This document shows, piece by piece, positions 1 to 36,921 of a stretch of DNA of 36,921 nucleotides. The position numbers and the translations under genes were made by a program. Source of the DNA: Ignavibacteriae bacterium HGW-Ignavibacteriae-2 (GTDB lineage Bacteria; Bacteroidota; Ignavibacteria; Ignavibacteriales; Melioribacteraceae); assembly GCA_002839805.1 (NCBI GenBank), contig PGYT01000026.1, forward strand, positions 1 through 36,921, read 5' to 3'. Positions within the stretch are counted from its first letter, which is position 1; the number at the start of each line of letters is the position of its first letter. The notes beneath the pieces were generated by a model that searched no databases, was not told the DNA's origin, and was given only the letters and a program-made list of their open reading frames with translations.

Positions 1-342
1 AAGATATGCTTTAAAAAATTCCTGTGCCGTATTGTGATGCACTGGTATACTTGTTCTCGAATAAATGTCAAAAGACATTCCAAACCGCTCAAAAGATTTT
101 TTATTTGCCTCGTGAAATCGATCTATTATAGTTTTGGGTGTTACATTTTCTTTATCAGCGGTTATTGTAATTGGAACACCGTGTTCATCAGAGCCGCATA
201 TATATATGATGTCGGTACCTTTTAATCTATGATACCTAACAAAAATATCCGCCGGAAGATAAGCACCGCTCAAATGACCTAGGTGAATTGGACCGTTAGC
301 GTATGGCAGTGCAGAAGTTACAAGAATTTTTTCTTTAGACAC
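1..342 (-). CDS. metG: Methionyl-tRNA synthetase, N-terminal part (cut by window edge)
   Basis: Charges tRNA-Met with methionine in the cytoplasm. Only the first 114 codons are inside the window; the 3' end lies beyond position 1. The class I synthetase signature HLGH is at residues 20-23, preceded by the family-typical [11 protein letters not shown], and [10 protein letters not shown] follows at about residues 49-58, both characteristic of MetRS. I chose a GTG start at 342-340: the ATG at 354 is in another frame and meets a stop after six codons, and the reading frame upstream offers no better start before the conserved region. A weak GGA lies about nine bases before the GTG. It reads in the same direction as the next gene to the right, with about 200 bases between. 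Family identity is secure; the exact start is inferred. Confidence 0.95.
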
Positions 343-541
343 TTTTTGATTCCATAATAATATTAAAGATGCAAATATAGTAAAAATTGGCTCCTAGTAT
401 TAACGGTAGCCTAACAAAAAATAAATTAACGATTTTTTAATGGGCTTATATTACTTCATTTATATTGAACATTAAGTAAAGAATTCTACAAACAAGCTGG
501 TATAACTTATTTTTTTTTATGCTCAATTGATACCCATCATT

Positions 542-1231
542 TTAATATGCGATAATCTTTTTTAAATCAGTCAGCTTTGAAATTGTATAAGTCGGTCTAA
601 TTTCTGTATCATTTATTCGATTAGCGGGATTAAACCAGCAAGTATCAATACCATAATTTAAGCCGCCAAGAATATCGGAATGTAAATTATCACCAATAAT
701 CAGTGCCGAGTTTTTCTCTTTATAATTTAATTTACGAAAAGCATACTCAAAAATTCCGGGATCCGGTTTTTGCAAACCAATCTCTTCTGAAATAATATAT
801 TCCTGCATATATTTACCAATTGAACTTCTGTCGAAACGCGGACGTTGAACTTGTTTTAGTCCGTTCGTAATAATAACCATTGGCACCAGCGGAAAAAGTT
901 CTTCAAGCAGATGATCAACTCCCTGAAATATGAACGTGGCTTTTGAAAGATTTTCCAAATAAACATCACTAAATTTTTTAGTGTTCACAGATTTATTTAG
1001 AGTTGTGAACAATCTATTGAATCTTTCAACTTTAAGATCATCTGCCGAAATTTTTTTCAATTCAAATTCGCGCCACAAAGTTGAGTTAATAGATTTATAC
1101 AACAGGAGATTTTTATCAAAATCATTTTCAATACCAAATTCTTCTAAACTTTTTTTTAACGCGAAAACTTCCCCTTTTTCATAATCGTATAATGTTCCGT
1201 CCGCGTCAAACAATAATAAACTGTATCTCAT
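542..1231 (-). CDS. HAD-superfamily phosphatase, YjjG/YfnB-like nucleotidase
   Basis: Predicted soluble phosphatase of the haloacid dehalogenase superfamily, closest in pattern to the YjjG/YfnB non-canonical pyrimidine nucleotidases. All four HAD motifs are visible: the nucleophile pair D9 and D11 in FDADGTL, T122 in ITNG, K155 in LQKPDP, and D181/D186 in GDNLHSD. The length of 229 residues suits this subfamily. The start is fixed by the position of D9. There is no clear ribosome binding site, because the nine-T run of a terminator-like hairpin ends right at the ATG. The gene could therefore be leaderless, read through from the acyl-CoA synthetase gene upstream, or attenuated. The natural substrate cannot be read from the sequence; nucleotide house-cleaning is a family-based guess. 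Confidence 0.85.
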   Translation of the reverse strand: MRYSLLLFDADGTLYDYEKGEVFALKKSLEEFGIENDFDKNLLLYKSINSTLWREFELKKISADDLKVERFNRLFTTLNKSVNTKKFSDVYLENLSKATFIFQGVDHLLEELFPLVPMVIITNGLKQVQRPRFDRSSIGKYMQEYIISEEIGLQKPDPGIFEYAFRKLNYKEKNSALIIGDNLHSDILGGLNYGIDTCWFNPANRINDTEIRPTYTISKLTDLKKIIAY

Positions 1232-1263
1232 AAAAAAAAAGCCCGAGCCATAAGACCCAGGCT
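1232..1263 (-). terminator. Rho-independent terminator after the acyl-CoA synthetase gene
   Basis: On the minus strand AGCCTGGGTC and GGCTCGGGCT form a 10-bp stem (three of the pairs are G-U) with a TTAT loop, followed directly by nine T. It lies 33 bases past the stop of the acyl-CoA synthetase gene, as expected for its terminator. The T-run runs straight into the ATG of the HAD phosphatase gene at 1231. Confidence 0.8.
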
Positions 1264-1295
1264 TGCTCCAATAATTTATTAAAACTAATTATAGT

Positions 1296-3119
1296 CTAAT
1301 CTTCCAGACCTCGATACATATCGTCTATCAGGTTGGAGTAACGTTCTTCAATAACTTTTCTTTTTAACTTTAGTGAAGGAGTCATTTCTCCGCTCTCAAT
1401 TGAAAAAGGATTTTCTAGGATTGTAAATTTCCTTACCTTTTCGAACGAAGCTAATTTTTTCTGAAACTGTGACAAATCTTTTTCAAGTAATTCATAAATT
1501 TGTTTTGCGTGAACCAGTTCCTTAGGATCTGTATACTGAATCCTGTGAGCGTCGGCGTACTCTTTAAGAGCTTCATAATCAGGTACAATTAATGCCGAAA
1601 TAAACATTCTTCTGTCACCTATCAACACGAACTGATCTATATATTTGCTAGCGAGGAACATGTTTTCTATAGGTGTTGGAGCAACATATTTACCTGATGA
1701 AGTTTTGAAAAGATGTTTTTTTCTATCAGTTATAATTAAAAATCCTTCAGCGTCAAAAACTCCTATGTCGCCCGTATAAAGCCAACCATCCTTTAATACA
1801 GCATCGGTTTCTTTTTTATTGTTATAATATCCCTGCATTATACCAGGACCGTAAGCAAGAATTTCACCGTCTTTAGCAATTTTCACTTCCACACCGGAGA
1901 GCACTTTACCAACTGTACCAAACTTATAATCATTTAATCTGTTTGCGGCAATAACAGGCGAAGATTCAGTTAAGCCGTAACCTTCAATAATAAGAAGACC
2001 AACCGCCTCAAAGAAATAACCCAAATCCCTTGGTAAAGCCGCGCCGCCCGAAACAAAAAATCTGATATTACCGCCGGTTTTTTCGCGTATGTTTTTAAAT
2101 ACTAATGAATCCGCAACTTTATGTTTAAGCGCTAAAGTTAACGGAATAGTTTGACCCATTCTTTTGAGTTCTTTGTATTGCCTACCGACTTCTATTGCCC
2201 AATTAAATATCTTCTGTTTCTTAGCAGGTTGTGATTCAACATTTTTTCTAATCTTTGAGTACATTCTTTCAAATAAACGGGGTACGGCTGTCATAATTGT
2301 TGGCTTAATTTCAGCTAAATTTTGAGAGATTTTTTCAATTCCTTCGGCATAAGCAATTGTACTTCCACCTGATAAAGCAGTGTAATAGCCGGCCATTCTT
2401 TCGAAAATATGACATAAAGGCAGGAAGGACAGAAATGTATCTGTGGCCCCAAAATCAAACGCGTCATGAGCAGCTAAAACATTAGAGACCACATTTCTAT
2501 TGGTTAGTATTACTCCTTTAGGTTCCCCGGTTGTGCCCGAAGTATAAATTATCGTACAAATATCCTTTTCGTTTGATAACGCTAAATTGTCAGTAAAATA
2601 ATTTGGATTTTCTTTCTTAAATTCGGTTCCTTTGTTAAGTATATTATCGAATGTAAAAATATTTGAGGTTCCGGATAAATCCATTGCGTTCATCACAATT
2701 ATAAATTTTAATTTTTTGCAATTTTCCCGAATTTTTAGAACCTTATTCAATTGGAATTGAGTTGAAACAATTATGCCTACAGATTCGCTGTTATTTATAA
2801 TAAATTCAATAGTTTCGGAGGTTAATATAGGATAAAGTGGCACATCAACAGCTCCAAGACCAAGTATGGCCATGTCGGAATATACCCACTCAGGCCTATT
2901 CTCACCGATAATTGAAATTTTATCGTTTCGTTTTACACCCATTGATGCCAAACCCAAAGCAAATAATTCAGTACGCTCGTAAAACTCACTATAACTTATG
3001 TCCACGTATTGACCATCAACTTTATGTTTGAATACGGGCTTGGTTTGATTTTTGCCAAAATCGAGTGTAATAAATCGAAATAACTCTGGAATGGTTTTGA
3101 AAGGTTTTAATACAGACAT
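1296..3119 (-). CDS. Long-chain fatty acid--CoA ligase (AMP-forming)
   Basis: Activates fatty acids to acyl-CoA by way of an acyl-adenylate, for lipid synthesis or beta-oxidation; probably associated with the inner face of the membrane. The 607-residue protein carries the full ANL-superfamily set: the phosphate-binding loop YTSGTTGEPKG at 192-202, YGLTESSP at 381-388, the ATP-binding aspartate in TGDIG at 449-453, the hinge region DRKKHLFKTSSGKYVAP at 465-481, and the C-terminal catalytic lysine region PSLKLKR with K584. The length and the F-K-T-S-S-G-K-Y-V-A-P motif suit the FadD15/FAA1-type long-chain group rather than acetyl-CoA synthetase. The start has a strong ribosome binding site, AAGGAG, six to seven bases before ATG. 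A terminator follows at 1232-1263. Chain-length preference is not visible. Confidence 0.93.
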   Translation of the reverse strand: MSVLKPFKTIPELFRFITLDFGKNQTKPVFKHKVDGQYVDISYSEFYERTELFALGLASMGVKRNDKISIIGENRPEWVYSDMAILGLGAVDVPLYPILTSETIEFIINNSESVGIIVSTQFQLNKVLKIRENCKKLKFIIVMNAMDLSGTSNIFTFDNILNKGTEFKKENPNYFTDNLALSNEKDICTIIYTSGTTGEPKGVILTNRNVVSNVLAAHDAFDFGATDTFLSFLPLCHIFERMAGYYTALSGGSTIAYAEGIEKISQNLAEIKPTIMTAVPRLFERMYSKIRKNVESQPAKKQKIFNWAIEVGRQYKELKRMGQTIPLTLALKHKVADSLVFKNIREKTGGNIRFFVSGGAALPRDLGYFFEAVGLLIIEGYGLTESSPVIAANRLNDYKFGTVGKVLSGVEVKIAKDGEILAYGPGIMQGYYNNKKETDAVLKDGWLYTGDIGVFDAEGFLIITDRKKHLFKTSSGKYVAPTPIENMFLASKYIDQFVLIGDRRMFISALIVPDYEALKEYADAHRIQYTDPKELVHAKQIYELLEKDLSQFQKKLASFEKVRKFTILENPFSIESGEMTPSLKLKRKVIEERYSNLIDDMYRGLED

Positions 3120-3207
3120 CCGGTTCTCCTTTTTAATTGCACAGGGTGAAGATACTCGTCGACAAAATAAAATGCAATAGTTCTAAGAAACAATTGAGGC
3201 AATCCAA

Positions 3208-4323
3208 TTAAACTTTAATAAAAATATTTCTGGCATATAGAATCCACATAAGCCCAAGCCAGATCAGAACATAGGTTAGTGCAAAAACCAAACTAGCATT
3301 AATTGGTTGAAGCCATGATAAGAAAAAAGTATTATATAAAAATGATTTTAAGGCAACATCTTTTCCATCGGCTGCAGTAATAGTTATCATATTCAACAAT
3401 CTGGCCGCAATCCCCGAAAGGAAATAAACTGTAATTGCGTTCAAACCGTATACTTGAAAAGGTTTCGCCCATTTTTTATATCCAAGAATGTCTATAAACC
3501 AGTAACAAATTGCTAAAAAATTTAGGGCTAATCCAGCAGTGTAAACAACATAGGAACTGGACCATAAATTTTTATTGAGAGGAAACCACATATCCCAAAC
3601 ATAACCTAAAACTATAAGAAGATTTCCTGAAATTAAGAGCCATACGGTTTTTTTGGTCGTATCCTTATCAGATTTTAACCAGTGTCCTGTAATTATACCC
3701 AATAATGTTGTTACAATAGCGGGCATTGTACTTAATATCCCCTCCGGATCCCAAGGTTTAGAATATGACCAGACATGATTACCTAAAATCAATTGATCGA
3801 GCCAAGCAGCAATATTAGTTCCCTTTTCCAAATTTCCGGCGCCTATTCCGGGTACGGGTATTAAAGTCATTATAACCCAATAAAGAATTAATAGAATTGC
3901 CGAAAGTATTACAGTCGTTTTTATACCGCTCTTTAAAAAGATGAATGAACTTATTACATAAACAACAGCTATTCTTTGAAGTACTCCTGGAATTCGGATA
4001 GTAGATAAATTATAATTTGGGAAGCCGGCCATAATTAAGCCTAAAGCAAAAAGCATTAGTCCGCGTCTTAAAATCTGGAACAATAATTTGTTCTGATTAT
4101 CGCCTCTTTCCTTTCTTTTACTGAGTGAAAATGTAATTGCCACTCCGACAATAAAAAGAAAAAATGGAAACACTAAATCTGTTGGTGTACATCCATTCCA
4201 TTCGGCGTGTTCAAGAGCGGGATAAATGCTACCCCATGATCCGGGGTTGTTAACTAATATCATTCCAGCGATTGTAATTCCGCGGAATACATCTAAAGAC
4301 ATTAATCGTTCTGATTTTTCCAA
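3208..4323 (-). CDS. HGSNAT-like multi-pass membrane acyltransferase (COG4299, DUF5009/DUF1624 group)
   Basis: Integral membrane protein of 371 residues with about ten hydrophobic segments, related to heparan-alpha-glucosaminide N-acetyltransferase. In that family acetyl groups are carried across the membrane and placed on a terminal glucosamine. The N-terminal signature SLDVFRG at about 9-15 and EHAEWNG at 38-44 are visible; H39 matches the position of the active-site histidine described for HGSNAT. In bacteria the substrate is usually unknown; modification of amino sugars or surface glycans is an inference. The longest frame starts at a TTG (4323) with GGA eight bases upstream; an ATG at 4302 (residue 8) is the alternative. 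It is divergent from the YqaA gene, with about 120 bases between that must hold both promoters. Confidence 0.85.
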   Translation of the reverse strand: MEKSERLMSLDVFRGITIAGMILVNNPGSWGSIYPALEHAEWNGCTPTDLVFPFFLFIVGVAITFSLSKRKERGDNQNKLLFQILRRGLMLFALGLIMAGFPNYNLSTIRIPGVLQRIAVVYVISSFIFLKSGIKTTVILSAILLILYWVIMTLIPVPGIGAGNLEKGTNIAAWLDQLILGNHVWSYSKPWDPEGILSTMPAIVTTLLGIITGHWLKSDKDTTKKTVWLLISGNLLIVLGYVWDMWFPLNKNLWSSSYVVYTAGLALNFLAICYWFIDILGYKKWAKPFQVYGLNAITVYFLSGIAARLLNMITITAADGKDVALKSFLYNTFFLSWLQPINASLVFALTYVLIWLGLMWILYARNIFIKV

Positions 4324-4442
4324 TGCAGCATTCCAATTTTTTTATGATACCTAAATTTATCCTCTTAAAATTAAGGTAACAAATACTTTCTGATTGCTTC
4401 AAAAAATATTTATACTTCCAACTCAAATTTCTGGAGAATTGT

Positions 4443-5057
4443 ATGAGCATTCTGCGTAAACTTTATGATTGGGTTTTACATTGGGCAAAAACACCTTACG
4501 GAGCTGTTGCATTATTTGTATTGGCATTCGCAGAGTCTTCTTTTTTCCCCATTCCGCCGGACGCGCTTTTAATAGCATTGGTACTGGGCGCCAGGAACAA
4601 AGCCTTTAAATTTGCGCTTAATTGCACGGCCGCCTCAGTTTTAGGAGCACTTCTTGGTTATGCGTTAGGACATTATTTATGGTGGAATTCAAGCAATGAA
4701 TTTTCTACAGTAGCAATGTTTTTCTTCAATAATATTCCCGGTTTTACAGAAAAAATCTTTTACGACGTAAAAACTTTATACGATGAATGGAATTTCTGGA
4801 TAATATTTACTGCTGGATTTACACCAATTCCATATAAGGTATTTACAATTTCGGGTGGCGCATTCGATATCAATATAGTATTATTTGTTTTGGCATCTAT
4901 TGTTAGTAGAGCCGGCAGATTTTTTCTTGTGGCATTTCTAATCTGGAAATTCGGCGATCAAATAAAAGGTTTTATCGATAAATATTTTAATTGGTTAGCA
5001 ATTGCTTTTACAATTTTATTGGTCGGCGGATTTGTAGTAATTAAATATATATTCTAA
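4443..5057 (+). CDS. YqaA/DedA-family (VTT domain) inner-membrane protein
   Basis: Small polytopic membrane protein of 204 residues from the SNARE-associated/VTT superfamily, YqaA branch (COG1238). Relatives act in membrane homeostasis, and some DedA proteins move undecaprenyl phosphate or phospholipids between leaflets; the exact role of the YqaA branch is not settled. Visible marks are E31 and the re-entrant-loop sequence FPIPPD at 35-40 in the first half, then a second loop GFTPIPYKVFTISGG at about 125-139 and arginines at 156 and 159. These are the paired loops expected of the VTT fold. The ribosome binding site CTGGAG sits seven to eight bases before the ATG. It is the only convincing plus-strand gene in the window, divergent from the acyltransferase gene and convergent with transketolase. 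Confidence 0.9.
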   Translation: MSILRKLYDWVLHWAKTPYGAVALFVLAFAESSFFPIPPDALLIALVLGARNKAFKFALNCTAASVLGALLGYALGHYLWWNSSNEFSTVAMFFFNNIPGFTEKIFYDVKTLYDEWNFWIIFTAGFTPIPYKVFTISGGAFDINIVLFVLASIVSRAGRFFLVAFLIWKFGDQIKGFIDKYFNWLAIAFTILLVGGFVVIKYIF

Positions 5058-5064
5058 AAATTAA

Positions 5065-5098
5065 AGAGCGAAGATAACTTATATATTATCTTCGCTCT
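5065..5098. terminator. Bidirectional terminator between convergent genes
   Basis: A perfect 13-bp inverted repeat (AGAGCGAAGATAA at 5065-5077 and its complement at 5086-5098) with an 8-base AT loop. It lies between the ends of the YqaA gene (5057, plus) and the transketolase gene (5108, minus). A T-rich stretch follows on the minus-strand side, so it should work best for transketolase, but its symmetry and position suit both. Confidence 0.8.
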
Positions 5099-5107
5099 AT
5101 GCACAAA

Positions 5108-7108
5108 TTATTTCTTCATATTCTTAACAGTACCGACAATATTTTCTTCCGTTAACCCGTATTTTTCGAATAGTTCTTTATATGGACCTGAAGCGCCATA
5201 TGTTTCAATACTAAGGCTGGCACCGTTGTCGCCTATATATTTTTCCCATCCAAATTTAACGCCGGCTTCAACAGATAGTCTCAATTTAACATTTTTTGGA
5301 AGAACGTTTTCTTTATAATCTTCGGATTGTTTTTCGAATAATTCCCAGCTAGGGAAACTTACTACTCTTGTTTTAATACCTTCCGAATCAAGTTTTTCGG
5401 CTGCCAACAAAGATATATAAACTTCAGAACCACTAGCCAATAATATAGCATCCGGAATTCCAACGGTATCTTTAAGTATATAAGCGCCTTTATTTAAATT
5501 TTCTACCGAAGCATATTTTTTCCTGTCTATAACAGGAATATTTTGGCGTGTTAATAAAATAGCAACCGGTCCATTTTTATGCTCAATAGCAAATTTCCAC
5601 GCGTGCGCGGTTTCGTTAGCATCTGCAGGGCGCATAACAGTAAGTCCTGGGATTGATCTTAAAGCCGCGAAATGTTCAATCGGCTGATGTGTCGGTCCAT
5701 CTTCTCCCAGACCAATGCTGTCGTGAGTAAATACATAAATCGGTTTTACATGAGATAATGCAGCCAAACGAATTGCTGGACGCAAATAATCGGAGAATAC
5801 TAAGAATGTGCCGCTGTAAGGAATTATTCCTCCGTACATAGCTATGCCATTCATCATACTTGCCATTGCATGCTCTCTAATACCGTAACGTACATATCGT
5901 CCCCCGTAATTAGATGGGGAAAAATCCGAGAAAGTTTTTACCTGTGTATTGTTGGAAGGGGTTAAATCAGCGGAGCCACCAAATAAAGTTGGCAAATATT
6001 CCCCTATAGCGTTTAAAACTTTGCCTGAAGCCGATCGAGTAGGTACCGATTCATCATAATTATCGAAGGACGGTAAATGAGAAATCCAATCAGTTCCGAA
6101 TTGGCCGGACATTACATCAGTGTACAATTTGGCATCTACGGGATATTTTTCTTTATATAATTCGAAAATTTTTTCCCATTCCATTTCATTTGACGGCAAA
6201 GAAATTTTTATCTCGTCGAAATGTTTTTGGACCTCCTCGGGGATATAAAAAGTTTTATCTTCGGGGAATCCAAAATATCTTTTTGTGAGTTTAACTTCTT
6301 CCTCTCCCAAAGGTGATCCATGAACGCCCGAAGTTCCTTTTTTATTTGGACTGCCGTATCCAATTACTGTATTTGTAATAATTATTGAAGGTTTATCTTT
6401 AACTTCTTGCGCATTTATGGCTGTTTTTTCAAGTTGCGATAAATCGTTAACATCATTAACATATTGTACATGCCAGCCGTAGGCTTCAAATCTTTTACCC
6501 ACATCCTCGGACATCGATAAAGAAAGATTACCGTCAATTGTAATTTTATTGTTATCGTAAAAGAAGATAATTTTCCCAAGTTTATTATGACCGGCGAAAG
6601 AAGCCGCTTCATGAGATACGCCTTCCATTAAATCGCCGTCACTACAAATGCCGTATATATAATGATCAATTAATTTAATATCATCTTTGTTGAATTTTGC
6701 AGCAAGAAATGCCTCAGCAACCGCCATTCCAATTGCATTTGTAAAACCTTGACCCAGCGGGCCTGTAGTTGTTTCAACACCATCTACCATACCAAACTCA
6801 GGGTGACCGGCGGTTTTACTACCCAACTGGCGGAAATTTTTAAGATCGTCCAAAGTTACATTATATCCGGACAAGTGCAATATGCTGTATAGCAGCATAC
6901 TTCCGTGTCCGGCCGAAAGAATAAACCGGTCTCGGTTAACCCAATTTGGATTTTCTGGGTTATATTTCATTAACTTGGAATACAAAACATAAGCAATTGG
7001 AGCGCAGCCCATCGGCATGCCGGGATGACCCGAATTCGCTTTCTGTACCCCGTCTACAGCTAAAAGTCTAATTGTATCAACCGATAATTCCTGAATACTC
7101 TTACCCAT
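5108..7108 (-). CDS. tkt: Transketolase
   Basis: Thiamine-diphosphate enzyme of the non-oxidative pentose phosphate pathway; moves two-carbon units between ketose and aldose phosphates in the cytoplasm. At 666 residues it is full length. Visible marks are ANSGHPG at 24-30, the pyrophosphate/Mg binding motif starting at G158-D159 (GDLMEG, then EAASFAGH and YDNNKITIDG), and the pyrimidine domain with RYGIREHAM, where E412 matches the cofactor-activating glutamate. The C-terminal domain is complete, so this is not a split transketolase. A good ribosome binding site, TGGAG, lies before the ATG. It follows the 113-residue unknown gene by 30 bases, so the two are probably co-transcribed, and the transcript probably ends at the 5065-5098 hairpin. 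Confidence 0.97.
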   Translation of the reverse strand: MGKSIQELSVDTIRLLAVDGVQKANSGHPGMPMGCAPIAYVLYSKLMKYNPENPNWVNRDRFILSAGHGSMLLYSILHLSGYNVTLDDLKNFRQLGSKTAGHPEFGMVDGVETTTGPLGQGFTNAIGMAVAEAFLAAKFNKDDIKLIDHYIYGICSDGDLMEGVSHEAASFAGHNKLGKIIFFYDNNKITIDGNLSLSMSEDVGKRFEAYGWHVQYVNDVNDLSQLEKTAINAQEVKDKPSIIITNTVIGYGSPNKKGTSGVHGSPLGEEEVKLTKRYFGFPEDKTFYIPEEVQKHFDEIKISLPSNEMEWEKIFELYKEKYPVDAKLYTDVMSGQFGTDWISHLPSFDNYDESVPTRSASGKVLNAIGEYLPTLFGGSADLTPSNNTQVKTFSDFSPSNYGGRYVRYGIREHAMASMMNGIAMYGGIIPYSGTFLVFSDYLRPAIRLAALSHVKPIYVFTHDSIGLGEDGPTHQPIEHFAALRSIPGLTVMRPADANETAHAWKFAIEHKNGPVAILLTRQNIPVIDRKKYASVENLNKGAYILKDTVGIPDAILLASGSEVYISLLAAEKLDSEGIKTRVVSFPSWELFEKQSEDYKENVLPKNVKLRLSVEAGVKFGWEKYIGDNGASLSIETYGASGPYKELFEKYGLTEENIVGTVKNMKK

Positions 7109-7138
7109 TATAACTCCAAAAAAAATTTATAGATTTTA

Positions 7139-7480
7139 TTAAATTTCTTTAGCTAAAATTTCCCCATCCACAACCGGTGTTACACATATAAGCGGATTTT
7201 GAGGCACCTGAAATTTTTGGAATATCTCTTCGAATAATTGAAAATGCAAACCTCTCTCTTCAAGTTTGGCGAATTTATTATACTTCATAAATTCTCCCTT
7301 CGAATTGGTAGGTGCGTCAAACTTATAAGCTCCCTTAAAATCATCTTTTGATCGGGACATTAAAAATTTAATTTTCTCGCCGTCACCTTCATCACTTTCG
7401 TAAGCTTTAGCACGCAACTCGGTTACATGTCCATTTTCCAGTACAAGATATATATTTAATATTGTTTCTGATATTTGCAT
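7139..7480 (-). CDS. Unknown 113-residue soluble protein upstream of transketolase
   Basis: I do not recognise a family. The protein is hydrophilic, with no signal peptide or membrane segment. Its composition is ordinary for a real gene: a beta-rich start (SETILNIYLVLENGHV), an acidic stretch around residues 28-35, and a C-terminal half rich in Phe, Glu and Lys (GLHFQLFEEIFQKFQVPQN). It starts at an ATG with AAAAGGG upstream and ends 30 bases before transketolase in the same direction, so it probably shares that transcript. No function can be assigned. Confidence 0.7.
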   Translation of the reverse strand: MQISETILNIYLVLENGHVTELRAKAYESDEGDGEKIKFLMSRSKDDFKGAYKFDAPTNSKGEFMKYNKFAKLEERGLHFQLFEEIFQKFQVPQNPLICVTPVVDGEILAKEI

Positions 7481-8047
7481 TTTACACCCTTTTCTCAGGT
7501 CGTATCTTGAAGATCCTGAAAGTGGTTTGATAATTTTAGAAGTAATTCTTTATTGAGAGTTCCAATTTATTAAAAATGCAGGATATTATTTTAAAAAAGT
7601 TTTTCTGAAAACTGCAAACATTCCAGAAAGAAAACATAAAAATCGATATAAAAAATTTTGAATTTGACAAATCATTTTCTCGCTGAATTGGGTATAAATA
7701 TTCAAACGGAGACTTAAAACTAAATATTAAAGTGAAATGATTTTTTTCGTAAGAAGTAAATGTTATCCATATAGATTAGAGTGCAGTTCATACTCACATA
7801 AATTGTCCATAATTGCAATTGATCAAATTATCTTCCGATGTTCTTGATATACTGGAATAAAATCTTGAGGTTTTTCTTTGGACGAGTGTTTTAAATGACA
7901 ATCATCCTGGGTGCGGCAATGCGCCACTAAATAAAAAAACTTACGGTTGATATTTCATTTTAGGGGACAAAATATTTTAACAAGGTAATCCATTTTAAAA
8001 AATTTGACTGATTGCCTGCGAATAATTAAATCGTACTTTTATTACAA
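7481..8047. other. Gene-free stretch between the unknown gene and the chemoreceptor gene
   Basis: About 570 AT-rich bases. It must hold the promoter of the 113-residue gene and transketolase (near 7480) and the end of the chemoreceptor transcript (near 8047). No convincing terminator hairpin was seen. A stop-bounded minus-strand frame of about 44 codons, including a GTG at 7927 and ending at 7823, contains Cys and His residues, but I cannot assign it. No repeat or RNA gene was recognised. Confidence 0.5.
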
Positions 8048-9883
8048 TCAACTTTCTACAATATTTCCGTCAGATTTTACTGAGTATCTTTTAGAATAAT
8101 TAACATTAACTGTAAAACGGCTGATAAGTTTCTGGAGATTTGTTGTCATTCGTGTTAAACCTTCCGAAGCAAGTGCTATTTGTTGAATCCCTGTGGCTGA
8201 TTCCTGCGCGACATTAGAGATATATAGAATGTTCTTATTCATTTGCTCAACAGTGGAAGATTGTTCCTCACTTGCTGCGGCAACCTGATTTACCATGTCT
8301 ATAGTGTCGTTAGTACTATAAATAATTTCATCCAATGCTTCAATCGCTTTTTGAGTCAGATGTTTGCCGGTTTCAACTTGTTCGGTTCCATTTTCAATCG
8401 ATTGAATAGCGTTTCCAGTTTCATTCTGAATTTGAATTACCATAGCAGTAATTGCTTTTGTAGCCTTGGTTGTGCGTTCTGCAAGTTTTCTTACTTCATC
8501 GGCCACGACAACAAATCCTCGGCCTTGTTCACCCGCGCGGGCAGCTTCAATTGCTGCGTTGAGGGCTAAAAGGTTTGTTTGATCGGCAATATCTTCAATC
8601 ACCTGAATAATCTCTCCGATTTTATTGCTGCTGCTACCAAGTTTTTTAATTGTCGCCGCAGCGTTTTCAACAACTTCTGCTATTCTATTCATCCCTTCAA
8701 AAGTATGTTTAACCACTTCTCCACCTTTTCGTGCGGAGGATCCTGCTTTTTCCGAGAATTCAGCAGCGGAACCGGCATTTTTAGTAGTTTGTAATAAATT
8801 GGAAGTCATCTCTTTTACAGCCATTGCAACTTCAGATGCCTGCGTTCCTTGTTTTTGGGCGCCGGCTGCCACTTCTTCAGCGCTGGAGGAAATTTCGCTA
8901 CTTGTTCGGGCGGTTGCGCTAACCGCCTCAGATACACTTAAAATCATCTCTCGTGTATTAATAACAGCGTTGTTAAATCCCTCAAACAATTTCCCAATTT
9001 CATCATTTTTTTCGGCTACTAACTTAATTGTTAAATCACCTGAAGCAAACTTGTTCATCTCCTCAAGAATTTGATTTATTTTTTTCGATAAATAATTTTT
9101 CTTTTCTTCAATTAAGTTTCTTTGAATCTCAGCAGTACGTGTAGCTAACTCGGCTTTGGATTTCTCCTTCATTAGGGAATCCGATGTTTCTTTAATCTGT
9201 GTTGTCATTGTTTTTATTGCTTCGGCCAAGAGACCTACTTCATCTTTTGATTTAACATTAACTTCAACGGATAAATCCCCGTTTCCCACTCTTACGGCTG
9301 TATCCTTAAGATGTTTAATCTGTTTGGTGAAAAACGTACTTATTATAAGAACTATTCCGAAACCCGATAAAAATATAATTAAACTGACCGTATTGGATAA
9401 AGTAGATCGAGCCAATAACTGATTGTTCATTTTATCAAAAGAGTATGCCATAACTATATGACCATACATTTTCTCTTTGTATTTTATTTCCGCAATATTT
9501 GACATATAATTTTCATTCCAAACGACATCCTTATCTAAAAATACTTTGTTTGTTTGCACCGATATATTATTCGGATTGTGAGTAACCAGGCAGGTATTTG
9601 TTTCATCAATAATACTGATATAAATTACATTTGTATCAGACTTCGCCCAGGAAAACGCCGCCTGAACAATATCAAAATTACTCTCAGCAAGTCCAGCCCC
9701 AACTGAAAAAGCTAACATCTCAGACAAGGTTTTAAGATGATTCTCAGCATAATTTTTAAAATCAGCTTTTTGTGTTGAGTAGTTAAAACTATAATTGAAA
9801 ACGGAAATTGACAGCAATAAAAAACTGAAGGTAATAATCAACTTTGCTCGGATGGATTTCTTCCATAATTTAATAGAATACAT
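8048..9883 (-). CDS. Methyl-accepting chemotaxis protein with periplasmic sensor and tandem HAMP
   Basis: Transmembrane chemoreceptor of 611 residues that should signal to CheA/CheW. Order: short cytoplasmic start, membrane segment about 13-35, periplasmic sensor about 36-163 (small, possibly a single-Cache or CHASE8-like fold; not certain), membrane segment about 164-186, HAMP about 187-240 with NGDLSVEV, a second HAMP about 266-318 with SGDLTIKL, then the coiled-coil signalling hairpin. The near-invariant tip is at about 430-470 ([20 protein letters not shown], then [15 protein letters not shown]). No CheR-binding pentapeptide is seen at the C-terminus. It is last in a run after the porin-like gene and the PstS-like gene (124-base gap), so the binding protein may deliver ligand to it. 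No cheA or cheW lies in the window. Confidence 0.93.
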
Positions 9884-10007
9884 AAGTACACCAATACTTC
9901 ATATATTTGAAAGCGCCAATATTGGCAAGTTAAAATTCATATGACAAAAATCCTATATAAGTCAAATTCGTAAAATTAAGTTTCATCTTAAAAGTTCATA
10001 TTAAGAG

Positions 10008-10436
10008 TTAGTCTATTTTTAATAGAACTTTCATATGACTAGGAACCAATTTAGAATCTATAAACCCAATAGCATTGGGAGTCGTAAATATTTTTTCGAG
10101 CATTTCCTTGTCAGATGGAACCATTTCAGGTGGATTTCCATTTCCCGTTAATTTAGCCCTTAACCATTCCTTTTTTATCTCGTGAAAAGACTTACCGATA
10201 GAATGTAAAAGTTTTTTGACTGTTTCATTTTCAGAATTGATAAAAAACAATTTAACTTTTTGCGATCCAAGTTCATTTGACCGGAGTGTGAATAAATTCT
10301 TTAATGTGTTATTATCGATAGCGTTTACAATAATAGTATTGTTGGCGATAACCGAAACTTGCGCGTTAAGTTTTTCTGCAAAAGAGCTTACAAGTATTAC
10401 GATCAGAATTAAGTAATACTTTATTGTGGATAACAT
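10008..10436 (-). CDS. Small PstS-like periplasmic binding protein
   Basis: 142 residues with a Sec signal peptide (about 1-25, ending LNAQ), so periplasmic. The mature part resembles a short, single-lobe-sized piece of the PstS/PBP-like phosphate-binding superfamily: a start like VIANNTIIVNAID, NLFTLRSNELGSQKVKLFF, EWLRAKLTGNGNPP and, near the end, TTPNAIGFID, which resembles the PGAIGY-type loop of PstS proteins. It is much shorter than PstS (about 300), and no pst permease genes are nearby, so transport is unlikely. A sensory role with the chemoreceptor gene downstream is inferred. It starts at ATG after AAGGA and lies 27 bases past the porin-like gene, which indicates co-transcription. 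Phosphate as ligand is not shown. Confidence 0.75.
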   Translation of the reverse strand: MLSTIKYYLILIVILVSSFAEKLNAQVSVIANNTIIVNAIDNNTLKNLFTLRSNELGSQKVKLFFINSENETVKKLLHSIGKSFHEIKKEWLRAKLTGNGNPPEMVPSDKEMLEKIFTTPNAIGFIDSKLVPSHMKVLLKID

Positions 10437-10463
10437 TTTAATTCCTTAAGATTTTATTAATAA

Positions 10464-11669
10464 TTAAAAAGTAACACTTGCACCGAAAGCGTAAATATTT
10501 TCCGAATAATCTCTTTTGGGAATAAAATTTTCCCCTGTATCATAACGTGCAAAATTTTTGTTATACTGAAATTTTAATATTATCGAATCATTGATGTAAT
10601 ATCCGCCCCCTATATGCGCTCCGTAATAACCGTCCAGACCAAAATAATAAGGATCTAATTTGTCATTTAAGTAATCGTACATCACGTAAATAAAAAGCTT
10701 TTCATCATAATTATATTGAAGAGTTGCATAAAAAAACTTTTTGTCAAAACTTTTGCCAATAAAATAAGGTTCAGAAGCATTCCAGGTATTTAGTGAGTCC
10801 TGGATATCTGTAGGAACATCTGTTGCTGTAATTAAAAATTCTGAAGAAAATTCAAATTTTCCCATACTCAAATAAATATCAGCTCCCAATCTATATCGAT
10901 CCATATTTCCCAGATTTACCACATCGCCGGAGTAATTTTTAATAAAGTTTTGTCTGTTATCAACATCTATATTTCCAGATACACCCGCTTTCAAATTCCC
11001 ATATTTTAATCCAATTCTGCCACCGTAACAAAAGAACTTTTCTCCACTTTGACCGTAAGGAACATAACCGGGCAATATATCGTTATCCGGTGATGACAAG
11101 AATTTATTTGGTGGGTTTCCCGCAAATAAAGCATATTCAATATTTGCCGATTCTATCGGCACTACACCATATATTTGGATGAGAGCTTTTTGAGGAAGTA
11201 TATCAAATATATCTACAAGATTTCCAGTAGTTGCGTCATAAAGTTTTGGTCTTATAATGTATGGAAGCAAGGGAGTTCTGTTATATATTTCAAATAAACT
11301 GTTAAATTGCGGAATTATCATACCGAATTTCACCTTAAGAAAATCTCTATAATCCCACTTGATGTATGCTTCTTGCAGATTAAAAGATCCAAATCCTTTA
11401 TCACTGGAATAATTGTTAATAAACTCAAGGTTAATGAAGCTTGAAAAATTATCACCGAAATCTTTATTAAAAAATAAATTAAGTTGATTTATACCCATAT
11501 TATGGTACGTATAGTTCTGCTCTCCTTGGGGGGGATAAGGATCGTATTTGTTGTTATATAGAAGATAGGATGATTGGGCATATCCATAAATTTCAATAGA
11601 ACTTTGCGCAATTAAGGCCTCAGAAATCGGAAAACTTAATAGCAAAAGAAGTATTAATTTTTTAGACAT
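10464..11669 (-). CDS. Outer-membrane porin-like beta-barrel protein
   Basis: Predicted outer-membrane barrel. I place the start at the ATG at 11669: a GTGGAG ribosome binding site is seven bases upstream and a clean signal peptide follows (MSKKLILLLLLSF, cleavage after about residue 22, ALIAQ). The longer frame to 11738 only adds 23 residues before the signal peptide. The mature protein of about 380 residues is rich in aromatic and alternating polar/hydrophobic strands (IEIYGYAQSSYLL, LNLFFNKDF, FFYATLQYNY) and ends GASVTF; a C-terminal Phe is typical of barrel insertion signals. It lies directly before the PstS-like and chemoreceptor genes. By analogy with OprP/OprO-type porins it may pass phosphate or another anion, but selectivity is not visible. 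Confidence 0.8.
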   Translation of the reverse strand: MSKKLILLLLLSFPISEALIAQSSIEIYGYAQSSYLLYNNKYDPYPPQGEQNYTYHNMGINQLNLFFNKDFGDNFSSFINLEFINNYSSDKGFGSFNLQEAYIKWDYRDFLKVKFGMIIPQFNSLFEIYNRTPLLPYIIRPKLYDATTGNLVDIFDILPQKALIQIYGVVPIESANIEYALFAGNPPNKFLSSPDNDILPGYVPYGQSGEKFFCYGGRIGLKYGNLKAGVSGNIDVDNRQNFIKNYSGDVVNLGNMDRYRLGADIYLSMGKFEFSSEFLITATDVPTDIQDSLNTWNASEPYFIGKSFDKKFFYATLQYNYDEKLFIYVMYDYLNDKLDPYYFGLDGYYGAHIGGGYYINDSIILKFQYNKNFARYDTGENFIPKRDYSENIYAFGASVTF

Positions 11670-11873
11670 TATAGCTCCACAATATATTTTATAACTATTG
11701 GTTATAGTTATTCTTTTTGTTTTTCCTATTATCATCAATTTTCGAAAAACGTGATAAATAATTAGAAATAAAAACTTAAATGACCTGAAAAAGAAAACAA
11801 ATTAAAACTATTATCGCATGAATACACTAAATGTTTAATTTTAAAAATAATGTATTTAATTATTTGTGTAGAT

Positions 11874-11905
11874 TACATTATTTTGATTTGAACTACATTA
11901 TTCTG
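11874..11905. repeat. 20-bp-phased direct repeat, possible response-regulator operator
   Basis: TACATTATTTTG (11874-11885) and TACATTATTCTG (11894-11905) match at 11 of 12 positions and start 20 bases apart, about two helical turns. LytTR regulators typically bind two direct repeats about 21 bp apart, and a LytTR regulator gene lies about 0.9 kb away. The region is AT-rich, so chance is possible. Confidence 0.35.
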
Positions 11906-12259
11906 TTGTGAAATGCACATTTATTATAGTCGTCGATTTTATTTACATATTATTTAGAATCTTGAATCCCAGTACTTCAAATAAACGCTTAGTAATATTA
12001 TGATCTTCTCGGCTGTGTTGAAAAACATTTTCTGATTTTTCCTGGTTACAAATGAACATTTTCCTAACTAGTGTCAATTTACCGTTTATTACAAGTTTAT
12101 TTTTTTAATACCAATTCTTTTATCTTTCGTAGTTAAATTCCGTTGTTCCGATTGAATCTCAAATCGATCAATTCAATTTTCAATCATAATGAGTGATAAT
12201 TGTTCCAACTTCAATTTCTGTGATGTAATTTTAAAGGATGGCATTATACTCGAGAAGAT

Positions 12260-12292
12260 GGAAGGTTCTCCGGAGGAGGTGGAGAGCCTTCC
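12260..12292 (-). other. Stable hairpin with CCTCC-rich loop after the chemoreceptor-tail gene
   Basis: A 12-bp stem (GGAAGGCTCTCC with GGAGAACCTTCC on the minus strand, one G-U pair) closes a nine-base loop ACCTCCTCC. It begins about 10 bases past the stop of the short chemoreceptor-tail gene. It has no T-run, so it is not a standard intrinsic terminator. It may protect an mRNA end or form part of a small RNA. Confidence 0.55.
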
Positions 12293-12302
12293 TTTAGAAG
12301 TA

Positions 12303-12608
12303 TTAGTTGTATTTCTTTGAGGTGGATTCTTTAAAATTACCCGATTTATTCCTAATCTTAGAATTAACCGAAAGACTATTGATCAAACTTTCCAAATTTT
12401 CTGTTAAATTTTTTAACTCGTCTGAAGTCATTGATATTTGCTGGATCCCCGCGAGCGATTTACTATTTATTCCGCATAGGGCGGAAAGATCAGGCAATTT
12501 GTCTTCCGAATTATCCTCACCTGCGGATAAAGCTTTATTCACAGATTCTAAAACATTTTTTGTTCTTTGTACTATTTCCCCAAGTGATTTGCTTTCATTT
12601 TGAATCAT
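12303..12608 (-). CDS. Orphan chemoreceptor-tail-like protein (101 residues), possibly a remnant
   Basis: A short soluble protein that resembles only the C-terminal descending helix of a chemoreceptor signalling domain. Residues about 54-83 (GIQQISMTSDELKNLTENLE and on) align with residues 565-593 of the chemoreceptor encoded at 8048-9883, about 14 identities in 30 positions, and the start MIQNESK resembles its IQNET at about 485. The stretch between is some 30 residues shorter. No membrane segment, HAMP, methylation helix or conserved tip is present. The ATG at 12608 has AGAGGG about 10 bases upstream, so it could be translated; the frame opens only six codons further before a stop. It is either a decayed second chemoreceptor or a small protein retained to interact with receptor helices; I cannot decide. 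Confidence 0.55.
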   Translation of the reverse strand: MIQNESKSLGEIVQRTKNVLESVNKALSAGEDNSEDKLPDLSALCGINSKSLAGIQQISMTSDELKNLTENLESLINSLSVNSKIRNKSGNFKESTSKKYN

Positions 12609-12828
12609 TTGGTTAGCCCTCTGAAATTACATTCAAATTAAAATAACAACTATTTTGCCCTTTGTTACAAATCTATATTGAAAAACCAACCCATTTTACA
12701 AAACATCACGGATTACAATTATACTATCGACAGCTCTATTTTTAATATTAATTGAAGTGATTTGAAATGCTATGGAATGTTCTGAATTGCCTATAAATGT
12801 TGCAGAATGCTAAATTTCGAAAAACCAA

Positions 12829-13587
12829 TTAAAAAATAATTTTTCCTTTTAATGCAGATTTGTAGCTCCTGCTTATTTTTAACGGTTCTTTATAATTTTG
12901 AATATACAACAACAGAGTCTGGTTGAACCATTTTTCGACGTGTGAAACTGCTAAAATATTAATTATTGTTGACCTATGAATTCGGATGAATGATTCATTG
13001 GGCAAAATATGCTCCCAATCATTTAAAGACTTTCTAACTTCTATCTTTTGGGTATTATTCATATATACTTCGGAATATACACCATCGGCTTTAATAAAAT
13101 CGATCGATTTAATGGCAATTCTTTCTAGTTTTTTACCTACATCAAGCAGAATAAAATTATCAATTTTTAAAAGAGTCTCTTGTGGTTTAGGTTTGAGTTT
13201 CGAGTAGTGAGCATTTTCTTTATGTAAACTAATTCTTGAATTAACCGCGTCCAATAATTCGGAAATTTTAAATGGTTTAGTCAGGTAATCGTCGGCCCCC
13301 AAATTCATACCTTTTCTTATATCATCGCGGTCAACTTTTGCGGTAATAAATATAAATGGAATCGTTGATAAGGTGTGATGTTTTTTGATCTCATTAAAAA
13401 CCCAATAACCATCTTTTTCGGGCATCATAATATCACATAAAATAAGATCGGGAGTAGAATCCAATTTTTTAATAAATACCTCCGATCCATTTGAGAACTC
13501 ATCAACTTGGAAACCGCTTCTTTCCAAGGCAATACGGATGTTTTGCCGTAATTGTTTATCGTCTTCAATTAGCATGATGTTGTTCAT
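12829..13587 (-). CDS. LytTR-family response regulator
   Basis: Two-component DNA-binding regulator. From the ATG at 13587 it is 252 residues. The receiver domain (about 1-120) has the acidic pair D9-D10, the phospho-accepting D52 in LCDIMMPEKDG, T82 in FITAK and K104 in LTKPF. The LytTR DNA-binding domain (about 150-248) shows IDFIKADGVYSEVY, the ...RKSLNDWEHILP and FIRIHRSTIIN segments and a terminal ISRSYKSALKG. The frame can be extended to a TTG at 13599, but the AGGA there is only one or two bases away, so I prefer the ATG. No histidine kinase gene is adjacent, making it an orphan regulator. Its position upstream of the chemoreceptor-tail and porin operon, and the 20-bp-phased repeat in between, suggest local control (inference). 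Confidence 0.9.
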   Translation of the reverse strand: MNNIMLIEDDKQLRQNIRIALERSGFQVDEFSNGSEVFIKKLDSTPDLILCDIMMPEKDGYWVFNEIKKHHTLSTIPFIFITAKVDRDDIRKGMNLGADDYLTKPFKISELLDAVNSRISLHKENAHYSKLKPKPQETLLKIDNFILLDVGKKLERIAIKSIDFIKADGVYSEVYMNNTQKIEVRKSLNDWEHILPNESFIRIHRSTIINILAVSHVEKWFNQTLLLYIQNYKEPLKISRSYKSALKGKIIF

Positions 13588-14108
13588 ACGCGAAAACAAT
13601 TCCTGCGAAAAAAATTAAGAAAGGATTTCCAAAAATTTTTCTTAAATAAACAAAATTTACCTTAATAATAATAAAACTATTTTATATAAAAGATCTGTGG
13701 CCAATTAATAAGGTTTTCTGAACTATTATGCAACAGCGATTACTTTTTTTTTTGAGAGGATTCATCAGATAACATTCATCAAGATATTTCCCCTATGCTT
13801 ACAGGACTTACTTCGCTCACCCGTTTTAGATTATTTAAATGCTACGCTAATCTCCGGTGATGGGAATAAAAATTAATATGATAGAAAGATTTTCAACAGT
13901 CGTCGGAGAGTATGAGACGTCCAATACCTAAAAAGGTGTTTCACGTTTAATTATCAAGTTTTTTACTCTGGCAGTCGGAGGAGCATTAGTTCTCGAAATA
14001 GAAAAACAAAAAATCGGTGCAGTTATCATTGGATAAACAGGCACAAGTTACATCCGAAGATGTTTGCATATAATTATTTATAGTAATACTGGCAAACGTA
14101 AATCATAT
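13588..14108. other. Gap between MFS transporter and response regulator genes
   Basis: About 520 bases. The right part (13851-14075) contains a possible plus-strand channel relic, listed separately. A short plus-strand frame at 13728-13772 (14 codons) may be a further piece of it. The response-regulator promoter should lie close to 13600. No hairpin or repeat stands out. Confidence 0.4.
13851..14075 (+). pseudogene. Possible relic of a ClC-type chloride channel gene
   Basis: One plus-strand frame, broken by two stop codons, reads SPVMGIKINMIERF, then after a stop GVSRLIIKFFTLAVGGALVL and EIEKQKIGAVIIG, then a stop. By eye this follows the ClC channel region around ...RVLPVKFFGGLGTLGGG, ...REGPTVQIGG: KFF, TL, GG, VL, E and IG occur in the right order with a few gaps. 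The match is short and degraded, so this is only a suggestion. It is on the opposite strand from all its neighbours. Confidence 0.3.
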
Positions 14109-15266
14109 TTAAATTCGGGCTTTGCTATCATTTACAAAAAATAAAAGAATAATAGATATGAGGGTTAGAAAAAGTGACAAATAAAAAGGCGCCGTAATTC
14201 CAATTTGATCCCACAACAAACCGGCAATAAAAGATGCCGGAAAAGCACACAATCCTGTTATCATTTGAAATCCCCCCAGCATGCTTGCACGGTATTCTTT
14301 AGGGACAATTTCCGAAATAAAAGTTTTTTGTACGGGTTCCAGCGCACCTTTATGTAAACCATAAATTATGAACGCTAGCACGATAAGAAAAACATTTGTT
14401 CCCATAATAAATATTAAACTTACAAGTCCCCAAAATATATAAGCGATCATCAGTATAGGTTTCCTGCCGTATTTATCTGCAAGTTTGCCGAATGGTAAAG
14501 ATACGGCCGATGCTACAGCTGTAAATATAAGATAAAGAATTGGCACGGTACCAATACTAAAATTATACTCATTAGCGAATATCAACAGAAATGAATAACT
14601 GAATGAACCAAGAGCGAAAAAGGAACTTAGCAACAAATATAATCTAAAATTACTTGTAAGATCTTTTAAACGAATTCCTTTATAAACCTTCTTATCACTA
14701 ACTTTATATTCTTTAATAAAAAATAATATTAATAAAACTCCTATTAGAGATGGAATAGCGGCCAGCATAAATAAATATTTGTATCCAATGAGGTCGAAAA
14801 GAAGAATACAAATAATTATACCAACCAAGGCTCCTAAATTATCCATCATTCTAAGAATACCGAAGTTTCTGCCCCGATCATTAATCGTAGAAATATCTGC
14901 TATTATTGCGTCTCTCGGTGCACTGCGTATTTTTCCGGCACGATCCAAAATTCTGAACGGAATAAGATGCTGCCAGACAGAAGAAAGCGCGTAACCTATC
15001 CGTGAAAAAGATCCAAATAAATATCCAGCCCAAACAAAAATTTTGCGTTTTCTTAATCTGTCCGATAAATATCCCGAAGCGGCTTGTGATATTGAAACCA
15101 ACGCTTCCCCTAATCCGTCGATAAATCCGAGTACCGACATATTTGCACCCAGAACAGTTGTAACGAACATTGGCCATATAGGATATATCATATCCGAACC
15201 CATGTCGTTTAAGAATGAGGCGGCAGCAAATACCTTTAAAGTTTTTTTGTTTTCTTTGTTTTCCAT
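14109..15266 (-). CDS. Major facilitator superfamily transporter
   Basis: Inner-membrane secondary transporter of 385 residues with about 12 hydrophobic segments. The MFS loop motif after the second segment is visible as GYLSDRLRKRK at about 64-74, and its repeat in the second half as GKLADKYGRKP at about 258-268. A further family-like sequence is RAGKIRSAPRDAIIAD at about 109-124, seen in MFS proteins often annotated as drug or multidrug efflux. The substrate cannot be read. It is transcribed in the same direction as the permease gene to its right, with a gap of about 97 bases, so a shared transcript is possible but not shown. Confidence 0.9.
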   Translation of the reverse strand: MENKENKKTLKVFAAASFLNDMGSDMIYPIWPMFVTTVLGANMSVLGFIDGLGEALVSISQAASGYLSDRLRKRKIFVWAGYLFGSFSRIGYALSSVWQHLIPFRILDRAGKIRSAPRDAIIADISTINDRGRNFGILRMMDNLGALVGIIICILLFDLIGYKYLFMLAAIPSLIGVLLILFFIKEYKVSDKKVYKGIRLKDLTSNFRLYLLLSSFFALGSFSYSFLLIFANEYNFSIGTVPILYLIFTAVASAVSLPFGKLADKYGRKPILMIAYIFWGLVSLIFIMGTNVFLIVLAFIIYGLHKGALEPVQKTFISEIVPKEYRASMLGGFQMITGLCAFPASFIAGLLWDQIGITAPFYLSLFLTLISIILLFFVNDSKARI

Positions 15267-15363
15267 ACTAGTCCACAGCTAAAATTATTTTTTGTCATAA
15301 AAATAATTGTGATTTTTCAGATTAAAACAAATTCATTGTACAAATTATCTAAAACACTGATTT

Positions 15364-16590
15364 CTAAAGAAAAAGATTCAGCCAGAAAACACCAATAATC
15401 AAAGAAATAATTGTGATTGGAATACCTGCTTTTAAATACTCGGTAAAACTTATAACAATGCCCTGCTTACGGGCAGATTCGGCAACTATAAGGTTTGCTA
15501 CGGATCCGAGCAGAGTTAAATTTCCCGCAAATGTTGTTGCCATCGCTAAGGTTAACCACCCGGAATCCGGATTGCCAAAGGTCTCAACAAAGGGGCGTAA
15601 AAGTAAAACCGCGGGGACATTAGAAACCAGGTTACTAATAACTGCCGATATCAATGACAAATCAAGAATGAAGTTTCCTGAGTTTATTCGACTTATTTTC
15701 AGGAGAGTACTGGAATATCCCATCGTCTCAATACTTTTAGTCACAATAAAAAGACCTGAAAAAAACACAAGCAAAGACCAATCTATTTCTTTGAATACTC
15801 TTTCGGGCTTGAGTCTTCTAGTTACCAGAAGCAGAGCGGCCGCACACATTATTGCTAACGATGTCGGGGCACCGGCAAACAATGCAATTAACATTATTGC
15901 GGTTGATAAAACACTTTTTATCAATAACGGTTTAAATATTTTTGTTTTGTGAAAAGGTATTTTGGTGAAAAATTTTGATTTAAATTCCTCTTTGTAAATT
16001 AAAATCAAAACCAACCATATTGTCAGTAATCCAAGAATTGAAACTGGCATCAGCTTCAGAGTGAAATAAAAAAAAGGAATTTGAGAGGAAGCCCCTATTA
16101 AAATATTTTGTGGATTCCCAATTATTGTAGCTGCGGATCCTATATTCGCTGAAGTTACTAAAGCAATTAAATAAGGCAAGGGATTTCTACGGAGCGTGGT
16201 TGTTAATTCGATAACAATGGGTGTAAAAACTAGTACTATTGTATCGTTGAGAAATAATGCCGAAAGTACTCCAGATAAAAAAATAATTACACCTAACAGT
16301 CTTTTAGGCGTTTTAGCAATTTTAATAATTTCATTTGTAACTAAATTAAAAAAACCCGACAATCGATAATTAGCGTTCAAAACCATAATTGAGAAAAGCA
16401 GTACAATTGTATTTAGATCTATAGCGTTATAGGCTTCATCTAGAGTAATCGAATTAATTACAATCAGTATTACCGCCCCAACCATTGCTATCGTTGACCT
16501 ATTCATACGTAGTAACGGATAGCGACCAATTGCTACGCCAATAATTGTTATTATAATTACGGATAAGGAAATCAAATCCAGTATTTGCAT
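15364..16590 (-). CDS. ArsB/NhaD-type (ion transporter superfamily) permease
   Basis: Inner-membrane protein of 408 residues with 10-11 hydrophobic segments, related to the ArsB/NhaD and SLC13-like ion transporter superfamily. Family-typical sequences are FLSGVLSALFLNDTIVLVFTP at about 102-122 and SANIGSAATIIGNPQNILIG at about 146-165; the second half repeats these as SAVISNLVSNVPAVLLL and ATTFAGNLTLLGSVANLIV. This inverted-repeat pair of N-D/N-P loops is characteristic of the superfamily. It could move anions, arsenite or Na+/H+; no arsenic gene lies nearby, so the arsB name is not justified. It begins at an ATG 65 bases past the end of the GH5 gene. Confidence 0.87.
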   Translation of the reverse strand: MQILDLISLSVIIITIIGVAIGRYPLLRMNRSTIAMVGAVILIVINSITLDEAYNAIDLNTIVLLFSIMVLNANYRLSGFFNLVTNEIIKIAKTPKRLLGVIIFLSGVLSALFLNDTIVLVFTPIVIELTTTLRRNPLPYLIALVTSANIGSAATIIGNPQNILIGASSQIPFFYFTLKLMPVSILGLLTIWLVLILIYKEEFKSKFFTKIPFHKTKIFKPLLIKSVLSTAIMLIALFAGAPTSLAIMCAAALLLVTRRLKPERVFKEIDWSLLVFFSGLFIVTKSIETMGYSSTLLKISRINSGNFILDLSLISAVISNLVSNVPAVLLLRPFVETFGNPDSGWLTLAMATTFAGNLTLLGSVANLIVAESARKQGIVISFTEYLKAGIPITIISLIIGVFWLNLFL

Positions 16591-16655
16591 TACACTTCTA
16601 TCAAATAAAGTTTATCGGATTCTAGAATTATGAATTTTTTTTTACAAACTCAGTT

Positions 16656-18608
16656 CTACCTCAAAAGCATCATTTTTCTAGATCTCATATCATTATTGGA
16701 AATTATCTGATATAAATAAATCCCGCTAGAAACATTGAGACCTGAATCATCTCTGCCATCCCAAACAACTTTGTATTTTCCGGAATTGGTAAAACCATCA
16801 AAAAGAGTACGAATCTTTTGACCTATCGAATTATAAATTACAAGTTTAGCGTACATTCCCGATGGTAAACTATATTCAATAATTGTTGATGGATTAAAGG
16901 GGTTGGGATAATTCTGGTTTAGTACGAAATTACTAACCTTTATCAATTCATAGTCATTGTCAACAGTTGTTGGATCCACCAATCTAATATTATCAAACGA
17001 AAACTTAACTCCGCTTAAACTTTGCTGTTCAGCAACTATTTCGAACCGATCAACTGACTTCCAATCAAATTTGCCTGCAGGATTATACCAGGTGTTATTA
17101 TCCCATGAGCCGTGTTCAGTAAATTTGTTAAGTGGTAATTGAACGTAGTGCCATTGATTATCCCACGGCGCTAATAATTCGTTAACAGTGTATCTCATTC
17201 GCCATGGATGATCGTCAGGATCGTCATTCTTTGAATCGACAAACCTAATATCGAAACTGACATTCGTTTTATTTCCTTTAACCCAAAAATCGAGGGCGTA
17301 TCCCTGAGAGACAAGAAATGATAGATCCCTGTCCGGATTGAAGTTGAATCCGATATTATTATACTGCGGGGCATTGCTCCAATCCAAACAATAGAGTCCA
17401 TTGTGCGGATTTAAAGAAGAATAAAAATTAATCAAACCGGTCCCTGAAGAACTCGATTCAAAAATTTTTTCCCCTATAAAATCGTTATAAATTTCAAATC
17501 CGGAGGAATCCGGAATGATAGAAAATTCTTTTTGAGGAGGAACAACAAAACCAAGAGCTTCAACAAGTTTTGTATTTAAGTCATAATCAAATAATTCATT
17601 TGAACCTTCTTTAAAAATCCCAAATCCCTGGCTATAACCCCAAAGTGACCATGCAATATTTTTCTCCTCAAAATAACTCCTGACAATAGAATGCCATAGT
17701 ATCCTGTCGTTATTATTACTATTAGGGATATAAACGCCAAACTCGCCGCACCAAATCGGGACTTTTCTTTCCTGCTGAAAAGCGACTGCCATATCGATGA
17801 GTTTTTTTACATTACTGATTGTTCCTTCATTACTATAATTATTTAACGAACTTTCTATCCAGGTGCCTTTTAACTGATCCGGGCATTGTGGCATTTTTGA
17901 GGATAGATACGGGAAAGGGACATCATGTAAAGGGACTAATGAAGGGTTAGTCCAGCTAGCACCTTGGTGAGTGAATAAAAAGGGATCATAAAAGTGAAAA
18001 GTATAAATCAAATTGGTATCAGAATATTGTGGCATAAATTTCAGGTTGTTATAACTGTTCCAGCCAGCGGGTCCTACAATTATTGTGTGTCTATCGTCAA
18101 TTTCCCTGATTGCATTAATTATATTAAGCTGTATTCTATTCCACTCCGCATCCGTTATACCATGCGGCTCATTAAGAATTTCATAATAAATTAAATTTGA
18201 TCGGTCTTTATAATGATCGGCCATCTGCTTCCAAACGGATAAAAGCACTGCTTCCACGGAAGGATCGGTATCGAGAGCCGGGTCAAATGTATGGTTGTCA
18301 AGAATAAGATGGATTTGTAGTTCTTCCGCCCAGTCAACAACTTTATCCAGGAAATTATAAAATATTTCGTCAATATTATAATATGGCGCGCCATCGGTCA
18401 TATATTGTAAATTAATAGGCAAACGGATATGGTCGCAACCCATAGTTTTAAGATTAATAAAGTCCTGTTTAGTGTACTTGGAAAACTGAATTTGTCCCGC
18501 GCTGGAAGTTTGGAACCAATCATATAAGTTAAGTCCTTTTTTGAAAGGAATTTCGCCTGCAATTAAAACGCTGAAAAGCAGCAGCCATGTAATAATAATT
18601 TTTAACAT
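16656..18608 (-). CDS. Secreted GH5 glycoside hydrolase with beta-sandwich module and T9SS sorting domain
   Basis: Predicted extracellular endo-glycanase (cellulase/mannanase-type, family GH5). Signal peptide 1-18. Catalytic domain about 20-355: HIRLPIN at 60-66, acid/base E147 in YEILNEPHG, HFY at 205-207, nucleophile E289 in PIWCGEFG, and W323 in the SLWGY segment. A beta-sandwich module follows at about 370-555 (ISFDIRF-like strands, WHYVQLPLNKF, VKFSFDNIRLVDP), similar in layout to CBM11/CIA30-type carbohydrate-binding modules. The last 85-90 residues are a type IX secretion sorting domain: LNQNYPNPFNPSTIIEYSLP, YNSIGQKIRTL, WDGRDDSGLNVSSGIYLYQI and a basic end RSRKMMLLR. This indicates export by the T9SS and attachment or release at the surface. 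Substrate is probably a beta-1,4-glucan or mannan, not determined. Confidence 0.92.
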   Translation of the reverse strand: MLKIIITWLLLFSVLIAGEIPFKKGLNLYDWFQTSSAGQIQFSKYTKQDFINLKTMGCDHIRLPINLQYMTDGAPYYNIDEIFYNFLDKVVDWAEELQIHLILDNHTFDPALDTDPSVEAVLLSVWKQMADHYKDRSNLIYYEILNEPHGITDAEWNRIQLNIINAIREIDDRHTIIVGPAGWNSYNNLKFMPQYSDTNLIYTFHFYDPFLFTHQGASWTNPSLVPLHDVPFPYLSSKMPQCPDQLKGTWIESSLNNYSNEGTISNVKKLIDMAVAFQQERKVPIWCGEFGVYIPNSNNNDRILWHSIVRSYFEEKNIAWSLWGYSQGFGIFKEGSNELFDYDLNTKLVEALGFVVPPQKEFSIIPDSSGFEIYNDFIGEKIFESSSSGTGLINFYSSLNPHNGLYCLDWSNAPQYNNIGFNFNPDRDLSFLVSQGYALDFWVKGNKTNVSFDIRFVDSKNDDPDDHPWRMRYTVNELLAPWDNQWHYVQLPLNKFTEHGSWDNNTWYNPAGKFDWKSVDRFEIVAEQQSLSGVKFSFDNIRLVDPTTVDNDYELIKVSNFVLNQNYPNPFNPSTIIEYSLPSGMYAKLVIYNSIGQKIRTLFDGFTNSGKYKVVWDGRDDSGLNVSSGIYLYQIISNNDMRSRKMMLLR

Positions 18609-19025
18609 AACAATACCAAATAATAATCCTTAAGTATGTTGCAAATATATCTATATATTATAAATAATTAGTCACCTGAGACTTACGTCTTTGCAATTAT
18701 TTTATGTTGAGATCAATTGTGCAGCAAAAAAAAATTAATTCAAGAATAATATTTTTATTAAAACTTTCTTCAACTAGTAAATAACAATGCTTTATCTCTA
18801 CCACTCCACTTTCGGGAGTTAAAGAAATTTTTGAAAGATAAGACATTGTAACATGTTTATTACTTTAGCGTGAGTGTTTTTTTATTTGGGATTTTGTTTG
18901 TGCGAAGCAGATATTCATAAAACGAGCTTATAGAATCAATAAAAATATTATCAGACCTTTATTGCCAGAAAACAAAATAGTTTATTTTTGAATATTATTC
19001 TTTCGATTCTATTAAAAAGGAAGCA
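18609..19025. other. Gene-free stretch between GH5 and S1-protein genes
   Basis: About 420 AT-rich bases. A minus-strand frame of 49 codons (ATG 18846, stop 18697) is open but has no recognisable family, no good ribosome binding site and an odd hydrophobic Cys-containing end; I do not call it a gene. No clear terminator or repeat. The GH5 promoter should lie just above 18609. Confidence 0.5.
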
Positions 19026-19868
19026 CTACTCTTTAGTAACGATAAGTTTTATACCGTTTTCTTCAATTGTAATTAATCTTCTTTTATAGAGAGCTCCTAC
19101 GGCTTTCTTATAAGTTTTTTTGCTCACGCCAAACAACTCATAAATCAATTCAGCTTCGGTTTTGTCTGTTACCGCCAGGTAACCACCACTGTCTATAAGT
19201 TTCTGGATAATTTTTTCATATACATCAACCACTTTTTCGATACCCGGCTTTTGAAGGGTAAGATCGATTTTATTATCCTCTCTAACTTTCTTTATATATC
19301 CATTTAATCTCTGTCCAATTTTAACCGATCCGAATATTTCATTATGATATAAGACACCCCAATTACTTCCGTTAATTATAGCTTTATAACCAAGATCCGT
19401 CTTAAAACATATTAATAATTTTACGAGCTCACCCTCCTCATAATCGACATCACCTTTATCCATAAATCTATCCAGTCTTTCTGATGCAGCCAGCCTGTTA
19501 CTTTTCGTATCAAGGTATATATAAACTATATATGATTTACCTGCAACCATTCCTTTTTTCTGCTCACGAAAAGGAACAAACAGATCCTTATTCAAACCCC
19601 ATTCTAGAAACGCACCCACATCAGTAACAGATTTAACTTTTAAATAGGCGAATTCGTTTACCATCGCATATGGTTTATCAGTAGTAGCGATAATTCTATC
19701 TTTCGAATCGAAGAATATAAAAACTTCTATGAAATCATTTACCGAGCAATTTTCTGGCACATAATCTCTGGGAAGCAATATTTCCCCTAAATTACCCCCA
19801 TCCAGATAAACTCCAAAATCCAGTTTTCGCACAACTTTTAACTTATTTAATTCCCCTATCTCAGCCAT
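19026..19868 (-). CDS. CvfB-like S1 RNA-binding protein
   Basis: Soluble RNA-binding protein of the CvfB/YitL family (three S1-like domains and a C-terminal winged helix), 280 residues. CvfB in Staphylococcus influences expression of virulence and stress genes; in other bacteria its role is unclear. Visible: a first S1-type domain (VVRKLDFGVYLDGG, GEILLPRDYVP), a second (KVKSVTDVGAFLEWGLNKDLFVP), a third (GYKAIINGSNWGVLYHNEIF, ...IKKVREDNKIDLTLQ) and a winged-helix end (YELFGVSKKTYKKAVGALYK). I choose the ATG at 19868 rather than the longer frame to 19913: AAGGTGAT lies seven bases before it and the protein then begins MAEIGELNKLKV as in the family. It is flanked by gaps, so it is probably its own unit. 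Confidence 0.88.
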   Translation of the reverse strand: MAEIGELNKLKVVRKLDFGVYLDGGNLGEILLPRDYVPENCSVNDFIEVFIFFDSKDRIIATTDKPYAMVNEFAYLKVKSVTDVGAFLEWGLNKDLFVPFREQKKGMVAGKSYIVYIYLDTKSNRLAASERLDRFMDKGDVDYEEGELVKLLICFKTDLGYKAIINGSNWGVLYHNEIFGSVKIGQRLNGYIKKVREDNKIDLTLQKPGIEKVVDVYEKIIQKLIDSGGYLAVTDKTEAELIYELFGVSKKTYKKAVGALYKRRLITIEENGIKLIVTKE

Positions 19869-20097
19869 TGGGTAATCACCTTTTTGCAAATTCAAAAAAC
19901 TATACGTTTTCAATTCATAGAATTTTAAAACGTTATTGTAAGTTAATATAAATTTTGATTTGAATCCTTTACGTAAGATTAATAATTCATCAATTAATAT
20001 TTATATTAGATGAGATCATGTGTTTAAATGAGAATTTTTTTTAGATAACCGGATTACCACTTTAAGATAGGTGACTCAATTTAATTTCTTTTAATTA

Positions 20098-21015
20098 TTA
20101 ATAAACTACCATTACTTGATTCTCTCTAAGTTTTTCAAACTGGTCATAAGAGATATTGTTTCCTAAAAGATTAATGTATTCAAGATTTCTGAGCCCAAAT
20201 AGCGGAGAAATATCAGTTATATTATTTCCGGATAAATCAATTACTCGTAATCTTTCAAGATTACAGAGTACATCAATTTCGGTGATTAGATTTCCCGAAA
20301 AATTAATTTCTTCAAGTAATTCTAATGTTCTTAATTCAGAAATATCCGTAATTTGATTATCCGATAAATCCAAAATTACAACATGCTTACAGTAAACAAT
20401 ACCGTCTAAATTCGTTATCTCATACCCTGCAACTTCAATATTATCAATATCTTCCAGGTAATAAGTTGGCAAATCAACATCCATAAACCCGTAATATTTT
20501 CTTTTAATTGCCGAAAAAAATGAGTTGGATATTTGATCATTCAATTCATCATCTAACTTATAATAGTCAGTCTCTTCATCTTCACTTAAATCTTTTTGAT
20601 CATCGGAGTCCTCAAAGTAATCGAACCCATCTTCATCTCCCTCCCATTGATACTGGGAGGCAAACTCCACTTCATCAATAGTATTATCAACAACTTTAAT
20701 ATTGCCAATATCATTTAATAACAAAATACCGGTTAATTTATTCAATTTTTTTATGTCATTACAGTTAACAGCTTTCGTTAGCTCCGAATTATAATGTTTA
20801 AATTTATCAGGATGGAATAACATGATAAGTCTGGAAAAGGATTTGCTGATTTTTTCGCTTTCTGGATATTGGTCACCCAAAACTAATTTGGAAATCTCAC
20901 GTATCGAATCGAATTGATTTTTTTTATATAATTCTATAATCTTAGTAGTAATTGTGTTTAAACTTTTTTCTGAGTAGGCTAAAAACAATTGCTGAATTAA
21001 ATCCTCTGAATACAT
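20098..21015 (-). CDS. Protein with J-domain-like HPD motif, acidic linker and leucine-rich repeats
   Basis: 305 residues, no signal peptide, so probably cytoplasmic. Residues about 50-75 read KISKSFSRLIMLFHPDKFKHY; the helix ending in HPD at 68-70 matches the Hsp70-stimulating motif of DnaJ-type J domains. An acidic linker follows (about 113-161, rich in Asp and Glu), then at about 195-300 four to five 22-residue leucine-rich repeats of the internalin/SDS22 type (LDLSDNQITDISEL, INFSGNLITEIDVL, IDLSGNNITDISPL, INLLGNNIS). The HPD segment alone suggests J-domain-like contact with DnaK; the LRRs should bind a protein partner. The combination is uncommon in my knowledge. AGGAATG lies before the ATG. 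Convergence or partner genes give no further hint, and function is not assigned. Confidence 0.85.
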   Translation of the reverse strand: MYSEDLIQQLFLAYSEKSLNTITTKIIELYKKNQFDSIREISKLVLGDQYPESEKISKSFSRLIMLFHPDKFKHYNSELTKAVNCNDIKKLNKLTGILLLNDIGNIKVVDNTIDEVEFASQYQWEGDEDGFDYFEDSDDQKDLSEDEETDYYKLDDELNDQISNSFFSAIKRKYYGFMDVDLPTYYLEDIDNIEVAGYEITNLDGIVYCKHVVILDLSDNQITDISELRTLELLEEINFSGNLITEIDVLCNLERLRVIDLSGNNITDISPLFGLRNLEYINLLGNNISYDQFEKLRENQVMVVY

Positions 21016-21709
21016 TCTACATTCCTAATTTCTTTTGCAAGCAAGAGTTAATTAAATGTTTTGAGTAATTCTTAAAAACTATATTTATGATTAATCAATC
21101 CATGGATGAAAATCATGCCAGCTATAAATGCCCTATAAAACCATTACAGCCACTCCAATACTAACTTAAACGACAGCAACATTACTTCTCCTGTTCTAAA
21201 GTTAAAAAAATCCGGAATTAATAAATCAACAACATTGACGTTATAAGTTATTTTATCAATAAGATTCGCAATGCCTCAGGAGAACATAAAAGTGAGCTTA
21301 TTTTTGTAATTTGTCCATCTCTCCTTTGTAACCAAATAAATCGGAAGCAGTATCAGCATGATATTTACACCTAGTTGAAATATCGGAACTTTGTATCCCA
21401 CAGTAAGATTATCACCAAAGCTTAACTTTTTAACTGAATTTTAAGGGCAAGAAAACCGCCGATTGCCACCAATGTAACTTTTGGAAAGGTTCCCCTTAAA
21501 CTATTTTTTTTGCCAAATATTTACCAATTAAATCGCAACACCAATCAAGTATAAATTTCTTGAGAAGATGCATTCATTAGTCTGATTAAAAAGAAGAGAC
21601 TAGTTCTATTCCAATAATTATTACATCCAAAATTTATTACAAAATTTTTCCCAACTGTCACAAAATAATTTTTAAAGCGAAAAAGAAAAAATGCTATAAT
21701 AAATCTTAA
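21016..21709. other. Gap holding the lspA relic
   Basis: About 690 bases. Most of 21091-21500 is a decayed signal peptidase II gene on the minus strand, listed separately. The remaining parts (21016-21090 and 21501-21709) are AT-rich with nothing recognised apart from the promoter region expected for the HPD-LRR gene near 21015. Confidence 0.6.
21091..21500 (-). pseudogene. lspA: Decayed signal peptidase II gene (lspA relic)
   Basis: Signal peptidase II cuts lipoprotein signal peptides in the inner membrane. Three minus-strand frames together retrace the family from start to end. 21487-21425 reads FPKVTLVAIGGFLALKIQLK, like an lspA N-terminus. After a frame change, 21422-21184 reads SFGDNLTVGY, VNIMLILLPIYLVTKERW, KLTFMFS, a stop, then GIANLIDKITY and NVVDLLIPDFFNF, like the NLIDR...VVDF core. 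After a second frame change, 21183-21091 reads NVAVV, a stop, VSIGVAVMVL, a stop, GIYSW, like FNVADSxIxIGV. Two frameshifts and four stops (one after each block and within) make it dead. The aspartate of the NVAD motif is lost; that of VVD remains. A functional copy must be elsewhere. Confidence 0.75.
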
Positions 21710-22531
21710 TTAATACGACTGTGTGTATTCATAAAATGTATTTGTAAGAACTTTTGTGTTTTTTCCAATATTACCGTTACCGATTAAATGATCGTCAACT
21801 TTTACTACGGGCATTATTCCTTTGCTGGTTGAGGTTATAAATACCTCATCTGCCGCAAAAAGTTCATCCTTTGTAATAACTTTTTCTTCAACGGAATAAG
21901 TATTTCGGGCCAATTCAATTACTATCTGCCGCGTAATTCCGGGTAGAATATCTTTTTGCGGAGTAATTAGTTTTTCATTCTTAAAAATAAAAATATTGCT
22001 TCGCGGGCATTCTGTTATTTTATTGTTGGTAGTATATAGAAAATCGGCGACACCTCTTTCTATTTTTAAATGAGTGAGTCTTATTTCATTCATATAATTT
22101 GTGGATTTAACAGAAGGCAGTTCACGTTGGAACTCCATCGTAAGCAGTTTAATTCCTTCCTCAAATAGTTTAGATGGATAAAGACGAAGTTCTTCGGCAA
22201 TAATGATGAAACCAGGTTTCCTGAATATATAATCATCCGTTACACCGCCCGTTAAAATAATTTTTATTGCCGGATTTAATAAATTACTTTTGTTAACGAG
22301 TTGATCCGAAAGTTCAAATATTTCAGTCTCGCTGTAAGGGATTTCGAGTCGAAGCATTCCTGCTGAGTTTACGAATCTTTCAAAATGATTGGAAAACCGA
22401 AAAAACTTGGAGTTATATTTTCTAATATATTCGAAAACTCCATAACTCCTCTGAAGTCCTAAATCGTTAACGCTTACAAATGCTTCGTTTACAGCTACAA
22501 TTTTACCGTTAACAAAACAATAATTATCCAT
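21710..22531 (-). CDS. Class IV (branched-chain / D-amino-acid type) aminotransferase
   Basis: Pyridoxal-phosphate enzyme of fold type IV, 273 residues, the usual length. The Schiff-base lysine is K142 in VKSTNYMNEI; the conserved glutamate region TECPRSNIFIF is at 173-183 (E174), and LPGITRQ at 196-202 binds the phosphate end. This family covers branched-chain aminotransferase, D-amino-acid aminotransferase and aminodeoxychorismate lyase, which cannot be told apart surely by eye. The first residues (CFVNGKIV, LGLQRSYGVFEY) suit the BCAT/DAAT-like groups. It begins at ATG after AGAGG and lies 125 bases past the livF-type ABC gene in the same direction, so it may work on the amino acids taken up by that importer (inference). 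Confidence 0.9.
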   Translation of the reverse strand: MDNYCFVNGKIVAVNEAFVSVNDLGLQRSYGVFEYIRKYNSKFFRFSNHFERFVNSAGMLRLEIPYSETEIFELSDQLVNKSNLLNPAIKIILTGGVTDDYIFRKPGFIIIAEELRLYPSKLFEEGIKLLTMEFQRELPSVKSTNYMNEIRLTHLKIERGVADFLYTTNNKITECPRSNIFIFKNEKLITPQKDILPGITRQIVIELARNTYSVEEKVITKDELFAADEVFITSTSKGIMPVVKVDDHLIGNGNIGKNTKVLTNTFYEYTQSY

Positions 22532-22656
22532 TAAAACCTCTGGTTATACCAATTTTTAGAATTGAATATAATTGATAGCCCGACAGTAAAAAGCGGATTG
22601 TGTTATAAAATATTCAAAGAAATAATCTATCGTAGTATAAATAGAAAAATATTACT

Positions 22657-23361
22657 TTATAAACCAAGGTATGCTGATTTAACATGATTATTATGAAGCA
22701 ATTCTTTTCCGGTACCCGAAAGTACAATTCTTCCGTTCTCTAATACATATGCACGATTACAGAATGTTAAAGACGTCTGTACATTTTGTTCTACTAACAG
22801 AATTGTTATACCCTGCTCATTAATTTTTTTAATGATATCAAATATCTCTTGAACTAAAAATGGGGCTAATCCAAGGCTAGGTTCATCCAGCATTAATAAC
22901 TTTGGGAGCGACATCAATCCCCTGGCAACAGCGAGCATTTGTTGTTCACCGCCACTTAATGTACCAGCGTTCTGTTTGTATCTTTCTTTTAATCGAGGGA
23001 AAAAATCGCATACCTCTTCGATAGTATTTTTTCTTCTCTTTTTCGCCTCACCGTGAAGCGATCCCATTAATAAATTTTCCTCGACGGTCATTTCATTAAA
23101 TAATCTTCTTCCCTCCGGAATATGAACGATTCCTCTTTTTATTATCTCTTCAGGCAATACGTTACTCAGCGGCTCGCCAGCAAAATCAATTACTCCTGAT
23201 AAGGGTTTTTGTAAACCGGAGATTGTTTTTAAGATGGAAGATTTCCCCGCTCCGTTAGAGCCAACTAGCACAACAATTTGGCCTTCATCCACATTAAAGG
23301 TAACATCCCATAATACATGTAAATCTTTGTAGCCCATATTCAATTTATTTACCACCAACAT
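22657..23361 (-). CDS. livF: Branched-chain amino acid ABC transporter ATPase, LivF type
   Basis: Second ATPase of a LivKHMGF-type importer, on the inner face of the membrane. Walker A GSNGAGKSS at about 36-44, signature LSGGEQQML, Walker B with LLMLDEPSLGLAP, and the LivF-typical IPEGRRLFNEMTVEENL are visible. The longest frame begins at a TTG (23367) overlapping the stop of livG; I prefer the ATG at 23361, two bases past that stop, because an AGGGG lies about 10 bases before it, giving 234 residues. It sits at the end of the five-gene transporter operon, followed by the aminotransferase gene. Confidence 0.93.
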   Translation of the reverse strand: MLVVNKLNMGYKDLHVLWDVTFNVDEGQIVVLVGSNGAGKSSILKTISGLQKPLSGVIDFAGEPLSNVLPEEIIKRGIVHIPEGRRLFNEMTVEENLLMGSLHGEAKKRRKNTIEEVCDFFPRLKERYKQNAGTLSGGEQQMLAVARGLMSLPKLLMLDEPSLGLAPFLVQEIFDIIKKINEQGITILLVEQNVQTSLTFCNRAYVLENGRIVLSGTGKELLHNNHVKSAYLGL

Positions 23362-23363
23362 TC

Positions 23364-24098
23364 TCAAATTTCCCCTAAAGAAAAATCTTTCCCCAAATAT
23401 GCTTCAATCACCTGTGGATTTTCAGCCACTTCTGCGGGAGTACCTTCTGTTATTGTACTGCCATGTGCTATTGCGTGTATTCTATCCGAAATATTCATAA
23501 TTACCTTCATTATGTGTTCCACAATTACAATTGTTATGCCGCGTTCTTTTCTTATCTTTTTTATTATTTCTATCGCCAAATCTAATTCTTTCGGATTAAG
23601 CCCTGCGGCGGTTTCATCGAGCAATAACAATTTTGGTCTCGTCGCCAGAGCTTTTGCAATCTCCAATCTTTTTCTGCCCGCAATTGGTAAACCACCTGCC
23701 AACATATTCCCATAATCAGATAAAGCGCAAAATTCAAGAATCTCCCTGGCGACATTTTTAGCGCCATTAAAAGAACTTTCCCGAGAGAAAGCCGCTGCGA
23801 TGATGTTTTCTTCTACACTTAATCTTTTGAGCGGTTTAACAACTTGAAATGTCCTGCCAATGCCAAGCCGCGCAATTTCATAGGTTTTTTTATTTGTAAT
23901 ATCATGATCGTTAAAAATAATTTTTCCACTGGTAATCGGGTGTATCTTTGAAATCAAATTAAAAATAGTTGTCTTGCCGCTGCCATTGGGTCCGATTAAT
24001 CCAAAAATTTCCCCTTCCTTAACATCAATTGATATGTTGTTTACAGCAATTAATCCGCCGAACACTTTTGTTAGATTTTCAATTTTCAACATGCTCAT
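23364..24098 (-). CDS. livG: Branched-chain amino acid ABC transporter ATPase, LivG type
   Basis: First ATPase of the importer, 244 residues. Walker A GPNGSGKTT, LivG-typical GIGRTFQVVKPLKRLSVEENI, Walker B LLLLDETAAGLNPKE and the switch histidine in VEHIMKVIMNISDR are visible. The signature region reads GLPIAGRKRLEIAKAL instead of LSGGQ; this variant occurs in LivG relatives and need not mean loss of function, and the Walker B segment has DET where most have DEP. The ATG directly abuts the stop of livM, which indicates translational coupling, and the gene's stop lies two bases from the livF ATG. Confidence 0.93.
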   Translation of the reverse strand: MSMLKIENLTKVFGGLIAVNNISIDVKEGEIFGLIGPNGSGKTTIFNLISKIHPITSGKIIFNDHDITNKKTYEIARLGIGRTFQVVKPLKRLSVEENIIAAAFSRESSFNGAKNVAREILEFCALSDYGNMLAGGLPIAGRKRLEIAKALATRPKLLLLDETAAGLNPKELDLAIEIIKKIRKERGITIVIVEHIMKVIMNISDRIHAIAHGSTITEGTPAEVAENPQVIEAYLGKDFSLGEI

Positions 24099-25085
24099 CT
24101 AAGATTTCTCCGCATGTTTCGTTCGCCTGAATTTTGCCGTCACAAGATTCCAGTCACCCACAACGCCGCCAGCCATAAAAAGAATAACAAAAATAACAAG
24201 CAGTCCGAAAACGAGAGCATGGAATTTTGCAACCCATTGAGGAGCCAATCCGAATATGGATGATCGAAACACTTCCTGAACCAAAACCATAATTACGGCT
24301 CCTACTGCCGGTCCCCATATTGTACCCACTCCACCTAAAATACCCACAAGAATAGTGATGATTGAAATATTATGTAACGCGAAAACAACTTCGGGATCAA
24401 TAAATCCCATATAAATCATATAAAACGCTCCGGCCATACCAGCCCAAAAACTTGAAATAGCTGTGGCGATATTTTTATATTTTCTTGTATTTATCCCCAG
24501 TGCTTCAGCGGCAACTTCATCTTCACGAATAGATAAGAAAAAGAATCCAGCTTTTGTACGCATCACATATTTAACCGAAACAATTGCCCCTATTGCCAAA
24601 GAAAGCGCGACAAAATAATACGGATATTTACTTACCCAAGTAGTCATATATAAAATACCCGAGTGCCCGTTTGTTAACCAGATTTCTTCACCGAAAACTA
24701 TTCTTAGTATTTCTGCCAACGCCAATGTTCCTAAAGCGAAGTATGGACCGCGTAATCGAAATACTATTTTACCCAGCAGGTATCCTAATATTAAAGCAGA
24801 TACTCCGCCAGTTAGCAAACCCCACCATGGAGAAATTCCCCAATGGAAATAAGGCAGTGCGGCCGCATAGGCGCCAATACCGAAATAAGCGGCGTGTCCG
24901 AAAGATACTAAACCAGTGTACCCAGCCAGTAAATTCCAGGATGTACCCATTACAATCCAGATCATTACAAATATTAATAATCCCTGGAAGTATGGTGAAA
25001 AACTGAAAATGAAAGGAGCGGCTACTGCGGTTAAAAGTATAAATATTTCAAAATTTAAAAAGACGTGTAAATTATTCACTCGCAT
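24099..25085 (-). CDS. livM: Branched-chain amino acid ABC transporter permease, LivM type
   Basis: Permease subunit of 328 residues with about 10 hydrophobic segments. The family motif is seen as LLAGYTGLVSFGHAAYFGIGAYAAA at about 51-75, and the ATPase-contact loop as FFLSIREDEVAAEALGINTRKYKNIATAISSFWAGMAGAFY at about 177-217, which is the EAA-like loop of LivM proteins. It sits between livH (12-base gap) and livG (no gap). The C-terminal tail is basic (KFRRTKHAEK). Substrate specificity is set by the binding protein; it could be Leu/Ile/Val or another compound such as urea or amides. Confidence 0.92.
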   Translation of the reverse strand: MRVNNLHVFLNFEIFILLTAVAAPFIFSFSPYFQGLLIFVMIWIVMGTSWNLLAGYTGLVSFGHAAYFGIGAYAAALPYFHWGISPWWGLLTGGVSALILGYLLGKIVFRLRGPYFALGTLALAEILRIVFGEEIWLTNGHSGILYMTTWVSKYPYYFVALSLAIGAIVSVKYVMRTKAGFFFLSIREDEVAAEALGINTRKYKNIATAISSFWAGMAGAFYMIYMGFIDPEVVFALHNISIITILVGILGGVGTIWGPAVGAVIMVLVQEVFRSSIFGLAPQWVAKFHALVFGLLVIFVILFMAGGVVGDWNLVTAKFRRTKHAEKS

Positions 25086-25096
25086 ATCAGAACCGC

Positions 25097-25972
25097 CTAA
25101 ATTTTGGTGAGTTGTTTTAATCCGCCCGGCATAAAAACAAGAACGAGTATAAATATTACTAATCCTACTGCATCCCTGTATCCCATTGAGATATATGTCG
25201 CACCAAATGTTTCTGCTATTCCAAGAACAAGTCCACCGGCGATTGCGCCTATTGGAGAACCGAGTCCACCCAATATAGTAATTACAAACGCTTTAACTGT
25301 AAAAACAGGCCCAACATCGGGAAATAAATAATATACAGGCAATAACAATACTCCCGCAGTCGCTACCAGTGCACTGCCCAGCCCATAAGTGAAAATTGTA
25401 ATTTTTTTCGCGCTAACACCCATCAAAGTTGCAGCTTCTCTATCCTGTGCAGTCGCTCGAATTGATCTTCCTAAATCCGTTTTCATTAACAATACAAATA
25501 AAGCGAATGTGAAAATAACTGCAATAACAAATGCTATAACTAGGGGTACGTGTAATGAAATATTTCCTAAATGAATTGATGATTCTGAATATCCGGTTCT
25601 TACGGAACGATAATCACTAGCAAATAGGGATCGGGCAAATTCAACTAAAACCATTCCTATACCAACGGTCATAAGCACCTGATTTTCAGGAAGTATCGAC
25701 TCCTTTTTAATCAAAGGGAAAAGTAAAAATTTGCTTATCCCCTGCCCTAAAAGAAACACTATAGGAATAGTGATGAAAATTGACATATACGGATCAATTG
25801 ATGCATATTGCCACAATATCCAGGTTATATACATAGCAACCATCATCAATTGCCCGTGTGCCAAATTGATAATCCCTAGCACACCCATTATCAAAGTCAT
25901 ACCAATCCCGATAATAGCGTACAAGCCGCCAATAAGAATTCCATAGATCAAAGATTGAATAAGAAGTTCCAT
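25097..25972 (-). CDS. livH: Branched-chain amino acid ABC transporter permease, LivH type
   Basis: Permease subunit of 291 residues, about eight hydrophobic segments. Family marks are YGILIGGLYAIIGIGMTLIMGVLGIINLAHGQ at about 10-41 (the NLAHG motif) and the coupling loop TDLGRSIRATAQDREAATLMGVSAKKI at about 165-191, then GGLGSPIGAIAGGLVLGIAE near the end. It pairs with LivM to form the membrane channel of the importer. It follows the binding-protein gene by 106 bases, a normal spacing where the abundant binding protein is made in excess. Confidence 0.93.
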   Translation of the reverse strand: MELLIQSLIYGILIGGLYAIIGIGMTLIMGVLGIINLAHGQLMMVAMYITWILWQYASIDPYMSIFITIPIVFLLGQGISKFLLFPLIKKESILPENQVLMTVGIGMVLVEFARSLFASDYRSVRTGYSESSIHLGNISLHVPLVIAFVIAVIFTFALFVLLMKTDLGRSIRATAQDREAATLMGVSAKKITIFTYGLGSALVATAGVLLLPVYYLFPDVGPVFTVKAFVITILGGLGSPIGAIAGGLVLGIAETFGATYISMGYRDAVGLVIFILVLVFMPGGLKQLTKI

Positions 25973-26078
25973 AAAATTATCCGGAATAATTAGTCAGAAA
26001 TGAAACAAATCAACTATCTTAAAATAGAATCATTCTTTAGTTTAATAAACCAATGTTCTGATCTGATATTCTTTTGTT

Positions 26079-27314
26079 CTATTTCCACACCTGATTCCAA
26101 TCGATAGGATAAGAAAATACTGCATTGCTCAGATTTTCAGGCCAAACAAGTTTTAGCTGGCCGTCAATCCATTGAACAACATATGTGCTCATTTTATTTT
26201 GATGCAGTTTGCCATTATATGATGAAAACTTGACGCGCCCAAATACTGTGTTTATATCCGTCTTGTCTAAAGTTGATTTAATTTTTTCCGGTGTATAATC
26301 ATTGTCGCATCTTTTAAGTACATCTACAACTACCTGAGCGGCCGCGTATGCCTCAGCACCGTGATAATCAGGGCCTTCGCCGCCGTATTTTTTAATATAA
26401 TTATTATAGTATTCCAGTGCACCTTCAATCGGCAAAGTTTGATGCCACAATGTTACAGACAAAACCATTTCTGAAGCTATTCCGGCATTTTCCTTGAACG
26501 CCGGCATTGTGTAACCGGCTCCGGCGCCAACAAAAAGTTTAGGCATAAAACCAATTTCACGGGATTGTTTCATCAACAGAGCGGCATCCATAACGTAAGA
26601 AATCATATAAACTATATCCGGTTTTGTGTTTTTCGCGTTTTGCAGTAAAGGTTTAAAATCAATTGCACCGGCGGAATATGACTTTACATCAAGAATTTTA
26701 ACATTATTTTTTTCGCAAATATTTTTAAAAGATTCAGCTCCCTCGCTGCCAAATGATGTATTCTCGTGAAGAATAAAAACGGAAGCGGGTTTTACTACTT
26801 CAGATAAAAGACTTTCCAGACCAGAAGTGTACTCAGAAACCGGGGGATTTAATCTATATATATAAAATTTATCTCCGTCGTTTTCAGTTAAATTAAACTC
26901 CGATGGCTGTGTTATTTTATCAACCGAACCGGTATTGACAAGGAAAGGAGTTCGGTACTGTTGAGCCACGGCACAAGCTGCAAAAGTTACTGAAGAACTA
27001 TAACCTCCCGTAATCAATGGAACTTTGTCGATATTAATTAATTTTTCCGCCCCCGTTCGTCCTATATCAGGTTTGCCGGTGTCATCTTCGTAAACAAATA
27101 ATAATTGTCTACCGTTGATTCCTCCTTCCGAATTGATTTTTTCCTTAACCATCTCATAAGAATTTTTTTCCATTTCACCAAAGTTCGCCTGCGAGCCGGT
27201 CAATGGCAATAAAACCCCAATTTTAATAGGTCCGTTATCATCAGAACAATTACTCAATCCAAATACAAATAGAATAATTACAAAAAGAACGTGAAAAATT
27301 TTAGAATAATTCAT
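26079..27314 (-). CDS. livK: ABC transporter substrate-binding lipoprotein (LivK/HAAP type)
   Basis: Periplasmic binding protein of 411 residues, the first gene of the transporter operon. It begins with a lipoprotein-like signal peptide ending FGLSNC, so C23 should carry the lipid; the N at -1 is unusual for a lipobox but tolerated in Bacteroidota. The mature part reads IKIGVLLPLTGSQANFGEM, typical of the type 1 periplasmic-binding family for branched-chain and other amino acids, then VPLITGGYSSSVTFAACAVAQQ and TPFLVNTGSVDK. The ligand is not visible; leucine-type amino acids or amides are the family default. The gene symbol reflects the family and operon place only. Confidence 0.9.
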   Translation of the reverse strand: MNYSKIFHVLFVIILFVFGLSNCSDDNGPIKIGVLLPLTGSQANFGEMEKNSYEMVKEKINSEGGINGRQLLFVYEDDTGKPDIGRTGAEKLINIDKVPLITGGYSSSVTFAACAVAQQYRTPFLVNTGSVDKITQPSEFNLTENDGDKFYIYRLNPPVSEYTSGLESLLSEVVKPASVFILHENTSFGSEGAESFKNICEKNNVKILDVKSYSAGAIDFKPLLQNAKNTKPDIVYMISYVMDAALLMKQSREIGFMPKLFVGAGAGYTMPAFKENAGIASEMVLSVTLWHQTLPIEGALEYYNNYIKKYGGEGPDYHGAEAYAAAQVVVDVLKRCDNDYTPEKIKSTLDKTDINTVFGRVKFSSYNGKLHQNKMSTYVVQWIDGQLKLVWPENLSNAVFSYPIDWNQVWK

Positions 27315-27638
27315 CTATCAGCCTTTTATTATTTATTCAAAAGGACACTTTGATTACATTCTAATTCAACTAACAAAATCAGTATTCAAGTATAGTTGAA
27401 CTATCTATCTCTAATAGTATAACACGTTAATCTAATTATATTGCTTAATTGTTTTTATCAGAATTTTACAAAAATTATAATTGTCCTGGAAAAATTTTAT
27501 TATAATAATCTTTCTATTCTATGCCAGAAAAAGAATCAGTAACGCACAATAAATCATGGTTCAATAACCTCATGTATTGGCGGATCATAAAATCGTCCAG
27601 CAATCGAAAAAATTTTGTATTATTTCTCCATAAAATTT
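27315..27638. other. Gap between the transporter operon and the GH27 gene
   Basis: About 320 bases with the transporter-operon promoter expected just above 27315. A plus-strand frame of 48 codons (ATG 27521, stop 27667) overlaps the end of the GH27 gene; it is unrecognised and has no good ribosome binding site, so it is not called. No terminator hairpin was found for the GH27 gene. Confidence 0.5.
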
Positions 27639-28844
27639 TTAAGGAATGGGGATCAATCGAACCATAAGAACATCATGTGCCGGAATTTCATATGAAAGAT
27701 TATTATTTGTTGTACCCAGATTATTATTAATCCATAAATCCAAAATATTATATTCAATATCCTTAACGTTTAATTCCCTGCTCGAAAAATTATCCTCAAT
27801 CTGTTTTTGCTTCCAGATATATTCAAATGATTTAGGAGTTGTTGATCGATTCAAAAAACAAACTGCCCACTCGTTATCGCTCAAAGGTTTGTACCAAACT
27901 TCCAGACTATCTTCTGCTGAATGTTTAAAAGCCTGAATGCCTAATTTATCCTGGTTAACGGCAATTACTTTTTTATTAGTAAGAATATTTGTCACAGACT
28001 CAGACATATTCCTAAGATCATTTCCTGCGATAAGTGGTGCCGACAACATACACCACATTGAAAAATGAGCTCGATCTTCGTTATTGGTCATTCCATTTCC
28101 AACTTCCATCATATCAGGGTCATTCCAATGATCAGGTCCTGCATGAACTCGTAATCCCTCTTGCATATCAAGTATTTGCATAACTCCCCAGGATTTCCAA
28201 CTTCCATGATCCACAATACAATCAAAACAATTTGAAATATCACCCGTTGTACGCCATAAATGTCCTATAGATTTGCCCCAATCCCAGGGTTTATTACCGC
28301 CCCATTCGCAAATACTAAATACAATCGGGCGTCCGGCGGAATAAAGAGCTTCTCTCATGGTAAGATAAGCCCCTTCGGCATTAAGACCTTCGGTGTTGCA
28401 CCAATCATATTTAAGATAATCTACTCCCCATCGCGCATATGTCATGGCATCCTGAAATTCATAACCTCTGCTCCCGGCTCTGCCGCCGCAAGTCTTCCAC
28501 CCCGCGTCTGAGTAAATTCCAAATTTTAATCCCTTTGAATGAATATAATCCGCGAGATTTTTCATGCCTGATGGAAATCGTTCAGGATCTGGATGGATAA
28601 AACCAAGGCTGTCTCTTTTGCCCTGCCAGCAATCATCTATGTTAATATATTGATATCCGGCATCTTTCATTCCAGATGACACCATAGCATCAGCAGTTTC
28701 ACGAATTAATTTTTCATCAACTTGACATGCAAATTTATTCCAACTGTTCCAACCCATAGGAGGAGTTTTTGCAAGACCTTCAAATTTTTGAGAGAAAATA
28801 GTTGTGGAGGTAAACAATATTATAATGAAAGCTTTTGTTTTCAT
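27639..28844 (-). CDS. Secreted GH27 alpha-galactosidase
   Basis: Periplasmic or outer-surface alpha-galactosidase (family GH27 / clan GH-D), 401 residues. A Sec signal peptide covers about 1-18 (FTSTTIFSQ). The catalytic barrel starts with TPPMGWNSWNKFAC and has NIDDCW at 69-73 (D70, D71), nucleophile D147 in YLKYDWCN, acid/base D202 in WRTTGDI and HWNDPDMMEVGN at 239-250. The C-terminal beta domain at about 315-400 ends DVLMVRLIPI. No type IX sorting domain is present, unlike the GH5 enzyme, so it probably stays in the periplasm or is a Sec-only product. Alpha-N-acetylgalactosaminidase is in the same family and cannot be excluded. It stands alone, without sugar transporters nearby. Confidence 0.93.
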   Translation of the reverse strand: MKTKAFIIILFTSTTIFSQKFEGLAKTPPMGWNSWNKFACQVDEKLIRETADAMVSSGMKDAGYQYINIDDCWQGKRDSLGFIHPDPERFPSGMKNLADYIHSKGLKFGIYSDAGWKTCGGRAGSRGYEFQDAMTYARWGVDYLKYDWCNTEGLNAEGAYLTMREALYSAGRPIVFSICEWGGNKPWDWGKSIGHLWRTTGDISNCFDCIVDHGSWKSWGVMQILDMQEGLRVHAGPDHWNDPDMMEVGNGMTNNEDRAHFSMWCMLSAPLIAGNDLRNMSESVTNILTNKKVIAVNQDKLGIQAFKHSAEDSLEVWYKPLSDNEWAVCFLNRSTTPKSFEYIWKQKQIEDNFSSRELNVKDIEYNILDLWINNNLGTTNNNLSYEIPAHDVLMVRLIPIP

Positions 28845-29100
28845 ATTAAAATCAAATTTGATTATAGATTGAATCTGTTATCAAAAAATAATTTAATAAT
28901 TATAATAATTTTACACCCTTTTATTCTTTCAGGTACAAAATTATTTATTGAAATTAGTTCATTTCAGGGAATGTTTATAATTCATTAGACAAGCAAATTA
29001 ATGGGTATAAATTTAATCCCTGGAGTACTGAATTAAAATTTCATTGCTTAATAAAAAAATATTAGTGTCTAAAATCTTGAAAAACAGATCACACTTTATA

Positions 29101-29490
29101 TTATCTGTCGCCGCGATGTCCCGGTTTAGTTCCGCCGTAACCGCCTTTAGGATTGCCGAATTTTCCCCTGTTACCTCCAAAGTCACTTCTTCCGCCAGAT
29201 CCACCCCTGCTTCCTGACCCATAACCGCCTCTACTAGGGCGACCTTCAGCTTTTGGTCGAGCTTCATTAGCTACAATATTTCTGCCTTTCATATCCAAAC
29301 CATTCAAACCTTTTATTGCTGCTTCAGCTTCATCTTTATCTGGCATTTCAATAAAAGCAAAACCTTTTGATCTTCCGCTAAATTTATCTTTAATAATTTC
29401 CGCAGAATCGACTTTACCATATGCTTCAAAAGCGGTACGTAAATCTTCAACACTGGCTTCGTACGACAAATTACCAACGTAAATTTTCAT
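29101..29490 (-). CDS. Glycine-rich RRM RNA-binding protein
   Basis: Small RNA-binding protein of 129 residues, similar to bacterial/plant glycine-rich RRM proteins that help in the cold or in RNA metabolism. The RRM is at 1-80: RNP2 IYVGNL at 3-8 and RNP1 KGFAFIEM at 42-49, both complete with the stacking aromatics (Y4, F44, F46). The C-terminal 45 residues (about 84-129) are a disordered Gly/Arg/Ser tail with RGGYGSGSRGG-type repeats, usual for this class. The leader region between 29491 and 29830 is long and could carry temperature-sensitive structure, as in cold-inducible RNAs (inference). An antisense frame at 29013-29267 is a shadow of this gene. Confidence 0.93.
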   Translation of the reverse strand: MKIYVGNLSYEASVEDLRTAFEAYGKVDSAEIIKDKFSGRSKGFAFIEMPDKDEAEAAIKGLNGLDMKGRNIVANEARPKAEGRPSRGGYGSGSRGGSGGRSDFGGNRGKFGNPKGGYGGTKPGHRGDR

Positions 29491-29830
29491 TTAAATCTCC
29501 TTCTGTAAATATTGATTTGATTAAGTAATAATTTTACTCTTTAGACGGAGTCCTAGAATTTGCAGGAATCGGAAACCAATAATAGCAACCAGAAGACAAT
29601 CCATCAAAATTGATGAAACAATTATTAAACGATTATCCTTGTTGAAAACCGAATTAAAAAGTCCAAATTTTACAAAAAATAATTGTTATTAAGAATATTT
29701 ACCCGGCAAGCAACACATCAAAGATAGTTAGTTTATTTAATAAAAAACACAATTATTAGAAGTAATTTTTTTCACTCCATGGCGGAATTTTTTACCGACA
29801 AATACAATTATACTTAAAATTACTATTTTT
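29491..29830. other. Leader/promoter region of the RRM gene
   Basis: About 340 AT-rich bases. It must hold the promoter of the RRM gene and the end of the radical SAM transcript. A hydrophobic minus-strand frame of 27 codons (29604-29521) ends 31 bases before the RRM gene, but has no ribosome binding site, so it is not called as a leader peptide. No riboswitch pattern was recognised. Confidence 0.4.
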
Positions 29831-31345
29831 TCAGAGATGCTTAATCTGTCTTTTGTTAAGAATAGTGATTTTCTTTTGTTCAATATTATTTGCAACAGAC
29901 ATATTCTCACGAATTACCATTGGTAATTTTCGACCTTGTATTTTCATTATATCACCGGAAATAGCATTCGCGATTTCAGTTTTATCCATTCCCAAAATTT
30001 CAGTTAAATAATTAAATAATAATTCCGAGAGTCTCGTTAACGAAATTTGCCAAGTGGTTTGAGTAGTGATAAAAATCCATTCGGAAAATTTATAAAAACC
30101 GCCAAACACATCGCCATCAGGCCACAGCAATACAATACTTTTTTTGAACTCTCCACTGTTATATGTTAAATCCCAAAATCTTGCAAACCTTTTCATTTTT
30201 TGTACAAGTCCAAAGGGAAGCAAGTTGTTTTGTAATATTTCGTATGGCGGCGTGTCGGAATAAATCATTTCATAAATTTGATCGTGTCTTGACAATGTTG
30301 TACCTGAAAGTTTTTTTAGAACTCCCAGTTGAATTTCGGAGGATGTTAATTTCGCAAGTATATTTAGATTAGACGCAAAACTTTCAATAGATTCCGCAGG
30401 AAGCCCAATTATTAAATCTAAGTGAAGATGCGCGTCAGTTTCATTCTGCAAAAATATTAAGTTCTCCCTAATTTTTTCGAAATCAAGTTTTCTTTCGATT
30501 TTCTCGGCTATCACCGGGTTTAATGTTTGAATACCAATTTCTAATTGAAGTGAAGCAGGTGGAAAACGTTTTAATTTTTCCTTCAAACTTTCCGGGAAAT
30601 GATCGGGTATTACTTCAAAGTGAACAAAATAAGGGGGTTCTTTTTCGAGGAAGTAATCCAATATTTTGTTGGTAACGTTAATATTCAAATTAAATGTTCT
30701 ATCAATAAACTTAAATTTTCTTGCTCCACGTTGCCACAAATCATCCAATTGATTTAGAAATATTTTAATGTCTAGATTTCTAACTGTTTTATCAATAGAT
30801 GACAGACAAAATTCACACTTGAACGGACAGCCTCGTGAAGCTTCTACATAAATCACTCTGGTTAAAATATCTTTATCTGTGTAGTATAAATACGGAAGCT
30901 CAATATTATTAAAATCAACATGTTCCGATTTAATTATCTTCTGCTCAATAACACCCGAATCTAGAATATTTCTGCAGAGATTATAGAATGTTATTTCCGC
31001 TTCACCCTGAATGATAACGTCCGCATCATCAAAATTGACACGGTGTGGAAAATGGCTTACTTCGGGACCGCCTAAAATTATTTTTGTATCGGGCGATATT
31101 TTTTTAAGAATTGAAACTAACTTTTGAACTTCTACTGCATTCCAAATATAAACCCCTATCCCAACGATGGTTGGTTTATACTCTAAAATATTCTCCGCCA
31201 TCTCGTAGACGTTATCATTTATAACAAATTCCAGAATAGTGGAATCAGATTTTAATTCATTTAAATTCGCGTATAGATAACGCAGACTTAATGAAGCATG
31301 AGCGTATCTCGCGTTTAATGTAGTTAGTATTATTTTTTTGTTCAA
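29831..31345 (-). CDS. B12-binding-domain radical SAM protein (DUF4080 type)
   Basis: Iron-sulfur enzyme of 504 residues. Cobalamin-binding domain about 1-135 (TTLNARYAHASLSLRYL, VGIGVYIWN, IILGGPEVS, IIQGEAE). Radical SAM domain about 160-370: the cluster-binding CxxxCxxC is C173, C177, C180 in SRGCPFKCEFCLSS; later KFKFIDRTFNL, QLEIGIQTLNP and DLIIGLPAE are typical strands. The C-terminal part has the DUF4080 region. This class includes poorly characterised methyltransferases and thio-type enzymes; substrate unknown. Many relatives are annotated only as B12-binding radical SAM proteins. The frame starts at a TTG at 31345; no in-frame ATG precedes the conserved TTLNARYAH, so TTG is needed. 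Confidence 0.88.
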   Translation of the reverse strand: MNKKIILTTLNARYAHASLSLRYLYANLNELKSDSTILEFVINDNVYEMAENILEYKPTIVGIGVYIWNAVEVQKLVSILKKISPDTKIILGGPEVSHFPHRVNFDDADVIIQGEAEITFYNLCRNILDSGVIEQKIIKSEHVDFNNIELPYLYYTDKDILTRVIYVEASRGCPFKCEFCLSSIDKTVRNLDIKIFLNQLDDLWQRGARKFKFIDRTFNLNINVTNKILDYFLEKEPPYFVHFEVIPDHFPESLKEKLKRFPPASLQLEIGIQTLNPVIAEKIERKLDFEKIRENLIFLQNETDAHLHLDLIIGLPAESIESFASNLNILAKLTSSEIQLGVLKKLSGTTLSRHDQIYEMIYSDTPPYEILQNNLLPFGLVQKMKRFARFWDLTYNSGEFKKSIVLLWPDGDVFGGFYKFSEWIFITTQTTWQISLTRLSELLFNYLTEILGMDKTEIANAISGDIMKIQGRKLPMVIRENMSVANNIEQKKITILNKRQIKHL

Positions 31346-31545
31346 TCTAGTTTTACACCAATTATAAATTTTACAAACAATTATCAGGAGGAAATATAAA
31401 CATTAAATCGCGTAGTTTGTTAGACCGTGCTGCTCAAAAGTTATTTTAAGAATTTTTAAAATGGAGTTTAATAAAAGTTGTTTTTCTTATCAATTAGGCA
31501 AAAAAATTCAAAACCAAAAAGATAAAATCAAACTAATTCTGTTCA

Positions 31546-33240
31546 TCAAGCTTTAACTTTATTTTCAAAATAGGGATTAAGAATCAACGCTAAAATTATT
31601 AATAGAACACAACCGATTACATTGAACCATAAATATGGTATATCTGTAAAAACAAAACAGGCGAGAACTACTAATTCCGCTATAAGTGCGGAATAAAATG
31701 TAGCATTACCCCCAATTTTTTTTAAATAAAAGGCGATTAAAAATATTCCCAAAATAGTACCATAGAATAATGAACCCAAAATATTTACCGCTTCTATTAA
31801 CGAACCCAGTCTATTGGCAAATGAAGCAAATACTATGGCATAAAATCCCCAGAACATAGTAGCGAGTTTAGATACTACTAAATAATGTTTCTCGGAACCG
31901 GTGGGTTTAATCATCCTTTTATAAATATCCACAACTGTGGTGGAAGCCAGAGCATTTAGTTCGGCGGCCGTTGAACTCATTGAGGCTGAAAATATTGCGG
32001 CAAGTATCAATCCAATTAAACCCGCGGGTAATACATTTATTACAAAACTCAGGAAAATATAATTAGTGTCATTTGTATCAGCGGCGGGATTGGCTTGTTT
32101 AATTATTCTTGTTGCCTCGTTTCTTATTTTTAATTCGTTGCTTCTGGTGTCATTTACTTCAGCCGCTAGTCTGTTAAATTTTTTATCGTCATTCAATTTT
32201 TGCGCTTCAAGCATTTGCCTTATCTGATTCTGTTTAATACTGTGCAATTCTTTGAATTCATCCTCCAGTTCCTCATATTGCTCTGAATATTGACTGTTTT
32301 TAACATTTGTTGTTTCTACAGAATTAAAAAATAAAGGCGGTGTAACAAACTGATAAAAAACAAATACCATTGCTCCTAAAAAAAGTATGCTAAACTGCAT
32401 AGGTATTTTAACAATACCATTTACCAACAGTCCAATGCGGCTTTGTGCGATTGATTTACCTGAGAGATAGCGCTGAACTTGAGATTGATCCGTTCCAAAA
32501 TAGGATAAAGCAAGAAAAGTACCACCAATTAAGCCTGACCAGAAATTATATTTGTCTTTCCAGTCGAATTCGAATGTAATAGCATTTAATTTTCCCATTT
32601 TACCGGCAATATTTGTGGCGTCCATAAACGAAATATCCTTAGGCAGGCCGTTTATAATTAGGAAAAAAACTGTGAACATTCCTGAAGTTATAATGAACAT
32701 TTGCAATAAATGAGTTTTATTAACAGCGTCAGTTCCGCCTGACGTTGTATACAAAATAACAAGCGTTCCGATAACAAAAATTGTTATTTGAATGTTCCAT
32801 CCCATAAGTACCGAAATAACCAAGGAGGGTGCAAAAATTGTGAATCCCGCCGCCAGCCCTCGCTGAATTAAAAAAAGTACACTTCCGAGCGTCCTGTTTT
32901 TAAGATCGAATCTTTGTTCTAAAAATTCGTAAGCTGTGTATACATTTAACTTATGGAAAAGAGGTACAGCGGTAATGCATAAAATTATCATGGCAATCGG
33001 AAGACCAAGATAAAATTGAACGAATCTCATACCGTCTACAAATGCCTGTCCGGGGGTCGAAAGAAAAGTAATGGCGCTTGCCTGGGTTGCCATAATAGAT
33101 AATGTTACAGTATACCAGGGGGTAGTTTTATTGGCCAGTAAATAATCATGTATATTTTTTTTACCTCTGGTTTTCCATACTCCGTAAATCACGACAAACG
33201 AAAGAAAACCAATAAGTACAATCCAATCCAATAAACTCAT
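31546..33240 (-). CDS. Sodium:solute symporter (SSS family) with coiled-coil loop
   Basis: Na+-coupled transporter of 564 residues with about 13 hydrophobic segments. The SSS core is visible: YLLANKTTPWYTVTLSIMATQ at about 33-53, the sodium-site region TSGGTDAVNKTHLLQ at about 166-180, GTDQSQVQRYLS at about 249-260 and ASMSSTAAELNALAS at about 420-434. Unusual is a hydrophilic insert of about 75 residues (about 312-385, QYEELEDEFKELHS...) with heptad-like Leu/Glu/Lys spacing, probably a coiled coil, between two membrane segments. It lies downstream of a 49-residue membrane protein gene and a PIG-L deacetylase gene in one direction; gaps are 61 bases and an overlap. The substrate may be an amino sugar or sugar conjugate cut by the deacetylase (inference). 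Confidence 0.9.
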   Translation of the reverse strand: MSLLDWIVLIGFLSFVVIYGVWKTRGKKNIHDYLLANKTTPWYTVTLSIMATQASAITFLSTPGQAFVDGMRFVQFYLGLPIAMIILCITAVPLFHKLNVYTAYEFLEQRFDLKNRTLGSVLFLIQRGLAAGFTIFAPSLVISVLMGWNIQITIFVIGTLVILYTTSGGTDAVNKTHLLQMFIITSGMFTVFFLIINGLPKDISFMDATNIAGKMGKLNAITFEFDWKDKYNFWSGLIGGTFLALSYFGTDQSQVQRYLSGKSIAQSRIGLLVNGIVKIPMQFSILFLGAMVFVFYQFVTPPLFFNSVETTNVKNSQYSEQYEELEDEFKELHSIKQNQIRQMLEAQKLNDDKKFNRLAAEVNDTRSNELKIRNEATRIIKQANPAADTNDTNYIFLSFVINVLPAGLIGLILAAIFSASMSSTAAELNALASTTVVDIYKRMIKPTGSEKHYLVVSKLATMFWGFYAIVFASFANRLGSLIEAVNILGSLFYGTILGIFLIAFYLKKIGGNATFYSALIAELVVLACFVFTDIPYLWFNVIGCVLLIILALILNPYFENKVKA

Positions 33241-33301
33241 TTAATATCCAATTATATTTATTCTGAGTATTGTTTTAAATACAATAACTTAGTTTAGAAA
33301 A

Positions 33302-33451
33302 TCAGCTAAATATCTTTGTAAAAACATAAAACAGAATTATCAGAAAAACCAAATTGAGAAAAACAATAGAATACAACTGTTTCCAAGTTGATAAAATTGG
33401 CGGTTTTTCCTCTGAAATATTTTTTTTATTTATTTGAAAGTTGTCCGTCAT
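33302..33451 (-). CDS. Small single-pass membrane protein between PIG-L and SSS genes
   Basis: 49 residues, too short for most gene finders. The N-terminal 27 residues are hydrophilic (MTDNFQINKKNISEEKPPIL) and the rest is one strong membrane segment (IVFLNLVFLIILFYVFTKIF). ATG at 33451 has GCGGGAAA just upstream, and the gene overlaps the end of the PIG-L gene by 26 bases in another frame, as in coupled operons. It is followed 61 bases on by the SSS symporter gene. A start of the type ...SWKQLYxIVxLNLxxLI in this place suggests a conserved accessory subunit of the transporter, but I have not compared genomes. Function unknown. Confidence 0.75.
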   Translation of the reverse strand: MTDNFQINKKNISEEKPPILSTWKQLYSIVFLNLVFLIILFYVFTKIFS

Positions 33452-35927
33452 AATTTCCCGCCTCAATCATATTAACGAATATTTTATAAGCTCCGGGAAT
33501 ACCAGCCGGCAATTGCCGAAACCATGAATATCCTGTATAAATAAAAATCCCTTTACCAAAACGAGTAAATAACGTACCGCCATTTAAATCTTTCTCGTTA
33601 TTGTCATGTCCGGAATAAGCCGACTCATATTTAGAATCCCATTTATCGGCAAAATATAACCCGCGTTCCTGAACCCATCCGTTAAAATCTTCCTCAGTAA
33701 TTTTATTGGGGAAATTTAGAAGCTGGTGTTTTGTATTTAGAAAAGTCACTTTACTTTTTTCTTCCGTTATACGATCTCTTCCGATCTCTATTGGGTAAGG
33801 TCCAAAATTATCCACTTGTAATCCAAATGAAACATTATATTGGACAATAAACGTTCCACCGTTTTTTACATATTCTAGAAGCTTCTGCTGACTATATTTC
33901 AATCTTTCACGAGTGTTGTAAGCGCGAATGCCTGTTATTATTGCTCCATACCGTGTTAGATCACCGGTTTCCAATAGTTCGTCACTCAATAAAGTAACAT
34001 CGTATCCCAGATTTTTTAAACACTCGGGAATTTCGTCTCCTGAGCCCATTATATAACCAATGTTCATATTTTCCCTTTTGATATTCAGTTTTACAAGTTG
34101 AATTTCGGAATCGGGAAAATAAACCTGTCTTTTAATATGAGGATATGATATTTCAACAAGTGCTTTGTTATATATTTCCGCACCGGCATTTATTTCAATT
34201 TTCATAACGCTTTCGCCGGATTCGGCCGGAGCTTTAACATTAACGGTTATAAGTTTTTCATCATATTTTTGTTCGAAGTGAAATGGAACAATATCGGGCG
34301 TTATCTTCCAACTTTTATCCACATGCAGATGTAATTCTCCGTTTATTGCTCCGGTGTTATTTACTAATTTTAGTATAATTTCTTTTGAACTTTCATCGGG
34401 AAATACTGCGACTTTATCATTTGTATTTACAGTTACCGGCGGACGAATTTCAAAAGGGCGGTAAAGTTCTCCGTCCACTCTATCGTTCCACTTGTAAAGA
34501 AGTGGAATCTCGTACTCTAGTTCAACTCCATTATAAATTAGCGATACTCTTACTGGCAACGAGGAATAATTTTCCGCTAAGCCAAGTAAACTTTTATCAG
34601 AAACTTTGAACAAACCTTCGGAAGATTTTTCCTCTAACCAATAAGGTTGCGAAGCCGGATAACCATCGGGAATTTTGATAACTTTTTCTATTGAATAAGG
34701 TATGTTAGAAATCAATTCTTTTTCCAATGTAGAATCAGAGGAAATTGAAGGGTAGCTAATTTTTTTGATTTTAAATTTATTATCCGATCTATTTATAACA
34801 GTTGTAATAATTTTCACTTTTTCATTAGCTGAAGCTGAATAGTCTTCCGATATTGCTTCAATCCATAAACCCGCGCAGGATTGAATTATTGAAAGAAGTT
34901 CTTTGCGTTTAATATCTATCCAGTAATTATTTTCTAATCCGTCTATTTCTTTTTTTAAATTAACCAATAAATTAATTGATGCTCCCGGATTTCCGGAGTC
35001 AAATGATTTTTTTATCGAGTCAATTTTTTGATCTATAATTAGTCCACCCTTAATTCTCGTCCAACTTTGTGAGGATCCATCAAATAAATTTTTCTCTTTT
35101 TTATCGCCTAAAAATTGTTGTAAGTACTCCATTCGGGTTCCACGCGAAGGTGTAGCACCAAAACCTTGACTCTTATGCATAGAACGGCTCTCAGCGGCAA
35201 TTTCAGTATAAGATTTTCCAAGCATAGGATTGAATTCGCCGATGTCAAAAGCTAACAGACCTTTTGTTTCTTCAGGAGATGGCCGCCAGTTATTCCAGAA
35301 TAATTTTTTAGCCTGCCATGGTAAAACAAATTGTAACTGATCCTTAAACTTTGTAGAATCCGCGGCGGCTGTAAATGCTTCAACCGCTAGAGAGGCCGAA
35401 GCGGTATGGTGCCCGTGCCCGCCATTTCCTCCCGGCGGAAATCTTGTGATTATCACATCGGGCTTAAATTTTCTTATTACCCAAACAACATCGCCAAGAA
35501 TTTCCTCTTTCCCCCAAATCCGCAATGCTTCTTCTTCGGTTTTTGAATAACCGAAATCGATAGCTCTTGTGAAAAACTGTTCGCCTCCATCCCTGGCTCT
35601 GGCTTGCAATAATTCTTGCGTTCTAATAATTCCAATTTCATTCCCTTTTTCCGCTCCTATCAAATTCTGCCCACCGTCCCCGCGAGTAAGAGATAAGTAA
35701 GCTGTCCTGTATTTTTTGCTTTTTGAAAGAAATGCTATCAGCCCTGTGTTTTCATCATCGGGATGGGCCCCTATATACAATGCGCTTCCAAGCACACCCA
35801 ATTTATCGATGGCAAGTTTTATTTCCGCGGCGTTATTTACTTTAAGGGGCTGAGCGAAATTAATTGAAAAAACGGTAATGATTATAAGTGACGTATACAA
35901 AAAAAACTTATTAGGTAATTTATTCAT
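33426..35927 (-). CDS. Secreted long PIG-L-family deacetylase with C-terminal amidotransferase-like domain
   Basis: 833 residues. Signal peptide about 1-25. N-terminal zinc deacetylase domain of the GlcNAc-PI de-N-acetylase (PIG-L) superfamily at about 45-290: AHPDDE at 54-59 and GHGHHTAS at 170-177 supply the zinc ligands, with TRGDGGQNLIG and IRTQELLQARARDGG between. These are the marks of LmbE-like deacetylases. The middle (about 350-620) has beta-sandwich-like segments resembling NEW3-type domains. The C-terminal part (about 620-820, GYDVTLLSDELLETGDLTRYGAIITGIRAYN, LLEYVKNGGTFIVQYN) looks like a ThuA/glutamine-amidotransferase-type fold without an evident catalytic Cys. It is much longer than BshB-type enzymes (about 230), so bacillithiol synthesis is unlikely. 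It is first in the operon with the small membrane protein and SSS symporter genes. Confidence 0.88.
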   Translation of the reverse strand: MNKLPNKFFLYTSLIIITVFSINFAQPLKVNNAAEIKLAIDKLGVLGSALYIGAHPDDENTGLIAFLSKSKKYRTAYLSLTRGDGGQNLIGAEKGNEIGIIRTQELLQARARDGGEQFFTRAIDFGYSKTEEEALRIWGKEEILGDVVWVIRKFKPDVIITRFPPGGNGGHGHHTASASLAVEAFTAAADSTKFKDQLQFVLPWQAKKLFWNNWRPSPEETKGLLAFDIGEFNPMLGKSYTEIAAESRSMHKSQGFGATPSRGTRMEYLQQFLGDKKEKNLFDGSSQSWTRIKGGLIIDQKIDSIKKSFDSGNPGASINLLVNLKKEIDGLENNYWIDIKRKELLSIIQSCAGLWIEAISEDYSASANEKVKIITTVINRSDNKFKIKKISYPSISSDSTLEKELISNIPYSIEKVIKIPDGYPASQPYWLEEKSSEGLFKVSDKSLLGLAENYSSLPVRVSLIYNGVELEYEIPLLYKWNDRVDGELYRPFEIRPPVTVNTNDKVAVFPDESSKEIILKLVNNTGAINGELHLHVDKSWKITPDIVPFHFEQKYDEKLITVNVKAPAESGESVMKIEINAGAEIYNKALVEISYPHIKRQVYFPDSEIQLVKLNIKRENMNIGYIMGSGDEIPECLKNLGYDVTLLSDELLETGDLTRYGAIITGIRAYNTRERLKYSQQKLLEYVKNGGTFIVQYNVSFGLQVDNFGPYPIEIGRDRITEEKSKVTFLNTKHQLLNFPNKITEEDFNGWVQERGLYFADKWDSKYESAYSGHDNNEKDLNGGTLFTRFGKGIFIYTGYSWFRQLPAGIPGAYKIFVNMIEAGNYDGQLSNK

Positions 35928-36119
35928 ATTGTTTTATACATGATTTGGATTGATGGTTTCAGATTTAAAACAGCTTAAGAATTAAAAAAAAAATCAATCC
36001 GCTTAACCGATAATCTATATTCGATACTAAAATTATAAGTTATCAGCTAAACGAATTGAAAAATATAATTAATGTAAAATAGGACAATCCACCTTAATAT
36101 GTAATATAAAATTATGTCT

Positions 36120-36707
36120 CTACTTTACAACAGATATTTTTAAGGGGACTTTTAATTCTTCCCAATGAAGAAAAGCAATGGCGGAAGAATCTGTTAAATT
36201 ATCAAATCCATAAGTTAGCCATTCCTGAAATGGAGCTTTTAGCGCTTTAACAGTTACACGCAAAGCGTCTTCTTCTTTTGTATATTGATAACTTCCCCAA
36301 AGTGTGCTGTTTTTACTAAATATTATTGTCCATTCTTTTTCGCTAGGAATAAAATGTAATCCATATTTACCTGCCGGCAGCTTATTGCCTTCAACCATAA
36401 CATCTTTTGAAAAATCGATTGTTGTATTCTCATTAGCACCACCGCGCCATGGATACGGATTATTTTTGGAATATTGATTGCCCGGCGCTAATCCAAAAGG
36501 AACTAATTCGCCCCATATTTTTCTGCCTTTAACTCCGGGTCTGCTGAATGCAATTGTAATATCAGTATCAATACCAATTTCCTGGAATACACTAGCTTTG
36601 GGACTTGGACGAGGTTTATCATTCTGTTGCGCTTCTACTGTAAAAGACATTAGAAGGATAAATGAAAATAATAATATAAAACTGTTACTGAATATATTTG
36701 ATTTCAT
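36120..36707 (-). CDS. DUF2911-family periplasmic protein
   Basis: 195 residues of the DUF2911 family, common in Bacteroidota. A Sec signal peptide covers about 1-26 (LMSFTVEAQQ). The domain core is visible: PSPKASVFQEIG, IAFSRPGVKGRKIWGELVPFG, WRGGANENTTIDFSKDVMVEG, LPAGKYGLHFIPSEKEWTIIFSK and WEELKVPLKI at the end. Function of the family is unknown; it is a beta-rich domain found on exported proteins. The start is well supported by TAGGAGCAGT before ATG. It stands 192 bases from the PIG-L gene in the same direction, so it may be a separate unit. Confidence 0.93.
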   Translation of the reverse strand: MKSNIFSNSFILLFSFILLMSFTVEAQQNDKPRPSPKASVFQEIGIDTDITIAFSRPGVKGRKIWGELVPFGLAPGNQYSKNNPYPWRGGANENTTIDFSKDVMVEGNKLPAGKYGLHFIPSEKEWTIIFSKNSTLWGSYQYTKEEDALRVTVKALKAPFQEWLTYGFDNLTDSSAIAFLHWEELKVPLKISVVK

Positions 36708-36921
36708 ACTGCTCCTAAATTAATTGATAAATATATTTTTTGGACTGTGATGAGATTTACAATTCTTTTTTAGACCCTAGAGTATTTGTATACTGCCCTT
36801 TTAGGATATCGCTTTTCGAGTAATTGGAATTTAACAGAATATAATTTAAAAACCAATGGAGCTTTTGTCTATTTTAAGAGGATAAACATTGTTTAATATA
36901 TAATAGAAGACTTGCCCGAAA

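Follow-up and report, generated by a model that had tools for sequence, protein, structure and literature searches.

A recurrent porin-type barrel and single-lobed PstS-like protein as a candidate trans-envelope input to interchangeable bacterial sensors

Positions 8048–11738 of the window (the whole 36,921-nucleotide stretch of DNA analysed, from Ignavibacteriae bacterium HGW-Ignavibacteriae-2) appear, with somewhat better than even confidence, to hold a copy of a conserved sensory cassette that spans the cell envelope, composed of an outer-membrane porin, a periplasmic half-length binding protein (half-PBP) and an inner-membrane sensor. Five open reading frames (ORFs) are considered here, all on the minus strand and all at the positions and in the order assigned by an earlier sequence-only reading of the same DNA. 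The porin-type β-barrel occupies 10464–11738 and is assigned from the Pfam matches of relatives and from its recurrence beside the short PBP; read by eye, its translation more likely begins at the ATG at 11669, which is followed by a signal-peptide-like stretch. After a gap of exactly 27 bases lies the short PstS-like periplasmic protein (10008–10436; 142 aa with a signal-peptide-like N-terminus), identified through its predicted fold and a profile match, and exactly 124 bases further on lies the chemoreceptor (MCP; 8048–9883; 611 aa), supported by Pfam MCPsignal (E 1.6e-49), a predicted model and the MCPs of relatives. Both spacings agree with the earlier values. Scans for promoters and terminators returned no excess over shuffled sequences (30 versus 31.9 and 1 versus 3.6, respectively).

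The adjacency of porin and short PBP is beyond chance, because it holds in three samples. Among the named loci, which come from several phyla, represent the best 80 of at least 453 confirmed and carry a bias toward sequences near the query set, a porin-type ORF is the immediate same-strand neighbour of 75 of 82 short PstS-like genes. In the window's phylum, where the search matched 131 genomes and the 30 best-scoring loci were fetched at about 3.4 kb each, a porin-type ORF adjoins the short PBP in 27 of 28 short-form loci (23 of 24 when the genomes seeding the first models are removed), and such a neighbour is absent from both full-length PstS loci in this sample. The first and the extended porin models, the latter built by adding ORFs from the named loci, were both run on the phylum sample and matched the same loci; the extended model was also used for the neighbourhood table and for a sample from the class of Marinobacter. 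In that class, all 29 best-scoring loci fetched (about 3.4 kb each, from a search with 69 matching genomes) have a same-strand porin-type ORF no more than 3.4 kb away. Porin, short PstS-like protein and sensor form a conserved unit, in agreement with the co-occurrence in relatives that the sequence-only reading had proposed as a check, and the sensing role that it had suggested is therefore likely.

Gene order varies between clades while the gene set is kept. In one relative (G015), in-frame stops interrupt the porin and PBP genes and the MCP gene is open. Two genomes were left out of the relatives: G053, whose match lies within a 658-aa frame next to a 2127-aa ORF, and G059, which gives the same match as G061. 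Four annotated plasmid records were inspected of 23 matching; one carries an MCP–porin–PBP arrangement, one has an EAL protein beside the PBP, and two show no annotated sensor directly adjoining the porin/PBP pair, whose function may therefore not require a linked sensor. A blastn search of positions 8000–11800 against plasmids found no record covering 80% of the query; the five matches shown, out of 2214 records, are to MCP genes and span 5–6% of it. Among the matches listed in searches of open-licence PMC papers, and in passages of PMC8846402, PMC11072679, PMC4897644 and PMC7293339, no description of the unit was found.

The two remaining ORFs, which the earlier reading had listed alongside these genes, stand apart and are judged to lie outside the cassette. 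The first encodes a response regulator with a LytTR DNA-binding domain (12829–13599, with an in-frame ATG at 13587; Pfam Response_reg E 9.1e-28, LytTR E 2.1e-23). It was ruled out as a member for lack of recurrence, a relative being present in only one of the 80 named loci (again the best 80 of at least 453). The second, a 101-aa ORF at 12303–12608, lies 564 bases from the porin ORF and resembles the C-terminal region of an MCP but lacks the signalling tip, aligning with residues 509–593 of the window's MCP (31% identity, E 2e-10). A decayed full-length MCP was considered as its source and ruled out, as tblastn of the MCP against 11700–14200 left no clear upstream remnant, yielding only two brief matches at chance level (E 0.4 and 5). 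In the named loci, this tail ORF has a single match beyond the MCP-sized ORFs, namely a 124-aa ORF that contig L082 carries 59 bases from its end.

The short protein is predicted to correspond to a single lobe, domain 2, of PstS-type binding proteins. Its AlphaFold model has a mean pLDDT of 92.7, and residues 23–142 superimpose on residues 107–235 of the 4gd5 chain (Z 14.9, 108 aligned residues, 1.8 Å); in addition, a profile built from 12 relatives matches residues 105–216 of 1twy (E 1.4e-9). The PstS relationship is invisible to Pfam in the window protein itself. The "PstS-like" label that it had received from its sequence is upheld by the predicted fold and by members of a 69-sequence alignment (the window protein plus 68 of the 82 short PBPs), 58 of which match PF12849 (E ≤ 0.01) and 53 of which match TIGR02136 (E ≤ 0.1). 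At 142 aa, the protein would retain the lobe fold of the PBP superfamily in the form of the second lobe only, and the two-lobe ligand clamp is therefore predicted to be absent. The longest of 91 collected short sequences measures 186 aa including the N-terminal region. Near-fixed positions are observed across 90 aligned rows, some of which represent one genome under two locus identifiers: P100 and G121 (90 each), A119 (89), I120 (87), G95 (85) and W88 (84). The window protein is itself diverged, sitting on an end branch of 1.65 in the PBP tree and lacking a tryptophan common among relatives.

The phosphate-binding loop of PstS, R-x-x-x-S-G-T, is visible in the three aligned PDB PstS chains and is retained in two of three full-length frames. 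At the aligned position it occurs in none of the 90 short-form rows, counted over match columns only, and in none of the 28 short ORFs of the second sample, with insertions kept. A plain search for SGT is misleading, as this triplet occurs in 29 of 91 short sequences; in the few inspected, it mostly belongs to a different stretch, R-x-x-[FY]-S-G-T, located after a conserved tryptophan. A pattern search over whole ORFs is likewise misleading, matching in 10 of the 29 loci of Marinobacter's class. Phosphate capture by a PstS-type site, the anion-capture step of the earlier proposal, was accordingly rejected: the protein is single-lobed, and the absence of the loop from 90 of 90 rows and 28 of 28 short ORFs leaves the notion of capture in the manner of PstS unsupported. 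The ligand is probably not phosphate bound as PstS binds it. Several such genes are named "Phosphate ABC transporter substrate-binding protein" (TIGR02136 / PF12849) in public records. Proteins of these families share a homologous lobe with the window protein, which differs in its half length and its missing phosphate loop, and the transporter annotation of half-length, loop-less proteins is probably misleading.

The absence of pst transport genes had also been taken to argue for sensing rather than uptake. None of PstC, PstA and PstB is found among the eight window ORFs scanned with Pfam, but the argument fails at the level of the genome: other contigs carry two full-length PstS genes, and the ORFs after each of them look, on inspection by eye, like a pst operon.

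The barrel encoded in the window has no Pfam match. Among nine aligned members of its family, three match Porin_O_P and two match Porin_4 (E ≤ 0.1), and profile matches to the PDB are weak, the best being a designed barrel (E 0.014). The assignment of the barrel as porin-type is therefore a weak one.

The window's MCP consists of a transmembrane segment, a periplasmic domain of about 130 residues predicted to be PAS/sCache-like, a second transmembrane segment, two HAMP stretches and an MCP signalling hairpin. Specifically, the periplasmic sensor domain spans approximately residues 34–160 (9404–9784, minus strand; delimited from the AlphaFold model and its structural neighbours), the first HAMP domain residues 184–231 (9191–9334; PF00672) and the signalling domain residues 375–558 (8210–8761; PF00015). 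The AlphaFold model of residues 1–245 (mean pLDDT 86.9) resembles, among others, the extracellular domain of WalK (4ywz; Z 11.3, 122 aligned, 2.7 Å), the LapD orthologue CdgS9 (4u64; Z 11.2, 117 aligned, 2.9 Å) and the LuxP–LuxQ complex entry 2hj9 (Z 9.2, 114 aligned, 3.1 Å). MCPs 36–53% identical to it occupy the equivalent position in six relatives (L018–L023). The genome of the window contains three MCP matches, two CheW-family matches (one in a 642-aa frame) and flagellin, and CheA-, CheB- and CheY-like ORFs are recognised by eye in locus L149. On the favoured reading, the output of the window copy would be chemotaxis.

Across the wider set, the sensor is the variable component. By motif, a sensor output lies within two same-strand genes of 57 of the 82 short PBPs (GGDEF+EAL 22, MCP 19, histidine kinase 13, GGDEF 2, EAL 1), and the other 25, some of them at contig ends, have no recognised output within that distance; a SpoIIE output accompanies two of 12 nearer relatives. 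The chemoreceptor proposed as partner is thus present in the window and in other loci, but it is not the general output, kinases and c-di-GMP enzymes also taking its place. A hand-chosen, non-random set of 56 sensors, comprising that of the window and 55 of 64 candidates from the loci, was analysed with Pfam. At E ≤ 1e-5, matches include MCPsignal (22), GGDEF (23), EAL (22) and HATPase_c (11), with dCache_3 (22) and 4HB_MCP_1 (8) as periplasmic domains; at E ≤ 0.01, the periplasmic matches become dCache_3 23, 4HB_MCP_1 11 and CHASE8 4 (best E 8.7e-4), and CHASE8 is unmatched in the window's MCP. Because the periplasmic domains of the sensors differ, the porin/PBP pair emerges from these sequence comparisons as the constant element of the unit.

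PBP type and sensor type go together on the sequence tree, since output type requires five changes on the PBP tree, in which 62 of the 82 rows carry a label, compared with 22–33 when the labels are shuffled (200 shuffles). The tree omits one 86-aa fragment (L051), and its labels were set by hand for L042, L066, L086, L090 and L091 and set to none for L072 and L073; removal of all hand-set labels still gives five changes (57 rows). Clade history alone could account for this match, because close relatives share both types.

The explanation that best fits the cassette, and one that we hold to be slightly more probable than not, is that the half-PBP acts as a co-receptor or regulatory subunit of the sensor. 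In such an arrangement, the half-PBP would dock on the periplasmic domain of the sensor, comparable to PstS on CtpL, LuxP on LuxQ or YfiR on YfiN, and would report passage through, or occupancy of, its partner porin; the sensor would then feed the CheA array. In other lineages, the place of the MCP beside the porin/half-PBP pair is taken by a histidine kinase, a SpoIIE-type output or a GGDEF/EAL protein. LuxP is a two-lobed protein that binds AI-2 and is bound to the double-Cache sensor LuxQ, with no porin known to be involved. The proposed mode shares with it a PBP-fold co-receptor placed on a PAS-fold periplasmic domain, and 2hj9 is one of the structures similar to the MCP model, whereas the window half-PBP is single-lobed and is accompanied by a porin.

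The YfiB–YfiR–YfiN system distributes its components over the outer membrane, the periplasm and a CHASE8-HAMP-GGDEF sensor, with an OmpA-type lipoprotein as the outer-membrane partner. The three-compartment logic is alike, and the N-terminus of the window's MCP resembles both NF053592, a histidine kinase family found near a YfiR-like protein (E 1.4e-11, 44 bits against a cut-off of 194, in a match that includes the HAMP region), and YfiN (E 2.2e-4), each below cut-off. The half-PBP could by this analogy repress the sensor without needing a small ligand, being titrated or removed as the envelope changes state (through redox, porin assembly or cell-wall stress), a mode with which the loss of the PstS phosphate loop and the four weak CHASE8 matches among the 56 sensors are consistent. 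We regard it as unlikely, as DUF4154, the YfiR domain, is absent from the Pfam matches of all 69 alignment members at E ≤ 0.01, the periplasmic partner being a PstS lobe instead; the outer-membrane partner is a porin-type barrel, outputs vary, and the cassette also includes sensors whose domains are of the 4HB or dCache_3 type.

Less probable still is that an anion, phosphate or another, enters through the porin, is bound by the short protein and is handed to the chemoreceptor. Such a relay has been shown in P. aeruginosa, where PstS acts on the chemoreceptor CtpL in phosphate chemotaxis (PMC4926252); PstS there has a very high phosphate affinity, its gene is linked to those of its transporter, and the CtpL ligand-binding domain is 286 aa long and predicted to be helical. 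A PstS-related periplasmic protein on a chemoreceptor is common to both as a proposed mode, and the PstS-lobe fold and the weak resemblance of three of nine porins to Porin_O_P agree with it. Against this, the window offers a single lobe, a loop missing from every aligned row, a porin partner, a PAS-like domain of about 130 aa and, among its scanned neighbours, none of the transporter genes, the pst-like operons lying on other contigs. A role of the porin/half-PBP pair in uptake or porin maturation, with the sensor merely a genetic neighbour, is improbable: it fits the plasmid pairs lacking an adjoining annotated sensor and the 25 of 82 PBPs without a recognised one, but 57 of 82 do have a sensor, with several unrelated outputs whose type follows the PBP tree, and multi-TM ORFs are few and unrepeated in the neighbourhood table, whose ORFs were not domain-scanned.

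Beyond the co-receptor reading of this copy, it is possible, though short of likely, that porin plus half-PBP constitutes a general, so far unnamed signalling input device, in which a PstS lobe minus its phosphate site would link a barrel to interchangeable taxis, phosphorelay and c-di-GMP sensors, with a self-made acyl signal conceivable in one Pseudomonadota GGDEF/EAL branch. If the pair is a signalling co-receptor, many signal-orphan chemoreceptors, kinases and c-di-GMP enzymes would gain a testable input partner, and an outer-membrane pore wired to a sensor through the periplasm would become a directly testable idea.

In the Pseudomonadota branch with GGDEF/EAL sensors, 26 of 33 rows have an exosortase-associated acyltransferase gene close to the unit, on one side or the other, and the signal of that branch may for this reason be a self-made acyl compound. 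Two of the 26 acyltransferase ORFs (L075 and L103) are on the opposite strand, and such a gene is near the unit in none of the 47 other named loci. PF13444 has no match at E ≤ 0.01 in the window's genome, so the acyl lead is not directly applicable to the window copy. In one class, 69 of 274 sampled genomes contain a match to the short-PBP profile, and a single 2.8-Mb genome has 11 such matches.

Read in the order of transcription, the minus strand of the window encodes a LytTR-domain response regulator (12829-13599), a 101-aa ORF that is similar to a portion of the tail of an MCP (12303-12608), a barrel-type protein (10464-11738, with a better start, by eye, at the ATG at 11669), a 142-aa short PstS-like periplasmic protein (10008-10436) and an MCP (8048-9883). 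The barrel gene is followed by the short PstS-like gene after 27 bases, and the latter by the MCP after 124 bases. The sequence-only reading had recognized the porin, PstS-like protein and chemoreceptor correctly as a unit, and this set recurs widely across the 80 loci and the phylum and class samples described below; the arrangement is real and widespread. That reading had also drawn the LytTR regulator and the chemoreceptor-tail gene into the system, and these two genes are judged not to belong. A LytTR relative is present at only 1 of the best 80 of 453 loci, and the regulator is rejected as a member; among the same loci, the tail ORF has, apart from MCP-sized ORFs, a single match, a 124-aa ORF close to the end of a contig (L082). 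The tail ORF itself looks like a portion of an MCP C-terminus; it lacks the signalling tip, and no clear remnant precedes it.

The constant element of the cassette is the porin together with the short periplasmic binding protein (PBP), while the sensor is interchangeable. Among 97 relatives, the short protein is matched at E <= 0.01 in 14 genomes, its own counted, and blastp places a porin homologue beside it at 9 of 11 further loci (L018-L028), the neighbour at the remaining two being an ORF of 362 or 353 aa. Across the best 80 of 453 loci, which cover Ignavibacteria, Calditrichota, KSB1, Bacteroidetes, Acidobacteria, Planctomycetota, one Opitutaceae and many Proteobacteria, 75 of 82 short PBPs have a porin-type ORF directly next to them on the same strand. 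Of the 85 porin-type ORFs detected among 753, 76 are no more than 450 bases from a short PBP. Two further samples, picked through the PBP profile alone, agree with this adjacency. In the window's phylum, a porin-type ORF is present at 27 of the 28 best-scoring short-form loci fetched (23 of 24 without the seed genomes of the first models) and at 0 of 2 full-length PstS loci fetched; in the class of Marinobacter, it lies on the same strand within 3.4 kb at 29 of the 29 best-scoring loci fetched. The short-PBP profile matches 69 of 274 genomes of this class at E <= 1e-12, with no matching frame longer than 213 aa, and one 2.8-Mb genome (G560) holds 11 such matches, a number that points to expansion of the cassette.

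Four of 23 annotated plasmid records with a short-PBP match were inspected: a Pseudomonas aeruginosa record carries an MCP, a porin and a 'phosphate ABC transporter substrate-binding protein' consecutively, an EAL protein adjoins the PBP on one record, and two show no annotated sensor directly beside the porin/PBP pair. On an Alteromonas plasmid (L155:3944-8339), type IV CRISPR-associated csf genes lie beside the PBP gene and a gene of barrel size. In-frame stops are found in the porin and short PBP genes of a close relative whose MCP is open (L018:6795-8430; L051 is the same genome) and in the porin of another (L035:381-1535); these stops may stem from decay or from assembly error.

All 12 sensors beside the short PBPs of L018-L028 and the window carry HAMP, with MCPsignal (7), HATPase_c (3) or SpoIIE (2) as output. 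A motif within two genes gives a sensor output for 57 of the 82 short PBPs at the best 80 of 453 loci (GGDEF+EAL 22, MCP 19, HK 13, GGDEF 2, EAL 1). Among 56 chosen sensors, Pfam at E <= 1e-5 finds MCPsignal in 22, GGDEF in 23, EAL in 22, HATPase_c in 11, HAMP in 31, dCache_3 in 22 and 4HB_MCP_1 in 8, to which the N-terminal parts add dCache_1 (8), TarH (7) and CHASE8 (4) at the looser E <= 0.01. At L032, where the cassette has a histidine kinase as sensor, the gene that follows encodes a response regulator carrying a nucleotide cyclase domain. A tree built from few columns covers 82 PBPs, 62 with an assigned output; along it, output type switches 5 times, versus 22-33 (mean 27.6) in 200 label shuffles; common descent alone could be a partial cause.

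A Pseudomonadota clade of this tree (33 rows, mostly GGDEF/EAL sensors) has an acyltransferase gene nearby in 26 of 33, and no such ORF was found at the other 47 of the best 80 of 453 loci. Nitrosomonads have the gene immediately upstream of the PBP, whereas in halomonads it comes after the GGDEF/EAL gene, on its downstream side, and in L075 and L103 it is on the opposite strand; examples among L061-L109 are L064:5094-5915 and L084:10437-11249. All 7 representatives tested score above the TIGR03694 cut-off ('PEP-CTERM/exosortase system-associated acyltransferase'); at L064, the two genes that lie further upstream likewise exceed the cut-offs of exosortase-A-associated models. PF13444 has no match in the window's genome. 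This proximity may mean that an acyl product is sensed, or may reflect no more than regulation of a surface-polymer cluster by c-di-GMP.

The window's short protein itself matches nothing significant in Pfam or NCBIfam; within its alignment of 69 members, 58 match PBP_like_2 (E <= 0.01) and 53 match a PstS model (E <= 0.1). A 12-relative profile aligns to residues 105-216 of the Vibrio cholerae phosphate receptor 1twy (E 1.4e-9). Because the short protein's AlphaFold model (mean pLDDT 92.7) fits one lobe of PstS-type proteins, superposing on 4gd5 (chain 107-235) with Z 14.9 over 108 residues at 1.8 A, the protein as modelled amounts to just the second lobe of PstS. In PstS, this lobe bears an R-x-x-x-S-G-T loop, visible in 1twy, 4q8r and 4gd5 and involved in phosphate binding. 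All 90 short-PBP rows lack the loop at the position where it would align, and so do all 28 short ORFs in the phylum sample; 2 of 3 full-length PstS frames in the comparison retain it. Nearly fixed, family-specific positions in the 90 rows are P100 (90), G121 (90), A119 (89), I120 (87), G95 (85) and W88 (84). As the lobe lacks both the partner lobe and the loop, phosphate binding in the PstS manner is unlikely, and the suggestion that the PstS-like protein captures an anion admitted by the porin was over-read. The lack of pst genes near the unit, previously advanced in favour of sensing, says little, because the genome carries two full-length PstS genes in what look by eye like pst operons. In one of these pst-like operons (contig 98, L151:1586-2563), the ORF directly before the full-length PstS gene is Porin_O_P-like, with E 4.3e-4, just under the cut-off.

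We propose that the half-PBP is a co-receptor or regulatory subunit that would connect the sensor with what the porin carries or with the state of the porin. LuxP-LuxQ and YfiBNR are precedents for such a role. Another is PstS acting on CtpL (PMC4926252). In a close rival reading, the half-PBP would instead repress the sensor in the manner of YfiR; the window MCP N-terminus, HAMP included, matches NCBIfam 'sensor histidine kinase, YfiR-like protein-associated' at E 1.4e-11, a match that falls well short of the curated cut-off. The periplasmic domain of this MCP is predicted to be PAS/sCache-like, with WalK 4ywz (Z 11.3, 122 residues, 2.7 A) and the LapD orthologue 4u64 (Z 11.2, 117 residues, 2.9 A) as structural neighbours. 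With the half-PBP as the proposed link between porin and sensor, the arrangement would be a variant of PBP-assisted sensing, and no description of it was found within the reach of the literature searches.

Judged from gene content, chemotaxis is a credible output of the window unit, because the genome has three MCP matches, two CheW-family matches, flagellin and, by eye, CheA-, CheB- and CheY-like ORFs. In an apparent che cluster of this genome (contig 73, L149:9913-11013), two small TonB_C-domain proteins are encoded just upstream of an MCP-region gene that contains a run of unknown bases.
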